Both the position numbers and the translations under genes were made by a program. The notes under the pieces are model-generated. The model did no database searches, was not told where the DNA came from, and saw only the letters and a program-made list of their open reading frames with translations. This document shows, one piece after another, positions 1 through 64,000 of a stretch of 64,000 nt of DNA. The stretch comes from Deltaproteobacteria bacterium HGW-Deltaproteobacteria-2. GTDB lineage: Bacteria > Desulfobacterota > Syntrophia > Syntrophales > Smithellaceae. The stretch spans positions 437,901 through 501,900 of the forward strand of contig PHBC01000001.1 in assembly GCA_002840505.1 (NCBI GenBank), in the 5' to 3' direction. Numbering within the stretch: position 1 is the stretch's first letter; every line of letters begins with the position of its first letter.

Positions 1-487
1 GCTTAAAATGCCACTCTTCAATAATCATGATAATTTCCTGAACCAGCGGTGTTATGCCCGCCGTGGAACTGGGAGTGGCCAGTAATTCATCTATAGGTTG
101 TCCGGCATCCTCTACATAATCCGCCACGCGCGCACCCACAGCCAGCACTTTGCGGTTTTCTTTTTTCACACCTGCTTCTTTGATGTTATCCAGCGCGAAA
201 ACGGAAATCTGTTCGTTTAGTTGTCCGCACAAACCCTGATCGGAACCGAAAACTATGGCGCCCATGCGCTTAACAACCGCGTCCTTGCTTTGCATCATAG
301 CGCCCATGCGTTCCTTGAGCACTATTTGCAGCCCCATCTCTACAGCCCGATTATAGTCCTCAAGAGACTCCACCGCTTTTTGATATTGCCGGATACTCAC
401 GGCGGCCAGGGCTTTCATCGTTTTGACCACCGATAAAAGATCACCAGCGCTTTTAATCCTTCTTTTCAGGGACTCAGTTGTTTGCAT
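1..487 (-). CDS. atpG: N-ATPase gamma subunit, 3' part cut by window edge
   Basis: Central stalk subunit of F1. Reading the minus strand from the ATG at 487 gives [20 protein letters not shown], followed by [15 protein letters not shown], the usual gamma N-terminal helix, and later the segment [18 protein letters not shown], matching the gamma GSDRGLCG signature. About 162 residues are visible and the frame is open to base 1, so the C-terminal helix lies outside the window. The start lies inside the end of atpA (stop at 474), a 14-bp overlap typical of translational coupling. It is last in the visible order atpDCQRBEFAG, which is where gamma sits in N-ATPase operons. The identification is secure; only the missing end is unknown. 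Confidence 0.93.
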
Positions 488-2042
488 TTGCTTCCTCAGC
501 CTCTTCAAACGGCGCTATAGTCGGTTTGATTTTATTCATAATACTGTCGCGATCAGCCAGTTCCAGTTTTTTGCCAGCTTCAATGCGCCCGCACAATTCC
601 GGCAATTGTTCATTGACGGTTTGCAACAGGTGATTCTCAACTTCGCGGACATTCTCTGTCGGCACCTTATCCAACGCTCCACCGGTCACGGAAAGCAAAG
701 AGGCGATCTGTTCGGAGGCGCGCAGAGGCTTGTATTGACCCTGTTTGAGAATTTCACGCACACGCCAACCTCTCTCCAGGATTCGCTTCGTGCTTTCGTC
801 AAGCCTGGTGCCGAAACGGGAAAATGATTCCAACTCTTCAAATTGCGAGTAGGAGAGCCTCAAGTCGCCCGCAACTGATCGATAAGCGGGCAACTGTGTT
901 TTGCCGCCGACGCGCGAAACGGATTTTCCTACATCCACCGCCGGTAGAATACCTTTGCTGAAAAGAACCGGCGACAGGTAAATCTGACCATCCGTAATGG
1001 AAATCAGATTAGTCGGAATGTAAGACGACATGTCCTGCGCTTCCGTTTCCACAATAGGCAGAGAGGTGAGAGACCCGCCGCCTAATTCCGGCCGCATATG
1101 TGTGGAACGTTCCAACAGACGGGAATGGATATAGAATATATCTCCGGGGAAGGCTTCGCGTCCGGGCGGCCGCCTCAACAGAAGCGACACTTCCCTGTAA
1201 GCACGGGCATGCGATGTCAGATCGTCATAGATAATCAAAACATCACGTCCCTGTTCAACAAAATACTCTCCCATGCTCGTTGCTGCGTAAGGCGCGATAA
1301 ACTGCAGGCCCGGCGTGTCTTCACCGGTAGCCACGACGACAATACATGACCCCATTACGCCGTGATCGCGCAGATCGGCAATCACTTTAGCCACATCGGC
1401 ACTTTTTTTGCCTACGGCGCAGTAAATGGAAATAATCCCCGTTTCTTTTTGATTGATGATTGTATCAACGGCAATGGCAGTTTTGCCGGTCATTCTGTCG
1501 CCTAAGATAAGTTCGCGCTGGCCGCGTCCAATGGGAATAAGTGCGTCAACCACCTTCAGGCCGGTCTGCAGAGGAACTGTCACCGGTGAGCGATCCATAA
1601 CTGCCGGCGCTGGTCTTTCCACCGGAAGGCGCATGACTGTATTGACCTCGCCCAAACCATCAAGCGGACGCCCAAGGGGATCGACCACCCGTCCCAGAAG
1701 CCCGTCTCCCACCGGCACATCCAGAACGCGCTTGGTGCGGTGCACCTCCGATCCCACCTGCAGGTTTTCACTGGGGTCCAGAAGGATGACACCGATTTCC
1801 GTCAGGTCTATATTAAAAACAAGGCCCATATAGTTTCCCGCAAAGCGAACCAGTTCTTCCGCGCGGATATGCGGCAGACCCCCGACTCTGGCAATATCGC
1901 GGCCGACAAATTGCACCGTGCCGATTTCTAATTGTCTCAGTTCAGGATTCTGCTCGTCCAGAACCTTTTCCATGGTATCAAATGTATCATCCAGGAAAGT
2001 TTTTAATTCCTTACTTTCCAATGGGCTAGACTCTTGATTCAT
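474..2042 (-). CDS. atpA: N-ATPase F1 alpha subunit
   Basis: Non-catalytic nucleotide-binding subunit of the F1 head, 522 residues, close to the family length. The Walker A loop GDRMTGKT is at residues 181-188; most alpha subunits have Gln where this has Met. The segments [23 protein letters not shown] and [14 protein letters not shown] are standard alpha motifs. It follows atpF after a 157-bp gap that contains a short palindromic repeat, and overlaps atpG by 14 bp. Alpha subunits of N-ATPases are a separate clade, so the dedicated operon order rather than this protein alone identifies the type. An ATG with a GGAGG-like sequence just upstream supports the start at 2042. Confidence 0.96.
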
Positions 2043-2073
2043 TCTTCGCCTCCTGACCTCTTTGCCATTCTAT

Positions 2074-2100
2074 GGATTCCCGCCTACGCGGGAATGACAG
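2074..2100. repeat. Short palindromic repeat inside the atp operon
   Basis: A perfect inverted repeat, ATTCCCGC then GCGGGAAT around CTAC, sits between atpF and atpA, flanked by GG and GACAG. The same core, GTCATTCCCGCGAAGGCGGG, recurs at 8067 and 14081. It interrupts an otherwise tight operon. It could form a hairpin in the mRNA and affect relative expression or stability, but no function can be read from sequence. Confidence 0.7.
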
Positions 2101-2199
2101 GGGAGAGATTTCTGCACCCTCCGCCATCCCCATGCTGTTAACCTTGAACTTAGAACTTTGAACGATGTTTTTCTCTTCACTCTTCACCATTCACATTCT

Positions 2200-2970
2200 T
2201 TACGCCGCGTGTGCCTCTTTCTGGAGCGTTTCCGTTAAACTTTCCACCAGCGTCTCCAGATACTCATTTAGACTCCAGGCGATCTTATGTCCGTTCACCC
2301 GTAATTCAATGCCCGAGACAATCTCCGGCTGCCTGATATACCGCAAAGTAAATCCGTTGGTTATCTGCTTTTTCAGAACCTCTTCAATTTGAGCCTGCCG
2401 GGACGCGGAAATGCTGAAAGCACTCTGGATGATAACTTTATTGCCGCCGCCTCTGATGGCATTGCGTATCTGAATGCTTTTTTCCTCATCGAGCGCTTTA
2501 ACCCGGCGGATGAATTCGTCCACAATCCGTTCCTCCAGATCGGCGTCCGCCAGATCGCTCAAGGCTTTACGCGCCGTGGCATATAATTGCTTGGCCGCGC
2601 GCTGGCGCAAATCATAGAAAAAAGCGTCCTGTTCGCGAACCAGCATATCCTGCCAACGTGCTTTGACCTGATCAACTTCCACACGGACTTTTTCCATCAG
2701 TTCTTTTCGCTTGGCATCAGCGGCCATTGTCGCCTCATTGAGCATCTTTTCTTTTGCTTCGTTGAGCAACTGGTTGCGCTTTTCATAAAGCCCGGCAGCC
2801 TCGGTTGCCTTGACTTTCAACTCTTCGGCTTCGGCAAACCGCGCAGCAATCTTCGCTTCTCTATCGTCCATCGCTTTGATAATCCGCCCGAAAAGAAATC
2901 GCTTCAGCAGATAGACAAGCAAAAGAAAATTGAAGATCTGGCAAAATAAAACAAACCAGTCGATATGCAT
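2200..2970 (-). CDS. atpF: N-ATPase b subunit with delta-like C-terminal half
   Basis: Peripheral stalk subunit, 256 residues, much longer than a normal b subunit (about 160). Residues 5-24 form the single membrane anchor (FVLFCQIFNFLLLVYLLKRF). Residues about 35-130 are the charged, alanine-rich dimerising coiled coil. The C-terminal part, from about 175, contains the segments QIEEVLKKQITNGFTL and PEIVSGIELRVNGHKI followed by SLNEYLETL, which match the end of the delta/OSCP subunit. N-ATPase operons lack a separate delta gene, and this one does too, so the long b subunit plausibly does both jobs. It ends 157 bp before atpA and starts 3 bp after the atpE stop. Confidence 0.93.
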   Translation of the reverse strand: MHIDWFVLFCQIFNFLLLVYLLKRFLFGRIIKAMDDREAKIAARFAEAEELKVKATEAAGLYEKRNQLLNEAKEKMLNEATMAADAKRKELMEKVRVEVDQVKARWQDMLVREQDAFFYDLRQRAAKQLYATARKALSDLADADLEERIVDEFIRRVKALDEEKSIQIRNAIRGGGNKVIIQSAFSISASRQAQIEEVLKKQITNGFTLRYIRQPEIVSGIELRVNGHKIAWSLNEYLETLVESLTETLQKEAHAA

Positions 2971-2973
2971 AAA

Positions 2974-3249
2974 TTATCCCCCTGCCTTTACAAAATGACC
3001 CCAGAAAGGATTGGCAAAGATCAGAATCATGGAGATAACGAAGCAGTAAATAGCGATAGATTCAATCATGGCCAGTCCGACAAAAAGCGTCCGGGTCAGA
3101 GAATTTCTTTCATCCGGCTGCTGCGCGATAGCGGCCAAAGCCTGCGCGATGGCCTGTCCCATGCCCAGAGCCGGTCCGATAGATCCGATCCCCATTGCCA
3201 ATCCCGCGGCGAATATTGATGCCAACGCGACGATGCTTACACTATCCAT
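2974..3249 (-). CDS. atpE: N-ATPase rotor ring c subunit
   Basis: Hairpin proteolipid of the rotor ring, 91 residues and two membrane helices (about 5-40 and 52-80). The loop has AQQPDE. The ion-carrying carboxylate is Glu63 in AMIESIAIY, followed by Ser64 and Tyr68, which correspond to Glu65, Ser66 and Tyr70 of the Na+-translocating Ilyobacter tartaricus ring. Aligning without gaps from the QP loop, the position of Ilyobacter Gln32 is Met30 here, and Val63 is Met61. The Na+ ligand set is therefore incomplete, and whether the ring moves Na+ or H+ cannot be settled from sequence. A good AGGAGG site lies upstream of the ATG. Confidence 0.96.
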   Translation of the reverse strand: MDSVSIVALASIFAAGLAMGIGSIGPALGMGQAIAQALAAIAQQPDERNSLTRTLFVGLAMIESIAIYCFVISMILIFANPFWGHFVKAGG

Positions 3250-3277
3250 AAAAACTCCTCCTTTATAAAAAAGTTTT

Positions 3278-4009
3278 TTAAACTGTTGTAACGCTTTGTT
3301 GTTTTACTTCAACATGAGCATGATGTTCATCTTCCGCCAGAGCTGACGCGATATAAACCATGGAAAGAATCGCGAAAATATAAGCCTGAATTACGCCGAT
3401 TAAGAGCCCCAGCGCCTGCATAACAACCGGAAACAAAAGCGGAGTAACGGCCAGTAGAATGCCGATGACTTTTTCATGGCTCATAATGTTGCCGAAAAGT
3501 CGAACCGTCAGCGCAAGAGTCCTGGATAGTTCCCCCATTACGTGGAAAGGGAAAAATATGAAATTAGGCTGAAAATATTCCTTCAAATAATGGAAAAGAC
3601 CATTGCGCGAAATGCCGAAATAAGGAACAGCGATGAATACACACAGCGCCAGAGAAGCGGTAGTAGTAATGGAAGACGTCGGCGCGACAAATCCCGGCAC
3701 GATAACCAGCACGTTGGAAGTGCAGATGAATAAGAAGAGCGTCCCGATAAGGGGCACGTAATTATCCGCTCCTTTTTTCGTCATCTCGGATATTTCACCG
3801 CGAACGACAGAGATAACTACTTCCAGAAAATGCTGCCATCTGGACACATTCATTTCCGAAGAAAGGTTGCGGGTAGCCAGCCAGGAAATGACCATCAGGA
3901 TAGCCATCACCAGCCACGTATAGAGAATTGTCACGTTCAGCTTGATAAATCCCCAGGTAAAGATAATTACCTGATCGGGGCTGATCTGATTAAGAGATAC
4001 AATTTCCAT
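3278..4009 (-). CDS. atpB: N-ATPase a subunit
   Basis: Membrane stator subunit that carries the half-channels next to the c ring, 243 residues with five to six hydrophobic helices. The essential arginine is in the LSRTLALTVRLFGNIMSHE region (helix 4), in the normal LALRLFGN context. The last helices (LGLLIGVIQAYIFAILSMVYI) match the family, with the conserved Gln in GVIQAYIF. The C-terminus carries a histidine-rich stretch (EDEHHAHVEV). It lies between atpR and atpE with short gaps, as in other N-ATPase operons. Confidence 0.95.
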   Translation of the reverse strand: MEIVSLNQISPDQVIIFTWGFIKLNVTILYTWLVMAILMVISWLATRNLSSEMNVSRWQHFLEVVISVVRGEISEMTKKGADNYVPLIGTLFLFICTSNVLVIVPGFVAPTSSITTTASLALCVFIAVPYFGISRNGLFHYLKEYFQPNFIFFPFHVMGELSRTLALTVRLFGNIMSHEKVIGILLAVTPLLFPVVMQALGLLIGVIQAYIFAILSMVYIASALAEDEHHAHVEVKQQSVTTV

Positions 4010-4035
4010 ATAGAATCCTTTGCCTGTGTTCTTAT

Positions 4036-4365
4036 CTATCTGCCCAAGTTTATGCAGCTAATTTCCTCACCTACTTTTTGTGGCCCCAAAAGGTACGTGA
4101 GAATTTTTCTCATGATAATAAAACCCAACATGGCCGCGGCCAGCCTCTCCCAATGTTCTCCACCCATAATCAAATAAAATCCAGCCAGCACCACCGCCAT
4201 ACGCAGAACAAAACTGACCAGCATTAGGCGCGCGGGTCCATGAGCTGCCGGCAAGCGCTGAACGGTATGCCACAACGCTATAAAATAAAACGCTCCCAGG
4301 GCCAGACCTGCAGCAAATGCCGCAACCATAACAAATATAAAATTCGCATCAAGACTGCGGTTCAT
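4036..4365 (-). CDS. atpR: N-ATPase accessory membrane protein AtpR
   Basis: Small membrane protein found only in N-ATPase operons, thought to help assemble or seal the c ring. It has three hydrophobic segments, with Arg in the middle of RLMLVSFVLRMAVVLAG. The frame is open from 4383 (115 residues), but ATG at 4365 (MNRSLDANFIFVM) has a better spaced GAGGAAGATGA site and is preferred, giving 109 residues. The upstream Shine-Dalgarno-like purine run also encodes the acidic tail of AtpQ, so the two genes overlap. The function is known only by association with the operon. Confidence 0.85.
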   Translation of the reverse strand: MNRSLDANFIFVMVAAFAAGLALGAFYFIALWHTVQRLPAAHGPARLMLVSFVLRMAVVLAGFYLIMGGEHWERLAAAMLGFIIMRKILTYLLGPQKVGEEISCINLGR

Positions 4366-4723
4366 CATCTTCATCTTCCTCAATAATTCTACTGCGGACT
4401 TTTCTCACCCAATACGCGGCGTTAATACATCCTACAAGCACTCCGAAAATAAGAAACATCAGCGCCCACGAGTACTGGCTGGGCCAAGTGCGGTCAATCC
4501 AAAGACCAATAGCTATTCCAACCAGAGTGGGAATGGCTACCGCCCAGCCGACAATTCCGAACATGCCCAGACCGAACCAGACTGTCTCGTCCTTGTGTCG
4601 AAGCGCCTTCCGCCGCAAAGCTTCTTTTTTGGCCACCTGCTCGGTGAAATGATTCGCCATTTTCCGGCGGCGCGTACTGGGTGTTCGTCTTATTTCAACC
4701 ATATTCAATCCTTTTAAGTTCAA
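4349..4723 (-). CDS. atpQ: N-ATPase accessory membrane protein AtpQ (AtpI-like)
   Basis: A 124-residue protein with a basic N-terminal region (RRTPSTRRRK), two transmembrane helices (about 52-72 and 83-105) and an acidic tail (EEDEDDEPQS). The motif TLVGIAIGLWIDRTW at the end of helix 1 resembles the GxxxGxxxD signature of the AtpI / ATPase gene 1 family. Its place between atpC and atpR fits AtpQ of N-ATPases. It may help assemble the rotor or handle Mg2+/Ca2+, but that is family-level conjecture. The start may instead be the internal ATG at 4702 (MVEIRRTP). Confidence 0.85.
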   Translation of the reverse strand: MNLKGLNMVEIRRTPSTRRRKMANHFTEQVAKKEALRRKALRHKDETVWFGLGMFGIVGWAVAIPTLVGIAIGLWIDRTWPSQYSWALMFLIFGVLVGCINAAYWVRKVRSRIIEEDEDDEPQS

Positions 4724-4802
4724 CGTTCTAAAAAACCTGTGAATGGTGAATAGAAAAGTCTCTTTTTTGTTTTACACTTCACTCTTCACCTTTCACCCTT
4801 CA

Positions 4803-7417
<2,615 letters not shown>

Positions 7418-7484
7418 TTTTCATCTCTCTTTTAATAAAGTTGTTATGTTAAAAAATTGACTTGCTTATATTCACCCCGCCAAA

Positions 7485-7955
7485 TTACTTTGTTTTGTTT
7501 GTCTTCGATCCCTCCAGTTTCATCATCTCCCAGAATTTTCTGGCAACAACATATATAATGTAATCGAACATAAGAATTGTCCGGCTAAGACTTCCCACTG
7601 CCTGCTGATGCTCTACTTCGGTATTAAATAAGGATTGAAATTCCGCATACAACCACATGTGTCTTCTCATCAAGATCAGGGCATACAACGCTTCATGCAA
7701 AGGAATTCCTTCTTTATATCTTTCTTCCGCATAATTTTCGAAAATTTCCTTAGCCTGTTCATATGGTGACTCATTAAAAAACATCAGTTGAAAATTATTG
7801 TAGAAATATTTTGCCTGAAGGATGATTTCTTCTTCGGATGCGTTATGGTAGGTATAGGTTTTTAGGTTAGTTTTAATATCCTTAGCCCACTGCCGGGCGA
7901 TTGTATCCGCGTTTTTCTGGGTCAAATCGACAAGTTTTGCGGTAAAAGCTTTCAT
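7485..7955 (-). CDS. RsbRD-N-like helical domain protein
   Basis: A 156-residue stand-alone copy of the helical domain found in the N-terminal half of the downstream gene. The two share IARQWAKDI / IARQWADDV, YAEERYKEGIPLHEALYALI and MRRHMWLYAEFQ in the same order, and SRTILMFDYI near the end, so they arose by tandem duplication. No membrane segment or catalytic motif is present. It probably senses or transmits a signal, as the RsbR N-terminal domain does, but no partner STAS or kinase gene is adjacent. An AAGGAG site precedes the ATG. Confidence 0.7.
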   Translation of the reverse strand: MKAFTAKLVDLTQKNADTIARQWAKDIKTNLKTYTYHNASEEEIILQAKYFYNNFQLMFFNESPYEQAKEIFENYAEERYKEGIPLHEALYALILMRRHMWLYAEFQSLFNTEVEHQQAVGSLSRTILMFDYIIYVVARKFWEMMKLEGSKTNKTK

Positions 7956-8325
7956 GAAGGCTCCTTCCCTTAACTAAGAGGAAAGAGCAATGGCCATGCC
8001 ATAAAAATAATTTTTGTATTTTAGTTCCTTCCGGCATCTTAATAAAATATAATTTAGTTTCCATCTGTCATTCCCGCGAAGGCGGTAATCCAGTTTTTTT
8101 AAATGGTTATGGATTTCAATTTACAGGGAATGATTCAATTAAAAAATGAACAAAGCCATTTTTTATTATCGGACAATCACGAATTATCAAGAGAGGAAAT
8201 AAACGGAAATATGAAGTAAACGTCACTGTAAAAGTCACACAAAAAGATTTGCGGACATTAAAAATAATAATAGGCTTTAAATATATAGGTTTACGAATGG
8301 AGACATTTATGTCACCCCTGATGAC
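7956..8325. other. Intergenic region, 370 bp, no gene
   Basis: AT-rich spacer between the two-component genes and the sensor/ATPase cluster, all on the minus strand, so it should hold the promoter for the genes below 7955. The only recognisable structure is a short palindromic repeat, GTCATTCCCGCGAAGGCGG, at 8067-8093. No convincing ORF, RNA or terminator was seen. Confidence 0.5.
8067..8093. repeat. Short palindromic repeat, second copy
   Basis: GTCATTCCCGCGAAGGCGGT then AATCCAG. It is the same family as the elements at 2074 and 14081, with one change that weakens the 3' arm (CGGTAAT instead of CGGGAAT). Such CCCGC/GCGGG hairpins flanked by GTCATT and AATCCAG are common interspersed repeats in deltaproteobacteria. 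Confidence 0.65.
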
Positions 8326-9693
8326 CTAAATGTCGCGTAAAATTTCTTCCCATTGAGGATTTTTCTTCATGGCGGCGATTTTACGCTGCAGCTGCCGAAC
8401 AGTTATTCCCAAAACTTGCGCAACCTTGCCGCGATCACCATTTACATTCTTTAAAACATACACCAGATGCGCTTCATCGTTTTCCTTTAATGTGCATAAT
8501 TGCCGCGATAGGGGGGAATGATTAGTTGACGCCATACCGAGATGGCCAGGTAAAATAATATTGGAATCGGTCATAAGAACGGCGTTTTCAACAATTTGAG
8601 CCAATTCACGAACATTGCCGGGATAATCTTTGCTGTTTAACAAACTCATTGCTTCCTGACTGAAACCGGTGATTTTTTTCTTATGATTATCGCACGATTT
8701 ACGAAGGAAATGGGACGCAAGTAGTGGAATGTCACCTGTTCTTTCCTTGAGCGGTGGCAGATGAATATGAACCGATTTCAAACGGTAGAGAAGATCCAGT
8801 CTGAAGTTTCCTTCTTGACATGCCCGTTCGATATCTCTGTTGGAAGCCGATATAACTCTGACATCAACCCATACCGGTTTTGACGAACCCAGAGGATAAA
8901 AAGATTTTTCTTCGAGCACCCGCAGCAGTTTTGTCTGGAGACCAAGCGGCAATTCTCCTATTTCATCAAGAAATAGAGTTCCTCCGTCCGCCTGTTCAAA
9001 ATAACCCAGATGCGGCGCCTCCGCCCCGGTAAACGCTCCTTTGGCATGACCAAAAAACTGGCTTTCAAACATAGTAGCCGGAATAGCGCTGACATTAACG
9101 GCAATGAATGGACCATTAGGCATCGGTCCCGCTTTATGAACACCTTTAGCGACCAGTTCCTTTCCTGTCCCTGATTCTCCGGTAACCATTACGGGATTAC
9201 CGCTTCCGGCCATCACCTGAGCATATGATAATATGGAGCACATCTGAGGACATTGAGTGACAATTTCAGAAAAAGCCGGAGAAATTTTGCTTTTATTATC
9301 TCCGGCGGTAGTTGATAAACCGATAAGCAATCCTCTGTGTTCATAGGCTCTTTTTATGGCCAGAAAAAGCAGGTCGTTATCCACCGGCTTAACAAGATAA
9401 TCATAAGCGCCCAGACGAATCGCCTTGACTGTGGTAGGAATATCATCAATAGCAGTGAAAATGATGAACTCCGTATGCGGACGATAGGGTTTTGTCGATT
9501 CCAGAATCTGCAAACCGTCAACTTCCGGCATAAGCAAATCCAGAAGCACTATATCAAAATCAGTTTCCTTAATTTTGGCAACGGCATCCCGGCCATTATT
9601 ACATGTATCAACATTTCTAATTCCTCGCCATTTCAGCAAACGCTTTATGGAATTCAGGGCGACTTCTTCATCATCAACAATCAGGATTCTCAT
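8326..9693 (-). CDS. NtrC-family sigma-54-dependent response regulator
   Basis: A 455-residue transcription activator. The receiver domain at 1-120 has DDE at 7-9, the phosphoacceptor Asp52 in VLLDLLMPEVDG, and Lys102 in VKP. The AAA+ domain at about 140-375 has Walker A GESGTGKE (172-179), the sigma-54-contacting loop GAFTGA (219-224) and Walker B GGTLFLDEIGE. A Fis-type helix-turn-helix is at the C-terminus (GKVAQVLGITVRQLQRKI). It overlaps the kinase gene by 4 bp (9690-9693), so the two are a translationally coupled pair. The target promoters, which should be -24/-12 type, were not located here. Confidence 0.95.
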   Translation of the reverse strand: MRILIVDDEEVALNSIKRLLKWRGIRNVDTCNNGRDAVAKIKETDFDIVLLDLLMPEVDGLQILESTKPYRPHTEFIIFTAIDDIPTTVKAIRLGAYDYLVKPVDNDLLFLAIKRAYEHRGLLIGLSTTAGDNKSKISPAFSEIVTQCPQMCSILSYAQVMAGSGNPVMVTGESGTGKELVAKGVHKAGPMPNGPFIAVNVSAIPATMFESQFFGHAKGAFTGAEAPHLGYFEQADGGTLFLDEIGELPLGLQTKLLRVLEEKSFYPLGSSKPVWVDVRVISASNRDIERACQEGNFRLDLLYRLKSVHIHLPPLKERTGDIPLLASHFLRKSCDNHKKKITGFSQEAMSLLNSKDYPGNVRELAQIVENAVLMTDSNIILPGHLGMASTNHSPLSRQLCTLKENDEAHLVYVLKNVNGDRGKVAQVLGITVRQLQRKIAAMKKNPQWEEILRDI

Positions 9694-11828
9694 AGTCTCT
9701 GCCTTCCGATTTCACGAATTATATTTTGTAAATGTGTCATGCTGAAAGGTTTTTTAAGTAAATAATCAGGTTTGCCGTTTGTTTTACCTTCCGGCTTTCC
9801 TGCACTTATGTCCGATGAATAAAGAATTAAGGCAAGAAGCGGAAAACGTTCTCTGACTTTTTTCAGTAGTTCCCACCCGTTTATTGCCGGCAAATTTATT
9901 TCCGAAATAACAATATCCACTTCAGGATGCGACTCCAGGTAAGCGATGACATCATCGCAAGTATCATCAGGTCCGCATTGCCATTCAAGAACATCGGCGA
10001 TACTTATTTTGATTTCATTGAGATAAGAAGCATCGCTGTCACAGCAAAGAATGGTCGGACGAATACTTATCTGTTTTTTGGCATCAAGGGGAAGGTAAAT
10101 GGAAAACCGGCTTCCTATATTGTGACGGGAAAGAACTCCGATTACGCCATGATGCTCTTTGATTAATCCATAAGAGATAGAAAGCCCCAGCCCTGTTCCT
10201 TCCATGTCGCGGCGAGTTGTAAAAAAAGGTTCAAAGATATGATTAAGTACCTCTTTTCCCATGCCGATTCCGTTATCTTCAATTTCGATCAAAATAGCGT
10301 TTAGTCTTTCAATGTTTCTGGCTGTGATAATTATTTTGCCCTTTCTGTCGGGTGTAATGGCTTGATGCGCGTTAATAAGCAGGTTGGCTATTACCTGCTC
10401 GATTTTCTGGAATTGCCCCTGAACAGGCGGCAGATCGCTGTCTATATAAAGATCAATGCGGGAAACGGTTTTGCGGACCTGGGCACCGACAATGATCAGT
10501 ACTCCATGAATGACTTCTTCAATTTTAACCGGTTTCTTCTGCACTGTTTCATCCGTTCGGGCAAATTCTTTCAATCCCGCAATAACACGCTTGATTCGCT
10601 GAGAAGCAATTTTGAACTCCTCTATGATTTCTTTCATGTTCGTGCAAACTTCCACATAACCGATGCCCTTGTCGCTCCAATCCGGATGGGATGCTCCGTC
10701 GCTGGCCAGAATCGGTTCAACGGCATTCCACATTTCCTCCAGCATGGTAATGTTATTGGCGATAAAACTAACCGGATTGTTTATTTCGTGAGCAACGCCA
10801 GTCACAACTTCACCCAGAGCTTTTAATTTATGAGATTGAATCATCTGCTGCAGGCGGATTTCTCCTTCCTGACGGATTCTTTTATCTTCCGTAATGTCTT
10901 GCCACGCTCCAACCATGTAACTTCGGGAACGACCCGGTTTTATCAGGCGACGATGATCAGAAAACCAGCGATAAGAGCCATCTGCTGTCTGGAAGCGATA
11001 TTCAAACTGATGCGTTACTTTTTTCGTAGCCGATTTTAATTTTTTTAGAATGTTTATTTGATCTTCCGGATGGATATGCTCCTGCCAGAAAAGATGATTG
11101 TCCGTAAACTGGGCAGGCGTATATCCGGTAATTTCTCTGACGCGTTTGCTGACAAAAGTAATCGTAAAGTTTTCATCCGCGTTGCAGGTGTAAGAAACAA
11201 TGGGAAGGAATTCCAATATAAGGGACAAATGATCTGTCGTTTCTTTCAGTGCCTTATTGGCTCTCGCCAGCTTATGCGTGCGTTCCTTCACCTTGATTTC
11301 CAACTCTTCATGAGCCTTCAGCAAGGCTTCTTCCGCCCTTTTCGCCTGCGTTATATCTTCAAGTGTTTCCACTGCTCCGATGACGGCGCCTCTGGAGTTA
11401 TGAATAACGGCGGCGGTAAAGCGCAGCCACTTTCCTCTTTTGCCTAATTCCGGGAAAAAATCAGTCGCTTCATAGGCACCGGTGATTAATTTTGATTTGA
11501 TGTATTTGCCGGGATACCATTGAGGAATCTTTTTCTGGTATCTATCAACAAGCAAGTCGGCCATGCACGGTCTCGCTGTCTTATAAAACGCCCGCCACTG
11601 TTGACCTGTACCCACAACCTCTTTCGCCTTGATCCCGCTCAGTTCTTCCAGCGCTTTATTCCAGTAGATTATCAAATGATCTTTGCCGATGATAAAGGCA
11701 GGGATGGGAGAGCTTCCAATGATGCTTTGTAGTGATTGCTGGCCGTTGCTGAAAACTTCCCGTGCCCATACGCTTTCGCTGCGTTTGGTGTTTGTTTGGA
11801 CTTTCTTCGGGGAGCTTTTAGTTTTCAT
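9690..11828 (-). CDS. Hybrid PAS sensor histidine kinase with Glu-substituted receiver
   Basis: A 712-residue soluble kinase with no transmembrane segment. PAS domains lie at about 30-160 and 200-315, separated by a coiled coil. The HisKA box carries His347 in GVAHEINNPVSF, and the HATPase domain has N-box ANLLINAHQAI plus G-boxes GIGMG and GTGLGLS. A receiver-like domain from about 590 closes the protein. In that receiver the phosphoacceptor position reads VISEINLP, so Asp is replaced by Glu, while the conserved Lys (LLKKP) is kept. It probably phosphorylates the NtrC-type regulator encoded downstream with a 4-bp overlap. The signal is unknown, though the PAS domains suggest a cytoplasmic cue. 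Confidence 0.93.
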   Translation of the reverse strand: MKTKSSPKKVQTNTKRSESVWAREVFSNGQQSLQSIIGSSPIPAFIIGKDHLIIYWNKALEELSGIKAKEVVGTGQQWRAFYKTARPCMADLLVDRYQKKIPQWYPGKYIKSKLITGAYEATDFFPELGKRGKWLRFTAAVIHNSRGAVIGAVETLEDITQAKRAEEALLKAHEELEIKVKERTHKLARANKALKETTDHLSLILEFLPIVSYTCNADENFTITFVSKRVREITGYTPAQFTDNHLFWQEHIHPEDQINILKKLKSATKKVTHQFEYRFQTADGSYRWFSDHRRLIKPGRSRSYMVGAWQDITEDKRIRQEGEIRLQQMIQSHKLKALGEVVTGVAHEINNPVSFIANNITMLEEMWNAVEPILASDGASHPDWSDKGIGYVEVCTNMKEIIEEFKIASQRIKRVIAGLKEFARTDETVQKKPVKIEEVIHGVLIIVGAQVRKTVSRIDLYIDSDLPPVQGQFQKIEQVIANLLINAHQAITPDRKGKIIITARNIERLNAILIEIEDNGIGMGKEVLNHIFEPFFTTRRDMEGTGLGLSISYGLIKEHHGVIGVLSRHNIGSRFSIYLPLDAKKQISIRPTILCCDSDASYLNEIKISIADVLEWQCGPDDTCDDVIAYLESHPEVDIVISEINLPAINGWELLKKVRERFPLLALILYSSDISAGKPEGKTNGKPDYLLKKPFSMTHLQNIIREIGRQRL

Positions 11829-11885
11829 CTTCTAGTACCAAAAAATCAAATACAGTCTTGAACAAACAACGAGATTCTGAATTTT

Positions 11886-11977
11886 GTCATTTCGAGGAGT
11901 CCCGATGTATCGGGACGACGAGAAATCTTAATTATTTTATTTAAGCTAAAAAGATTTCTCCCTCCGGTCGAAATGAC
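11886..11977. repeat. Long interspersed inverted repeat, family A copy 1
   Basis: The 92-bp element starts GTCATTTCGA and ends with its complement TCGAAATGAC. Inside are GAGAAATCTTA and, on the other side, AAGATTTCTC, plus a small hairpin CCCGATGTATCGGG. Two more copies with the same outer arms and inner blocks lie at 15325-15431 and 17616-17700. The structure is MITE- or REP-like, with no coding capacity. It accounts for most of the 305-bp gap 11829-12133, which has no other feature. Confidence 0.75.
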
Positions 11978-12133
11978 ACCGTTTGAATATTTTTCAAAGG
12001 TCCATAATAAATACTAACTGAAGCACTTCGCAGTGTTAAAGATGATTAAATTGTGATGATTTTTATGTTTTGATTATATTGAACTAGACACACATGTGTC
12101 AAGGGAATTAAAAAATAATTGTTGTTTACTTTT

Positions 12134-12367
12134 TCAGTCGGCGAGTGTTCTGACGCTTTCTATATCAACCTTGCCCGCAAGACTGGTCATAATGTTATTT
12201 TTCACATCAAGATGAATCATTAAACAAACACCGCAATCCGAACTAATATGTTTAGGCACGGGAATCAGCTTGTGCGGTAGTCCTTCCTTCTTGAGAATTT
12301 TTTCCGCTTTCAAAGCGTAGCTCACCGCTTTGAACAAAATTACATCATATGATTTCTTATCTTTCAT
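12134..12367 (-). CDS. DUF3343 putative Se/S carrier-like protein
   Basis: A 77-residue soluble protein of the DUF3343 family, with the hallmark block PVPKHISSDCGVCLMI carrying the conserved CGVC cysteines. DUF3343 proteins recur beside YedF, class V aminotransferases and SelD, and are thought to carry selenium or sulfur. Here the gene overlaps the YedF-type gene by 4 bp and closes a three-gene operon. The role is inferred from family context, and no biochemistry can be read from sequence. Confidence 0.88.
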   Translation of the reverse strand: MKDKKSYDVILFKAVSYALKAEKILKKEGLPHKLIPVPKHISSDCGVCLMIHLDVKNNIMTSLAGKVDIESVRTLAD

Positions 12368-12720
12368 GGTACAAGTAACCGTCCTGCACTGCTCATGGTT
12401 TCTACGATGTCGTACATATTGGAGACAACACCGGCGGCCAGCTTATCCTTGACCTCGAAATAATTGAGGCAGGTGCCGCAAACAAGAAGCTGAACGCCTT
12501 CACCCTCCAGTTGTTTTAAATCCTCCAGAACTTCGGAACCCTGCACTGTCAACTTGACACCGGTATTATAGAAAATCATCACGTCCGGTTTTTGAGTCTG
12601 TCCAGCGAGTGTATGCATAAAGGCTTTTATTAAAACGGCGCCCAGTTCAGCATTTCCCCGTCCCATTTTATCTTCATTCACAACGATAACAAAAGGACCG
12701 GACTTAATTGTATCTGCCAT
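12364..12720 (-). CDS. YedF-type selenium metabolism protein, DsrE domain only
   Basis: A 118-residue DsrE-like protein matching the C-terminal domain of sulfurtransferase-like selenium metabolism protein YedF (segments VVNEDKMGRGNAELGAVLIK, then FYNTGVKLT and LLVCGTCLNYFEV with a CxxC-type pair). Full YedF proteins usually have an N-terminal TusA domain with a CPxP motif. That domain is absent here, but a separate TusA gene lies at 17303. The start has an AGGAG-type site. It is in an operon with the aminotransferase upstream (2-bp gap) and DUF3343 downstream (4-bp overlap). Confidence 0.87.
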   Translation of the reverse strand: MADTIKSGPFVIVVNEDKMGRGNAELGAVLIKAFMHTLAGQTQKPDVMIFYNTGVKLTVQGSEVLEDLKQLEGEGVQLLVCGTCLNYFEVKDKLAAGVVSNMYDIVETMSSAGRLLVP

Positions 12721-12721
12721 A

Positions 12722-13894
12722 TTACTTTCTCCTCTTACTTATTTTTTTTATTGCTTCCACTGCTTTGGCCACTTGCTCCTGAGTGTTGAAATAGCTGAAG
12801 CTGAAGCGCACCGTACCCATCGGATAAGTGCCGATAGATTTATGCGCGGACGGCGCGCAATGCAAACCGGAACGTGACATGATTTTATAGCGCTCATCCA
12901 GTTCCAAAGCAATTCCGGCCGGATCAATGCCGGCAATGTTGAACGAAACAACCGGTATGCGCTGCTCAGTAACACCCGGTACGTAAATAATAATTCCGGG
13001 CAAATCGCTGATGCCTTCAATAAACGTTTTGACCAGACTTGATTCTTTGCTTTGAATTTGATCAACACCCTCGGTCAAAACAAAATCAACACCCGCATGC
13101 AATCCGGCGATGCCGACCGTGTTGGGCGTACCTGCTTCATATCGGTCAGGCATAAAGTCAGGCTGCTCTTCAACTTCCGAGCGGCTTCCTGTCCCGCCGA
13201 TACAAATCGGCTCAATTCTTTTTTCCAGACCTTCGCGCATGAAGAGCCCGCCGGTACCTGAAGGTCCAAATAAAGATTTGTGACCGGTAAAAGCCAACAG
13301 GTCAATATTCATTTCTTCTACATCAATGGGACAACTGCCCGCCGTCTGGGCGGCATCAACACAAAAAACCAGACCGTGTTCTCGCGCGATACGGCCTATA
13401 TCGAAAACAGGCATGATAGCGCCGGTAACATTAGAGGCGTGCGTTATAAATATCGCGTTGGTATTCTTTTTGATTGCAGCGGAAATTTGTGCCGGATCAA
13501 TCATCCCTGAATTATCGCAGGGAACAACAGTCAAGCTGACATCTTTGCGCTCCATTGCTCTGAGCGGTCGCATCATGGAATTGTGTTCCATACTCGACGT
13601 GATGACATGATCACCCGGTTTTAGAAAACCCGATATCGCAATATTCAGCGCCTCGGTCGCGTTTTTGGTTAGAACTATCCGGAGAGGATCGAAAACGTTG
13701 AACAACAGCGCCAGTTTTTCACGGGCATCATAAATTATCCGAGCCGCTTCAATAGATAAACGATGCCCGGAACGGCCGGGATTGGCGCCGGTTTTCCGCA
13801 TGTATTTTTGCATGGCCGCATTGACTTCCGGCGGCTTAGGCCAGGACGTGGCGGCATTGTCAAAATAAATTATCCCCATATTATTTCTAATCAT
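12722..13894 (-). CDS. Class V aminotransferase (cysteine desulfurase / selenocysteine lyase-like)
   Basis: PLP enzyme of the small cysteine-desulfurase-like family often linked to selenium genes, 390 residues. The N-terminal YFDNAATSWPKPPEV is diagnostic. The PLP lysine is in LLAFTGHKSLFGPSGTGG, with the histidine and aspartate of VFCVDAAQTAG. The catalytic cysteine is in SRSGLHCAPSAHKSIGT. The start could be the internal ATG five codons in (MGIIYFDNAAT), which fits the family better. It probably mobilises S or Se from cysteine or selenocysteine for the two small carriers encoded next to it. Confidence 0.93.
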   Translation of the reverse strand: MIRNNMGIIYFDNAATSWPKPPEVNAAMQKYMRKTGANPGRSGHRLSIEAARIIYDAREKLALLFNVFDPLRIVLTKNATEALNIAISGFLKPGDHVITSSMEHNSMMRPLRAMERKDVSLTVVPCDNSGMIDPAQISAAIKKNTNAIFITHASNVTGAIMPVFDIGRIAREHGLVFCVDAAQTAGSCPIDVEEMNIDLLAFTGHKSLFGPSGTGGLFMREGLEKRIEPICIGGTGSRSEVEEQPDFMPDRYEAGTPNTVGIAGLHAGVDFVLTEGVDQIQSKESSLVKTFIEGISDLPGIIIYVPGVTEQRIPVVSFNIAGIDPAGIALELDERYKIMSRSGLHCAPSAHKSIGTYPMGTVRFSFSYFNTQEQVAKAVEAIKKISKRRK

Positions 13895-14264
13895 TTCAAC
13901 TAAAAGACCTTATTAACGCGGTTAAGAATTATATTGTTTATGCGAATATATCCAATAAATAAAAGTTATAATAGACAAGGCAATATTTCTTTTATTTATC
14001 GGTTAATTTGTCGTCTGGTTCAAGCTTATAGCCCCAATTAATATTCTCTGGAGCAAGCAACATGCTCTAATAAAAAAATAGTCATTCCCGCGAAGGCGGG
14101 AATCCAGGCGTCGTCCCCGCGTAAGCGGGGAACCAGTTCCTTATAATAGTGGATTACCCGGTCTACCAGGCATGCGCCGGTCTGCGAGCCGGGTAATGAC
14201 AAATGGGATTCCCCTGAACAGTCCTCAACTGGTTATCGCTTGCGGAAAGCGCTCCTCGATATGT
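13895..14264. other. Intergenic region, 370 bp, holds composite palindromic repeat
   Basis: This spacer lies between the aminotransferase and the LysR gene, both on the minus strand, so a LysR-controlled promoter is expected near 13895-13980 (AT-rich, with TATATTGTTTATGCGAATATA). The 14081-14200 part is a composite repeat described separately. No gene was found. Confidence 0.5.
14081..14200. repeat. Composite of nested short palindromic repeats
   Basis: It begins with GTCATTCCCGCGAAGGCGGG (the short family seen at 2074 and 8067), runs into a second hairpin CCCCGCGTAAGCGGGG, and ends with GGATTACCCGG and GCCGGGTAATGAC, which mirror the outer arm. The result is a stack of two or three hairpins of the same REP-like class, consistent with repeated insertion of one element type at this spot. 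Confidence 0.65.
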
Positions 14265-15194
14265 TTAAGATTCAACAGGCGCGTATCGTTTGATGAAATT
14301 GATGAACGTTTTATGAAACGGGCGGAATTCGAATTGGCGTTTGTAAATCAAATAAAAATGTCTTTCCATCGAATATCCCTGAAGGGGGATTTCACAAAGC
14401 AATCCCTGCGAAAGCTCGCGCGAAACAGCATGAATGGAAATAACAGACACCCCCCATCCGGCGATGACCGCTTCTTTAATTGCCTCGGAACTTCCCAACT
14501 CGCCGCAGATATTGAATTGAGCAAGACTTATTGATTTTGATTTTTTTAGATATGATTCAAACAGATCCCTCGTTGCTGAACCTTTTTCCCTGACAACAAA
14601 GGGTTCTTTTAACAATTCCGGCAAGGATACTGATTTCTTTTTGCACCAGGCATGATCTTTGGAAACAACCAGAATAAGACGATCTTTCCATAGGGTTTCC
14701 GCTGTAAGCTTTTTGTTAAGAGGTTTCTTGCCGATAAAACCCATTTCCACTTCATTATCCAAAACCATGTTCATCGCTTCTTCGCTGTCCGCGGTTTTTA
14801 TATTGATGTGAATATCGGCATTTGTTTTGTTAAAATCACTCAAGGCGCGCGGGAGAATATAGGTGGCAGGAATCGTGCTGGCGCTTAAATAAACATTACC
14901 ACCAGCCTCTTTGCGCAAGGCAAGAATTTTCCCCTTCGCTTCATCACGAAGCCTGACCATGCGACGCGCATAGTCGAATAAAATCTTTCCTTCCGGTGTA
15001 AGAGAAATACCGGCACTGCTGCGGTTAGCCAATCGCGCGCCAAGACAATCCTCCGCATTCTTGATATTTTTTGTCAATGCAGGCTGGGTCAAAAGCATTC
15101 TCTTGGCGGCACGGCTGAAACTTCCCTCTTCCACGAGACAGATAATTGCTTCCATCTGCTGAATTGTAATGTTCTTGAAACGATCCATAGACAT
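14265..15194 (-). CDS. LysR-family transcription regulator
   Basis: About 309 residues from ATG at 15194 (MSMDRFKNITIQQMEAI); the frame is open to 15218. The winged HTH at about 10-65 contains the typical GSFSRAAKRMLLTQPALTKNIKN. The substrate-binding domain follows (VYLSASTIPATYILPRALSDF), in the arrangement of CysB/CbbR-like regulators. It lies upstream of the aminotransferase-YedF-DUF3343 operon on the same strand and divergent from the 15710 and YedE genes, so it probably controls the selenium/sulfur cluster. The co-inducer cannot be guessed. Confidence 0.93.
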   Translation of the reverse strand: MSMDRFKNITIQQMEAIICLVEEGSFSRAAKRMLLTQPALTKNIKNAEDCLGARLANRSSAGISLTPEGKILFDYARRMVRLRDEAKGKILALRKEAGGNVYLSASTIPATYILPRALSDFNKTNADIHINIKTADSEEAMNMVLDNEVEMGFIGKKPLNKKLTAETLWKDRLILVVSKDHAWCKKKSVSLPELLKEPFVVREKGSATRDLFESYLKKSKSISLAQFNICGELGSSEAIKEAVIAGWGVSVISIHAVSRELSQGLLCEIPLQGYSMERHFYLIYKRQFEFRPFHKTFINFIKRYAPVES

Positions 15195-15218
15195 GTGGAG
15201 CTTATAGCACAATATCAT

Positions 15219-15709
15219 GATTAATTAAAAGTAAATTATAACTATTATAAATACATTATATTCCAAAAACTCATAAGCAAAATGAAACTCCATGCCTTAA
15301 CTTCAGTAACATACTTACAATGCTGTCATTTCGAATCCCTATTCAAAGCCGGGCGCATGCCCGGTAATCGGGACGAGAAATCTTAATGAATTCAATATAA
15401 AGTAAAGATATCTCCCGTTGGTCGATATGACAATATTTTACTGATCTATATCATTAGAACGAATAATCGCCATTGCAATATTACTTTTATGAATTTGCTT
15501 TTTGGATTTTCAATTACTATAAGCAACCGGAATGTTTTTTTGATTTTAAATCCTGACCGGTTATGTCGGATGGTTCCGGCCGCGGGCTTCAACCCCGTCG
15601 AGCAAACAATGAAATGTTTTCTTCAGTTCGATTCTGAAACCGGTCTCGAATTACATCACGCAGAAATCAGCCGGAGCGTAGCGATCGACTGGATTGACTT
15701 GTTAAAAAT
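15219..15709. other. Intergenic region, 491 bp, holds repeat family A copy
   Basis: The only clear structure is the family A inverted repeat at 15325-15431. The GC-richer part 15560-15690 has an open plus-strand frame (15489-15797), but its translation resembles no family, it lacks a ribosome site, and it runs antisense into the small membrane protein gene. It is not called as a gene. Confidence 0.5.
15325..15431. repeat. Long interspersed inverted repeat, family A copy 2
   Basis: It has outer arms GTCATTTCGA and TCGATATGAC, and inner blocks GAGAAATCTTAA and AAAGATATCTCCCG. An extra small hairpin (GCCGGGCGCATGCCCGG) is inserted in the left half, making this copy longer than the other two. 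It shares the AAAGATATCTCCCGTTGGTC block exactly with copy 3 at 17616, so these two are the most recent relatives. Confidence 0.75.
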
Positions 15710-15922
15710 TTATTTGAATATTTGGAGGACGAAACCGACACCCATTATAAGAAGCCCAATTCTAAAACTTTTTGGACGTAAAAAAGATGCTAAATAGATG
15801 GGTTTCCCCTTTTTATCATTTTGATATGCGCCACCTAAATTTTCGCCGAAGGAGATAGCAACCATGAAAGAACCAATTGCATTTAAAATTAAACCTAAAT
15901 TGGTAAGTGTTATGAAACTCAT
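15710..15922 (-). CDS. Small two-helix membrane protein
   Basis: A 70-residue hypothetical protein with two hydrophobic helices (LGLILNAIGSFMVAISFG at 8-25 and IGLLIMGVGFVLQIF near the end), separated by a charged loop (NDKKGKPIYLASFLRPKSF). This loop-and-helix pattern is seen in small conserved membrane proteins of many bacteria, but no function is known. Its coding look (a positively charged loop, hydrophobic segments in register, ATG start) supports a real gene. It stands alone between LysR and YedE. Confidence 0.6.
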   Translation of the reverse strand: MSFITLTNLGLILNAIGSFMVAISFGENLGGAYQNDKKGKPIYLASFLRPKSFRIGLLIMGVGFVLQIFK

Positions 15923-16184
15923 AGACCCCCCAGAAGGTTGTTTATATTCAAAAAGAGAATTGGTATTGTGGGCATTGTTAATATTTATGTCCGTATTTTA
16001 TAATTTATTTTTTTAACATTGTTTATATGGATCGGCATAATATCGAACCTCGTAAATCACTGGACCTTTTTTATATACGTTATAACTTAATAGAATAAGT
16101 ACCGGTTACATATTTCTTTTATGAATTTGCTTTTACAATTCCCGGCTGTTAGAAACTGATGAAATTATTAAGGGGGTTTTGTTC

Positions 16185-17261
16185 ATGAAAAGCATTTTTT
16201 TCTCGCGCGCTGGAATTATCATTGTCGGCGCAATCATCGGCATCGGTGCCGCCCTGTTACAGTATTTCGGCAATCCGCCGAACATGGGCATTTGCGTGGC
16301 CTGCTTTGAACGGGATATTGCCGGAGCATTGGGTTTGCACCGGGCGGATGTCGTCCAATATCTGAGACCGGAAATCATAGGATTTGTTCTGGGCGCGTTT
16401 CTCATGGCGGCTTTTGCCGGTGAATTCAGACCGCGCGGCGGGTCATCGCCTTTAATCCGCTTCTTTCTGGGATTGTTTGCTATGATCGGCGCGCTTGTTT
16501 TCCTGGGCTGTCCGTGGCGTGCGCTGCTTCGTTTGGCCGGTGGTGATGGAAATGCCATTCTGGGACTATTGGGATTAACAACAGGAATTTTTGTCGGCAT
16601 TTTATTTTTGAAAAAAGGTTTCAACCTTGGACGTTCCTATTCACAGGCAACTGGCAGCGGCTGGCTTATGCCCGCTTTGATGCTGGGGCTTCTGTTTTTA
16701 CTGACATTTCAGGTATCTTTCGCTCCGGGTGGACCGATATTTTTCAGCGCCAAAGGTCCCGGCTCCATGCACGCGCCACTTCTCATCAGTATTGCGGCAG
16801 GCCTTATCATTGGCGCGCTGGCTCAGCGCAGCCGGTTCTGCACCATGGGAGCTATTCGGGATGTCATGCTGACCAGAGACTTTCATTTACTCGGCGGTGT
16901 GATTGCTCTGGTGGTTTTCGCTTTTGCCACAAATATTATCCTTGGACAATTCAAGCCCGGCTTTGAAGGCCAGCCCATCGCCCATTCAAATCATTTGTGG
17001 AATTTTTTGGGAATGTCTCTGGCTGGTCTTGCTTTCGCTTTAGCCGGCGGCTGCCCCGGTAGGCAGCTTTTTCTTTCCGGTGAAGGCGATGCCGACGCGG
17101 GAGTATTTGTGCTGGGAATGATTACCGGCGCCGCTGTTTCACATAATTTTGCCATAGCCAGTTCCCCCAAAGGTGTTGCCGCTTTCGGGCCAATTGCTGT
17201 CATCTTTGGAATTGTCTTTTGTCTGATTGTCGGTTTCACTATGATAGAAAAGTCAAAGTAA
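16185..17261 (+). CDS. yedE: YedE-type selenium/sulfur transport membrane protein
   Basis: About 358 residues with roughly ten membrane helices, matching the YedE/YeeE family of the selenium-metabolism subtype. Cysteine motifs typical of this family are present: GCPWRALLRL in the first half, SQRSRFCTMGAIRD-like SRFCTMGAIRD in the middle, and GGCPGRQLF in the second half, repeated as in an internal duplication. ATG at 16185 is preferred to the upstream TTG because AAGGGGG lies 10 bases before it. A TusA gene follows 41 bp later. The pair is thought to import thiosulfate or a selenium compound and pass it to TusA; which one is not visible. Confidence 0.9.
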   Translation: MKSIFFSRAGIIIVGAIIGIGAALLQYFGNPPNMGICVACFERDIAGALGLHRADVVQYLRPEIIGFVLGAFLMAAFAGEFRPRGGSSPLIRFFLGLFAMIGALVFLGCPWRALLRLAGGDGNAILGLLGLTTGIFVGILFLKKGFNLGRSYSQATGSGWLMPALMLGLLFLLTFQVSFAPGGPIFFSAKGPGSMHAPLLISIAAGLIIGALAQRSRFCTMGAIRDVMLTRDFHLLGGVIALVVFAFATNIILGQFKPGFEGQPIAHSNHLWNFLGMSLAGLAFALAGGCPGRQLFLSGEGDADAGVFVLGMITGAAVSHNFAIASSPKGVAAFGPIAVIFGIVFCLIVGFTMIEKSK

Positions 17262-17302
17262 CATGACGCACTAATACAATTAAATATTTAAGGATGGAAA
17301 TT

Positions 17303-17521
17303 ATGACAGAAATAGACGCAAGAGGATTAAGTTGTCCGATCCCTGTTGCCAAAACAAAACAGGCTATGGAAAAGAATCCCAAAGAAGAAATCGTTGTTTT
17401 GGTAGATAGCAATGTCGCCAAAGAAAATGTCACCAGACTTGCGGGATCAAAAAAATATTCTGTGAATGTCCAGACGGTTAATAACGACGAATGTAAACTG
17501 ATTTTGAAACCTGCCGACTGA
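17303..17521 (+). CDS. TusA-family sulfur/selenium carrier
   Basis: A 72-residue small carrier with the signature EIDARGLSCPIPVAKTKQAM. The Cys of CPIP is the persulfide-carrying residue. The start at 17303 has AAGGA nine bases upstream; the ATG at 17294 overlaps that site and is less likely. It is encoded immediately after YedE and should receive sulfur or selenium at the membrane. Together with the stand-alone DsrE-type YedF at 12364, it supplies the two halves of a normally fused YedF. Confidence 0.92.
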   Translation: MTEIDARGLSCPIPVAKTKQAMEKNPKEEIVVLVDSNVAKENVTRLAGSKKYSVNVQTVNNDECKLILKPAD

Positions 17522-17549
17522 CAAATTTAAAGACATTTATAATAAGAAA

Positions 17550-17590
17550 GCCCCTGAACATTTTCTACAACGCTCAGGGGCAAATAAATT
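17550..17590 (+). terminator. Rho-independent terminator after yedE-tusA
   Basis: GCCCCTGA at 17550-17557 pairs with TCAGGGGC at 17574-17581 across a 16-base loop, followed by an AT-rich tract. It sits about 30 bp after the TusA stop, before repeat copy 3. The run after the stem is A/T mixed instead of pure T, so efficiency is uncertain. Confidence 0.65.
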
Positions 17591-17615
17591 TATTATTCTA
17601 ATTGACTACAATAAT

Positions 17616-17700
17616 GTCATTTCGAATTCCGATTTATCGGGATGAGAAATCTTAATTAACTTAATATACAATAAAGATATCTCCCGTTGGTCGATATGAC
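17616..17700. repeat. Long interspersed inverted repeat, family A copy 3
   Basis: The 85-bp element has outer arms GTCATTTCGA and TCGATATGAC and an inner small hairpin region CCGATTTATCGGGATGAGA. It is nearly identical to copy 2 in its right half. It sits between the convergent tusA and lemA genes. Confidence 0.75.
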
Positions 17701-17720
17701 AATTTTATATATCCACGACA

Positions 17721-18302
17721 CTAAAATTTGACCTTGACTGCTTCTTTTGCTTCTTTGGGAGCGTCAAAGAATGCGCCATCTTTAAAACCGTACATTCCGG
17801 CAAGCAAATTTGCAGGGAATGATTTAATTGCCTGATTATATACCTTGACCGCCTCGTTGTATCTCATTCTTTCAACGGCGATTCTGTTTTCCGTTCCCGC
17901 CAGTTCATCCTGCAGATGCATAAAATTCTGATTTGATTTCAGATCGGGATATTTTTCCACAACTAATAACATTCTGCTCAAAGCACCGGAGAGTTCGTTA
18001 TTAGCAGCGATTTTATCAGAAATAGGTGCATTAGCGGTACCGCCGACTTTGGAACGGGCGTTGGTTACTTCTATCATAACATCTTTTTCCTGCTTGGCGT
18101 AACCTTTGACGGTTTCCACCAGATTGGGAATCAAATCAAATCGCCGTTGTAGTTGATTTTCCACCTGTGCCCAAGAGCTTTTGACAGCCTGATCCAATCT
18201 GACAAATTTATTGTAATTGCCCGCGAAAAAAGAATAAGCCGCGATAGCCAGAAACACAATTACTGCCACTACAATGATTAAAGTTTTCTTTTTTGAATCC
18301 AT
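17721..18302 (-). CDS. lemA: LemA family membrane protein
   Basis: About 193 residues. One N-terminal membrane helix (TLIIVVAVIVFLAIAAYSFF) is followed by a long helical bundle with the LemA hallmark NQLQRRFDLIPNLVETVKGY and ERMRYNEAVKVYNQAIKSFP. ATG at 18302 is chosen because AGGAGG lies just upstream; the frame is open to 18317. LemA proteins are membrane-anchored with unknown biochemical role and are often beside TPM/YgcG genes, as here, with a nucleotidyltransferase gene inserted between. Confidence 0.93.
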   Translation of the reverse strand: MDSKKKTLIIVVAVIVFLAIAAYSFFAGNYNKFVRLDQAVKSSWAQVENQLQRRFDLIPNLVETVKGYAKQEKDVMIEVTNARSKVGGTANAPISDKIAANNELSGALSRMLLVVEKYPDLKSNQNFMHLQDELAGTENRIAVERMRYNEAVKVYNQAIKSFPANLLAGMYGFKDGAFFDAPKEAKEAVKVKF

Positions 18303-18337
18303 TTTTACCTCCTGCATTATGTAATGAGACTTAATTT

Positions 18338-19072
18338 TTATAATCCATCAACTATGTTGCAAATCTTTTCGATTTCGTGCAAATATTTTTTAAAAACGTC
18401 CGCTACTTCTTCGCCGGATAGTTTATCCAAGCCTTCTTTAATATCGACGCAACTTAAGAATACTTGTACATCAATCGTAAAAAGTTTAGCCACTTCTTTT
18501 ATTGTATCACGTCTCTTATGCGGAACCGGTACCTGCTTTAAATAAAGCAAGGCATTGAATATGGAAATAAATGCCGTAAAGGAACGGCTGATAAGTTGTT
18601 TCAACTGCCGCGCGTTTCCTGCCGCTTCCAGATAACCATTGCGCAGCAGGATTAATTTCCCTTTCAGTTCCCTTTCAATTTGCAGGCGTAAATCTTCCGG
18701 TTTGAATTTTAATTGCTCCAGAACATTTTCGCCGTAAATTAAAATATGGTTATTCTTCATATTCAGAAATTCTATCGGATAAGAATCGAGAGAACTTTCC
18801 ATAAAAGCTTTTGTCATAATCAGCGGCACGGCTACGCTGCGTTTTTGCCAATGCTTAACCGTATCGAAAGCATTTTCCAATTTGTTGATGACCTCCGGCG
18901 TGACAATAATCAACAAATTAATGTCTGATTTTCCCTTTACATAAGAACCGCCGGCCGCGCTTCCATAAAGAATAAGAGAAATCAGATCTTTACCAAATAC
19001 TTTCTTATAATCCTCAGTTAAAGGAACAAAAACATCCTGTGGTTTATCCGGTATTTTTGACATTTTATTCAC
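18338..19072 (-). CDS. Nucleotidyltransferase-domain protein
   Basis: A 244-residue protein. The N-terminal domain has the polymerase-beta-like nucleotidyltransferase signature LILYGSAAGG followed by KGKSDINLLIIV, where Gly-Ser and the Asp of SDIN are the metal and nucleotide residues. A second acidic residue of the usual DxD pair is replaced by Asn (DIN), so metal binding may be altered or the enzyme inactive. The C-terminal half is helical (HEPN-like or substrate domain), with RNGYLEAAGNARQLKQLISR. It lies between lemA and the TPM gene on the same strand. The substrate is unknown. Confidence 0.75.
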   Translation of the reverse strand: MNKMSKIPDKPQDVFVPLTEDYKKVFGKDLISLILYGSAAGGSYVKGKSDINLLIIVTPEVINKLENAFDTVKHWQKRSVAVPLIMTKAFMESSLDSYPIEFLNMKNNHILIYGENVLEQLKFKPEDLRLQIERELKGKLILLRNGYLEAAGNARQLKQLISRSFTAFISIFNALLYLKQVPVPHKRRDTIKEVAKLFTIDVQVFLSCVDIKEGLDKLSGEEVADVFKKYLHEIEKICNIVDGL

Positions 19073-19084
19073 CCTGAAATTATA

Positions 19085-19864
19085 TTAAAAACCACGGCCG
19101 GCTCCGCCGCCGCCGCTCATTCCTCCGCCGAAACCGCCAAATCCTCCACCGAAACCGCCGCCACCACCACCGCGGCCGCCACTCAAGAATAAAAGCAATA
19201 TCCAGGGAAGCATTTCCCTGCCTTTTCTTGTACCTAAAAGCAGAACCGCCGCGATGAAGAAAAAAATAAGCCCGAAAACGTTAACGCCTTTTTGCTGCGC
19301 GCGGTTGTGCGGACGATACGGCATGGGAGAGCCACTCAATTGAACTTTGGCATCTTTGGCGATATATGCCGAACAGGCATACATCGCATTATAAAGCCCT
19401 TTACCGTAATTGCCCTCTTTAAGAAACGGAACAACATATTTATCGAGTATTTCACCGACTAAACCGTCGGGTAAAATTCCTTCCACGCCGTAACCTGTTT
19501 CGATACGGATTTTTCTTTCTTTTACAGTAAGAAAAATTAAAACACCTTTATCTTCGCCTTTTTTACCAATACCCCACGCCTGATAAAGACCATTGGCATA
19601 CATGGTGTAATCTTCATTTTCTCCGATTGACGGCACGATTGCCACGACAATCGCCGTGCCAGTTTTTTCCAAAACTTCACGCGCAAGCGCATCCATTTTA
19701 GTGGCGTTTTCCGCATCAATGACATTGGCAAAATCATTGACTGTACCCTGCGGTGCCGGATATTTTTCGGCGGAAAAAACATTGCCAGCCGTCAGCAGCA
19801 TCAATAGTGCAACAGCCAACAAACTTATTTTTTTTAATTTATTACCAAAAGATTTAATCTTCAC
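19085..19864 (-). CDS. TPM-domain (YgcG-type) exported protein with glycine-rich tail
   Basis: A 259-residue protein with a signal peptide (LLAVALLMLLTAGNVFSAEK, cleavage after VFSA). The TPM domain at about 40-180 has NDFANVIDAENATKMDALA and RKIRIETGYGVEGILPDG. A membrane helix lies at about 198-212 (VFGLIFFFIAAVLLLG) and a second near 220-230, then a Gly-rich C-terminus with GGGFGG repeats. TPM proteins are usually anchored outside the cytoplasmic membrane and associated with LemA. The first gene of the lemA group probably starts the transcript here. Confidence 0.9.
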   Translation of the reverse strand: MKIKSFGNKLKKISLLAVALLMLLTAGNVFSAEKYPAPQGTVNDFANVIDAENATKMDALAREVLEKTGTAIVVAIVPSIGENEDYTMYANGLYQAWGIGKKGEDKGVLIFLTVKERKIRIETGYGVEGILPDGLVGEILDKYVVPFLKEGNYGKGLYNAMYACSAYIAKDAKVQLSGSPMPYRPHNRAQQKGVNVFGLIFFFIAAVLLLGTRKGREMLPWILLLFLSGGRGGGGGGFGGGFGGFGGGMSGGGGAGRGF

Positions 19865-20163
19865 GAATTACCAGAGTCTGAATTCTTTTTTAAACTATGC
19901 AGCCAACATAATCATTTATTAAGAAAAAGCAAGGCCACAGGCAAAAGCAACCTTTCAGCATCGTTGATCAATGTAGTTTCATTGATTATTTTAATTCTTT
20001 TTATTGAAAAAATAACGTCCGCTTTTATACCCGATGACTATTGCGTAAAGATCAACGGCTGTCAAGCAGCAAAAATGCACTGCAAAATTGGCCTTGCGCA
20101 GGCAAGAATTAGATATTAAAGGAATATCAGACAAATAAAAATACTTAGATTAATAAATAATCC
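19865..20163. other. Divergent intergenic region, 299 bp
   Basis: Promoters for the TPM-lemA group (minus) and the radical SAM gene (plus) must lie here. The DNA is AT-rich without a convincing ORF, repeat or structured RNA. Confidence 0.4.
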
Positions 20164-21702
20164 ATGCCCTTAAAAATAATTCTAATCCACCCGCCGCTGG
20201 CCAAATGTTCAGAACCGCCCGCCGGCATTGCCAGGTTATCCGCGTGCCTGACTGCAAACAGTATTCAACACGAGATTATCGACGCCAATATGGAAGGTAT
20301 TCTCTATCTGCTGGAGCACACCGCAGCAAACAACTCTAAAACAGACAAATGGACAATGCGCGCGACAAAAAATATGAAAGGCAATCTTGGGGCCTTACGA
20401 AACTCAGAAACTTATCAAAATCCTAGCCGCTATCAGCGGGCGGTTATGGATATCAACCATATTTTAAATATGGCTGGAAAATCATGGCATGTTGATCTGT
20501 CGCTTGCCGATTATCAGGATAAACATCTGTCACCGGTTAAGAGCGCAAACTTAATATCCGCGGCAGAAAAACCACAAAACAATCCTTTCTATCCTTATTT
20601 TCAACATCGTCTGATGAAAGCTTTGGAAAAGAATCCTGATTTTATCGGTTTTTCCTTAAACTATTTGAGTCAGGCTCTCTGCACTTTGGCCATGATCGGT
20701 TTTATCAAGCAAATCCATCCCCAACAAAAAATTATTTTAGGTGGATCGCTTGTCACATCATGGATAAAGCTCGGAGCGAACAAAAATACTTTCAGTGGTC
20801 TCGCAGATGAAATAGTGGAAGGCGCGGGAGAACAAAAATTACTGGAGATTTTGGAAGTTAAAGATGGCAATATCAACTGCCCGCCCGACTACGATTGTTT
20901 TCCAAATGAACAATATTTATCACCCGGCCCGATCCTGCCTTACAGCAGTGCGCAAGGTTGTTACTGGCACAAATGCGCATTCTGTCCGGAAAATGCGGAG
21001 CGCAATGCTTACATGTCTCTGGAAATATCCCAAGTAACGTATGATTTACAAAGTCTGACAAGGAAGATGAATCCTTCTTTGATTCATATTTTGGACAGCT
21101 CCATATCTCCGTCACTGCTTGCGGCTATGACCAAAGACCCTCCTGGCGCGCCATGGTATGGTTTCACAAGAGTCACTAAACATTTGGCGAATGATGATTT
21201 TTGTTCATCTTTAAAACGTAGCGGCTGTGCAATGCTCAAACTGGGTATTGAATCCGGCGATCAGGACGTGCTTGATCAATTAAACAAGGGTATTGATTTG
21301 TCGATGGCTTCCGCCGTTTTAAAAAAAATCAAAAAAGCGGGCATTGCCACCTATTGCTATTTTCTTTTCGGCACGCCGCCGGAAAATGAGAAAAGTGCGG
21401 AAAAAACGCTGGATTTTGTTTGTCAGCATTACGATTGCATCGACTTTTTGAATCTGGCGATCTTCAATTTACCAGCCCGCAGCGTCGAGGCACAAAATCT
21501 GGCCACGCATGATTTTTATGAAGGCGATCTGTCTTTGTACAAGAATTTTCAGCACCCCTTCGGCTGGCAAAGGCCTGCCGTGCGTAATTTTTTAGAAAAA
21601 ACTTTCAAAAAGCATCCGGTAATAGCGCCGATACTCAGACGCACACCGGAATTTTTCACTTCCAATCATGCACCGTTTTTTGTTCGTGAAACTCCAATTT
21701 AG
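20164..21702 (+). CDS. B12-binding-type radical SAM protein
   Basis: A 512-residue enzyme. The N-terminal half (IILIHPPLAKCSEPPAGIAR, then FIGFSLNYLSQAL and KIILGGSL) has the Rossmann-like fold of cobalamin-binding domains but no DxHxxG motif, so B12 would bind base-off without the His ligand, or not at all. The radical SAM cluster is CYWHKCAFC, with four residues between the first two cysteines, a variant shared by many B12-radical SAM proteins. LGIESGDQDVLDQLNKGI and FLFGTPPE are the usual SAM-barrel motifs. No RiPP precursor or partner gene is adjacent. The start ATG has no obvious ribosome site. Confidence 0.85.
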   Translation: MPLKIILIHPPLAKCSEPPAGIARLSACLTANSIQHEIIDANMEGILYLLEHTAANNSKTDKWTMRATKNMKGNLGALRNSETYQNPSRYQRAVMDINHILNMAGKSWHVDLSLADYQDKHLSPVKSANLISAAEKPQNNPFYPYFQHRLMKALEKNPDFIGFSLNYLSQALCTLAMIGFIKQIHPQQKIILGGSLVTSWIKLGANKNTFSGLADEIVEGAGEQKLLEILEVKDGNINCPPDYDCFPNEQYLSPGPILPYSSAQGCYWHKCAFCPENAERNAYMSLEISQVTYDLQSLTRKMNPSLIHILDSSISPSLLAAMTKDPPGAPWYGFTRVTKHLANDDFCSSLKRSGCAMLKLGIESGDQDVLDQLNKGIDLSMASAVLKKIKKAGIATYCYFLFGTPPENEKSAEKTLDFVCQHYDCIDFLNLAIFNLPARSVEAQNLATHDFYEGDLSLYKNFQHPFGWQRPAVRNFLEKTFKKHPVIAPILRRTPEFFTSNHAPFFVRETPI

Positions 21703-22014
21703 TGAGTCCCAAGTTTCAGAAGCGTAGCGCACTGAAATTTGCTGGACGAACTATCCCAGGAGCGAAGCGACGTGGGACTATTGTATGAACGACCATAGGT
21801 TGCTTTTTGGTTTATACCCGTGATTTTAAATAAACCTTAATTCTTTTGTTTTCAGCGACATAGGAGCGGCAGAGATTCATTGACAAAAGGTCATTAATAT
21901 TATAGACATTTTACACAATCCATTTAACTAATGTTTTTCTTAATTCAGAACACTAAACTTCAGGTTACAGGCAGAACTTTAACATTAATCTTAAAGATGT
22001 GATAAATATATCCA
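21703..22014. other. Intergenic region, 312 bp, with inverted repeat
   Basis: AGTCCCA just after the radical SAM stop is matched by TGGGACT at about 21772, enclosing GCGTAGCGCAC and GCGAAGCGACG blocks, so 21704-21779 can fold into a long imperfect hairpin and may terminate or stabilise the message. The remainder is AT-rich, with no gene seen, and probably holds the promoter of the next gene. Confidence 0.45.
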
Positions 22015-23265
22015 ATGACATTTAATAATGTAACAGTTTCTCAAATAATCATCCTTTTTACAATTTACTCTTTTATGGGATGGGTCATCGAAGTCGTATA
22101 TCGGTCCATTTCTCAACGACAGTTCATCAATGCCGGTTTTTTATTCGGTCCGTTTCTCCCCATTTACGGATTCGGCGCCGCGTTTATCATTGGTCTGCAA
22201 TCTTTAATTCATCCCTGGCCTCTGCTCATGGAATTGATCGTTTACAGTCTTGTTTTAACCCTGATAGAATATTTCACCGGATTAGCCTTCGAAAAAATAT
22301 TCAAATTAAAACTGTGGGACTATTCGGATTATAAATTTAATTTTCAGGGAAGAGTATGTCTGCTTTTCTCGACATTCTGGACGATAATGGCTCTGGCTTT
22401 TGTGACCTTCATCCATCCGGTTGTTTTGCGTTACGTGCGCTCCTTTGACGAATCCTTACTCCGTATTTTTCCCATTGTTATTGTGGTTTACGGCATCACA
22501 GATTTTGTTTTTTCCATCGCTTCACTTGCCGCGTTTAAAAGAAAGATCACCTATCTGTATTCCGAATATTTCAATATGACCGACGCTGAGATTGAAAAGA
22601 TATTAAGCTCCTTTAAACGACTTCGTACTGCATATCCTGACCTGAGAAGATATATCAATAACAACATCAACACAGGGATTAAGAACAGGATGAGCACGTT
22701 TATGAAATCTATTCAGGAAAAAATTGTTCTGCACATGGAGGGAAGGAAGGCTTTTGAACATGAATTTTACGATATAATTAGCGATATTCAGGCCCATGAC
22801 GAATTCCTGAAGCTTAAGCTGCATCATCATCATAATTCCTCAATTTATGATCACGTTATGGATGTATCTTATTTCTCATACAGAGCATGCAAGTTTATGA
22901 AACTTGATTACCGATCTGCCGCCCGCGGTGCGCTCCTTCATGACTTTTTCCTATATGACTGGAGGAATCATGACGTTCCGGATCTTCCTGCGGAAAAAAA
23001 TCACGGCATCGAACATCCCAAGATCGCCCTTGCCAATGCCAGAAAACATTTTACTTTGAATGAAATAGAAGAAGATATCATCAGAAAACACATGTGGCCC
23101 CTTACACTTGTCCCGCCGAAATACAAAGAGTCCTTCATTGTATCTTTCGCAGATACTTATCTCGCTTCAAAGGAATTTGTTAACAATTTTAAGCGCAATA
23201 AAGCCCTTAAGCGTGAGAAGAAACAGGCTGACAAACATAGGCCCAGGAAGAAACGTGGACACTGA
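22015..23265 (+). CDS. CmpB-type ABC-transporter-like membrane domain fused to an HD domain
   Basis: A 416-residue protein. Residues 1-180 contain five hydrophobic helices and match the putative ABC-transporter type IV (CmpB) family: FMGWVIEVVYRSISQRQF, NAGFLFGPFLPIYGFG and GLAFEKIFKLKLWDYSDYKF. A linker helical region follows. The C-terminal part is an HD domain, with His in IYDHVMDVSYFSYRACKF, HD in GALLHDFFLYDW, and later SFADTYLAS (Asp). HD domains are metal-dependent phosphohydrolases, often of nucleotides. The frame is continuous and both domains look complete. A fusion is unusual because CmpB proteins usually end after the membrane part. Confidence 0.8.
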   Translation: MTFNNVTVSQIIILFTIYSFMGWVIEVVYRSISQRQFINAGFLFGPFLPIYGFGAAFIIGLQSLIHPWPLLMELIVYSLVLTLIEYFTGLAFEKIFKLKLWDYSDYKFNFQGRVCLLFSTFWTIMALAFVTFIHPVVLRYVRSFDESLLRIFPIVIVVYGITDFVFSIASLAAFKRKITYLYSEYFNMTDAEIEKILSSFKRLRTAYPDLRRYINNNINTGIKNRMSTFMKSIQEKIVLHMEGRKAFEHEFYDIISDIQAHDEFLKLKLHHHHNSSIYDHVMDVSYFSYRACKFMKLDYRSAARGALLHDFFLYDWRNHDVPDLPAEKNHGIEHPKIALANARKHFTLNEIEEDIIRKHMWPLTLVPPKYKESFIVSFADTYLASKEFVNNFKRNKALKREKKQADKHRPRKKRGH

Positions 23266-23292
23266 TTTGTATTAATCATAATACCATGGCGT

Positions 23293-23323
23293 CAGGAAGA
23301 GTAAGACTTTCTTACCTTGCCTG
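23293..23323. terminator. Hairpin between convergent genes
   Basis: CAGGAAGAGTAAGA and TCTTACCTTGCCTG form a 14-bp arm pair with three mismatches around a CTT loop, between the converging CmpB-HD and YihY genes. No T-tract follows, so it may act as a weak or bidirectional terminator. Confidence 0.35.
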
Positions 23324-23340
23324 CATCTTCGATAAAACAT

Positions 23341-24282
23341 TTACTCAGATAGGCCGGGTTGTTTGGATTCGAGCATTGCTCTTTCTAACAGAATAATATC
23401 ACGCCGTTGATATGACGACATGAGTTCCGCGCAAAATAAAAATATCAAAGCGACATAAAATGCCCAAATAACCACAATAACCATGGTTCCCAACGTACCA
23501 AAAATTATATCATAACGTGTATAATTGGCTATGTACCAGGTGAAGAACTGCTTGGCAACTTCCATAAGCAGAGCAAACAAAGCGCTACCGACCAAGGCAA
23601 CGCGGGACCGAATTTTATCCGCGGGGATAACACGATAAAGGAAGTAAAAGAAAATCACTGTAATAAAATATGGAACAGCATAGCGCAACAAAGCTCCGGA
23701 TATAACACCGAGAGAGATATTAAATCCCTCGGCTATTTCCACGGATTGCTTGACCAGTAGAGTGGCGACATCGCTTATTACCAAACTGACACTGCCGACA
23801 ATCCATCCTATGGGGATCATCGAAAGAGCCAATAATTTGGAAACAAAATAATTTCGTTTCTTCCGGGAACGAAAAATAATATTCAGCGCTGTTTCCATGG
23901 AATTAAAGATCATGGATGAAAGACCTATGAGTCCCAGCACTCCCGCCCACCCGAGCAAATGTTTTTTTCTTTCAATCTGTGCAAGCTGAGTCAGAAGCTT
24001 TTCGGAAAAGTAAGGATGAAATGCTCTGATAGCGCCTATTATATCTTCTGAAATATTCGGATAAGAACTGAAAAAATATCCAGCGGCAATAATCGTGAGA
24101 ATAAAAAGAGGAATTATTGATAGAATTGTATAAAGAGCCATTGCGGCCGCTTGATTGACATCACCGTTAATTCTATAATTTTTCGCCGCATCAACTAAAA
24201 TATCCCAAATGCCGGTGGCTTTTATTCTAAACGATTCGGAAAACCGGGCGAAGAATGATTTATTTTTCTTTTCTTTAGCCAT
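23341..24282 (-). CDS. YihY/BrkB family membrane protein
   Basis: A 313-residue protein with six hydrophobic helices. Family motifs are AAAMALYTILSIIPLFILTI, LGWAGVLGLIGLSSMIFNSMETALNIIF, and the C-terminal RYDIIFGTLGTMVIVVIWAFYVALIFLFCAEL. YihY-family proteins were once called ribonuclease BN, but that function belongs to another protein, and the role of this family is uncertain (sometimes called virulence factor BrkB). It is a single gene convergent with the CmpB-HD gene. Confidence 0.92.
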   Translation of the reverse strand: MAKEKKNKSFFARFSESFRIKATGIWDILVDAAKNYRINGDVNQAAAMALYTILSIIPLFILTIIAAGYFFSSYPNISEDIIGAIRAFHPYFSEKLLTQLAQIERKKHLLGWAGVLGLIGLSSMIFNSMETALNIIFRSRKKRNYFVSKLLALSMIPIGWIVGSVSLVISDVATLLVKQSVEIAEGFNISLGVISGALLRYAVPYFITVIFFYFLYRVIPADKIRSRVALVGSALFALLMEVAKQFFTWYIANYTRYDIIFGTLGTMVIVVIWAFYVALIFLFCAELMSSYQRRDIILLERAMLESKQPGLSE

Positions 24283-24360
24283 AAAAATAGTCCAATTTTT
24301 TTATATTACAACTTGTAAAATTTTATTGCAATGGTTTGATTACTGCGCTAATTTCCTCCC

Positions 24361-25995
24361 ATGCGTGCATTTCGTGTTTTGTCCATTATATCTCTGATCA
24401 TCATATCTTTAACCGCCTGCGATAGAAAACCTTCGGCAGATAAAGTTCAACCTTTATCCGACAAACCACCTGCTTATGGCGATATACTGGTCAGAGGTGA
24501 AATCGGCGATGCCAGCAACCTGATTCCGCTTCTGGCTTCCGATTCGGCTTCCCATAATATTTCCGGCATGGTTTTCAACGGCCTCGTCAAATACGACAAG
24601 GATATGAACATCGTTGGTGATCTGGCTGAATCATGGGACATAACTGACAAAGGCCTGGTTATTACTTTTCATCTGCGCAAAGGTGTAAAATGGCATGACG
24701 GTAAACCATTTACCGCCGTTGATGTTCTCTACACTTATCAGGTCACTGTTGACCCGAAAACGCCCACGGCTTATGCGGAAGATTTTAAAATGGTAAAAAA
24801 GGCTGAGGCTCTTGACGATTACACTTTCCGTGTAACTTATGGGAAACCTTTCGCTCCGGCACTGATCAGTTGGGGCAGTTCGATCTTGCCCCGACATTTA
24901 CTATGGGGAAAAGATATTACCAAAAGTCCGCTGGCACGTCATCCTATCGGCACGGGGCCTTACAAATTCAAGGAATGGGTTGCCGGACAGAAAATCGTTC
25001 TTGTTTCCAATCCCGATTACTTTGAAGGGCGTCCCTATATCGACGGTCAGATCACGCGGATTATTCCCGATACCGCCACAATGTTTCTGGAATTGCGTGC
25101 CCAGAACCTCGGCATGATGGGACTGACACCTCTGCAATACACACGGCAGACAGAAAACAATTTGTTTAAAAATAATTTTAACAAGTATCGCTACCTTAAT
25201 TTTGCGTATACTTACCTTGGCTACAATCTGAAAAATCCGCTTTTTATCGATAAGCGAGTGCGGCAGGCAATTTCGTATGCCATTAACAAGGATGAAATTA
25301 TCAGCGGCGTACTGCTGGGACTGGGTAAACCGGCAACCGGCCCTTACAAACATGGCACATGGGCTTACAATGATAACGTTAAAAAATACAATTACGATCC
25401 GCAAAAGGCGCGTGAACTGTTGCGTGAGGCAGGGTGGACGAAGTTAAATAGTGAAGGCGTTTTGGAAAAAGACGGCAAACCCTTCGTTTTTGAAATAGTT
25501 ACCAATCAGGGCAATGAGACAAGGCAGAAATGCGCGGAAATTATTCAGCGGCAGCTTAAGGAAGTCGGCATCACAGTAAAAATCCGTATACTTGAATGGT
25601 CGGCCTTTGTGACAGACTTTATCAACAAGCGTCGTTTTGATTCAGTGATTATGGGCTGGACAATTCCGCTTGATCCTGATGCCTATGATGTCTGGCACTC
25701 CAGCAAAACAAAGCCGGAAGAACTGAATTTTATCTCCTACAATAATCCGGAAGTGGACAGAATACTGGAAAAGGGACGCACCACCTTCGACCAGAGCCAA
25801 AGAAAAAAATATTATGACCGCTTTCAGGAAATTCTAGCGGAGGATCAGCCCTACACGTTTCTCTACGTTCCTGATGCATTGATCATCACACACAACCGTT
25901 TTCGGGGCATTGAACCCGCACCCATTGGACTGGAATACAATTTCATCAAATGGTACGTCCCCAAAGATGAACAGAAATACACCATGACCAGATAA
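24361..25995 (+). CDS. Family 5 peptide-binding lipoprotein (OppA/DppA-like)
   Basis: A 544-residue extracytoplasmic solute-binding protein. The signal peptide ends in the lipobox LTAC (Cys20), so it is a lipoprotein. The SBP family 5 core includes GMVFNGLVKYDKDMNIVGDL, WDITDKGLVITFHLRKGVKW, KDITKSPLARHPIGTGPYKF and RVRQAISYAINKDEII. Such proteins deliver peptides or nickel to an ABC permease pair. None is encoded next to it, so it is an orphan or works with a transporter elsewhere. Confidence 0.92.
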   Translation: MRAFRVLSIISLIIISLTACDRKPSADKVQPLSDKPPAYGDILVRGEIGDASNLIPLLASDSASHNISGMVFNGLVKYDKDMNIVGDLAESWDITDKGLVITFHLRKGVKWHDGKPFTAVDVLYTYQVTVDPKTPTAYAEDFKMVKKAEALDDYTFRVTYGKPFAPALISWGSSILPRHLLWGKDITKSPLARHPIGTGPYKFKEWVAGQKIVLVSNPDYFEGRPYIDGQITRIIPDTATMFLELRAQNLGMMGLTPLQYTRQTENNLFKNNFNKYRYLNFAYTYLGYNLKNPLFIDKRVRQAISYAINKDEIISGVLLGLGKPATGPYKHGTWAYNDNVKKYNYDPQKARELLREAGWTKLNSEGVLEKDGKPFVFEIVTNQGNETRQKCAEIIQRQLKEVGITVKIRILEWSAFVTDFINKRRFDSVIMGWTIPLDPDAYDVWHSSKTKPEELNFISYNNPEVDRILEKGRTTFDQSQRKKYYDRFQEILAEDQPYTFLYVPDALIITHNRFRGIEPAPIGLEYNFIKWYVPKDEQKYTMTR

Positions 25996-26082
25996 GAACT
26001 CTCCATGAGGCACTTATTATCAATTATTTTTGTGTCATCTCAAACAAGTGAAACAGGATGATGGATAATTTTGGAAATTTGA

Positions 26083-26997
26083 ATGAAAAACATGAAAAAT
26101 AAAACCCCCATAGTCATAATTAGCGGCTTTCTCGGAAGTGGAAAAACTACTCTCTTAAAGAGGTTCATCGATTGGGAGTTTGTACGGGGTAATCAACCAC
26201 AGGTTATAATGAGCGAATTTGGTGATTTTGATATCGATAGCAAAATTATTGCCGACGAACGACTGCAAGTAACTTCAGTTATTGGCGGATGTATTTGCTG
26301 CAGTAACCGAGATGAATTATTGGTATCATTACAACGTATAATAGCACAAAACCCCGGAGCACCAGTTTATATTGAAACCACAGGTATTGGTGACCCGGCC
26401 GGAGTATTACAGAGTATTAGTTCTGTTCTAAATTCTAATGTTTTAATCAACAAGATTATTGTTGTTTATGACACCAGCCGGCACGGCAACAATCATAGGG
26501 ACTATGTTCTTATAGAAAAACAACTTATGACTGCTGATATAATTGTTTTAAACAAAACAGACATAGCTTCAATGGATGTGAAAAAAACAGAAACCGATAT
26601 CGCAACAATTAATCCCACCGCTCAACTGATTAGTGCGGTTGATTGTGACATCGATCTTAATTCTGTGTTAAAAGGCGCCACCTGTTGTTTTGCAGGAAGC
26701 AAAGAAACGGTTAACACGGATAATTACCACTCTTTTGCCTTTAAAATAGAAACCAGAATTCTCCGCGATAAATTCGAACAATGGCTTAAGTCGTTACCTG
26801 AAGATATAATAAGGCTCAAAGGATTTGTTAGATTTCAATCTGAAAATGGGCTTTTCGAGGTACATTATAGTAGAGGTAACTACCGAATAAAGATTTTTGA
26901 AAATACAGAGTGGATGGATGCTACGCTAAGCATCATCAGCCATCCCATTTCTTCAAATGAAATCTTAAAAGGCTTTAAGTCCTGTATCCTGGATTGA
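26083..26997 (+). CDS. CobW/COG0523-family GTPase metallochaperone
   Basis: A 304-residue GTPase. Walker A is GFLGSGKTT (15-23), the metal-binding motif is CICC in VIGGCICCSNRDELL, and the G4 motif is NKTD in IVLNKTDIAS. The C-terminal CobW_C-like part is shorter than in CobW itself. Family members handle zinc, cobalt, nickel or iron. The convergent corrinoid methyltransferase operon next door makes a cobalamin link attractive but unproven. The start may be M1 or the ATG three codons later. Confidence 0.85.
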   Translation: MKNMKNKTPIVIISGFLGSGKTTLLKRFIDWEFVRGNQPQVIMSEFGDFDIDSKIIADERLQVTSVIGGCICCSNRDELLVSLQRIIAQNPGAPVYIETTGIGDPAGVLQSISSVLNSNVLINKIIVVYDTSRHGNNHRDYVLIEKQLMTADIIVLNKTDIASMDVKKTETDIATINPTAQLISAVDCDIDLNSVLKGATCCFAGSKETVNTDNYHSFAFKIETRILRDKFEQWLKSLPEDIIRLKGFVRFQSENGLFEVHYSRGNYRIKIFENTEWMDATLSIISHPISSNEILKGFKSCILD

Positions 26998-27116
26998 GAG
27001 GATTCCTGATCACTTTTTTGGTAAAAAATTCTGATGACTGTTTATAAAATAAATTTTCAGTCCATTGGACGCCACAGTGAGTATCTCAACATAGAAATAA
27101 TCGCCTCAGTCAAGAA

Positions 27117-28691
27117 CTAGAAATTCAGCGCCGCGATGAACTCTCGTTCGAAATCGGGATGACGCACAAGATCGACCTCTTGAATTTTGTCACGCAACAG
27201 ATAGGAATTGGTTATGAATTCTTTATCAAGACAGGCCCCTTCGGCAGCCTTCAAACTGGTATTGCCTAAAAAATGATATTGTGCCGAGAGAAAATCAGGA
27301 ATAAATTTCAAACGGCGGAGATTACCTGGTTCAATATTTTGACCAAAAGTGCCGGCAACTATAACGTGTTCAATATCTTCTGGTAAACAACCTACCTCTC
27401 TCAATAAAATATTAGCCGCGGCAAGGCTTGCACCTTTGGCCAATTGAACGCTTCTAATATCTGCCTGGGTCAATGCTATATTTCCCCATAAATTAATCTG
27501 TTTGCCCTTCGCAGTGTGTTCATATCGCATCGGAGCAGGAAGGATTCTGGTTTCGATCTGGGGATGAAATGATCCACTCGAGGTCAGATGACCAGTCTCA
27601 AGGAGAACGGAGAGAAGATCGATGACGGCTGTGCCTGTTATTCCGACAGGCGATCCATTAGGGATCATTTCATATTCCAAGATATCTTGATTCAGCCGAA
27701 TGTGAATAATGGCTCCTGAATCAGCCGTCATACCACAACTGATATTCATGCCCTCCAGAGCCGGTCCCATGGCACAGGAGGCGGCCGCAATTTGACCCGA
27801 GGAATTAATCAGGAACATCTCACCATTGGTTCCCATATCGATAAAAAAAGTATTCCTGCAAAATCCTTCTGTATGGCACAGGGTAAGTCCTCCGACTAAA
27901 TCGCTGCCCAGGAAAGCGGAAGCAGCCGGCAGAGCCAGCACTTGAGCGTTGGGAAAGATATTATGACTATCGATATCTTCCGGTTTGAATCCATGAAAAT
28001 CGAGGCGTTGAGCCTGATAGGGATAAATACCCATGGAAGTCACATCCAGGCCGAAAAGAAAATGCAGCATCGTGGTATTGCCCGCTATGATCAATTGCCG
28101 TATTCTCTGCGGCGAAAGGTTGACAGACTTGAGGATGTCTACCATGGATGCATAAATGCGTTTGCGTATGATCCGGATTAAATCTCGGAAAACACGCGGC
28201 TCATGCGCTGCTGCAATTCTTGAAATGACATCATGACCATATCTTCTTTGGGGGTTAAAAAAACTGTCCAGCAGGTAGCTTTTTTGGTGCAAGGGATCAA
28301 CCAGCGCGACCTGAATAGTTGTAGTACCAATATCAACTGCCATACCATAATCGGCATGAACATCAAGAGAAGGGCAATGTGCAATGGTAACAGGCGGCTT
28401 CTCTTGGACATGAACGCGCGCATTTCCGGTAATCATGGTCTGACAAGCCAGACGATAGCCCGGCTGATCGTGGAGCACTTTTGCTTCCATATCAGTTTTT
28501 CCCGAAAGCCGCCCTTCTACTTTAACCTTGCATTTCCCGCAGACTCCTTTACCGCCGCACGGCATAATAAGAGGAACACCTTCATCCACCAAGGCATCTG
28601 CCAAGAGCGTGTCCTCGGAAATGTTTACCCTTGTTGCGTCAGGTAGAAGAGTGAGAGTATATGCTTTCATTTCATAATCATCCTTCTTCAA
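27117..28691 (-). CDS. RACo-type ATP-dependent reductive activator of corrinoid protein
   Basis: A 524-residue protein. The N-terminal [2Fe-2S] ferredoxin domain has cysteines C45, C51, C54 and C83 (MPCGGKGVCGKCKVKV, YRLACQT). A linker leads to an ASKHA ATPase domain with DIGTTTIQVAL at about 117 and FIDMGTNGEM further on, matching the DUF4445/RACo C-terminal family. Such activators reduce inactive Co(II) corrinoid proteins to Co(I), using ATP. It is the last gene of the operon whose first structural gene is a corrinoid protein, which fits that role. The preferred start may be M8 (MKAYTLTLL). Confidence 0.92.
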   Translation of the reverse strand: MKKDDYEMKAYTLTLLPDATRVNISEDTLLADALVDEGVPLIMPCGGKGVCGKCKVKVEGRLSGKTDMEAKVLHDQPGYRLACQTMITGNARVHVQEKPPVTIAHCPSLDVHADYGMAVDIGTTTIQVALVDPLHQKSYLLDSFFNPQRRYGHDVISRIAAAHEPRVFRDLIRIIRKRIYASMVDILKSVNLSPQRIRQLIIAGNTTMLHFLFGLDVTSMGIYPYQAQRLDFHGFKPEDIDSHNIFPNAQVLALPAASAFLGSDLVGGLTLCHTEGFCRNTFFIDMGTNGEMFLINSSGQIAAASCAMGPALEGMNISCGMTADSGAIIHIRLNQDILEYEMIPNGSPVGITGTAVIDLLSVLLETGHLTSSGSFHPQIETRILPAPMRYEHTAKGKQINLWGNIALTQADIRSVQLAKGASLAAANILLREVGCLPEDIEHVIVAGTFGQNIEPGNLRRLKFIPDFLSAQYHFLGNTSLKAAEGACLDKEFITNSYLLRDKIQEVDLVRHPDFEREFIAALNF

Positions 28692-28729
28692 TTTTTGATC
28701 CCATCATGATTAAGAAGAGCATGCGAGAT

Positions 28730-29749
28730 TTAGTTTTTCGATGCCTGCCGGTCGTATTCATCAACAGCGGCAAAGAAAGCTTCTATACTACTCGTCGGCG
28801 TCCCGGGTGGTATATCACAGCCTGAAGACAGCACAAAATTACGGTATTCGGACATACACTCAAGTAGCGCTCTTGTTTTGTCCTTAATTTCTTCGGGAGT
28901 TCCTTGTTTGAAAACCGTTGCCGGGTCAAGATTTCCAAAAGCCAGGATGTGTTGCGGAATTTGGGGCATAATATCCGTCATGTTTACGGCATTTCCGAAG
29001 TGGAAGCCCTGCGCCCCGGTGGAAAGCATGGTGGGAACGAGTTTTTTCGTATTGCCGCAATTATGAAGAACAACTGTGAAGTTCTCATCTTGTACCGCTG
29101 CTACAATTCGGCTGACATAACGCGATGAAAATTCCTCGCACTGCGACGGGGATATGAGGCCCGCGGCCGGTTCAGCAATGAATATGCCTTGAGTGCCGGC
29201 AGCCTTATAAGCGTTGGCATAGCTAATCAGAAACTGGGTGCACTTCTCCAGCACTATATGCACCATACCGGGGTTGCTTAAGAGGTTCATAAATATTTTG
29301 CTCATTTCTCCCAATCGCCCAGCCAAAGAGAAAGGACCGATATGGCAGCCAAAAACAGGCCTGTCAAGAATGGCTGCAGCAGCGCGCTTTGCCGCATCCA
29401 GGTAGACTGCTGTTCGGCCGGCACCTACGTCCGGTATCGTGAGAGCCAATGCTGAGGATTGATCGGATACGAGTTGTCCAATCACCGTGGGAGTTTCGTT
29501 CTCGGCATATTTCACCTGAGCGCCAAAGGCCTCGGCCTCGACCGACAGGTCCATGATGGTGACAAAGCCAGCCGAAGGGTAGCGGTCTGCCAGGGCTTGC
29601 ATGCAGTGCGATTGTTTCTCGCCGTCCTTGACCACATCCAAAACGTTCATGCCTGTCAAGGACAAGCCAACATAAGTCATGATCGGGAAGGCGAGTCTTT
29701 TATCGGACCGGATTATGTTTTTCCTCCATTGTTCCATGTTTGTTTTCAA
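28730..29749 (-). CDS. UroD-fold zinc methyltransferase (MtaA/MtbA-like)
   Basis: A 339-residue TIM-barrel protein of the uroporphyrinogen decarboxylase superfamily. It is not a heme enzyme: it carries the zinc motif of methylcobamide methyltransferases, H229-x-C231 in VVLHNCGNT and C311 in LSSGCDIPPGTP. Other blocks are DRPVFGCHIGPFSLAGRLG and FIAEPAAGLISPSQCEEF. It probably binds the thiol-type methyl acceptor or donor and exchanges a methyl group with the corrinoid protein, as methyltransferase II. It lies 15 bp after the hydantoinase-like gene and 38 bp before the activator gene. Confidence 0.88.
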   Translation of the reverse strand: MKTNMEQWRKNIIRSDKRLAFPIMTYVGLSLTGMNVLDVVKDGEKQSHCMQALADRYPSAGFVTIMDLSVEAEAFGAQVKYAENETPTVIGQLVSDQSSALALTIPDVGAGRTAVYLDAAKRAAAAILDRPVFGCHIGPFSLAGRLGEMSKIFMNLLSNPGMVHIVLEKCTQFLISYANAYKAAGTQGIFIAEPAAGLISPSQCEEFSSRYVSRIVAAVQDENFTVVLHNCGNTKKLVPTMLSTGAQGFHFGNAVNMTDIMPQIPQHILAFGNLDPATVFKQGTPEEIKDKTRALLECMSEYRNFVLSSGCDIPPGTPTSSIEAFFAAVDEYDRQASKN

Positions 29750-29764
29750 TCTATTCCTCCTTAT

Positions 29765-31783
29765 TTAACCGTTTGCCAGTTTGGGTCTGCCGATGGCGGT
29801 AGCCTTGATCTCTGTGCCTAAAAAAAATCCTCCACTAGGGACACCATTACCTGAATCAATGATCTGATCCTTACGACTGATATGAACTTGAACAGCGGAC
29901 GCTCCGGCATACCGTGCATGCTCATCAGCTAAGCTACGTGCTTCTTCAGTAGCATAGGCAATGGCCTCTTCAAAGTTGTCAAAGTCCTGAATGCCGACAG
30001 GCAGGTGAACACGAAATCTTTCCGGAGCAAGAGGTTTAATGAAAGCACGTAAGGTTTGCATAACGCTGCCAGCCACGGCACCAACGGCATTAGCGACTTC
30101 AGCATGGTCGGGGATAATAAGCTGCGTATGCATCTTTTCGGCAACAGCCGGGAAATAAGTACGTACGGGAGCTCCGATCGCCACCAATGGCCGACGTAAG
30201 GTTAAACTCACCCCCATCAAGGTATCGAGATCATCCTGGCCAGCCAATGCTTGATCAACCAGAAGGCGGCCAAGCGAATTTTTACCATTCATGTTCATGT
30301 GATACCCTTCGGCCAGGGCGGTAGACACAATTGCCTTCCCTGCTTGTACGGTTATTTGATGTACTACCTTTTGGCAAAGGTCGCGGATCTGCATGATCGA
30401 CACTGAAGTGCACTTTCCTGCTTGTCGCGCCATGAGTTCGGCTCCCAAATTCGCTCCTTCTAACGACCATTCTTGAATGTACCCCAAGGCGTGCGCGGCA
30501 TCTGTGGGTGTGAATCCGCTGATCACCACCAGGCCATGCTCAACTAACCGTTCCAAGGCATATGACTTAAGCATGGTCACCTCAGACTCAAGTAGCAAAT
30601 CCAAAGCTACAGGACCATCTGCCAAAGCTTCCCACACCATAGTCTGAAACGGCGTAAGGTTTTCCCGAGCAACATCCAATGGTCTTTGGCGCAGGGCAAA
30701 CTGCCCGTCATGAAGCTTGAATGATGCTTGAGACACTTGTTGACGTAAGGCAGCGAGGACTGCCGGATATTGATGGGCCAAAAGACTCAAGGGAACCATG
30801 CGGGTAGGACCGAGAAACATATCTCCGGATTTATCCCAGGTAATCTGGCTGTCGCCGCCCAATCCGGACGTGTGCACCGACACAGCCTCCACCATGGTTT
30901 TCCATCCGCCGATGATTGCCCCTTCTTCATTAAGTATGGGTTTACCTGCACGGAGGATGGCGATGTCGGTCGTGGTACCTCCCATGTCCGCCACAAAGAC
31001 ATCTTCCATTTTCGATAAGTACCGCGCCCCAACCACGCTCGCGGCCGGACCGGATAGAATTGTCTCCACCGGGTGTTCCAACGCTACGCTAGCCTTTATA
31101 AGGGAACCGTCTCCCTTAACTACCATGAGGGGCGCATGGATAGCCTTCTCAGACAACATGTCCTGCACCGCCTGTATGAGTTGTTGCAGTAATGGAATGA
31201 GACGGGCATTCAAGACGGTTGTGAGCGCCCGGCGTGGTGCGTTGAGGTTTGAAGTTAGTTCGTGTCCGCAGGTAACCGGCAAACCGGTCAGTTCACGCAC
31301 CATATTGCGCACGGCCAGTTCATGGCTGGGATTATAGACACCTAAATAACCCGACACGGCAAAAGCTGCCGTATGGCCGGCATGCATAGTAATCGCCTGA
31401 CGTGCCGCATTCAGATCAAGAGGCCTCTGCTCTTCACCCGTGATGGTATGCCCACCATCTATGAAAACCACCGGGTCGCTTCCCAAGGCCTGGCTAAGTC
31501 CCTCACGATCCAAGGCATCCGGTGGATACCCCAGAAGTAACAGGCAGACAGGACATCCTCGTCCTTCAACCACGGCATTAGTTGCTAATGTCGTTGAAAG
31601 AGAGACCAGATTGATTTCGGGGGGTGGATCAGGCAAGGCCGCTTCCACAGCGGAACGGATGCCGAGATAGAGATTATGTTTGGTCGTCAGAGACTTACCA
31701 AAACCGATAACTCCTTTTTCATCATCAAGCAGGGCGGCATCGGTATAGGTGCCGCCGGTATCAATACCAAGAAGAATAGCCAT
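29765..31783 (-). CDS. Hydantoinase A / oxoprolinase-like ASKHA protein
   Basis: A 672-residue protein. It has the two phosphate-binding ASKHA motifs of HyuA: GIDTGGTYTD at 6-15 and DMGGTTTD at 265-272. Other blocks are STTLATNAVVEGRGCPVCLL and SNLNAPRRALTTVLNARLIPLL. HyuA enzymes open cyclic amides such as N-methylhydantoin or 5-oxoproline with ATP, usually with a separate HyuB subunit. There is no hyuB here. It is embedded in a corrinoid methyltransferase operon with 15- to 23-bp gaps, so it may activate a substrate that is demethylated afterwards, or may act as a second ATPase activator. The reaction cannot be read from sequence. Confidence 0.9.
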   Translation of the reverse strand: MAILLGIDTGGTYTDAALLDDEKGVIGFGKSLTTKHNLYLGIRSAVEAALPDPPPEINLVSLSTTLATNAVVEGRGCPVCLLLLGYPPDALDREGLSQALGSDPVVFIDGGHTITGEEQRPLDLNAARQAITMHAGHTAAFAVSGYLGVYNPSHELAVRNMVRELTGLPVTCGHELTSNLNAPRRALTTVLNARLIPLLQQLIQAVQDMLSEKAIHAPLMVVKGDGSLIKASVALEHPVETILSGPAASVVGARYLSKMEDVFVADMGGTTTDIAILRAGKPILNEEGAIIGGWKTMVEAVSVHTSGLGGDSQITWDKSGDMFLGPTRMVPLSLLAHQYPAVLAALRQQVSQASFKLHDGQFALRQRPLDVARENLTPFQTMVWEALADGPVALDLLLESEVTMLKSYALERLVEHGLVVISGFTPTDAAHALGYIQEWSLEGANLGAELMARQAGKCTSVSIMQIRDLCQKVVHQITVQAGKAIVSTALAEGYHMNMNGKNSLGRLLVDQALAGQDDLDTLMGVSLTLRRPLVAIGAPVRTYFPAVAEKMHTQLIIPDHAEVANAVGAVAGSVMQTLRAFIKPLAPERFRVHLPVGIQDFDNFEEAIAYATEEARSLADEHARYAGASAVQVHISRKDQIIDSGNGVPSGGFFLGTEIKATAIGRPKLANG

Positions 31784-31806
31784 ACACTCTTTGTCTCCGG
31801 TTGAAT

Positions 31807-32502
31807 CTATGCATCACACTCTTTGTGATCAGCTGAATGTGCCAGCGATTTTTGATATGGAGCTCTACGACCCGGACATTTTTCCAGGGGACATAATTGA
31901 CAGTTGACAAACCCTTCATCAGAAGCAAAGAAGATCCCTGACATGGATTTAAGCGGTTTCATCATGAGACCTTCCGTAAGAGTGACCCCAATCTTAACAG
32001 CATCGTCTCCGAACAGATGAAACAGATTCTGCTGTTCCTGAATCGGCCAATCAGTCAATGATCCGGGATTCATTGCGGATAGATTCCGGGGTTGATAGCG
32101 TTGCTTAATTGATGTTTCCAAGGCATGTATTGCACTACCGAGAGCAAAGTCTTGAATCGTATTTACCCAATACTTCTGAACAATATCGGTAAACTGCTGC
32201 GACCATTCTTCCATCTCTGTGCCGCAAGTACACAGGAAGGGGAGCACGATGTCAGACTTGCCCAGATTGTTTTTTAAGAGACGGCTATGCAATAAAATTG
32301 CATCAATCTCTACTACATCCTCGTCGGGATATTTAGCTAATGCAATTTTATATAAAGCTTTCGGTCTGCCAATTCGCATGGCATCGGTCGCCAGCTTGGT
32401 TACAGTATCAATTGCAGAAGGATTATTTTGCAGTCGCAAGCTATTTACCAATAGATTCACATCAAGTACGAATGGGATTTCATCTATGATAACTTTATCC
32501 AT
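31807..32502 (-). CDS. MetH-activation-domain-like protein
   Basis: A 231-residue protein resembling the reactivation (AdoMet-binding) region of B12-dependent methionine synthase, with LGSAIHALETSIKQ, NLSAMNPGSLTDWPIQEQQNLFHLF and GVTLTEGLMMKPLKSMSG in the order seen there. A C-terminal tail adds cysteines C201, C204 and C209 (CQLCPLEKCPGRRAPY), as in stand-alone homologues near corrinoid genes. It could reactivate or repair oxidised corrinoid using AdoMet, in parallel with the RACo activator. It lies 23 bp before the hydantoinase-like gene. Confidence 0.85.
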   Translation of the reverse strand: MDKVIIDEIPFVLDVNLLVNSLRLQNNPSAIDTVTKLATDAMRIGRPKALYKIALAKYPDEDVVEIDAILLHSRLLKNNLGKSDIVLPFLCTCGTEMEEWSQQFTDIVQKYWVNTIQDFALGSAIHALETSIKQRYQPRNLSAMNPGSLTDWPIQEQQNLFHLFGDDAVKIGVTLTEGLMMKPLKSMSGIFFASDEGFVNCQLCPLEKCPGRRAPYQKSLAHSADHKECDA

Positions 32503-32530
32503 AACCGTTACATCCTTTACATCGCAGCTA

Positions 32531-33724
32531 TTAATAGTATCCGTATTTGTATACAGAATTAATCAAAGCCTTAAGGTTTTCCGGACGGGAATTGGCTGGA
32601 ATTTCACACCCGCCAGCCAGAATAAATCCTCCGCCTTTGCCTACCTCTTCAATCAGGCGATGACAATATTCATCCACTTCCTGAGGACTGCCCATCACCA
32701 GTCGCGAGGCGGATACGTCACCGAAAATACACATGCGATCTCCGATCTCTTCCTTGGCACGGAAAATATCGGTCATACCATCCATTTGCAGGATGCATTT
32801 CTTAGCAGGCAGGCGGCGCATGATCTTGAGGTTCTTCAGCCAATCGCCGTCGCAATGGAGTATCGGTGTGATTCCGGCATCGATCAGCCGATTGATAATA
32901 ATCTCCATACTGGGGAAAGCCAGATTTTCGAAATGCCGCGGAGATATGAAGCTATTAGATGTACGGTGCAGGTATAATTGTACCCTTGGTATACCCATCA
33001 GCTTGGCCGTGAGGATCGCGAACGCCGCATACCCGTCTGCAAGTTTGGTAGCCGCTTTTCCGATCTTATCAGGTACATTGAAGAGGTCTTTGGAAAAGTT
33101 TATTACATTTCTGCCTTGAGAAAAAGTATCAAACGGCATTTCAGCCTGATAGCCCATTTGCACCGCCAGTCCCTGCTTCTCCCACCACTTGAAGTCGCGC
33201 CTCCAGAACACAACCTGGCCAAGGAGGCCTGTAAGCACTTTCATAGATAATCGGGGAAGACCATATCCCTCAACGTCCAGACTGAAACGCGGAAGCATCT
33301 TCAAGCGAAAAATGAGGTCACCCCAATACTTAGCGCCCCAGGATGTATCGTTCAAAATCTCATCATAATCTTCCGGCCGCATGTACTCAATTTCTTCGGT
33401 CTGCACAACATCATCGAGGGGAAGATCCACCCCCGGCCACAGCGATCGCATCATCATCACAAAAGTATACACGAGGCGTGAGTAAGGATTGATATTGTAG
33501 TAAATATCCCAGGGTCCAAGATCCGCATAAACCTTATGCATCACTTGCTTGTATGTCTCAGGATTTCTCAGGTATTCGCCCATGCTCGTACCGGTATGGT
33601 AGGGTGCATAATAGTAAATCATCATGGAAACCGGCACGCGATCCGGTTTTTCACACTTAATAACCTTTTCAAGCCGCTCATCGGCGGTCATCGAATCTTT
33701 ATCATAGAGCTTCTTTTTCTGCAT
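32531..33724 (-). CDS. UroD-fold methyltransferase, probably substrate-specific
   Basis: A 397-residue uroporphyrinogen decarboxylase-superfamily protein, longer than the second copy at 28730. At the zinc-site positions it has H290-C291-D292 (ITPILHCDGDWL, HxD type) and C373 (LAGGCEIPANSRPEN) instead of the HxC pair, so its metal site or substrate differs. It lies next to the corrinoid-protein gene (68 bp downstream of it), the usual position of the substrate-specific methyltransferase I. The paralogue at 28730 would then be methyltransferase II. Which methylated compound it uses is unknown. Confidence 0.85.
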   Translation of the reverse strand: MQKKKLYDKDSMTADERLEKVIKCEKPDRVPVSMMIYYYAPYHTGTSMGEYLRNPETYKQVMHKVYADLGPWDIYYNINPYSRLVYTFVMMMRSLWPGVDLPLDDVVQTEEIEYMRPEDYDEILNDTSWGAKYWGDLIFRLKMLPRFSLDVEGYGLPRLSMKVLTGLLGQVVFWRRDFKWWEKQGLAVQMGYQAEMPFDTFSQGRNVINFSKDLFNVPDKIGKAATKLADGYAAFAILTAKLMGIPRVQLYLHRTSNSFISPRHFENLAFPSMEIIINRLIDAGITPILHCDGDWLKNLKIMRRLPAKKCILQMDGMTDIFRAKEEIGDRMCIFGDVSASRLVMGSPQEVDEYCHRLIEEVGKGGGFILAGGCEIPANSRPENLKALINSVYKYGYY

Positions 33725-33792
33725 ACGGCCTCCTCATACACATTTATTAGTATTGAGATATACTCAAACGTTATCTTATATTTTGCAGATGG

Positions 33793-34440
33793 CTAGGCGC
33801 CGGCAAATGATTGAATAATGCGAATACCTTCATAACCATCCCAGGTTTGCGCATCTGCCCCTATTTTTTCCGCCAGGTCTTTTGAGGTCGCGCCTCCGCC
33901 AATAATTACCTTGACACCTTCACGCAACCCATTTTCTTTGAGCAGTTCGACTACCTGGGCCATATATGGATAGGCGGTAGTGATCAAAGCTGACATACCG
34001 AGGATTGTCGCACCGGTTGCTTTTACTTTATCGATAAAACTTTCAGGAGGAACATCTTCGCCTAGGTTATAAACTGTAAAACCAGCTGCTTCAGCCAGGA
34101 TACAAAAAATATCTTTTCCCAGGGCATGGATATCTCCCTTAGGGGTTCCGATGACAATTGTTCCCAGATTCCTTTGACCATCGCCGAGCTTCAAGTGCGG
34201 TTTAATCATGGAGCTAATCTGCTTGAATATTTCTCCGGCCATGACCAGTTCGGGCAGGTAATAGTCGCCGGCTTCAAACTTCTTTCCGACCTCTTCCATG
34301 CACTGCTGGCATGCACGCAGGAAATCATGGGGCAAACAGCCTGACTCAAGCAGTCTCTCCGCCTCTTTAGTTATTGAATCCAGATGAAAAGAAAAAAACT
34401 TCTCCTGAAAAACATCGAAAGCATCCTTGTCACTCGCCAT
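33793..34440 (-). CDS. Corrinoid (B12-binding) methyl-carrier protein
   Basis: A 215-residue two-domain protein. The helical cap is at about 1-90 (EVGKKFEAGDYYLPELVMAGEI). The B12-binding Rossmann domain has KGDIHALGKDI: H105 of DxHxxG is the lower axial ligand (most relatives read DIHDIG). It continues with GATILGMSALITTAYPYM and VIIGGGATSK. It resembles MtaC/MtbC-type corrinoid carriers. It is first in the structural operon after tetR, and its methyl group would be exchanged by the two UroD-fold enzymes encoded downstream. Confidence 0.94.
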   Translation of the reverse strand: MASDKDAFDVFQEKFFSFHLDSITKEAERLLESGCLPHDFLRACQQCMEEVGKKFEAGDYYLPELVMAGEIFKQISSMIKPHLKLGDGQRNLGTIVIGTPKGDIHALGKDIFCILAEAAGFTVYNLGEDVPPESFIDKVKATGATILGMSALITTAYPYMAQVVELLKENGLREGVKVIIGGGATSKDLAEKIGADAQTWDGYEGIRIIQSFAGA

Positions 34441-34521
34441 TGCCTCTCCTCCTTATTCAATTCAAAGATATTTTATTAAAATTCATCCAGTACATTCTGG
34501 AATGATAAACCAAAAGAATAA

Positions 34522-35199
34522 TTAACTTTTTTTTCTGGATATTTTTCTCTTTTTCAGACTATCTATAATTTCTGCTTTTACCTTGCCCGGCAGGAGATAT
34601 CTTGCCATATTTTCAATCAATACCTGTTCTATGGGCATCCTCTTCTCCAGCATTGACATGTAAATGTAACCTTCCACAGAGAGGAGAAGTAAAAGAGCCA
34701 AAGAAGATTCTTCAAGTTCGGCATTTAGATATCCGGAGTCCTTGCCTTGTCGAATAAGCGCCTCAAGTTGACGGAGTACTTGTTGGTAATAGCCGTTTAC
34801 TCTATCCTTGAAATTTTCGAGTGGTTTATTAGTGTTGTTATGCAGCGAACCGAAGTGAACAAGCCGGTTCAATAGATTTTGTTGATTGAATAAAGCGACA
34901 AATTTCCGCATGTATTGGAATAGTTTTTCTTCAAAGGGATCATTGGAATCCAGCGTAGCCTGTAAGAGTTCACAATACGGAACCATGCAGCGGTCAATAA
35001 GTTCGTTAAAAAGTGCCGCTTTATTGTCCCAATACCAATAAATTAATGCCTTACTGTATCCGGTATCGGCAGCAAGATCGTTCATGCTGGAATGATCATA
35101 TCCTTTGATAGAAAAGACCTTTAACGCAGAATTAATAATTTCCTCCCGGCGCTGAGTTTCTTTGAGATTTCTCCTCAGACCCATGGTTTTCTGTTTCAT
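34522..35199 (-). CDS. TetR-family regulator of the corrinoid operon
   Basis: A 225-residue TetR repressor. The HTH is at about 15-60 (REEIINSALKVFSIKGYDHS, SMNDLAADTGYSKALIYWYW). The ligand-binding region follows, with a basic C-terminus (LKKRKISRKKS). It lies at the head of the corrinoid operon (81 bp before the corrinoid gene) and divergent from the double-cluster ferredoxin protein. A perfect 32-bp palindrome 30 bp upstream of its start is the likely operator, which would put both directions under its control. The inducer is unknown. Confidence 0.93.
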   Translation of the reverse strand: MKQKTMGLRRNLKETQRREEIINSALKVFSIKGYDHSSMNDLAADTGYSKALIYWYWDNKAALFNELIDRCMVPYCELLQATLDSNDPFEEKLFQYMRKFVALFNQQNLLNRLVHFGSLHNNTNKPLENFKDRVNGYYQQVLRQLEALIRQGKDSGYLNAELEESSLALLLLLSVEGYIYMSMLEKRMPIEQVLIENMARYLLPGKVKAEIIDSLKKRKISRKKS

Positions 35200-35228
35200 A
35201 TAAAATCCTCCGCAGGAATAATATAGCC

Positions 35229-35260
35229 AACTATTATACTGAACGTTCAGTATAATAGTT
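35229..35260. promoter_or_regulatory. Perfect 32-bp palindromic TetR operator
   Basis: The half-site AACTATTATACTGAAC at 35229-35244 is exactly mirrored at 35245-35260, centred on GAACGTTC. It lies 30 bp upstream of the tetR start and 370 bp upstream of the divergent ferredoxin gene, so binding would block the tetR-corrinoid promoter. The core TGAACGTTCA is the same as in the operator of the second TetR gene at 42533. Confidence 0.82.
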
Positions 35261-35623
35261 TTTGTAGGATACAGAAGACATGTATATTTGTCAATAAAAA
35301 AATAAACCTAAATAATAACTGAAAAAACAACATATTTTTTATGCTAAATAACAGATTTTATAACGTTTTTAATATATTGCTAATCGAAAAAAAATATTCC
35401 TTGACTTGTAGACGACCGGTCCAATATGTTGATAAATATGTCAAAAGCATAATTACCATTCATGGATTTTTACAAAGGTACATCCGTTGATGGTGACAAA
35501 CGTAAAGTCAATTGATGAGATACTGCGTATACCTTTAACGGCGGAAAAGGTATAATTGAAACGGTTGATCTTCAACTTCTTACTATGTGTTAAACCCGTA
35601 GAAAAATTCTATATAAAAGGAGC
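35261..35623. other. Long leader region before the ferredoxin gene
   Basis: About 360 bp of AT-rich DNA downstream of the operator, with no ORF of note. A 9-bp inverted repeat, TATACCTTT and AAAGGTATA, lies at 35528-35554, about 76 bp before the start codon, and may be a second regulatory site. A ribosome site (AAAGGAGC) lies at 35617. Confidence 0.45.
35528..35554 (+). promoter_or_regulatory. Inverted repeat upstream of the ferredoxin gene
   Basis: TATACCTTT at 35528-35536 and AAAGGTATA at 35546-35554 are perfect complements separated by nine bases. It could bind a dimeric regulator or form a leader hairpin. It is unlike the TetR operator core. Confidence 0.4.
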
Positions 35624-35629
35624 TTGATT

Positions 35630-36946
35630 ATGGGACATCTAGTTGGAAAAGACATTTATAAAAAACTGGGAGAGAAGATTGATAATTTAACGGTCAAGGC
35701 ACCCTGGAATGATGCCGTTTACAACATTTTTAAAACTCTCTACACACAGGATGAAGCCGAAGTTATTGTAAAGATGCCTTATGTTTTATCAAGTTTCAAC
35801 CGTATTCAAAAAATAACAAAAATTGAGCCCACAAAATTACGAAAGATACTGGAGAGCCTATGCGTCAAAGGTCTGGTTATCGATATCTGGGCCAACAATA
35901 CCTACAATTATATGATTTCGCCAATGCTCATCGGCGTATTCGAATTCACAATGATGAGAAATAATCCTGATCTTAATTCCAAGGAATGGGCTAAATTATT
36001 TCATCAATATCTCCAAGGTGATGGCGGACCTTTATATGCAGAAAACAGCAAAGAAGGACATAAGATATCCTTTGCCCGGACACTCCCTCATGAAGGCACT
36101 ATTCCGGATGAAGACCATGTCGAAGTTCTGGATTACGAAAAGGCCACATCAATTATTAAATCGTTTAATAAATTTTCAATCGGGCTGTGTTCCTGCCGGC
36201 ACGAAAAACATCATATTGATGAAAAAAAATGCGATATCCCTCTGGATACATGCACTTCATTTGGTTTTGGAGCGGACTATCTCATCCGGAACAATCTGGC
36301 AAAAGAAGTTTCTAAAACACAAATGCTTGAGCACTTTGCCCGGTCAAAAGAATTGGGCCTGGTTTTTAATGCGGACAATGTGCAGAAAAATATAACCTTT
36401 ATCTGCCACTGTTGCGGCTGTTGCTGTAACATATTGCTGGGTATTTCCAAATTTGGCTATCCTAATTTCGTCGTAACATCCAATTACATCGCCGAAATCG
36501 ATGAAAAATTATGCAATGGCTGCGGTAAATGCGCTAAAGCCTGTAAGATCGACGCCATTCAAATGGTTACCATTGAGAAGCCCCTAACCAAAAAGAAGAA
36601 GGATGCCAAAATTAATAAGGAGTTCTGTATTGGCTGCGGAGTATGTGCTCTTGCCTGCCCCACAAAAGCAATGAAACTTGTGAAACGCGACAAGCGTGTT
36701 ATTACGCCGGAAACTGTCTTCGAAAGAATTATCCTGCAATCATTTAAAGCCGGTAATCTACAAAATCACATTTTCGATAATCCTCAGAGCAAAACACAGG
36801 ATTTCATGCGTGGTTTTGTGGGAGGATTCCTCAAAATACCATCTGTTAAAAAGGCTCTCCTAAGCGATGCCCTGCGTTCCACCTTTCTGGCCACGATGAA
36901 AATAGGCATACACTTACAAGGGAAAGGATGGATAACAAAATTATAA
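35630..36946 (+). CDS. Two-[4Fe-4S] ferredoxin protein with HTH-like N-terminal domain
   Basis: About 438 residues. The N-terminal third (VKMPYVLSSFNRIQKITKIE, TKLRKILESLCVKGLVIDI) resembles a winged-helix domain. The middle has extra cysteines (GLCSCRHEKHH, DTCTSFGFGADY, FICHCCGCCCNILLG). The C-terminal third carries two classical [4Fe-4S] motifs, CNGCGKCAKAC and CIGCGVCALAC. It is probably an electron donor or sensor, possibly supplying the activator of the divergent corrinoid operon. ATG at 35630 has AAGGAG eight bases upstream; TTG at 35624 is too close to it. Similar proteins are widespread in syntrophic deltaproteobacteria, with unknown biochemical role. Confidence 0.85.
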   Translation: MGHLVGKDIYKKLGEKIDNLTVKAPWNDAVYNIFKTLYTQDEAEVIVKMPYVLSSFNRIQKITKIEPTKLRKILESLCVKGLVIDIWANNTYNYMISPMLIGVFEFTMMRNNPDLNSKEWAKLFHQYLQGDGGPLYAENSKEGHKISFARTLPHEGTIPDEDHVEVLDYEKATSIIKSFNKFSIGLCSCRHEKHHIDEKKCDIPLDTCTSFGFGADYLIRNNLAKEVSKTQMLEHFARSKELGLVFNADNVQKNITFICHCCGCCCNILLGISKFGYPNFVVTSNYIAEIDEKLCNGCGKCAKACKIDAIQMVTIEKPLTKKKKDAKINKEFCIGCGVCALACPTKAMKLVKRDKRVITPETVFERIILQSFKAGNLQNHIFDNPQSKTQDFMRGFVGGFLKIPSVKKALLSDALRSTFLATMKIGIHLQGKGWITKL

Positions 36947-37053
36947 TCAAACCATTAAGCACCAACGTTGTCCGTGTACTTTTTGACATGAGATGATCTT
37001 GGGATTTTTTTTATTTATGACAACAGAAGTCCGCTTTTCGGGTAGCCAACACC

Positions 37054-37606
37054 TCATCGAGGTGATTGACCGATAAGGAATCTATTAACAATAAAGCCAA
37101 AACGCCCGTAAAAAGCAAGATTGTCTTCTTTTGAGTTTTCCAGATAGGCCCAACACTTTTCACGGTCACAAATATGTAGTGTCGGCATCATCAATGCCAT
37201 GCCTGCACTCTTGCCATGATATTTAGAAACCACCACAATGAACTGTAAATAATAATGCCTTTCCTTGGGATGGCATCTTTCAAGCTTATCCATTACAGAT
37301 AACAGACGTAACAATTCCTTCCAGCTTACTGCATGAATCATTTTGGACGAAAGGTCAATTGCTTTACATAGCTGACCTTCGATGCCCCCAGCGGATACCA
37401 TAATGCCGCTCCGGTGAGATCTTTTGTCGTAAGCACCTTTTCATGCTGCAGGCACAAATCTGATATTCATGTATGAAACAAGAGCTCTGGCCCTCGAGTT
37501 TTTTTTCATCCTTACGGATTATCCAGTTGACGATAGGATCATCATCAAACGCCATCACAAGAGACGCAACTAAGCGATCGGTGCTGCGCAAAAGGCCTTT
37601 CTAATC
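37054..37606 (-). pseudogene. GNAT acetyltransferase broken by two frameshifts
   Basis: Fragments of one GNAT protein are spread over three frames. The N-terminal part (DRLVASLVMAFDDDPIVNWI) is in one frame. A central piece is in a second (KVLTTKDLTGAALWYPLGAS, at about 37385-37440). The C-terminal part is in a third (HYYLQFIVVVSKYHGKSAGM, then AYLENSKEDNLAFYGRFGF), up to 37054. Each matches the expected order of GNAT motifs, so at least two frameshifts have occurred. It lies between convergent neighbours. Sequencing error is possible but would need two errors in one gene. Confidence 0.75.
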
Positions 37607-37641
37607 TTGTCATTCAATGCATTCATTTCTTTGAAAACCTA

Positions 37642-38874
37642 TTATTCAACGATTTCATAACTGTCTATTCGCCGAGCCATGAATGCAAATGCCCCAATCA
37701 CGCAAAGAAGACCGCCTAGAAATAACGTGTGCGGGGTTCCCAGTTTGGCGGACAGCACACCGGCCAGATAACTTCCCACAGTGGCTGCACCCGTAAATAT
37801 CATGGTATAGCAACTCATGATTCTTCCCCGTTTGCTTTCTTCGATGATGGTTTGTATGAATGAGATAGTGGCTGCCATAAGCATCATCATGCAGGCACCT
37901 ATAACCGCCGCCACAACCATTGACAGGATCAGATTTCTGGAAAATGAAAGCGCAATGATGCCTATGCCGAATAAGGCGGTTGTAAAAGCGATCACTATAT
38001 CCATCCCCGAATTATTTTTCTTGGAACCGAGGAATATGGCTCCAATGAGCGCGCCCGCTCCGGATGCCATCATGAGCATCGAAAAAGTATGGGCGTCACC
38101 CCGCAACAGATCTCTGGCTATTACCGGCATGAGAACCGTATATGGCCATCCCGATAGGCAGACCAGCCCGTAAAGAAGCAATACGTTTTTGACAGGTTGG
38201 AATCCGAACGCATACGCAAAGCCTTCCTTCATCTCGCGGAATAATCCGGTATTTTTAGTTCTTTTACTTGTGGATATGGTTTTCATCATAACAAGCGAAG
38301 CAATTACGGCAATATAACTCATCCCATTGATTAAGAAGCAGAGCGCCTCTCCACTGTAGGTAATAATTATTCCGGCAATAGACGGGCCGATCAATCTCGC
38401 ACTATTGACAATTGTGGAATTGATTGCCATAGCGTTGCAATAATTAGTTTTATCGCCAATAAGTTCCGGCAGAAAAGCCTGGCGGGCGGGCATTTCGAAA
38501 GCGTTAATGACACCGAGAAATACATTGAGGAGAATGATAATACCAACGGAGATATTTTCCGTATAACAACAATACGCAAGCATCAGAGCTTGAATAAGGC
38601 TGAGAATTTGCGTAGCCATCACTATACGATAGCGATTCCATCGATCAATGAGCACTCCGGCAACCGGGGCTATGATAAAAGACGGGGCAAGTCCGGCAAA
38701 GACAACCAGCCCCAACAATAATGTAGATCCGCTCCTCTGATACACCAGCCAGGGAAGGGCAATTCTCTGTATCCAGGTTCCAATGAGCGATATGCCCTCC
38801 CCGAAAAAAAAGAGCCTGAAATTCCTGCAACCGAGAGTTCGGAAAATAGCTTTTATTGCATTATCCCTTGCCAT
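37642..38874 (-). CDS. MFS exporter (EntS/MFS-3-like)
   Basis: A 410-residue protein with about 12 hydrophobic segments and the motif-A-like loop VLIDRWNRYRIVMATQ. N-terminal FRLFFFGEGISLIGTWIQRIALPWLVYQ matches the MFS_3/EntS exporter family. The second half repeats the pattern (GAGALIGAIFLGSKKNNSGM). The substrate is unknown. It follows the oleate hydratase homologue by about 170 bp on the same strand and may be cotranscribed. Confidence 0.9.
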   Translation of the reverse strand: MARDNAIKAIFRTLGCRNFRLFFFGEGISLIGTWIQRIALPWLVYQRSGSTLLLGLVVFAGLAPSFIIAPVAGVLIDRWNRYRIVMATQILSLIQALMLAYCCYTENISVGIIILLNVFLGVINAFEMPARQAFLPELIGDKTNYCNAMAINSTIVNSARLIGPSIAGIIITYSGEALCFLINGMSYIAVIASLVMMKTISTSKRTKNTGLFREMKEGFAYAFGFQPVKNVLLLYGLVCLSGWPYTVLMPVIARDLLRGDAHTFSMLMMASGAGALIGAIFLGSKKNNSGMDIVIAFTTALFGIGIIALSFSRNLILSMVVAAVIGACMMMLMAATISFIQTIIEESKRGRIMSCYTMIFTGAATVGSYLAGVLSAKLGTPHTLFLGGLLCVIGAFAFMARRIDSYEIVE

Positions 38875-39043
38875 AATACATCTACCAGCGGCTGTCGTTT
38901 TTTTGTTGAAACACCAGCAAACCTAACATGTACCGCCTTCTATTGATTCACACCCTATAACCGGTTTTCGCACATATTTACTCTAATTAAAGTGTATACC
39001 GGGTTTTTCAACCCGGCATATAAATAGAAATAAAAAATTATCT

Positions 39044-40798
39044 TCACAGCCAGTAAAGGACTTTGATCCAATTCCAAACATTATGCGTTCCACGATAAAT
39101 AGGCGTGATTTCCTTGTTCACATGGAGGAGTTTATACACGGCTGTCTGTGCTGTCTTTGTGGAATAGGAAACCATGAAGACCGTATCCTCCGGCATTTCG
39201 GTGAATTCACCGATCAATGCCAAATTCGTGGACCGATCCGGTATGACTGGGGGACGGTCGTACTGATTCCTCGGCAGGAACATGCTGGTAACATAGGGAA
39301 GCATGAATGGGATACATTCCGAGGATTTCAATATCTCCGGCAATTCATTCATAAAGCCGAACTGATAGCACATTTCAGTCAATAACTCTTCTCCAGTGCA
39401 TTCCCCCATCTTCTTCTTCACATATTCGCCCTCGTTATCTCCCTTGAGCGCATACGCCATGATGATGGTCGTGTCCTTATCCTGATTTCTCACAAAGGGC
39501 TGCCACGGAATATGCACGATCAGGTTCCATGGCGACTCGGGAAAAATAACCATGTGCTGTTCCCCAAATCTTTTATTTTTAGTGAACTTCATGATCAAGT
39601 CTTCCAGCAATTTACCTTTGGTGGTGACGTTGAAGACCACGAATTTCGAGTGGTCGATACTATTGGTAAAATGCAATGGATTTCCCAAGCCGGGCTGTTT
39701 CTTGGCCATGTTTTCCCAGAGCGTCCAGGCACCATCAACCTTGTTTTTCTCCAATATCGGAGCGATATGCATGGAGCCTTCCCGTGAATCAGCGGTCTTC
39801 GAACCGATACTGATAAACACAAAATCGTTGTAATTAACCATAATATCCTTTTGCACGCCATTTTGTATATAATGGATTTTTTGTACCGTCTTTTCGTCGA
39901 TGGTCGGCTTGAAATCCACATCCGTGACCTTACAGCCCATGTCGAAATTTACCCCCCGTGTGCGTAGCCACTTCACGGTCGGCACCACTACTGCATCATA
40001 ACTATTATACTCTGCATTCATGCCGGTCTTTTTTAAGTCTGAGAGGGTATCAAGAGATTGAAAAAAGTTTCTCACATAACGCCTCATTTCAGTCAAACTG
40101 TGCCATTGCTGAAATCCGAAGACGGAAGAGAACATGTACCAAAAATTTGATTTGAAGAAGGATGGCTGAAAATATTCGCCAATTCTTTTATCATGGTATT
40201 TGTCCTCAGGGGATGAGATCAATACGAGTAAATCCCATTTATCGCCCATCGACAATCCGAACTTAAAATGGTCGATCCTCCGCTGGTCTTTCCCCACCAG
40301 CCTCGTGATGGAATTGAGTTTATGGGTGGCCCAAAAATCGTCTAATTCATCAGAAAGTGTCTTTTTGACTTTATAATTCTTTAGCGCTTCACCATCACCC
40401 CCTAGTTTTTCCATCGCCTGCTGATCGGCCAGAGAGGGAATTCTGGTGAGCCAGGCCCGATAAGCCCGATGAGCTTCGGGATCTAGGAGCCTTGCGCCGC
40501 GGGCGGCATATGGTACATTATGGGTACCTCCTTTTGAATCCAAGGCTCCACCCGCTACATTTAATTCTTCTAATATATGGATGTTTTTGCCAGGGATATT
40601 TGCATCCTGAATGGCGTACACCGCAGCAGCTAATCCAGCTAGGCCACCGCCAACAATATAGATCTGACTATTCGCAGTTACTGGGGCTTGGGTAACTTGA
40701 GTAACTGGGTGGTGGGTGCCAAAATATCCTTTAACTGAGAAAAACACAATTATGATCCCTATTAGGAGACATAATAAAATTATCCCTGTTTTCTTCAT
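39044..40798 (-). CDS. Membrane-anchored oleate hydratase homologue
   Basis: A 584-residue flavoprotein of the oleate hydratase (MCRA) family. FAD-binding GxGxxG is IYIVGGGLAGLAAAV (46-60) with HILEELNVAGGALD after it. IDHFKFGLSMGDKWDLL and FQQWHSLTEMRRYVRNFFQ are family blocks. Hydratases add water to cis double bonds of fatty acids. Two oddities stand out: an N-terminal hydrophobic helix (5-22, TGIILLCLLIGIIIVFFSV) that would anchor it to the membrane, and the motif R100-GARLL-D, where characterised enzymes have RGGRE and use that Glu for catalysis. It follows SDR and TetR genes on the same strand. The actual reaction is uncertain. Confidence 0.88.
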   Translation of the reverse strand: MKKTGIILLCLLIGIIIVFFSVKGYFGTHHPVTQVTQAPVTANSQIYIVGGGLAGLAAAVYAIQDANIPGKNIHILEELNVAGGALDSKGGTHNVPYAARGARLLDPEAHRAYRAWLTRIPSLADQQAMEKLGGDGEALKNYKVKKTLSDELDDFWATHKLNSITRLVGKDQRRIDHFKFGLSMGDKWDLLVLISSPEDKYHDKRIGEYFQPSFFKSNFWYMFSSVFGFQQWHSLTEMRRYVRNFFQSLDTLSDLKKTGMNAEYNSYDAVVVPTVKWLRTRGVNFDMGCKVTDVDFKPTIDEKTVQKIHYIQNGVQKDIMVNYNDFVFISIGSKTADSREGSMHIAPILEKNKVDGAWTLWENMAKKQPGLGNPLHFTNSIDHSKFVVFNVTTKGKLLEDLIMKFTKNKRFGEQHMVIFPESPWNLIVHIPWQPFVRNQDKDTTIIMAYALKGDNEGEYVKKKMGECTGEELLTEMCYQFGFMNELPEILKSSECIPFMLPYVTSMFLPRNQYDRPPVIPDRSTNLALIGEFTEMPEDTVFMVSYSTKTAQTAVYKLLHVNKEITPIYRGTHNVWNWIKVLYWL

Positions 40799-40926
40799 AC
40801 AAACCTCCTATTTTCTTTATTAGTTACAATGTAACGAAATTGAGATTCTTCTTTACGCTTAGGTATGACCTGCATGGTGACCTTGGCAATGCCTGTCCGC
40901 TGAATGCAAAGTATAAGTCCCAGAAT

Positions 40927-40951
40927 GTACTCAGGAAATATATCTGAGTAC
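40927..40951. promoter_or_regulatory. Inverted repeat after the SDR gene
   Basis: GTACTCAG (40927-40934) and CTGAGTAC (40944-40951) form a perfect 8-bp arm pair with a nine-base AT-rich loop, between the SDR stop and the oleate hydratase start. There is no T-run on the minus strand, so an operator or mRNA hairpin is as likely as a terminator. Confidence 0.4.
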
Positions 40952-40971
40952 AGGTTTCATTCTTCATGTGA

Positions 40972-41808
40972 TCAATCTCCACCTAAACCCAGTATTTTAT
41001 CCAGGATGCCTCGTGAGTACAGAAATGCATTGACATTGAAGAATGTGTTCGGTGCCATCCTCTTCATGAACCAAAGAAACTTTGCATCCGGTTGAGGAAG
41101 AACGTACAATTTATTTTTTTTTATGGCCTTGAGAGTGGAGGCGCATATACTTTCTACTTTGCCGAAGGAGAATTTGTTGAAAAAAGCCTTTGCCATCTTT
41201 AACTGGCGTTCATCAGCACATCTCGCCTGATCCATGAGGTTTGACTTAAAGAATGTCGGGCATACAACAGTGACCCCTATATTACTTTTCCTCAGCTCAA
41301 TGCGTAGGGTCTCTGATATAGATATAACCCCTGCCTTTGCCGCGCTGTATGGGGACATTTCGGGCAAAGAGACAATCCCAGCGGACGAGGCTACATTCAC
41401 AATATGCCCCCATCCTTGTTTCTTGAAGATGGGGATAAATGTCCTGCACCCGTAGATGACGCTCATAAGCATTATATCGATCTCGAAATTCCAGTCTTCC
41501 AGAGGAACCTTCTCCATGAAACCTACAACCGGGACACCAGCATTGTTAATGATGATGTCTATCGTACCCCACGTAGAAATCACAATATCGGACAAGGCCT
41601 GCACTTTTTCTGGTTTTGTGACATCGCACTCGACGGCAAGGCCATTTCCCTTTCCGTTCATGAGTCGTACAGTTTCATTGGCAGTTTCAAGATTTATATC
41701 GCTGACAGCAACCCTCCAGCCTAGCTTGGAAAAATCGAGTGCGAGCCCGCGGCCTAACCCACTGCCGGCGCCTGTAATAACAACTGTCTTTGTTTTGAAC
41801 CGATCCAT
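40972..41808 (-). CDS. Short-chain dehydrogenase/reductase
   Basis: A 278-residue SDR. The cofactor motif TGAGSGLG is at 12-19, NNAG is in IIINNAGVPVVGF, the catalytic Ser is in VNVASSAGIVS, and YSAAK gives Tyr and Lys. The classical fold is complete. The C-terminal extension after residue 200 resembles SDRs of lipid metabolism. It lies between TetR2 and the oleate hydratase homologue on one strand, so it may oxidise the hydroxy fatty acid made there. That pairing is an inference. Confidence 0.93.
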   Translation of the reverse strand: MDRFKTKTVVITGAGSGLGRGLALDFSKLGWRVAVSDINLETANETVRLMNGKGNGLAVECDVTKPEKVQALSDIVISTWGTIDIIINNAGVPVVGFMEKVPLEDWNFEIDIMLMSVIYGCRTFIPIFKKQGWGHIVNVASSAGIVSLPEMSPYSAAKAGVISISETLRIELRKSNIGVTVVCPTFFKSNLMDQARCADERQLKMAKAFFNKFSFGKVESICASTLKAIKKNKLYVLPQPDAKFLWFMKRMAPNTFFNVNAFLYSRGILDKILGLGGD

Positions 41809-42021
41809 GAAAACTCCTTTTAAGTGTGTTTCTTCGTGCGCAGATCAGCGGTTATAGATTTTTAAACGTTGCGTTTTTGACCTGTTTGTAAAAAATATAC
41901 TATTGTAATATCCATAAAATGCTCTCCTATAATAAATAAAAATTAGGGCAGAAAGCTTCATTTTCCCCAAAACACCAGAGACGGCGATAATAAAAACATT
42001 CTGGAGTCACCAAGGGCTCCA

Positions 42022-42516
42022 TTACTTTACAACAATCTCCTTCACTGTAACGGACGCATTTATTAACAAGACACTTATGATTTTCTTGATCTTGTCCACG
42101 GCCTTTTCCGGATTATTGGTTGCGTCCACGATCAAAGGCCTGAGAATTGCTTCAAGGAAAGCTATTTGTTTGTTGTATTCGTCGGGTTCATCAAATGCCA
42201 GAAGCATGCTGTTTTCATAAAGTTCGTCGTGTTTTTTCCAGTAATTCACAGTCATGTCAAAAAGATCGCTGATGCTTTCAGTAGAACTGGTCCGGCGGAG
42301 ATACTCAGCCACGTTTTCATCGCCGATCCAGGCAATCATATGGGTGAGCATGTCTTCTTTGGAGGAAAAATAATGGTAGAGCGCTCCGGTAGATACGCCG
42401 CTCTTGGCGGCAATTTCTTTCATACTTATATTATGATAACACTTGCGGGTGAATAAACGTAAACTTTTTCCCAGCATCTCTTGCCGGTGTTCATCATGAT
42501 TAAAGATGTTCGGCAT
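42022..42516 (-). CDS. TetR-family regulator of the SDR/oleate hydratase group
   Basis: A 164-residue TetR regulator. The HTH is at about 10-55 (GKSLRLFTRKCYHNISMKEI, GVSTGALYHYFSSKEDML). The ligand domain is short, about 110 residues, and may be truncated relative to typical TetR proteins. A 24-bp palindrome lies 17 bp upstream of its start. It heads the group TetR - SDR - oleate hydratase - MFS, and probably controls it in response to a fatty acid-like ligand, an inference from its neighbours. Confidence 0.9.
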   Translation of the reverse strand: MPNIFNHDEHRQEMLGKSLRLFTRKCYHNISMKEIAAKSGVSTGALYHYFSSKEDMLTHMIAWIGDENVAEYLRRTSSTESISDLFDMTVNYWKKHDELYENSMLLAFDEPDEYNKQIAFLEAILRPLIVDATNNPEKAVDKIKKIISVLLINASVTVKEIVVK

Positions 42517-42877
42517 AGGTAATCCTTTATATTTTATATTGAACGTTCAATATAAATAGTTATAGCCCATACAAAAATTGTTTGTCAAGAGGTATTTTAA
42601 TTTTTAAAAAATCTTATCTTACTGATGGGAAACCGGATATTAAGAAAATCAATCCATTCACTTTGAAAATGCCGCACAACAACTATTGGGACGTGGGAAA
42701 TTGTATCGGGAAAATATAGAATATCGAGGAAAAGATAAAACAAAAGGATAAAAATGCAGAACTATAAATATATTGTCAAGCGGATTTACCACTAGGCACA
42801 TCGCATGGCTTGACATTGCACCTTCCAAATCGTAAGTCACGGAGTCAAGACTTTTTAAAATCGTTTCTTTGTTGGTA
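42517..42877. other. Intergenic region, 361 bp, holding the TetR operator
   Basis: Apart from the palindrome at 42533-42556, no gene or structured element was recognised. A minus-strand frame across 42658-42888 gives a low-complexity translation unlike any family. Confidence 0.45.
42533..42556. promoter_or_regulatory. 24-bp palindromic TetR operator
   Basis: TTTATATTGAAC is exactly mirrored around GAACGTTC, 17 bp before the second TetR start. The core TTGAACGTTCAA differs from that at 35229 (CTGAACGTTCAG) only at the flanking pair, so two regulators about 7 kb apart recognise closely related sites. Confidence 0.8.
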
Positions 42878-43450
42878 TTACTGTACAAAACTGTTTTCCA
42901 GCGCGCTGATATCCACAGCTCCTTTATCGTTTACATTGTTTTTGAATTGCTGAATGCCTAACGAAACTTCTTGAAGATGGGTCCCGGATGTTACTATACA
43001 ACAAGCCATGTTGGAGATTCTTTCTACATCTTCTGATAGAAAATCAAAGATTCCGGTAACCATTGCTTCCACAATATTCGCAGTGACAAGACCGGTTCGA
43101 TCTTCCCCGCAAATTTCGAAAGCAAAGCTATGTCTGGACATTCCATAAACGGATTCCGCAATGAGATAAGCGGCATTATAAATTTTATCGTAACTTATAT
43201 CATGACTATTTCCTAAGCCAAAGAGAAGCAGCATTTCGGCGCCAATGCGCTTAGGAAATGGAATTACAATCTTTTCCTTAAATTCTCCGCTGATGTTTCC
43301 CTGCTTTATTTCTCTGGAAATCATGCCATTGAGACGCCAATCAATAAAACCACTTGTGCCACGAGGCGGTTTTTCATCAGCGAAAAGGCCCAGCACAAGG
43401 CATTCATGTTTGGGAAGGTCAGGCTTTTCTGTCGAGATGGTTAGTTGCAT
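42878..43450 (-). CDS. M17 aminopeptidase N-terminal domain protein
   Basis: A 190-residue protein that corresponds only to the N-terminal macro-like domain of leucyl aminopeptidase (M17), with ECLVLGLFADEKPPRG, the GEFKEKIVIPF block and LLLFGLGNSHDISYDKIYNAA. The metal-binding catalytic domain is absent, so it should not be a peptidase. Stand-alone forms occur in other deltaproteobacteria and may bind ADP-ribose-like ligands, but that is conjecture. Its start overlaps the end of nusB by 32 bp. Confidence 0.75.
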   Translation of the reverse strand: MQLTISTEKPDLPKHECLVLGLFADEKPPRGTSGFIDWRLNGMISREIKQGNISGEFKEKIVIPFPKRIGAEMLLLFGLGNSHDISYDKIYNAAYLIAESVYGMSRHSFAFEICGEDRTGLVTANIVEAMVTGIFDFLSEDVERISNMACCIVTSGTHLQEVSLGIQQFKNNVNDKGAVDISALENSFVQ

Positions 43451-43859
43451 TTTTATTATTTAATTGCAGATTAAGGGCATCCAATATGCCGTTAATAAAA
43501 GAACCGGAGTTTTCCGAACCAAAAGTTTTTCCCAGATCGACAGCTTCATTCAAAGTAACTTTCGGGGGGATATCATCACAATAGAGAAATTCAAAAACTG
43601 CCAGACGTAAAATATTTATATCTACTCTGGACATGCGCCCTAGAGACCAGTTATCCGAACAACCGGCAATAAGTTTATCCAGTTCCTCCTTATGTTCGCA
43701 TATGCCTTGAACCAGAAATGCCGCAAATTCTTTAGCCGTTTTTGGAGCAACAAAGTTACCCCAGAAAAGATCTAAAGCCTCTTGCACATCAACATTCACA
43801 AAATTAAGACCGTAAAGAACCTGTAAGGCAATTTCCCTTGCCTTTCTCCGCCCACGCAT
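43419..43859 (-). CDS. nusB: Transcription antitermination factor NusB
   Basis: A 146-residue all-helical RNA-binding protein. The signature blocks are RRKAREIALQVLYGLNF and SRVDINILRLAVFEFLYCDDIPPKVTLNEAVDLGKTFG, with GSENSGSFINGILDA at the end. It binds boxA RNA with S10 in rRNA transcription. It is usually the last gene of the rib cluster, and here it follows ribH. Confidence 0.95.
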   Translation of the reverse strand: MRGRRKAREIALQVLYGLNFVNVDVQEALDLFWGNFVAPKTAKEFAAFLVQGICEHKEELDKLIAGCSDNWSLGRMSRVDINILRLAVFEFLYCDDIPPKVTLNEAVDLGKTFGSENSGSFINGILDALNLQLNNKNATNHLDRKA

Positions 43860-43883
43860 TTATTCCATAAACCTCAAAGAACC

Positions 43884-44006
43884 ATTATTCCAATTCTAAA
43901 TCAACGCGCTATCTTTGTCAGCATTGTCGTCGGCTTCCTCAACGTATTAGTAATACGCCTCGTCACCTCATCCTTGCCGCCCCGATATCATCCTTGATTA
44001 GAAATG
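43884..44006 (-). other. Structured nusB-ribH spacer
   Basis: On the minus strand, GACGAGGCGTATTACTAATACGTTGAGGA contains the palindrome CGTATTAGTAATACG and the flanks AAGGATGAGGTGACGAGG and GAGGAAGCCGACGAC. It reads like a conserved leader or repeat, and it is also open as KDEVTRRISNTLRKPTTMLT with no start codon. A short RNA element or REP-like repeat is more likely than a gene. Confidence 0.35.
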
Positions 44007-44044
44007 GCATTAGATTACCACATTCTCATGGTGGCAATTCAACA

Positions 44045-44509
44045 TTAAATCTTTTTAAATAAGTCAACTATTTCAATTGCCGTCATAGCCGCATCGGCGC
44101 CTTTATTTCCAGCTTTAGTACCCGCTCGCTCAATCGCCTGTTCAATTGTATCTGTCGTCAATACGCCAAAAATAACAGGGACTCCCGTTTCTAAACCGAC
44201 ACTGGCAATACCTTTGGATACCTCGGCGCTTATATATTCGAAATGTGGAGTTGCGCCGCGAATTATGGCACCCAGACAAATTATGGCATCAAAACGACCG
44301 CTCTTTGCCAGTTTTTTCGCCGTCAACGGCAATTCAAAAGAACCCGGAACCTTATAAATAGAAATGTCTTTTTCTTCTGTGCCGGCTCTCACCAAAGCAT
44401 CAATGGTTCCTTCAATTAATCTACTGCAAATAAAATCGTTAAAACGGCTGGCCACGATGCCAAACTTCATTCCCTTGGCGACGATTTTTCCTTCAATTAT
44501 TTTCGGCAT
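44045..44509 (-). CDS. ribH: 6,7-dimethyl-8-ribityllumazine synthase
   Basis: A 154-residue enzyme making the riboflavin precursor from ribulose-P derivative and aminopyrimidine. Motifs are [48 protein letters not shown] and [20 protein letters not shown]. The C-terminal catalytic His-Arg region is normal. It is complete, in the cluster ribE-ribBA-ribH-nusB. Confidence 0.97.
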
Positions 44510-44551
44510 TGTTTATTACCATCCTTTATTAAATTTCTTAACAGTCCGGGT

Positions 44552-45754
44552 TTATATTTTCAAAAGATGCCCCATCTTTTTTTGCTTTGTTTTCATGTAA
44601 TGTATGTTTTTCTCGTTAGGATCTATCTCTATTGGAACGCGTTTGGTGATTTCAATCCCATATCCTTCCAATCCGACTATTTTTTTAGGATTATTGGTTA
44701 ATAAACGCATCTTGCGCACTCCCAAATCAACAAGAATTTGTGCTCCAATTCCATATTCCCTTAAATCCGGTTTAAATCCAAGCTCTATATTGGCCTCAAC
44801 CGTATCCTTGCCTTCTTCCTGCAGAGCATAAGCTTTAATTTTATTAGCCAGACCAATTCCTCTACCTTCCTGACGCATGTAAACTATAACGCCTTTTCCT
44901 TCTTTTTCCACCATGCTCATGGCGCGATGGAGTTGATCGGCACAATCGCATCTTTGAGAACCAAAAATATCTCCGGTAAGGCATTCCGAGTGAACTCGTA
45001 CGAGAACCTCATCTTCTTCTTTAATATCTCCTTTAACTAAAGCTATGTGCTGACCCTCATCAACGTCGTTTTCATAAACGATAATTTTAAAGTCACCTCC
45101 GAAACGGGTGGGAATTGTAGCCTCTGCCATTCGCCTGATAAGTGATTCGTTCTGCATTCGATAATCAATGAGATCGGCAATGGTAACGATTTTTAACTTA
45201 TGTTCCCGGGCAAATACTTCCAGATCAGACATTCGGGCCATCGTACCGTCATCTTTCATTATTTCGCAAATCACACCGGCAGGTGTCAAACCGGCCAGAC
45301 GGCATAAATCAACTGACCCTTCCGTCTGCCCTGTACGCACTAACACGCCACCCTCTTTGGCTGTGATGGGAAAAACATGTCCGGGACTGACCAAATCTTC
45401 CGGCTTGGCCTGTGGATTTACAGCGGCCTGAATTGTTGTTGCCCTATCAGCCGCAGATATACCTGTTGTCACACCGTGCTTCGCTTCAATAGAAATGGTA
45501 AACGCTGTCCCGAAGCGAGCCTGATTATCCTGAACCATTTGCTTTAGATGGAGTTTATCTGCAGTTTCTTCATTTAGGGTTAAACATATTAGACCCCGGC
45601 CATAACGAGCCATGAAATTGATTGTCTTTGCCGTAGCAAATTGCGCTGCCATGCAAATATCGCCTTCATTTTCCCTGTCTTCATCATCAACAAGAATAAT
45701 CATCTTCCCGTTTTTGATATCTTCAATTGCTTCCTGAATAGTGCTTATTGCCAT
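44552..45754 (-). CDS. ribBA: Bifunctional DHBP synthase / GTP cyclohydrolase II
   Basis: A 400-residue fusion. The N-terminal RibB domain (1-200) has [19 protein letters not shown] and [18 protein letters not shown]. The C-terminal RibA domain has the zinc cysteines in [18 protein letters not shown] and [18 protein letters not shown]. Both active sites look intact. It makes the two precursors used by RibH and, through GTP hydrolysis, the pyrimidine branch. No ribD is adjacent. Confidence 0.96.
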
Positions 45755-45772
45755 TTTATTACCTTTGCTTAT

Positions 45773-46402
45773 TTAAAATCCATGTTGCGTTAAAAAATTT
45801 TTATCTATTCCCTGCGGAGTTTGTAATAATTTTTCAACATATTTGCCTAAAATATCTGTTTCAATATTGACCAAATCGGCTTCTTTTTTTATCACTAAAG
45901 TGGTGTTAGCCGCCGTGTGGGGAATTATATTAACATAAAACCGGCTTTTTTCAAGTTTGTTCACGGTAAGACTAATTCCATCTAATGCTACAGATCCTTT
46001 TTCCACAATATAACGGGAGACATTTTCATTCATTTCCACAGCCATAATCAGCGAACCGGACTTCTGCATAAGGGAAAGAATCCTGCCTGTGGCGTCAACA
46101 TGACCCAAAACAAAATGACCACCGACAAAACCGCCCACGCGCAGTGATTTTTCCAGATTAACCTTATGCCCCGCTTGTAATAATTTAAGGGTTGTTCTGG
46201 AGAGTGTTTCCGCCGAAACATCTGTCTGAAAAATCTGCTGATTTTTTGATGTGACGGTAAGACAGGCACCATTGACGGCAATACTGTCGCCGATGGAAAC
46301 TTCAGCAAGATTTATTCCTGTTTCAATTTCCAAAATAGCATCGGCGCCTTTCATTATCAGACGCTTTACCTTGCCCAATCCCTCCACGATACCCGTAAAC
46401 AT
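45773..46402 (-). CDS. ribE: Riboflavin synthase alpha
   Basis: A 209-residue enzyme with two similar beta-barrel lumazine-binding domains (MFTGIVEGLGKVKRL; GGHFVLGHVDATGRI in the second). NGACLTVTS is the N-terminal active-site block. It dismutates two lumazines into riboflavin. It lies 4 bp after nrdR and 18 bp before ribBA, which is tight operon spacing. Confidence 0.95.
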   Translation of the reverse strand: MFTGIVEGLGKVKRLIMKGADAILEIETGINLAEVSIGDSIAVNGACLTVTSKNQQIFQTDVSAETLSRTTLKLLQAGHKVNLEKSLRVGGFVGGHFVLGHVDATGRILSLMQKSGSLIMAVEMNENVSRYIVEKGSVALDGISLTVNKLEKSRFYVNIIPHTAANTTLVIKKEADLVNIETDILGKYVEKLLQTPQGIDKNFLTQHGF

Positions 46403-46405
46403 AAT

Positions 46406-46867
46406 CTATTTTTTACCTTTGCTTAATAAATCCTTCAATTCGGACATGAATTCACCGACATCGCGAAATTGACGGTAAACCGAAGCAAACCGTACATAGG
46501 CAACGCCATCAAAAACTTTGAGCTCATTCATTATCTTTTCTCCAATAAGCGTCGACGAAATTTCTTCTAACTGCATTTCCTGACAGGCCTGTTCCACATT
46601 TTCAACAACTTTATCTATCGAGTCCATGCTGATCGGACGTTTTTCGCAGGCTTTTTTGATGCCATTCAATATTTTTTGCCGATCGAATTGTTCGCGGCGG
46701 CCGTCTTTTTTTACGACCATCGGCAGAACGTCTTCTACATATTCATACGTGGTAAAGCGCTTTGTACAACCCAGACATTCCCGGCGGCGTCGGACAGCCT
46801 TACCATCCTTGCTTATTCGCGAATCAATAACCTTATTTTCCGTATGACCACAAAATGGACACTTCAT
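46406..46867 (-). CDS. nrdR: Transcriptional regulator NrdR
   Basis: A 153-residue repressor of ribonucleotide reductase genes. The N-terminal zinc ribbon is [15 protein letters not shown] and RRRRECLGC. The ATP-cone domain has [20 protein letters not shown]. The C-terminal end is standard. Its targets (NrdR boxes) are not in this window. It is tightly followed by ribE. Confidence 0.96.
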
Positions 46868-46897
46868 TGTTTTACTTATCTTACTTTTTTCTCGAGT

Positions 46898-47383
46898 TTA
46901 GATTTGCTTGACGCTTATTCCCGCTTCTTTAAGCATCTGAGCGGCCAGTTTATCATGATAGCCGTCGCGAATAACTATGCGTAAAATCCCGGCATTGATA
47001 ATCATTTTAGCGCAGATAACACAGGGATGATTGGTGCAGTACAAAGTTGACCCCTTGGTGCTAACTCCATGCAGCGCCGCTTGAATGATTGCGTTTTGTT
47101 CCGCATGCAGTCCACGACACAATTCATGACGTTCACCAGAAGGGACTTTAAGCTGCTCGCGCAGACAACCGATATCAAGGCAATGCTGCAACTTGGAGGG
47201 AGCGCCGTTATAACCGGTAGCCAGAATCCTACTGTCGCTCACCAGCCCGGCCCCTACTGCTCTACGACAACAGGTACTGCGTTTCGATACAAGTTCGACA
47301 ATATCCAGAAAGTAATTGTCCCAACTGGGCCTTTTTTTATTTTTCTGAGGTGAACCGTCCGGAGGTAATTTTTTAGTGGCCAT
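46898..47383 (-). CDS. dCMP deaminase
   Basis: A 161-residue zinc deaminase of the ComEB/dCMP type. The catalytic HAE motif is in [15 protein letters not shown], and the PCxxC zinc pair is in [17 protein letters not shown]. The first cysteine-containing part is [28 protein letters not shown]. It supplies dUMP for thymidylate and is a usual neighbour of glyA and nrdR in deltaproteobacteria. Confidence 0.92.
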
Positions 47384-47421
47384 AATTGCACTTTTTATCA
47401 GAACTTATTTCCCAAATCTTT

Positions 47422-48675
47422 TTATAGGCTTTTAATTCTCTGCTGATAAAGAGGAAACCGATCGCAAAGAATTTTTACCTTTTCAGCAACAGCTTTAATT
47501 TTAGGCTCATTATTAATGTCTTTAATCACATCAGCCATGTAGGAAGCAATCAAACGCATCTCGTTTTCCTTCATGCCTCTGGTTGTCACTGCAGGAGTGC
47601 CGACTCTTATTCCACTAGTTACCTGAGGCCCCTTGGTATCAAAAGGAATGCCATTTTTGTTAACAGTTATTGAGGCGCGGTCGAGCGCATCCTGCGCGTC
47701 CTTGCCGCTGACATCCTTATCGGTTAAATCGACCAGCATCAGATGATTATCCGTTCCGCCGGAAACAAGCCTGAATCCCTGATTTTTTAATTCATCCGCC
47801 ATTGCCTGTGCGTTTTTGATTATCTGCCTCTGATATTCCTTGAATTCCGGTTGAAGCGCTTCTTTGAAAGCGACAGCCTTAGCAGCAATCACATGCATCA
47901 ACGGGCCGCCCTGCATGCCGGGAAAAACCCTGCTGTTGAGAGTCTTCGCGTACGCCTCCTTGCACATCACCACACCACCGCGCGGACCGCGCAAAGTTTT
48001 ATGAGTTGTGGTTGTGACATATTCGCAAACAGGAACAGGAGATGGATGCAATCCCGTGCAGACAAGTCCGGCGATATGCGCTATATCAGCCATAATTACT
48101 GCGCCGACTTCATCGGCGATTTTGCGGAATTTTATAAAATCAATCGTCCGCGGATAAGCGCTGGCGCCGACAATAATCATTTTGGGTTTATGTTCCCTGG
48201 CTAATTTTTCTACTTCATCGAAATCAATTGTCTCTGTCTCCCTGCTGACTCCGTAGGGAACAATCTTATAAAATTTGCCTGAAAAATTGGCCGGGCTGCC
48301 ATGAGACAAATGCCCGCCATGAGACAGATTCATTCCCAGAATCGTATCTCCCGGCTGCGCTACGGCAAAATATACGGCCATATTCGCCTGCGTTCCCGAA
48401 TGCGGTTGAACGTTGACATGATCGGCCCCGAACAGCTGTTTACAACGATCAATGGCAAGACTTTCCGCGATATCCACGTATTCACAGCCACCATAATAAC
48501 GTTTCCCCGGATAACCCTCCGCGTACTTGTTGGTCATAACGGAGCCCTGCGCTTCCAATACCGCTTCACTGACAAAATTCTCTGAAGCAATCAGTTCAAT
48601 TTTTCCTGCCTGCCGATTGGTTTCCAGATCGATGGCACGGCTTATTTCCAAATCAACCTTTTCTAAAAAAGACAT
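47422..48675 (-). CDS. glyA: Serine hydroxymethyltransferase
   Basis: A 417-residue PLP enzyme, full length. The PLP lysine is in [18 protein letters not shown]-terminal blocks are [20 protein letters not shown] and [18 protein letters not shown], and the tetrahydrofolate region [20 protein letters not shown] is present. It converts serine to glycine and methylene-THF. It lies between fabF and the dCMP deaminase gene, where rpiB is often found in relatives. Confidence 0.97.
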
Positions 48676-48726
48676 GAAAAGTATTCTCTCTTTCGCTTTT
48701 AATTTCTAAAATGAAATATTATCATC

Positions 48727-49971
48727 TCAGCCGATATACTTCTTAAATAATAAAACTCCATTTACACCGCCAAAGCCAAAAGTGTTGGACATGGCTGTAT
48801 TTATTGCTTTGCGTCGGGCGACTTTAGGCACGTAATCAAGATCACATCCTTCACCGGGATTATCCAGATTTATCGTGGGCGGAATGATGCCCTCCTGAAG
48901 AGCTTTGATCGCAAAAATGGCTTCCACTCCTCCCGTAGCTCCCAGCATGTGACCGGTCATGGATTTCGTAGAACTGACCATGAGCTTTTTGGCGTGCTCT
49001 CCAAAGAGAAAGTTTATGGCTTGAGTTTCATATAAATCATTGAGCGGTGTTGATGTACCGTGAGCATTGATATAATCGATGTCTTCAGGATTTAAACCGG
49101 CGTCTTTTATCGCAATCCGCATACTGCGCGCAGCACCCTCATGACCGGGCGGTGGAGCAGCCACGTGAAAAGCATCGGATGTGCACCCATAACCGGCAAG
49201 CTCCGCGTAAATATGAGCGCCTCTATTGAGAGCAACAGATAATTCCTCCAGAATAATTATACCGCAACCCTCTCCGATGACAAAACCGTCACGGTCTTTA
49301 TCAAATGGACGGCTGGCTTTCTGCGGCTCATCATTTCTCTGCGAGAGTGCCCGCATAGCGGCAAAGCCACCTACAGCTAATTTTGTTATGGCTGCTTCGA
49401 CGCCGCCGGTAATCATTATATCGGCATCTCCATGGGCAATGGTTTTATAAGCATCGCCAATAGCCGATGTTCCAGCGGCACAGGCAGTGACGGCACAATT
49501 GATGGGACCTTTGGCTCCAAATCGAATAGAAACATGACCGGATGCTAAATTGGCAAGAATTGCCGGAACTATAAAAGGAGGAATTTTGCGGGGATTATTA
49601 TGACTAAGTAAGATTTGAAATTCTTCTTCTAACGTTGACAGACCGCCGATAGCAGAACCGATTATTACACCGGTACGCACCGAAAGTTCCGGGCTGATCG
49701 TCAATTTCGCGTCAGCCATAGCCATTTCCGAAGACGCTACAGCATAAAGAATAAAGTTATCGTAGCGGCGGATTTCCTGCTTATTAACAAATTGCGACGG
49801 ATCGAAATTTTTTATTTCGCCGGCGATTCTGGATTTATAAGAACTACTATCAAACTTGGTGATCGGGCCGATACCGGATTTACCCGTAACTGCGCCATCC
49901 CATGATTCACTGACTGAGTTTCCCAAAGGAGTCAGCGCCCCAAGACCTGTTACAACAACACGCCTTTTCAT
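48727..49971 (-). CDS. fabF: 3-oxoacyl-ACP synthase II
   Basis: A 414-residue elongating ketoacyl synthase. The active-site cysteine is in [19 protein letters not shown]. The two histidines are in [16 protein letters not shown] and [16 protein letters not shown]-terminal [18 protein letters not shown] is typical. It lies 23 bp after acpP, its substrate carrier, as in most bacteria. Confidence 0.97.
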
Positions 49972-49994
49972 TGGTTAAAATCCTGCACGGCAAA

Positions 49995-50231
49995 CTAATT
50001 GATGCCTTTTTGTTTAAGAAAATCAATTACATCTTTAATTGTAACAATTTTTTCCAGCTCTTCGTCAGCTATCTCCACACCAAAGGCTTCTTCCATCTCC
50101 ATAAGTAGCTCAACAATATCTAAAGAGTCTGCGCCCAAATCATCAATAAAAGAAGCTTCTAAAACGCATTGCTCCTTTGTTACATCCAGTTGATCGATAA
50201 CAAGTTTAATGACTTTTTCTTCTAATGTCAT
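49995..50231 (-). CDS. acpP: Acyl carrier protein
   Basis: A 78-residue acidic carrier. Ser36 in DDLGADSLDIVELLMEME receives the phosphopantetheine arm. It lies directly upstream of fabF. The gene between rpmF and acpP is missing compared with the usual plsX-fabH-fabD-fabG-acpP order. Confidence 0.97.
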   Translation of the reverse strand: MTLEEKVIKLVIDQLDVTKEQCVLEASFIDDLGADSLDIVELLMEMEEAFGVEIADEELEKIVTIKDVIDFLKQKGIN

Positions 50232-50464
50232 GCAAAATCCTCCTCCAGCCTATTATTCGTAAAACTCCAATTCTGAAAAAGACCGCGAACATTTTTTATC
50301 ACAAAAAACATCCGGCTTACAGTTGGGAATAACCGGCGCGGCCTAAAAAATTTCTTCAAATCGTAAATTCCGGCAATGAGTAACTGCCGATACCTGCAAT
50401 ACCGTATATTCCGCCTTGTAACACACGCGCCACCTTAAAGATATTGTTATTCTTTTTTATAAGA
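50232..50464 (-). other. Spacer with possible fabH remnant
   Basis: The 233-bp gap where plsX, fabH, fabD and fabG would be expected. On the minus strand a short frame ending at 50356 reads YGIAGIGSYSLPEFTI, which resembles the start of FabH (GIGSYLPE-like) with one extra Ser codon. The match is short and could be chance. No complete gene is present. Confidence 0.35.
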
Positions 50465-50650
50465 CTAGGCATTCTTTTCTGCTTTTTTGTATTCCCTGCC
50501 CTTATAAGTTTCACATGTCGGGCAAACGCGATGAGGCAGTTTCGGCTCATTGCATTGCGGGCATAAAGACAATGAAGGTGATTTTAAAAAATCATGAGCT
50601 CTTCTTTGATTACGCCTGGTTTTGGAATGTCTCTTTACCGGATTTGGCAT
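50465..50650 (-). CDS. rpmF: Ribosomal protein L32
   Basis: A 61-residue ribosomal protein. The signature is MPNPVKRHSKTRRNQRRAHD, with a zinc-binding arrangement CPQCNEPKLPHRVCPTC near the end. It follows the YceD gene, its normal partner. An AAGGA site precedes the ATG. Confidence 0.96.
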   Translation of the reverse strand: MPNPVKRHSKTRRNQRRAHDFLKSPSLSLCPQCNEPKLPHRVCPTCETYKGREYKKAEKNA

Positions 50651-50669
50651 AAATTATCCTTCTTTATAG

Positions 50670-51212
50670 TTAATTTTTTACTCTAAAATTTTTTAACACA
50701 GCCATACGATTATTAACAACATTCAGATGGCAATTACAAGAAGAAGTGTTCAAGTTAGTGCCGCAGTGCAGACATAAACCTTTACATTCTTCACTACAAA
50801 GTGCCTTCATTGGTATCTGCAAAATTATCTGTTCACAGATAATAGGCGCAAGATCAATAAAATCACCTTGATAATAACTTATTTCCAGTTCTTCCGGCGT
50901 CAGCTCTAAATCTTCCCTTGTTTCAGCTTTCGCGGGAGTCAACGTATAAGCGAAATCGCTGCCAATGGGCAGGCTTGCACGCTCCAGACAACGGCTGCAA
51001 CAAATATCAATAAGCGCGGAAAAGAAACCCTTAATAAAAATAGTGCCCGAAGTCATTGTTATCAGACAATTTACGTCAACCTTTTCCAAGACGAAATCAG
51101 GCTTTTCGCTATCCTTGAAACAACTTTGAAGCCAGGCGTCTCCTTCGGAAAATACGAAGCGCTGCCCTTCTTCCGGAATGAGAAACACGTTAATTTTCAA
51201 AGAATTAGCCAT
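50670..51212 (-). CDS. YceD/DUF177 family protein
   Basis: A 180-residue protein of the DUF177 family that precedes rpmF in most bacteria. Features are the CCSRCLERASLPI cysteine block and, near the end, ECKGLCLHCGTNLNTSSC with four or five cysteines that could bind zinc. In other species it helps 23S rRNA accumulation, but function here is by analogy. It opens the housekeeping operon, divergent from gltX. Confidence 0.9.
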   Translation of the reverse strand: MANSLKINVFLIPEEGQRFVFSEGDAWLQSCFKDSEKPDFVLEKVDVNCLITMTSGTIFIKGFFSALIDICCSRCLERASLPIGSDFAYTLTPAKAETREDLELTPEELEISYYQGDFIDLAPIICEQIILQIPMKALCSEECKGLCLHCGTNLNTSSCNCHLNVVNNRMAVLKNFRVKN

Positions 51213-51530
51213 CTAAAGTCTGCTGCCTTGTAAATACTTTGTCCGATTAATTAATCGAGGAAGTAAATTATAATTTTCCCACCTTGTCAAGTATAATTTG
51301 CTAATTTTACCGAGAGATTAAATAGAAAAAGTTTAAATTGTTTTAATCATCTGCATCATCTTTCGGCTTCATAAGCCTGCAAATGTTCAAGATAAAAGCC
51401 TCTTTTTGTATTTTAGAGGCAATAGAGAATTCCATTTATTAACAAAATTAACGGATTGGTAAAAAAATCATGTTACTTGACAAAAGGTCAATCTAAATCC
51501 TATAAGGCTACAAAAAGTAAGGAAAATAAA

Positions 51531-52934
51531 ATGATGGAAAAAATCAGAACCCGTTTCGCACCTTCGCCAACCGGTTATTTGCATATCGGCGGAGCGCGAA
51601 CAGCTCTTTTTAACTGGCTTTATACCCGCCATCACGGCGGAGAATTTGTTTTGAGGATTGAAGATACTGACCAGCAGCGTTCCACTGACGAATCAACAAA
51701 GGCGATTCTTGATGCTATGACATGGTTGGGTCTAAACTGGGATGAGGGACCACATTTTCAGGCACAGCGTGTCGATATGCATCGCGACATGGTGCAAAAG
51801 CTCATCAATGAGGGAAATGCTTACTATTGTACTTGTACTTCTGAAGAGTTGGAAGAAAAAAGAAAACAAGCCCTGGCGACAGGTAAAAAACCGAAATATG
51901 ACGGTACCTGCCGCGACAAGAATTTAAAAAAATCTCCCGGTAGTGTTGTACGCTTCCGAGGTGAGCAAACAGGCGTAACTATTGTTGAAGACCTCATCAA
52001 AGGCGATATAAGTTTTAATAATGATGAGCTGGATGATTTGATTATAGAACGTGGCGACGGGTATCCCACCTACAACTTTGCGGTCGTTGTCGACGACGCA
52101 CTTATGAAGATTACACATGTAATCCGTGGCGATGACCATGTTAACAATACACCTCGCCAGATTTTGATGTATAAGGCGCTTGGTTTTGATGTACCAAAAT
52201 TCGCTCATGTCCCCATGATTCTGGGATCGGATAAAGCACGCCTGAGCAAGCGCCACGGCGCAACTTCGGTGATGGCCTATAAAGAAATGGGTTATCTGCC
52301 GGAGGCGCTGGTCAATTATCTGGTACGCCTGGGCTGGGCTCACGGGGATCAGGAAATATTTTCGCAAAGAGATCTGATCGAATTCTTCGATCTGGACGCC
52401 GTCGGCAAATCACCTGCTGTTTTCAATCCTGAAAAACTTCTCTGGTTGAACGCACACTATATAAAGGAAGCGCCTACTGAAAGATTAAGCGAAGAAATGA
52501 AACCTTTATGGCCTGCCGGAATTGATACAGGCGATGCCGACTTTACTCGGAAAGTAATCACCGATTTACAGCCACGGGTAAAAACTCTGGTGGAACTGGC
52601 CAATATGGCTGATTTCTATTTTACCGCTGAAATTAAATATGAAGAACAGGCAGCTAAAAAATTCCTGACATCCGATGTCTCGCCCTATTTGAAGGCATTG
52701 GTCGAAACGATTCCTTCCATGCAGAATTTCAGCAAAGAAGGTCTTGAAGAATTTTTAACTAATTTCACATCAGAGAGAAACATAAAGTTTAAAATAATTG
52801 CTCAACCACTGCGGGTAGCATTGACCGGAAAAACAGTAAGCCCCGGCATTGACGAAGTAATGGTTACTTTAGGAAAAGAATGTGTATGCAGAAGAATTCA
52901 AAACGCAATAAATTATATCGAAACGCACAATTAA
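51531..52934 (+). CDS. gltX: Glutamyl-tRNA synthetase
   Basis: 467 residues from the MM at 51531 (frame open to 51456). HIGH-like RFAPSPTGYLHIGGARTALF and KMSKS-like ARLSKRHGATSV are the class I signatures. The anticodon-binding C-terminal domain is complete. ATG at 51531 is chosen because the protein family begins there and AAGGA precedes it. It is divergent from yceD and followed by a terminator and then the tRNA-Glu gene. Confidence 0.95.
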   Translation: MMEKIRTRFAPSPTGYLHIGGARTALFNWLYTRHHGGEFVLRIEDTDQQRSTDESTKAILDAMTWLGLNWDEGPHFQAQRVDMHRDMVQKLINEGNAYYCTCTSEELEEKRKQALATGKKPKYDGTCRDKNLKKSPGSVVRFRGEQTGVTIVEDLIKGDISFNNDELDDLIIERGDGYPTYNFAVVVDDALMKITHVIRGDDHVNNTPRQILMYKALGFDVPKFAHVPMILGSDKARLSKRHGATSVMAYKEMGYLPEALVNYLVRLGWAHGDQEIFSQRDLIEFFDLDAVGKSPAVFNPEKLLWLNAHYIKEAPTERLSEEMKPLWPAGIDTGDADFTRKVITDLQPRVKTLVELANMADFYFTAEIKYEEQAAKKFLTSDVSPYLKALVETIPSMQNFSKEGLEEFLTNFTSERNIKFKIIAQPLRVALTGKTVSPGIDEVMVTLGKECVCRRIQNAINYIETHN

Positions 52935-52961
52935 ATTTTTGTATTTTACAGATATACTGAT

Positions 52962-53000
52962 AAAGTCAAGGCTTTCCCAATTTTACCTTGACTTTTGTTC
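52962..53000 (+). terminator. Rho-independent terminator of gltX
   Basis: AAAGTCAAGG (52962-52971) pairs perfectly with CCTTGACTTT (52986-52995) across a 14-base loop and is followed by TGTTCTT. It lies 30 bp after the gltX stop. Confidence 0.8.
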
Positions 53001-53110
53001 TTCGATTAACTAGATATTCACGCTCAAACTTTGCGGGGAAATAATCTGACGACAAACTTAAGACTCTCAAAATTACCATCTGCTGTCAGTTAAGTTCCAT
53101 CAAACAAAAT

Positions 53111-53185
53111 GGTCCCATCGTCTAGTGGTTAGGACGCTGGCCTCTCACGCCGGAAACCGGGGTTCAACTCCCCGTGGGACTACCA
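53111..53185 (+). tRNA. tRNA-Glu (CTC)
   Basis: Acceptor GGTCCCA (53111-53117) pairs with TGGGACT (53175-53181), the first pair being a G-T wobble. The D stem GTCT/GGAC, anticodon loop CTCTCAC with anticodon CTC, T stem CGGGG/CCCCG and an encoded CCA follow. All arms fold. The 3' half of the gene is the integration target of at least one element, and the integrating DNA restores it intact. Confidence 0.95.
53139..53185 (+). repeat. attL-like 47-bp direct repeat within tRNA-Glu
   Basis: The 47 bases from the anticodon stem to CCA are identical to 60456-60502; flanking bases differ at both ends. This is the classic signature of tyrosine-integrase insertion at a tRNA 3' end. It marks the left boundary of the element. 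Confidence 0.92.
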
Positions 53186-53928
53186 CTAGAAAATCAATAA
53201 CTTATAAAGAGATTTCAATTTTCTAATCATCCACAAAATATATTCCCCCTATACTATCCCCTACAAAGAGAACAAAAAAGGTGGTTTTTAGACTAATAAA
53301 ACAGACCCGGGGGACACCAGATAGTAAGAGTTCTCTTTTTTCGCAGTATGGATCAGCGCGTTGCACGCAAAGGGCAATTCCCTTTTAGATAATATATAAA
53401 CAATATTGATTGCTTAAAGTCTGCATAAGTCCATTTTTAACAGTAAGTAGGCTAACAAACATAAAAATAGGGGTTTTGCCGTGTTTTGCTCAAAGTGTTG
53501 CAATTATTTTAGTGCATATAGCTTACTTGTTTTATAAGCGATATAAGCTATTTATATTCTACTTGCATTATGAAAAGAAAAATAGAAGTGGTACAAAATT
53601 GAGCAGTTTTCAGAGGTATAGCCTAAACACACACAAGGCCAAACAAGTGCAAAGAGGCCATAAAAAGCTTTAAATACACCTAAAAATAGGCCAATTTTAT
53701 TTAAGAAAGTTCACAAAAAGTAAACATTGTAAAATCGTTTAAGTAATAAATAACATTAATTTATTAACTAAATTTGATTTTAAGAAGTTAACAAAAAGTA
53801 TAAAAAGTACAGGGGGGCGGGGAAATATTCAGAAAATTAAGTTATGAATCAATAAACCCTCTTTAGTTGCGCGGCAAATTTTATAAAAATGACTTTTACG
53901 TTTACCGCTCATAGTATTCTAATTTTTA
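53186..53928. other. AT-rich region inside element 1, no clear gene
   Basis: 743 bp just inside the left boundary. It holds the left arm-type repeat (53246-53265) and an imperfect direct repeat, GTTCACAAAAAGTAAA at about 53709 and GTTAACAAAAAGTATA at about 53787. A plus-strand open frame (53410-53673, TTG start) lacks a ribosome site and family resemblance and is not called. It may be an attachment or replication region. Confidence 0.5.
53246..53265 (+). repeat. Left arm-type repeat of the element
   Basis: CCCCTATACTATCCCCTACA, itself containing a repeated CCCCTA block. It recurs with one change at 60307-60326 near the other end, in the same orientation. Position inside both att sites suggests integrase arm-binding sites. 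Confidence 0.65.
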
Positions 53929-54432
53929 TTAGTGTTGCATTACAGATGCATTAAAGGGATCATTCTTGCTAAATATTAACAGAGGGTCTTTTGTATCAAG
54001 ATAGTTTACTACAGTAATGAAATCACAATATTTATTATTTTGTAAAAACACAATGCCTCTATTTTTAGGAATTTTGTCAACCCTCATGCTTATATATTTA
54101 TACGTTTTTATGTCGTAAAGATATACAACGTCCAACATGCCATCATCTCCAAAACTGATAATTAGATGATATGCTGCAACCAAGGAGGTTTTTTTAACAG
54201 TAGTTTCCGGTTCACCAATAATCATAGCATACGCCGCTTCTAACATAGCTTCATACTTTAATTTCTCAAGATCATCGTTTTTTACTTGTTTTTCAGAATT
54301 TAATTGTTTCTCCATTTTTTTTAGGTTTTCAAGACCCTGTAAAGCACGTGCCTTCCAAAGCAGATCAACATCTTGCGCTAAAGCAGTAGAAAAAAAACAG
54401 AAAATAAATAAAGCAATAATAATTTTTTTCAT
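53929..54432 (-). CDS. Exported hypothetical protein
   Basis: A 167-residue protein with a signal peptide (MKKIIIALFIFCFFSTALAQ, likely cleavage after ALA). The mature part is polar and helical in its first half (LWKARALQGLENLKKMEKQLN), then beta-rich (DDGMLDVVYLYDIKTYKYISM). No domain is recognised. Its start overlaps the end of the membrane-protein gene upstream by 4 bp, so the two are coupled. It is probably periplasmic cargo of the mobile element. Confidence 0.55.
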   Translation of the reverse strand: MKKIIIALFIFCFFSTALAQDVDLLWKARALQGLENLKKMEKQLNSEKQVKNDDLEKLKYEAMLEAAYAMIIGEPETTVKKTSLVAAYHLIISFGDDGMLDVVYLYDIKTYKYISMRVDKIPKNRGIVFLQNNKYCDFITVVNYLDTKDPLLIFSKNDPFNASVMQH

Positions 54433-54740
54433 TTCCCCCCCTTTTTTTTAAATGCAAAAACCGACACAATAGCGATCCCAATTGTAACAACATTTACTAA
54501 TGACCATATCTCCCGGTTCAGATGCACACGGAAAATTGGATTATAGAGCAAAGCTGTAATTCCCAGAATCCAAACCCACCCCTGCATTTTTTGTTCAAAT
54601 GATTGGAATGCAAGATAAGCAAACACGCCACAGCAAACCCAGCGAAGCAAAATATAATACGCATATGAATTGCTTGGATTAAGTGCCCATAGAAGCATAA
54701 AGATACAAATGACCTGCGGAATCCACAGTTGTTTCTTCAT
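54429..54740 (-). CDS. Small membrane protein
   Basis: A 103-residue protein with about four hydrophobic segments (QVICIFMLLWALN, ILLRWVCCGVFAYLAFQSF, WVWILGITALLYNPIF, VNVVTIGIAIVSVFAF). It resembles small DUF6804-type membrane proteins common on islands. It overlaps the exported protein gene by 4 bp. No function is known; a membrane protein with a periplasmic partner is a plausible pair. Confidence 0.6.
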   Translation of the reverse strand: MKKQLWIPQVICIFMLLWALNPSNSYAYYILLRWVCCGVFAYLAFQSFEQKMQGWVWILGITALLYNPIFRVHLNREIWSLVNVVTIGIAIVSVFAFKKKGGK

Positions 54741-55080
54741 TCATTCCCCTTCTAGTATTTTAAAAATGCTTCTGATTAAGTTATTTGTGAAGATTAAAGA
54801 CTGTAAAAAAATACTCTTATGGAATTAATTTGTCAATAGGGGGGTAGTTACCCCCTACCCGGTATAGTCAAAAATGGATGTTTATTGCCACGGTTGATAG
54901 TTACTGACCAGCCTCTGAAATTTCCCTAAAGTTTTTTATAAAGTAATTTTAGATAACAGGATGTATTTTCTTCTTTATAAAAAAATGAATGGTGTTAGCA
55001 TAATTGAACGATTTTTAAAGAAAGATAAGTTCGTGTATTAATTGTTAGGTGTTGTTAAACATTGAAAGGAAAGAAACGCA
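54741..55080. other. Divergent spacer, 340 bp
   Basis: Promoters for the minus-strand pair and the plus-strand gene at 55081 should lie here. GGGGGTA and TACCCCC form a tight hairpin at about 54840-54855. No gene was found. Confidence 0.45.
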
Positions 55081-55488
55081 ATGGATACATCAAAGGACTA
55101 TTCCGATAAAAATATCTTGTTGCAACTGACTCGTGAACAGAGGTTACAAATCTATAAAGAAGAAAAGGAACGAATAAAACCGGAGCAGAAATGGCTCTCA
55201 GATAAAAATAAAAGGATTATTATAATTCTATATATTATAGGTTTAGTGACGGCTTATTTCGGTAAAACTTTCATTGAATTATTTAAGACCGGACAATGGA
55301 ATTATAAACCAAACTCAGAAATTATACTTCAACTTCTCAACTCTGTATTTTTACTATTCATGCCATTAATAGCAGGTTTTGCAACAGTCTTTATTATTTA
55401 TATGCCTATTATGATGGTTTCTCTGTTAATTTTTGATTTCGACTTGACGGGATATCTGATGAAGATTTTCCATCTTGACGACGAATAA
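55081..55488 (+). CDS. Hypothetical membrane protein of element 1
   Basis: A 135-residue protein. A polar N-terminal helix (SDKNILLQLTREQRLQIYKE) is followed by two or three membrane helices (IIIILYIIGLVTAYFG, then LLNSVFLLFMPLIAGFATVFIIYM, then MVSLLIFDFDLTGYLM). AAAGGAAAGA precedes the ATG. No family is recognised. It is the only plus-strand gene of the element and may be cargo. Confidence 0.6.
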   Translation: MDTSKDYSDKNILLQLTREQRLQIYKEEKERIKPEQKWLSDKNKRIIIILYIIGLVTAYFGKTFIELFKTGQWNYKPNSEIILQLLNSVFLLFMPLIAGFATVFIIYMPIMMVSLLIFDFDLTGYLMKIFHLDDE

Positions 55489-55933
55489 GATCGTAACGAT
55501 TGTGCATAGCTTAGTATATTTTTTATTATCATTAACTTAATAACAGGGCATAAAAAGAAAGTCGCAAGATTAGTTAATAAAACTATGAATATCAATATAA
55601 TATACATAGTCTATGATATTGGATTGAATTGTTGAAAGGTAAGTGCACTTCGTAATATAAAGAAATTTTTTAACAAAACTTAAAACACCAGGTTACCGTA
55701 AGACCTTTAACAAGACTCTTTTTTACTTCTATACGTGGCTATCATGTAAACGCATATAGATTTACTTGTTGCTTATGCTTTTTCCTATGCCTTAACTCTA
55801 ACCGTTACCTTTACCTTAACTCATACCTATACTTTAACCTATACTTATACCTTTACCTGTACCTATACTTATACCAGTACCAATTTAATATTGCTGTAAG
55901 CCTTGTAAATAAATAGTTTGCAAAGATTCATTG
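55489..55933. other. Non-coding region with hexamer repeats, 445 bp
   Basis: Apart from the tandem hexamers described separately, no gene was found. The region lies between divergently oriented replication-like genes (minus) and cargo (plus). Confidence 0.5.
55785..55880. repeat. Sixteen consecutive hexamers
   Basis: Exactly periodic 6-bp units with consensus (C/T)NN(T/A)AC: CTATGC, CTTAAC, TCTAAC, CGTTAC, CTTTAC, CTTAAC, TCATAC, CTATAC, TTTAAC, CTATAC, TTATAC, CTTTAC, CTGTAC, CTATAC, TTATAC, CAGTAC. The plus frame across it is open but has no start codon, so it is probably not coding. Iteron-like or protein-binding arrays of this period are typical of replication or partition sites. Confidence 0.8.
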
Positions 55934-56398
55934 TCAATTTAATTTCTCTATTAAAGAATCAATTACAGAATAAAGTTCGCTATTTTTTTTGTGTGAACCG
56001 TCTTTGTTTTTAGTTATGGTTTTAATATGCGCTTTAAAAGTTCCGTTCTTAAATATTGACGGTGACATTCTGTCTTTTCTTGCCGGATTAATATTGTTAT
56101 TGGCAAGAACCCATTGCTTATAATATTTTGAACCCGGCGGGACTTTCTTAAAAGCGTTCATTGCCATAAATATTTCTATTCCCTCATATTCATACGGTTC
56201 TATAATTTGAAACCACAAGTAAATTTTCGTTGTTCCGTAGTAATTTTTCAAATCATATTTTATATAACAGACTTTACACAACCCCTCTGGAATACTCGGC
56301 CTTGCTTCCCCGGCCTCAAACCACCCTTCTAAATCTTGTTTTTCCAGTTCTTCAAATTTATGCAACTGCTGTTTGTTTAATTTCTCTGCCAAAGGCAT
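55934..56398 (-). CDS. Hypothetical protein of element 1
   Basis: A 154-residue protein (frame open to GTG at 56407, but ATG at 56398 has an AAGGGGTG site seven bases upstream). It has a polar N-terminus (AEKLNKQQLHKFEELEKQDL), then a beta-rich middle (RPSIPEGLCKVCYIKYDL, IYLWFQIIEPYEYEGIEIFM) and a basic tail. It could be a ssDNA-binding or replication accessory protein because it overlaps the primase-like gene by 41 bp, but no domain is recognised. Confidence 0.55.
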   Translation of the reverse strand: MPLAEKLNKQQLHKFEELEKQDLEGWFEAGEARPSIPEGLCKVCYIKYDLKNYYGTTKIYLWFQIIEPYEYEGIEIFMAMNAFKKVPPGSKYYKQWVLANNNINPARKDRMSPSIFKNGTFKAHIKTITKNKDGSHKKNSELYSVIDSLIEKLN

Positions 56399-56912
56399 TT
56401 CTTTCACCCCTTAACAAAATAATTTTATCTTCAAAGTTCCCCTTAAAAAGTAAATCAATTTTAAATTCTATCTCTGCCAGTGCACCCATAAGCCCGGCAA
56501 AATAAGCCGCGCCTTGCTCCGTTAATGCGCCGGGATTCTCTTTTACTTGTATTTTGACTTTGTGCAGTTCGCGGGATTGCTGGCAAAGTTTCTCATAAAG
56601 ATTATTAATTGCCTCTTCATAATCTTTTTGAATTTTCTTTTCTCGCGCGATTGTCGGATCAACCCGGACAGGCTGGCCGCTTTTTATTCCTAGATAAATA
56701 AGCGCGTCTTTAAAAGTGATTCCCTTCAGTTTCATAATGAATGAAATCACGTCCCCGCTTTCACCGCACCCCCAGCAATGAAAAGTCTGTCTATCCCTAT
56801 TCACCATAAAAGAGGGTGTTTTTTCAGAATGAAAAGGACAAAGTGCCTTGCCACGTTTCAATTCAATTCCTTCCTGTTCAATAACGTGTTTAATGTCTGG
56901 TTTATTGTCCAT
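56358..56912 (-). CDS. CHC2 zinc-finger primase-like protein without Toprim
   Basis: A 184-residue protein. The CHC2-type zinc finger is C25-x2-H28 (ALCPFHSEKTPSF) and C46-x2-C49 (TFHCWGCGESGDVISFIM), as at the start of DnaG and phage primases, with the following KGITFKDALIYLG helix. The Toprim catalytic domain is missing. The remainder is a coiled coil (EAINNLYEKLCQQSRELHKV). It may be a truncated primase or a DNA-binding adaptor that recruits the host primase core. Confidence 0.8.
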   Translation of the reverse strand: MDNKPDIKHVIEQEGIELKRGKALCPFHSEKTPSFMVNRDRQTFHCWGCGESGDVISFIMKLKGITFKDALIYLGIKSGQPVRVDPTIAREKKIQKDYEEAINNLYEKLCQQSRELHKVKIQVKENPGALTEQGAAYFAGLMGALAEIEFKIDLLFKGNFEDKIILLRGERNAFGREIKQTAVA

Positions 56913-56990
56913 TAATCCTTTCCCTTAACCAATAGAGTCATGTTGCTAGAACCCCTTCTACAAAAGCCGCCAGAGCATTAGAAAGCGAAT

Positions 56991-57272
56991 TTAAAGCCGC
57001 GCCGCCCTCATCTTTTCCATGTGATCTTTAGGCATGATTCTTTTTACAGTTCGCTTTTCCCGGTTTTGGTTGTAGGCCATGAAAGGATGAAGTGAGCAAT
57101 GCGGCATATTACAATCAACTTTTCCGTCTGCGTAATATCCGGCGCAATCATAACAATGAGCATTGGCCGCCTGTTTTAAAGTTAGCTTCTGGCCGGATAA
57201 GTGTTTAAGCAATTCATTTTTCCCTTTGGCCGTCTTTCCGTATTTTCGTATGTTCTTAATTCTTTCAATCAT
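56991..57272 (-). CDS. Small Cys-rich protein of element 1
   Basis: A 93-residue protein with a cysteine cluster ANAHCYDCAGYYADGKVDC followed by NMPHCSLHPFMAYN, suggesting a zinc site, and a basic N-terminal helix (ERIKNIRKYGKTAKGKNELL). It overlaps the HTH gene by 4 bp. Similar small Cys-rich proteins lie beside primase genes on prophages and islands, but no function is known. Confidence 0.65.
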   Translation of the reverse strand: MIERIKNIRKYGKTAKGKNELLKHLSGQKLTLKQAANAHCYDCAGYYADGKVDCNMPHCSLHPFMAYNQNREKRTVKRIMPKDHMEKMRAARL

Positions 57273-57484
57273 GCCACTACCTCATCAAATGTAATGCGCC
57301 GACCTTCCATGAAAGCAATCACATCTTCGCTTTTGTATCTGATTGAGCGCCCGCCCACTTTCAGATAAGGCAAACCCTTGCGCATGAAACGTTCATTGCG
57401 TAATGTTGAAACCGCGCGGCCTGTTATTGCCGCAACTTCCTTTTCATTGAGATACGTTTTTCCTAATAACTCTTTTTCTGACAT
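57269..57484 (-). CDS. AlpA-like HTH (excisionase) protein
   Basis: A 71-residue helix-turn-helix protein: YLNEKEVAAITGRAVSTLRN and GLPYLKVGGRSIRYKSEDVI match the HTH_17 (AlpA/excisionase) family. Such proteins direct excision or regulate the integrase. It overlaps the Cys-rich gene by 4 bp. AGGGGGA precedes the ATG. Confidence 0.85.
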   Translation of the reverse strand: MSEKELLGKTYLNEKEVAAITGRAVSTLRNERFMRKGLPYLKVGGRSIRYKSEDVIAFMEGRRITFDEVVA

Positions 57485-57656
57485 TTTATTTCCCCCTTAA
57501 GTGATTTACAGTTACGGAAAAAGAAAACCCGTAAGCTGAATGAAACTTACGGGCATATAATAATACTGGAAGTGATTATTGGCAAGAAAAGCTTAGTCTT
57601 TACAATTACTTATGTCCCTTAAAATTTAGGGGACAGGCGAAATTTAGGGGACAAGT

Positions 57657-58793
57657 TTATAAATATGTAACAGGATCATCTTCTCTTTGTTTGCGCTTTT
57701 TTTCCTTCTCATATTCTCTAGCGCAACTTTCTTCATAACAACGTTGTCTCTTATTATCCTTCGCAATGAAAAAAAGATTACAATAGGGGCATTTCTTCAA
57801 TCTCTTTCTATCTTCTTTTTTATTGATAAATTGCATTGCAGAAAAACAGCAAACTCTAAAGATCAAATTATCCCATTCAAACATAAATTGAAAACTATTT
57901 CCGCGATACCAATGACCTACTGACTTCATTTCCCAACTACCAATGAAATTATCACTACCATATCCTTCAGCCCATTCACCAAATTCATATTCTTCAAATG
58001 GCAACTGCATTTTTATAATATCATCTTGATCATCAAGATAGTAATCGTGCCTACATTCGTTATATGATTGCAAAATGGTATGAATTAGACTTATCTCTAT
58101 TAGCTCATTGCTGTGAGTAAGTTCTTCAAGAAAGTGTCTAAGGAATCCTCTAAGTATGCCCATATCACCGTTTCTATCAATAAGATAATTAAGTTCATCC
58201 ATTGTTTTTTGAGAAATATATCGAAACCTGTCGTCAGTAATTTGCTTTTTTATTTTCTCAATTTCGTCATGAACATTTCTCAATTCTTTATATTCAAATT
58301 GATATAGTGGGTTCAATCGTTTATCAGAAAAATCAATCGAAACCTCATCGGGTTTAGGCAGTATGTCTTCTGACCAATCCAAGTATTGCGGTGCAAGAGT
58401 GAATACAAGAGCTTTTCTTGAGTCATCAAAATCTTTAAACTTTAGATATTTTCTTTTTGTTTCTTTGCTATCTTCTTCACTTGAAGACCTTTCAATAATA
58501 GTGTCCTGTATGAGATCAGGGGCTTCGTGCAATACAAGCAATGCTTCTGCTTCACGCATTTTTAGGGCAACAGCTCTTCTTTCTGTATCATTAAATTCAC
58601 TTAGAAAATCGTCGTATAGTTTTTTTATTTCGTTAACTTCGTACAAAAACAAATCATCAGTTTTAAATAATTTACATATATTATCAAACAAAACAAGGTA
58701 AGCCGCCAAGGTTGTTTCTGCGTTTACAAGATGAGCTAAAAAAGCTCCGTATTCTTTAGGTGGAAATGAAAAGCGTTTACGTTTTTTATCCAT
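57657..58793 (-). CDS. Hypothetical protein with C-terminal zinc-finger motif
   Basis: A 378-residue protein from ATG at 58793 (AGGGG site before it; frame open to 58808). The N-terminal two-thirds are helical and polar with no recognised domain (FLAHLVNAETTLAAYLVLF, MREAEALLVLHEAPDLIQDT). The C-terminal end has CPYC and CYEESC in a CGNR-like arrangement (KKCPYCNLFFIAKDNKRQRC, then EYEKEKKRKQREDD). It looks like a DNA- or RNA-binding tail. The function is unknown. Confidence 0.6.
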   Translation of the reverse strand: MDKKRKRFSFPPKEYGAFLAHLVNAETTLAAYLVLFDNICKLFKTDDLFLYEVNEIKKLYDDFLSEFNDTERRAVALKMREAEALLVLHEAPDLIQDTIIERSSSEEDSKETKRKYLKFKDFDDSRKALVFTLAPQYLDWSEDILPKPDEVSIDFSDKRLNPLYQFEYKELRNVHDEIEKIKKQITDDRFRYISQKTMDELNYLIDRNGDMGILRGFLRHFLEELTHSNELIEISLIHTILQSYNECRHDYYLDDQDDIIKMQLPFEEYEFGEWAEGYGSDNFIGSWEMKSVGHWYRGNSFQFMFEWDNLIFRVCCFSAMQFINKKEDRKRLKKCPYCNLFFIAKDNKRQRCYEESCAREYEKEKKRKQREDDPVTYL

Positions 58794-58915
58794 TGCTTCC
58801 CCTCTCACAAGCTTCCCCTATGATTTATCCGGGGAAACGGAAAGGGGTGCTTCCGCTTATCGGCTGGCCTGCCTATCCCCGGACTATTCTTTTTTATAGT
58901 GTGCGAAAATCCCCT

Positions 58916-59080
58916 CTAATCTTGTTTGCTCACACCACCTTTGACAAGTTTTAAGCCTTGTATTTCATGCCGTCCCTGTTTTTGTAACCTTACTTTTTCA
59001 AATTCTCTTTTTCGCTTTATTTCTTCAATGTCTTTTTGTATTCCATTAAGTATCTTTATTATTTCCCGTTCTGTATTCAT
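58916..59080 (-). CDS. Small coiled-coil protein
   Basis: A 54-residue protein read from ATG at 59080 to TAG at 58916: MNTEREIIKILNGIQKDIEE then IKRKREFEKVRLQKQGRHEI and a short tail. It is highly charged and predicted coiled coil. GAGAGGGCG lies before the start, and it begins 16 bp after the integrase stop on the same strand. It is short, so real but unproven. Confidence 0.5.
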   Translation of the reverse strand: MNTEREIIKILNGIQKDIEEIKRKREFEKVRLQKQGRHEIQGLKLVKGGVSKQD

Positions 59081-59096
59081 TTGCGCCCTCTCTTAT

Positions 59097-60266
59097 TTAT
59101 GCCTTTTTTTCTTTGTGAAGTTCAACCACGTTTTTATTTGTTGCCGCGTCAATGATATTCCCGGCCAATGTTGAAGCGTTCCTCAATGCCTCATCTCTTA
59201 AATGCGCATACCTTTGAGTCATAACCGGGGATTTATGCGTTAATAGCTTTTGTATTGTATATAAATCAACTTTGCCACTTGAAGCAAGCATAGAAGCGAA
59301 TGAGTGCCTTAAACCATGCAAGGCGCGAAAGTCTGCCGGGATTCCAGCCGCCTTTTTAATTGGATTCACGCGGCGGCGTATATCTGTAAAGGGTTCACCG
59401 TCTGGCCTTAGAAAAACATATTCAGAAATTTCCTTTTTATTGTTTCTTATGATTTCAGTTTTGGGGTGATTCTCTAAGACTTGTCGCGCCTGTTCATTCA
59501 GAGGGATTTTCTGACTAACGCCGCCCTTTGGGTTTCTTATAGCGATAAAGCCGCGCTGAAAATCAATGTCATTCCATTTCAACTTGAACATTTCCCCGCG
59601 CCGCATACCCGTATATAAAGCAAGGCGCATAATGTTGGCCGCCTCAATATCTTCTGACTTATCAATGGCCGTTAATAGGTTTTTTAATTGTTCGGGGTTT
59701 AAATCTTCTGTCTTTTGGTTATCAACTTTTATTGTTTCAACTATGAAATTCAGATTGCCGCATAATTGCCGGGATACTCCGAAATTGACTATGCGCTTAA
59801 GCAATCCAAAAACATGTTTGACTGTTTGAGGCTTTAAAGTCTTTAGTAATCTAATGCGCAAACGATCAGCTTCAAGCCTTATAATCTTGTGCGGTTCTTT
59901 ATTGCCAAAGTCCGGCATTAGATATTTTTCAAATCTTCCCCTGTCTGTATTGATTGCTTTAGAGTCTGCCTTATTTGCTTCATATTCTTTCCACAAACGC
60001 GCCAGAGTCATTTTCCCGGCCTCTGCTAACTTTGCCGCCCTCACTTGCTCACGCCGGGAAGTATTAGAAGGTTCTTTTCCCTTTGAACGTTCGGCACGAA
60101 TACCCGCCGCCTTTGCCGCCGTCATGTCATTTTCAAATTGACGGCCTGCCTTTTCTTCAATCTTTTTACCATTAAGATAATAGATAATATAGAATGTTTT
60201 TTCTTTCCCTTTAGCTATGTAATAAACGCCCGGATATTTCGTCTTTATTCGGTCTTGCTTTGGCAT
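59097..60266 (-). CDS. Tyrosine integrase of element 1
   Basis: A 389-residue recombinase. Catalytic residues are R222 (LYTGMRRGEMFKL), H317-x2-R320 (ALHGLRHSFASML), H344 (LTHKSPVM) and nucleophile Tyr353 (QRYAHLRDEA). The N-terminal SAM-like core-binding domain and the arm domain (KTKYPGVYYIAKGKEKTFYI) are present. Its start is about 190 bp from the right att site. It should excise and integrate the element at tRNA-Glu. Confidence 0.95.
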   Translation of the reverse strand: MPKQDRIKTKYPGVYYIAKGKEKTFYIIYYLNGKKIEEKAGRQFENDMTAAKAAGIRAERSKGKEPSNTSRREQVRAAKLAEAGKMTLARLWKEYEANKADSKAINTDRGRFEKYLMPDFGNKEPHKIIRLEADRLRIRLLKTLKPQTVKHVFGLLKRIVNFGVSRQLCGNLNFIVETIKVDNQKTEDLNPEQLKNLLTAIDKSEDIEAANIMRLALYTGMRRGEMFKLKWNDIDFQRGFIAIRNPKGGVSQKIPLNEQARQVLENHPKTEIIRNNKKEISEYVFLRPDGEPFTDIRRRVNPIKKAAGIPADFRALHGLRHSFASMLASSGKVDLYTIQKLLTHKSPVMTQRYAHLRDEALRNASTLAGNIIDAATNKNVVELHKEKKA

Positions 60267-60306
60267 TTCTCATTTCCCCCTTGTCTTTGTATGCCTTAAA
60301 TATTTT

Positions 60307-60326
60307 CCCCTACACTATCCCCTACA
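60307..60326 (+). repeat. Right arm-type repeat of the element
   Basis: CCCCTACACTATCCCCTACA, identical to the left copy at 53246 except for one base (TACAC for TATAC). It lies between the integrase start and the right tRNA repeat, so the circularised element would bring the two copies to either side of the att core, as integrase arm sites do. Confidence 0.65.
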
Positions 60327-60455
60327 CTTGAAATAAATATAGCAATTAATAATAGTAAGTCAAGGGAAATGATATATGCCTTGATAGCATTGAATTATCT
60401 AGGATTAGATTATTAAAGGTATGAAAAAGTAAAACAGGGATAAAGGTTAGAATTC

Positions 60456-60502
60456 GGCCTCTCACGCCGGAAACCGGGGTTCAACTCCCCGTGGGACTAC
60501 CA
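60456..60502 (+). repeat. attR-like copy of tRNA-Glu 3' half
   Basis: An exact copy of 53139-53185. It lacks the 5' half of the tRNA, so it is not a gene. It forms the right end of element 1 and the left end of the second element, whose integrase stop (60529) is only 27 bp away. Confidence 0.92.
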
Positions 60503-60528
60503 TAAACTTGTCTAACAATTTCAACTGC

Positions 60529-61596
60529 TTATAGTGCTATTAATTTTTGTTGTTGTTGGTTTTGATACATGGTCGTGACTTTTGGTCGTGAATTTCTATT
60601 CGATAGAATTTCAAGAGCCGGTCTGATCGGTGCAAGTCCATGAATATATCTTTCCGTTGTCGCTAATTTCCTGTGTCTCAAAATACTTTGAATCGTCACC
60701 ATCGGAACACCCGCTTGAGCTAAGATACTAGCCGTCAAATGTCTTACGGCGTGCAATCCGAAAGGCTTAACACCTGCCTTATTACAAATTCGCCTCATAT
60801 GACGTTGACGAGCTATAAATGGAACACCTTTTTCAGGATTAGGAAACACCCATTCGGTTTTTGTTGCTTGCCGGTGTAGAATCATTGCATTAAAAAGTTC
60901 ATCTGTCATTGGCAGCCAATCATATTCAAGGCTACCACCAAGTCTTTTTCTTGTTCCGATTCTCACCTGCTGACCGGCAAAATCAACATCATCCCATTTC
61001 AATCGGTATAGCTCCGATCTTCTGGCAGCCAAATGAAGATAGGCAAGGAGCATTACTTTATCTTGCCCCTCTAGGCTTTCATAGACGCTCCAGAAATCAC
61101 TTTCCGGAGGCACGTAACGATTATGTCTCTCTTCCGGAAAACGCTCCGTTAAACAAGGATTAGGTGAAGGCAGACTCAAATATTTAATGCCCCAATTCCA
61201 CCCAGCGAGCAGATTTTTTCTTTCCTTATTCGCCGCATAACCTGATCGCTTTGTCGCTTGCATCCGCAGATAATTGAGCACTATGACAGGCTTAATACTT
61301 GCAACCGGCAGAGATGGATCAACTTGTTTGAAAAATCTTTTGAATACTGATTTCTTTTCATCAAAGGTTTTTGCCGAAAATTTGATTTCCGCATATTCAA
61401 GATATTTTATTGCCCATTCAATGAGCGTCAAGGATTCCGAAGGGATCATCAATTCTTTTTCTGGTGTGTTTCTTATTTCCGATTCCCATGCAAGGGCTTT
61501 TGCCTTGGTATCGAATATCCTGTAATACCTCTTGCCCTGTCTCATCACATCGGCTATCCACTCTGTCTTGTTCTTCTTCTTTCGCTTGTAAGGCAT
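60529..61596 (-). CDS. Tyrosine integrase of element 2
   Basis: A 355-residue recombinase, clearly different from the one at 59097. Catalytic R192 is in LAARRSELYRL, H282-x2-R285 in LHAVRHLTASIL, H308 in LRHRKLATT, and nucleophile Tyr317 in TERYIHGL. Its arm domain is KKNKTEWIADVMRQGKRYYR. ATG at 61596 has GAGGAG eight bases upstream. It lies 27 bp from the tRNA copy, the usual place of an integrase next to attL. Confidence 0.95.
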   Translation of the reverse strand: MPYKRKKKNKTEWIADVMRQGKRYYRIFDTKAKALAWESEIRNTPEKELMIPSESLTLIEWAIKYLEYAEIKFSAKTFDEKKSVFKRFFKQVDPSLPVASIKPVIVLNYLRMQATKRSGYAANKERKNLLAGWNWGIKYLSLPSPNPCLTERFPEERHNRYVPPESDFWSVYESLEGQDKVMLLAYLHLAARRSELYRLKWDDVDFAGQQVRIGTRKRLGGSLEYDWLPMTDELFNAMILHRQATKTEWVFPNPEKGVPFIARQRHMRRICNKAGVKPFGLHAVRHLTASILAQAGVPMVTIQSILRHRKLATTERYIHGLAPIRPALEILSNRNSRPKVTTMYQNQQQQKLIAL

Positions 61597-61774
61597 GACT
61601 TGTCTCCTCTATTGCGTGAATGATTAAATTTTCAAAGAACAAGAAACGGCGTCCTAGCCTAATACCACCAATGAGATGATAATATCGCCTTACAGTCTCA
61701 GCGTCAACTCCGAAATATTCAGCAACTTCCTGAGCTGTCAACTTCTTGCCTAGCTTATTATTTAATTCATCCAT
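61418..61774 (-). CDS. HTH (excisionase-like) protein overlapping the integrase
   Basis: A 118-residue protein. The HTH_17-type motif LTAQEVAEYFGVDAETVRRYY and GGIRLGRRFLFFENLI is in the first half. The last 60 codons overlap the integrase gene in another frame and look unrelated to any domain (DSRCDETGQEVLQDIRYQGK), so the functional protein may end near residue 60 if a frameshift exists. It is probably an excisionase or integrase regulator. No good ribosome site is visible. Confidence 0.6.
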   Translation of the reverse strand: MDELNNKLGKKLTAQEVAEYFGVDAETVRRYYHLIGGIRLGRRFLFFENLIIHAIEETSHALQAKEEEQDRVDSRCDETGQEVLQDIRYQGKSPCMGIGNKKHTRKRIDDPFGILDAH

Positions 61775-61882
61775 AATATTAATTATTATAACTACTTATA
61801 AGTATGGCATTCTAGACACTATTATGATTCAAGCAACGGTATTATGTCCCGTTTGCTATCATTGAGACCTTTCCTCTGTTGC

Positions 61883-62377
61883 CTATGCAAACAGAGAATT
61901 CTGAAGTAAAGGACATCCATCTTGAAAATACTTCAACGGCCCGCCCACATCTATATCGCCCTTTTTAAATGCGTATGCTGATTTACAAAGATATTCTTCA
62001 GCGCCGCATCCTTTTCCTTTATACGGATGAATCCTTGCATATCCACCCATCTTATTATGCAAATCCATATATCCTAGTCTATTTACCCATTCCGGCACTC
62101 TACCTATCAGATCGTGGAAATGTATCGCGCCACGATATTGTTCTTCTCTAGCTCTAATCCAGATGACCCCGTCATTAGGTCTTTTCCAATATCTGACGCC
62201 GAATATTTCCCTGTTCAGAATATGGATAAGTTTATCGTGAATTTTTATAGCCGCTTCCGGGTGAATCATTTCATCAGTAAAGGGATTATCCCTATATGTG
62301 AAATGACAAAACCAACTCCACGGCCACTGGCTAACAAAACTCACCCATTCTTTTGGTAAGTTATTGGGTCTAAACAT
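61883..62377 (-). CDS. HUH-type replication initiator (Rep) of element 2
   Basis: A 164-residue protein. The three Rep motifs are in order: motif 1 FCHFTYRD (23-30), motif 2 the HUH pair H86-F-H88 in AIHFHDLI, and motif 3 Y129-L-C-K132 (YxxK) in EEYLCKSAYAF, where Tyr129 would nick DNA. This is the arrangement of single-tyrosine rolling-circle Rep proteins. No helicase domain is present. It would initiate replication of the circular or linear form of the element. Confidence 0.72.
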   Translation of the reverse strand: MFRPNNLPKEWVSFVSQWPWSWFCHFTYRDNPFTDEMIHPEAAIKIHDKLIHILNREIFGVRYWKRPNDGVIWIRAREEQYRGAIHFHDLIGRVPEWVNRLGYMDLHNKMGGYARIHPYKGKGCGAEEYLCKSAYAFKKGDIDVGGPLKYFQDGCPLLQNSLFA

Positions 62378-62670
62378 ATAACCTTCCCGTTTCTCTGTTT
62401 CTTATCCCACAGGCAATTTCTTCTAAATTTTATCTTATGACGTTTAAATAACCTCACATGCAACCGTCTATCTTCTTTCAGACCATTCATTATCTGGGTC
62501 AACGTATTGACTCCAGGTGATACATATTTACTAGCACTCGTACTTTCGCACATGCGCGCCTGCTCGCTCGCGGGCGCTCTACCCGCGCCGCTGCGCGCAG
62601 GCTCTCTAGATTTAATCCGATTTTGTATGTTTTTTAATTCGTAAGTAAGACGCTTTTTCGAACCGTTCAT
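62341..62670 (-). CDS. Hypothetical protein of element 2
   Basis: About 109 residues from ATG at 62670 (GAGGATTTGAGA precedes it); the frame is open to 62787. It is basic (GLKEDRRLHVRLFKRHKIKF) and overlaps the Rep gene by 37 bp. A GC-rich palindrome lies inside it (62563-62610), giving the odd segment EPARSGAGRAPASEQARMCE. The upstream open part reads through a CATCCTGAGTTTGTCGAAAG-type repeat and is probably not translated. No family is recognised. Confidence 0.4.
   Translation of the reverse strand: MNGSKKRLTYELKNIQNRIKSREPARSGAGRAPASEQARMCESTSASKYVSPGVNTLTQIMNGLKEDRRLHVRLFKRHKIKFRRNCLWDKKQRNGKVICLDPITYQKNG
62563..62610. repeat. GC-rich imperfect palindrome
   Basis: GCCTGCTCGCTCGCGGGCG and CCGCGCCGCTGCGCGCAGGC form an imperfect stem inside an AT-rich element and within an ORF. 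The GC content is far above its surroundings, so it looks like an inserted REP-like piece. Confidence 0.5.
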
Positions 62671-62733
62671 TCTCAAATCCTCATAGCTGGATGAGAGCCT
62701 TGACAGGTTCAAGATGCACTGATAAACTTCAGA

Positions 62734-62753
62734 CATCCTGAGTTTGTCGAAAG
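62734..62753. repeat. Short interspersed repeat CATCCTGAGTTTGTCGAAAG
   Basis: This resembles the widely seen TCATCCTGAG(C/T)TTGTCGAAGGA repeat of deltaproteobacterial and other genomes. Only one copy was found in this window. Confidence 0.4.
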
Positions 62754-62819
62754 ACTCTCTGGTTACTGAAAAGTCAAGCATTCGCACCCGCTAAAGTCGC
62801 TTGCTTGGCTTTTCTTTTT

Positions 62820-63191
62820 TTATCCTTTTTTCTTTTTACTTACTTTTTTCTTTTTATCAAAATCATCCACTATTTCATGATACAATTGACGCAATTCTTC
62901 ATCAGTCTTTTCCTTATATAATTTCTGAAATATTGCCGAAATCATTTCTTCTAATATCTCACATGCAAGACCTGATCTTGTAGTCCTCCATCTTTCTGCT
63001 AAATGATCCAGTATTGCTACTTTAAATTTATCTATCCTCATCATCACGGGAACACTCAAATCTTCATAAGCATCTATTAAATCTAAGGTCTCTTCTTTTC
63101 TATTAATGAAATTAGTAATGTTTTCTTCAAACATTGGCCCTTTTTTGTTCTCCCTATCTCCGGCTTTCTTATTTAATATTTTTTTCTTCAC
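62820..63191 (-). CDS. Ribbon-helix-helix regulator of element 2
   Basis: 123 residues from GTG at 63191 (AAAGGAGATAATGCC before it; frame open to 63218). The RHH DNA-binding core is SVPVMMRIDKFKVAIL followed by LAERWRTTRSGLACEILEEM. N-terminal and C-terminal ends are basic (KKKILNKKAGDRENKK; DFDKKKKVSKKKKG). A 27-bp palindrome overlapping its promoter is the likely autoregulatory operator. The role is probably copy or plasmid-type control, or an antitoxin, inferred from the RHH fold. Confidence 0.75.
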   Translation of the reverse strand: MKKKILNKKAGDRENKKGPMFEENITNFINRKEETLDLIDAYEDLSVPVMMRIDKFKVAILDHLAERWRTTRSGLACEILEEMISAIFQKLYKEKTDEELRQLYHEIVDDFDKKKKVSKKKKG

Positions 63192-63216
63192 GGCATTATC
63201 TCCTTTCAGAATAATC

Positions 63217-63243
63217 ATAATGATTACATTTTGTAATCATTAT
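63217..63243. promoter_or_regulatory. Palindromic operator before the RHH gene
   Basis: ATAATGATTACA (63217-63228) and TGTAATCATTAT (63232-63243) are perfect complements around TTT. The position 26 bp before the GTG start, in the promoter, fits autoregulation by the ribbon-helix-helix protein. Confidence 0.7.
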
Positions 63244-63304
63244 AGTAAGTATTTTTATTATGTCAAGCTTTTTTAAAATTTTTTTTGTAATTAAGAAGTC
63301 AGCT

Positions 63305-63353
63305 CGGCACCGGCTCCGACGAGCTTGGCGGGAGCCCATTCTCGCCGGTGCCG
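63305..63353. terminator. GC-rich hairpin between RHH and HEPN genes
   Basis: CGGCACCGGC (63305-63314) and GCCGGTGCCG (63344-63353) are perfect 10-bp arms, with an inner GCTCC/GGGAGC pairing. It is far more GC-rich than its surroundings, which suggests an inserted repeat that may also act as a transcription barrier between divergent genes. Confidence 0.5.
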
Positions 63354-63443
63354 TGATATTTGTTTTTAACCTTTATTGACAAATATTTATTTATATGTAT
63401 GATTTTCCTCAACTATTGTAATAGACATTAAAAGGAGATTATT

Positions 63444-64000
63444 ATGGAATGGAAAGAAGCTAAAAACGGTGACGATGGGAGCATCTCAATTCCAGATAAT
63501 TGGTTATTTTTATACTATTACGAAGCTTTGAATACTCTCTTTCGCATAGAGAATGCACTTCGCGTTTTTGTCTACATTGTACTAAAGACGCAGTTTAAAG
63601 ACGACTGGCTTAATCTCTCTGCCATAAGTGACGACGAAGAAAACACTACTTTAGGAAAAGTCGCAAAACAAAGGATGAGTCAAGCACGTAACTTTGGATA
63701 TTTGGGATATGTGATACCATGTCCCTTAATGTATATGACAAGCGGCGAACTCGTACGCCTCATGACATCAGAGGCTTATTGGAAGTATTTTGCTGCATAC
63801 TTTCTTGGCACTAAAGAAGTTATGAAAAACAAATTAGATGAGATTGGTGTCGTTCGTAATGCTCTTGCCCATTTCAGACCGATTAAAAAGGATGATGTTG
63901 AATTAATCAAGCAGAACGCTCGACATGTTCTCGGGAAGATAGAACCTTGTCTAACTGATATTATGCGTTGTGCAAACGTAGTTCCCACTAACACACAAGA
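63444..64000 (+). CDS. HEPN-domain protein, 3' part cut by window edge
   Basis: At least 185 residues from ATG at 63444 (AAAGGAG seven bases upstream), open to the window end. The C-terminal half reads LDEIGVVRNALAHFRPIKKD with R138-x4-H143, the RxxxxH motif of HEPN RNases and Swt1-type domains. The N-terminal half is helical (LYYYEALNTLFRIENALRVF). HEPN proteins often act as RNA-cleaving toxins in defence or toxin-antitoxin systems. A divergent RHH gene next to it would suit an antitoxin, but the usual order is not met. No further domain is visible. Confidence 0.7.
   Translation, partial: MEWKEAKNGDDGSISIPDNWLFLYYYEALNTLFRIENALRVFVYIVLKTQFKDDWLNLSAISDDEENTTLGKVAKQRMSQARNFGYLGYVIPCPLMYMTSGELVRLMTSEAYWKYFAAYFLGTKEVMKNKLDEIGVVRNALAHFRPIKKDDVELIKQNARHVLGKIEPCLTDIMRCANVVPTNTQ

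Follow-up and report, generated by a model that had tools for sequence, protein, structure and literature searches.

A TetR-regulated operon in the Smithellaceae bacterium HGW-Deltaproteobacteria-2 most likely strips methyl groups off a compound via a B12 protein. The operon lies in a 64,000-nucleotide stretch of contig PHBC01000001.1 (the window). Its best explanation, to which we give about an even chance, is corrinoid demethylation under TetR control with a thiol as methyl acceptor and an enlarged set of reactivation proteins. No paper on this operon was found in the accessible text of the literature on Smithella corrinoid methyltransferases.

Layout, conservation and putative operator of the operon

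ORF coordinates place seven minus-strand genes at 27117-35199 and a divergent Fe-S gene beside them (Table 1). Going from RACo to tetR, the intergenic gaps measure 38, 15, 23, 28, 68 and 81 bp. The spacing between tetR and the divergent gene FeS440 is 424 bp. An earlier reading of this DNA, made from the sequence alone, had described seven minus-strand genes with gaps of 15-81 bp. All eight ORFs lie where it had put them, Pfam agrees with the family names it gave, and the residues it quoted, H290-x-D292 with C373 in UroD1 and H229-x-C231 with C311 in UroD2, are correct. The RACo start is a TTG codon, with an in-frame ATG 7 codons in.

Table 1. Features of the operon region, in window coordinates
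Feature	Position	Strand	Evidence
RACo, ATP-dependent reductive corrinoid-protein activator, N-terminal 2Fe-2S domain	27117..28691	-	RACo_C_ter 3.9e-61, Raco_middle, Fer2 (Pfam)
UroD2, MtaA/MtbA-like methyltransferase, candidate acceptor-side enzyme	28730..29749	-	URO-D 2.6e-57; H229, C231, C311 thiol-type ligands
HyuA-like ASKHA protein without HyuB, candidate reactivation ATPase	29765..31783	-	Hydant_A_N, Hydantoinase_A
MHact, stand-alone MetH-activation-fold protein	31807..32502	-	Met_synt_B12 weak, 3.7e-07; 1j6r E 5.7e-12
UroD1, candidate MT I	32531..33724	-	URO-D 3.4e-30; ligand set H290, D292, C373
CorC, corrinoid carrier with cap domain, DIHALGK motif	33793..34440	-	B12-binding 8.6e-20, B12-binding_2 1.8e-09
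TetR-family regulator, first gene of the operon	34522..35199	-	TetR_N 8.4e-14
Operator-like perfect 32-bp palindrome, tetR promoter	35229..35260	.	Sequence
Promoter-like TTGACA-17-TATCCT upstream of tetR	35266..35294	-	Spotted by eye
FeS440, divergent polyferredoxin-like protein, candidate electron donor	35624..36946	+	Fer4 models

A second species of the genus (G326) carries the genes in identical order, including the divergent Fe-S gene, at 73-92% identity. Because this order is kept and dN/dS of the operon genes is 0.05-0.18, the gene set goes beyond chance. The sequence-only reading would have counted recurrence of the seven-gene order across several genomes as support; the order was found in this one other genome only, and rearranged versions of the gene set are commoner than the exact order. 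Nine further congeners were readable on both flanks; none has the operon, two retaining fragments of it and seven nothing. FeS440 has decayed along with the operon in two genomes (G130 and G327) and still adjoins it in G326.

Two flanking genes were considered and rejected. CobW (26083-26997) is convergent to the operon and was not found at the site in G326; CobW genes do occur near UroD1 relatives at other loci. SBP5 (24361-25995), a candidate binding protein of the operon, is present in 15 of 17 genus genomes and elsewhere stands without the operon, as it does in 12 further regions, 3 of which stop short of the operon site.

The 22-bp core of the palindrome recurs upstream of tetR at related loci L104 and L116, with 1 mismatch at each, and at L117, with 3; at L124 it was not found allowing up to 5 mismatches. 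By sequence, the operon thus has a palindromic operator-like site at its promoter that is kept at orthologous sites. The proposal of a TetR-controlled corrinoid methyl-transfer operon with no assignable substrate is supported. The further proposal of an operator shared with the divergent ferredoxin-like gene holds in that the palindrome exists; it lies at the tetR promoter, however, 363 bp from the Fe-S gene, with no sign of sharing. Until an inducer appears, TetR would act as a repressor at the 32-bp palindrome.

Methyl donor and methyl acceptor

In the scheme of CdmBCA and the O-demethylases, a UroD-fold MT I acts with a B12 carrier and an ATP-dependent activator, as set out in the accessible part of PMC13222342. 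The window likewise encodes a UroD-fold MT I, a B12 carrier and a RACo-type, ATP-dependent activator together, the components by which folate-linked demethylases are also recognized; the likeness to Odm, Vdm, Mtv and Mto is by description. Unlike these systems, it has the additional MHact and HyuA, and no pterin-type MT II was found in it.

UroD1 would move the donor methyl group onto the Co(I) corrinoid of CorC. Its presumed metal ligands, H290, D292 and C373, are invariant in 24 of 24 sequences. At a threshold of E 1e-5 the UroD1 profile matched nothing in the PDB except CdmB (E 9.1e-39), which could be taken to suggest a Cdm-type haloalkane dehalogenase in which chloromethane, or a compound like it, reaches CorC by way of UroD1. 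We consider this very improbable, since the profile alignment shows other residues in CdmB at the three ligand positions that UroD1 keeps, the CdmB crystal is without metal according to the available text of PMC13222342, and a CdmA-type pterin MT II was not found. The donor is probably an O-methyl compound, though this is a guess. Among 52 loci of UroD1 relatives, a cluster with acyl-CoA ligases recurs at 9 and one with short-chain dehydrogenases at 10, and the Smithella cluster L193 contains CoA_trans, Oxidored_FMN and Amidohydro_2 genes. These neighbours hint that the substrate is a carboxylic acid or a CoA ester and name no compound.

On the acceptor side, UroD2 scores below the curated coenzyme M methyltransferase cut-offs (best NCBIfam score 156.7 bits versus a cut-off of 244), and its alignment with 4ay7 reveals a His-Cys-Cys site as in MtaA/MtbA. 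UroD2 orthologues of 56-82% identity occur at L104, L193, L116, L117 and L222, where the ligand sets of the adjacent MT I proteins are HDC, HDC, HCH plus HCH, HCH plus HCN, and HDN, respectively; 7 duplicate loci and matches shorter than 150 residues were left out of this ligand count. Because the UroD2 His-Cys-Cys set stays constant while MT I varies, we infer a thiol acceptor. His-Cys-Cys sites favour thiols, as stated in the available text of PMC10418091.

In the known folate-linked demethylases, a pterin-binding methyltransferase serves as MT II. The sequence-only reading had counted MT I, carrier, MT II and activator as all present; this did not hold, as PF00809 detected no folate-type MT II in the operon or in the genome. 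Its only matches in the host genome, which is 98.4% complete, a figure that bounds this absence, were a DHPS-like protein and MetH. In G326 there were two matches, and no stand-alone pterin methyltransferase was found there. The same model does detect the pterin methyltransferases of related clusters. UroD2 could fill the MT II place only with another acceptor, a thiol being the most likely one, or by methylating folate in an unprecedented way.

A folate-linked demethylase, in which UroD2 or a reverse-running MetH moves the methyl group from CorC to tetrahydrofolate, appears improbable. Methyl-folate chemistry does exist in the genome, given its MetH gene and a single MTHFR-related one; a pterin methyltransferase is encoded in some related clusters, L155 and L125 among them; and the acetogen MtaA, taken here from its description, is said in the accessible part of PMC5770442 to methylate tetrahydrofolate. 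Against this stand the thiol preference of His-Cys-Cys sites, the failure to find a stand-alone pterin methyltransferase in either genome, and the five loci of UroD2 orthologues listed above, where the MHact gene has no pterin methyltransferase within 6 kb. Searches for the Wood-Ljungdahl pathway gave PF03598 matches in short ORFs only, one of which, of 246 aa, covers part of the 705-position AcsB model.

The His-Cys-Cys set of UroD2 also matches mlp-type enzymes, and an mlp-like system, with UroD2 exchanging methyl groups between CorC and sulfur or selenium compounds, is an unlikely but not negligible alternative. As described by Kountz and Balskus in the available portion of PMC10418091, type 1 mlp clusters resemble the operon in having UroD-fold proteins, a carrier and a RACo-type activator and in lacking a folate methyltransferase, and both include a His-Cys-Cys protein. 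SelB scored above cut-off in the host genome and in G326, and selenocysteine machinery is reported in 87% of mlp-cluster species (PMC10418091, same portion); SelB by itself is weak evidence for such a system. The same text has type 1 clusters needing Mlp2 and Mlp3, nearly always His-Cys-Cys, whereas the operon has one such protein, its other UroD being His-Asp-Cys, and the core genes listed in that text include neither MHact nor HyuA. Judged by ligand residues, we therefore rejected membership in the type 1 mlp clusters. Moreover, the pairing of UroD2 orthologues with several MT I ligand types better fits an acceptor-side role, in which UroD2 would hand the methyl group from CorC to a thiol rather than to tetrahydrofolate.

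A proposed enlarged set of reactivation proteins

Two routes are established for the rescue of Co(II) corrinoids, SAM-dependent remethylation by the MetH activation domain and ATP-driven reduction by RACo/RamA. In the proposed demethylation pathway, Cob(II) CorC would be rescued by RACo through ATP-driven reduction, with FeS440 possibly supplying electrons. The sequence-only reading had MHact and the HyuA-like protein adding functions outside the established scheme. This was not supported: their folds, motifs and gene neighbourhoods suggest a part in corrinoid reactivation, a step that the scheme includes already.

MHact resembles the stand-alone MetH reactivation protein TM0269 (1j6r) in sequence and predicted fold. 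The predicted MHact model aligned with 1j6r over 185 residues (Z 17.1, rmsd 2.6; Foldseek E 1.5e-08), and only MetH activation-domain chains stood out in the VIA-align list, nitroreductase-like rows at Z <5 being taken as background. R-x-x-x-G-Y is part of SAM binding. Unlike TM0269, MHact has A-M-N-P-G-S where this motif is expected, ends in a Cys tail (C201-x2-C204-x4-C209-x2-R) and would serve a carrier in a RACo operon. After removal of 6 duplicates (same contig twice) from 99 hits, 93 MHact loci remained, a non-random sample because the searches started from the MHact, HyuA or UroD1 of the window, in which the G326 copy stands for the window's own. Of the 46 GY-type relatives, 45 retain R-x-x-x-G-Y. 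RACo lies within 6 kb of none of the 46 SAM-motif relatives versus 15 of 40 PGS relatives, the other 25 having no RACo within that distance; a Cys equivalent to C93 occurs in only 24 of the 40. This contrast is a clade-level association, essentially one clade split, for which an independent-pairs test was unable to reach significance. With a predicted MetH activation-domain fold that has lost the SAM motif, MHact looks like a reactivation part and may join the CorC rescue set.

HyuA matches the Hydantoinase_A, caprolactamase and acetophenone carboxylase subunit models, and HyuA proteins are common in ATP-dependent substrate enzymes. A substrate enzyme, with ATP-driven activation or opening of an N-methylated amide, hydantoin or carboxylatable substrate followed by UroD/corrinoid demethylation, could also draw on ApcE of acetophenone carboxylase (9fou), whose fold is distantly UroD1-like (TM 0.45/0.55), and on the HydA of a glycine betaine cluster, which is expressed together with MttB-type enzymes according to the accessible part of PMC9768040. 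We regard this role as quite unlikely. HyuB (PF02538) had no match in the host genome or in G326 in a search that would also have caught fused HyuA-HyuB forms, and a four-seed profile found none near 28 HyuA relatives; we thus rejected the view that HyuA is one subunit of a HyuAB hydantoinase, oxoprolinase or caprolactamase. HyuA accompanies MTTB, UroD and homocysteine methyltransferases alike and adjoins RACo at L108.

Among the closest HyuA relatives, 15 of 16 lie near corrinoid-pathway genes of varied kinds, L111 being the one without a corrinoid gene nearby; among 12 more distant relatives only 1 has such a gene nearby. Two HyuA relatives are fused to DUF1638, which the available text of PMC5764234 links to B12 reactivation by mutant fitness in Phaeobacter. 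Both additional genes were read as reactivation parts because of the MHact fold, motif and RACo association on one side and, on the other, the missing HyuB, the corrinoid neighbours and the DUF1638 fusions of HyuA. HyuA looks, from sequence comparisons, like a second ATPase that would act in CorC rescue.

Precedents are partial. In Formimonas, Sporomusa and Frackibacter, a hydantoinase-A gene to which no role has been assigned likewise lies in a corrinoid methyltransferase cluster, the one for glycine betaine, but the MT I proteins there belong to the MttB superfamily, and HydA is likened to HyuA by description (PMC9768040, same part). In the Phaeobacter B12-reactivation pair, RamA-like (DUF4445) plus DUF1638, the RamA-like protein shares its broad family with RACo; the window's operon, however, is without DUF1638, and HyuA is absent from the Phaeobacter set as described in the accessible part of PMC5764234.

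Tentatively, HyuA and the Cys-tailed, SAM-motif-less MHact may form an undescribed ATP-driven, SAM-independent corrinoid reactivation complex that works beside or instead of RACo for UroD-, MTTB- and homocysteine-type systems. In Smithella such a complex would serve a pathway that hands its methyl group to a thiol, since no folate-type MT II was found in the genome. Collectively, the data suggest a third arrangement for corrinoid rescue, a MetH-type activation fold without the SAM motif working with ASKHA ATPases, which would give a role to unexplained HyuA genes in corrinoid clusters. If true, a folate-free route ending on a thiol would also change the view of which methylated compounds Smithella-type bacteria use.

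Operon layout, conservation and regulation

Gene families were assigned from Pfam and NCBIfam. In order of transcription the operon encodes TetR (regulator), CorC (corrinoid carrier), UroD1 (proposed MT I), MHact (stand-alone MetH-activation-fold protein), HyuA (hydantoinase-A-like ASKHA protein), UroD2 (proposed acceptor-side enzyme) and RACo (reductive activator), with gaps of 81, 68, 28, 23, 15 and 38 bp. One further ORF, encoding the polyferredoxin-like FeS440, is divergent. ORF coordinates and ligand columns agree with the sequence-only reading, whose seven-gene layout and quoted residues were correct as written. The host (G000), most likely a Smithella-type bacterium, has a 3.28-Mb genome that is 98.4% complete.

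Locations of the features discussed
Feature	Location	Strand
Seven operon ORFs	27117-35199	minus
FeS440 ORF	35624-36946	divergent
SBP5 (flanking)	24361-25995	
CobW (flanking)	26083-26997	
32-bp palindrome	35229-35260	
Second operator-core copy	42534-42555	
Second TetR-type gene	42022-42516	
Gene block after second TetR-type gene	37054-41808	
Gene whose homologue adjoins FeS440 in G326	42878-43450	
MetH locus L191	G000:C3:200000-219900	
Reactivator in MetH locus	L191:7050-7679	
TetR-UroD-carrier-reactivator set	L191:8000-11269	
PF03598 ORF, L259	G000:C5 near 233955	
PF03598 ORF	G000:C3:630840-631259	
122-134 aa protein, member searched	L155:11775-12155	
MutS domain V ATPase gene, L116	L116:4938-6734	
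MutS domain V ATPase gene, L117	L117:5201-6889	

G326, a second species of the genus, carries FeS440 and the seven genes in identical order at 73–92% identity. SCVW01000030.1 (Smithella sp. isolate SDB_sulfate1) shows the identical arrangement and is probably the same record as G326. Nei-Gojobori dN/dS values between the window and G326 were 0.047 for CorC, 0.050 for UroD1, 0.060 for FeS440, 0.087 for UroD2, 0.122 for HyuA, 0.143 for TetR, 0.182 for RACo and 0.184 for MHact, with 0.066 for the flanking SBP5. We surveyed the SBP5 regions of 12 further congeners, nine of which had both flanks on one contig; none of these nine had the operon at the SBP5 site. Three RACo fragments and one FeS440 fragment remain at the site in G130 (L216), as does an interrupted FeS440 in G327 (L214). 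RACo and FeS440 remnants were absent from the other seven, five of them rechecked at a looser threshold and two (L218 and L219) searched at E 1e-5 only. With fragments in two congeners and empty sites in the other seven, the operon thus formerly occurred in more members of the genus and is now being lost. FeS440 is counted as part of the operon mainly because it decays together with it. CobW and SBP5 were rejected as operon parts by comparison with G326 and the genus, being mere neighbors.

A perfect 32-bp palindrome lies between a TTGACA-17-TATCCT stretch and the tetR ribosome site, 363 bp from FeS440, and is a candidate operator possibly common to both genes. Upstream of tetR its 22-bp core has one mismatch in G326 and one and three in the Smithella clusters L116 and L117, respectively; the closest match in L124, where TetR identity is 50%, has six. 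Outside the palindrome, the 424-bp tetR-FeS440 gap shows poor alignment with G326.

The operator core occurs a second time, with two mismatches in 22, just upstream of another TetR-type gene. The encoded protein (164 aa) is 26% identical to the operon TetR over 99 residues, and the two regulators may cross-talk. A block encoding a short-chain dehydrogenase, an MCRA-family protein that we take to be of oleate hydratase type, an MFS_3 transporter and an acetyltransferase follows. Since FeS440 directly adjoins the homologue of 42878-43450 in G326, the second-TetR block looks inserted in the window.

Methyltransferases and the acceptor side

According to PMC13222342, MT II passes the methyl group of the carrier on to tetrahydrofolate, both in the Cdm system and in the O-demethylases compared with it. 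The sequence-only reading had MT I, carrier, MT II and activator all present, a claim that fails for a folate-type MT II. In G000, PF00809 had two matches, one strong and full-length that we take for DHPS, the other MetH. The latter (800 aa) has homocysteine, pterin and B12 modules, lacks a Met_synt_B12 match and is the only PF02574 match in the genome. G326 likewise had two PF00809 matches. Because PF00809 detects the pterin methyltransferases of related clusters, the genome search was able to succeed.

Alignment with MtaA (4ay7) places the UroD2 ligands at H229, C231 and C311. Among 90 UroD rows of the fetched loci, including both window proteins, ligand sets were HDC in 49, HCC in 17, HCH in 15 and others in nine. 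UroD2 orthologues (56–82% identity) occur in L104, L193, L116, L117 and L222; the accompanying MT I proteins are of types HDC, HDC, HCH+HCH, HCH+HCN and HDN, respectively, and no pterin methyltransferase was found within 6 kb of the MHact genes in these five loci. A UroD2 that stays constant while MT I varies suggests an acceptor-side enzyme, for which this pattern is expected. Kountz and Balskus (PMC10418091) link His-Cys-Cys with sulfur or selenium substrates and carboxylate ligands with oxygen substrates; by this rule UroD2 would act on a thiol and UroD1 (His-Asp-Cys) on an oxygen compound.

At E 1e-5 the UroD1 family profile had a single PDB match, CdmB (9.1e-39). CdmB residues differ at all three ligand positions in the profile alignment, whereas UroD1 keeps all three in 24/24 sequences; CdmB is reported to have shown no metal (PMC13222342). 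The predicted UroD1 model (pLDDT 94.9) has the UroD/MtaA fold, and CdmB was not among the rows listed in the structure comparison. Relatives with 56–65% identity (L124-L130, L132) lie with CorC in seven of eight loci and with TetR in two of eight; in L125 a pterin methyltransferase adjoins.

The 15 His-Cys-His rows form a separate UroD-fold clade (L106, L116-L120, L040, L041, L046 and others); we know of no described methyltransferase with this ligand set. Elsewhere in G000, short ORFs match PF03598 (acetyl-CoA synthase beta) over just a portion of the model. One of them, of 246 aa, was examined and lies between genes for a BcrAD/BadFG-type activase and a MinD/ArsA-like ATPase.

MHact and HyuA

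The MHact profile matches TM0269 (1j6r; E 5.7e-12), and its predicted model (pLDDT 89.8) superposes on that structure with Z 17.1 over 185 residues (rmsd 2.6). We typed 93 homologues (99 hits less six duplicates) by the R-x-x-x-G-Y motif, which presumably takes part in SAM binding as in MetH structures. Its Gly-Tyr pair was present in 46 (GY), replaced by PGS or PGA in 40 (A-M-N-P-G-S in the window) and otherwise changed in seven. Arg stood four residues before the Gly in 45/46 GY and 8/40 PGS/PGA proteins. RACo lay within 6 kb of 0/46 GY, 15/40 PGS and 1/7 other genes (Fisher GY versus PGS, 1.8e-6). The contrast was 0/28 versus 15/27 when 5-kb flanks were required, RACo rows being kept whatever their flank, and 0/34 versus 10/15 among genes with CorC nearby (p 3.7e-7). 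HyuA was near 0/46 GY, 7/40 PGS and 5/7 other genes. On the tree, motif type changes only twice and RACo presence 12 times, and an independent-pairs test has too few pairs; the contrast is a clade-level association. A C-x2-C-x4-C tail occurs in 90/93 homologues, the three exceptions being in L239 and in the G000 and G326 MetH loci. Of the PGS proteins, 24/40 have a Cys equivalent to C93, against 0/53 others, so the candidate four-Cys cluster of C93, C201, C204 and C209 is at best a trait of part of the PGS clade.

The MetH locus L191, with the same layout in L192 (G326), encodes the 800-aa MetH without an activation domain, a stand-alone reactivator without the Cys tail and a second TetR-UroD-carrier-reactivator set.

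HyuA neighborhoods were examined at all 28 places besides the window's own, three of which (L045, L105, L106) doubled as profile seeds. Counted as corrinoid-pathway genes were MHact, RACo, carrier, UroD, pterin methyltransferase, MTTB, homocysteine methyltransferase and DUF1638. Such a gene lay within 6 kb of 15/16 relatives scoring at least 500 bits (L111 excepted) and 1/12 lower-scoring relatives. Pfam identified MTTB in L107, L110 and L113, homocysteine methyltransferase in L106 and L112, and DUF1638-HyuA fusions in L109 and L114; in L108 the HyuA and RACo genes overlap by 4 bp as called. A four-seed HyuB profile found HyuB near 0/28 relatives and PF02538 had no match in G000 or G326; the more distant genomes G077 and G475 have HyuB elsewhere. 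That HyuA accompanies several kinds of corrinoid system is easier to reconcile with servicing than with action on a substrate. Phaeobacter mutant fitness ties DUF1638 and a RamA-like DUF4445 protein to B12 reactivation, the authors making no specific proposal for DUF1638 in the section consulted (PMC5764234). HydA of glycine betaine clusters is left without an assigned role in the portion of PMC9768040 seen, and our literature searches found no proposal of a reactivation role for HyuA. MHact and HyuA, earlier read as two functions outside the established scheme, most likely resolve into reactivation on fold, motif and neighborhood data.

Related gene sets

A Chloroflexi MAG (L155) carries CorC, UroD1, CobW, a 126-aa protein, MHact, HyuA, RACo and a pterin methyltransferase in a single compact run; L045 and L115 have CorC, UroD1, CobW, pterin methyltransferase, MHact and HyuA. 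By gene content, the recurring module is carrier, UroD1, MHact and HyuA, with or without RACo, and the acceptor side varies, being of pterin type in these three loci and UroD2 in Smithella. MHact and HyuA are both present in 4/46 loci found with UroD1 (L123, L145, L155, L168), so the full module is uncommon even among UroD1 relatives.

A CobW half-protein (~195 aa) and an unannotated 122-134 aa protein recur together beside UroD1/carrier genes (L155, L158, L161-L164, L168, L105); the L155 member of the latter had no Pfam hit. In the Smithella corrinoid clusters L116 and L117, a MutS domain V ATPase gene, identified by Pfam and by clustering, respectively, lies between carrier and RACo.

The operon of the window is real and conserved and belongs to a known kind; its acceptor side is unusual and its reactivation set is enlarged.
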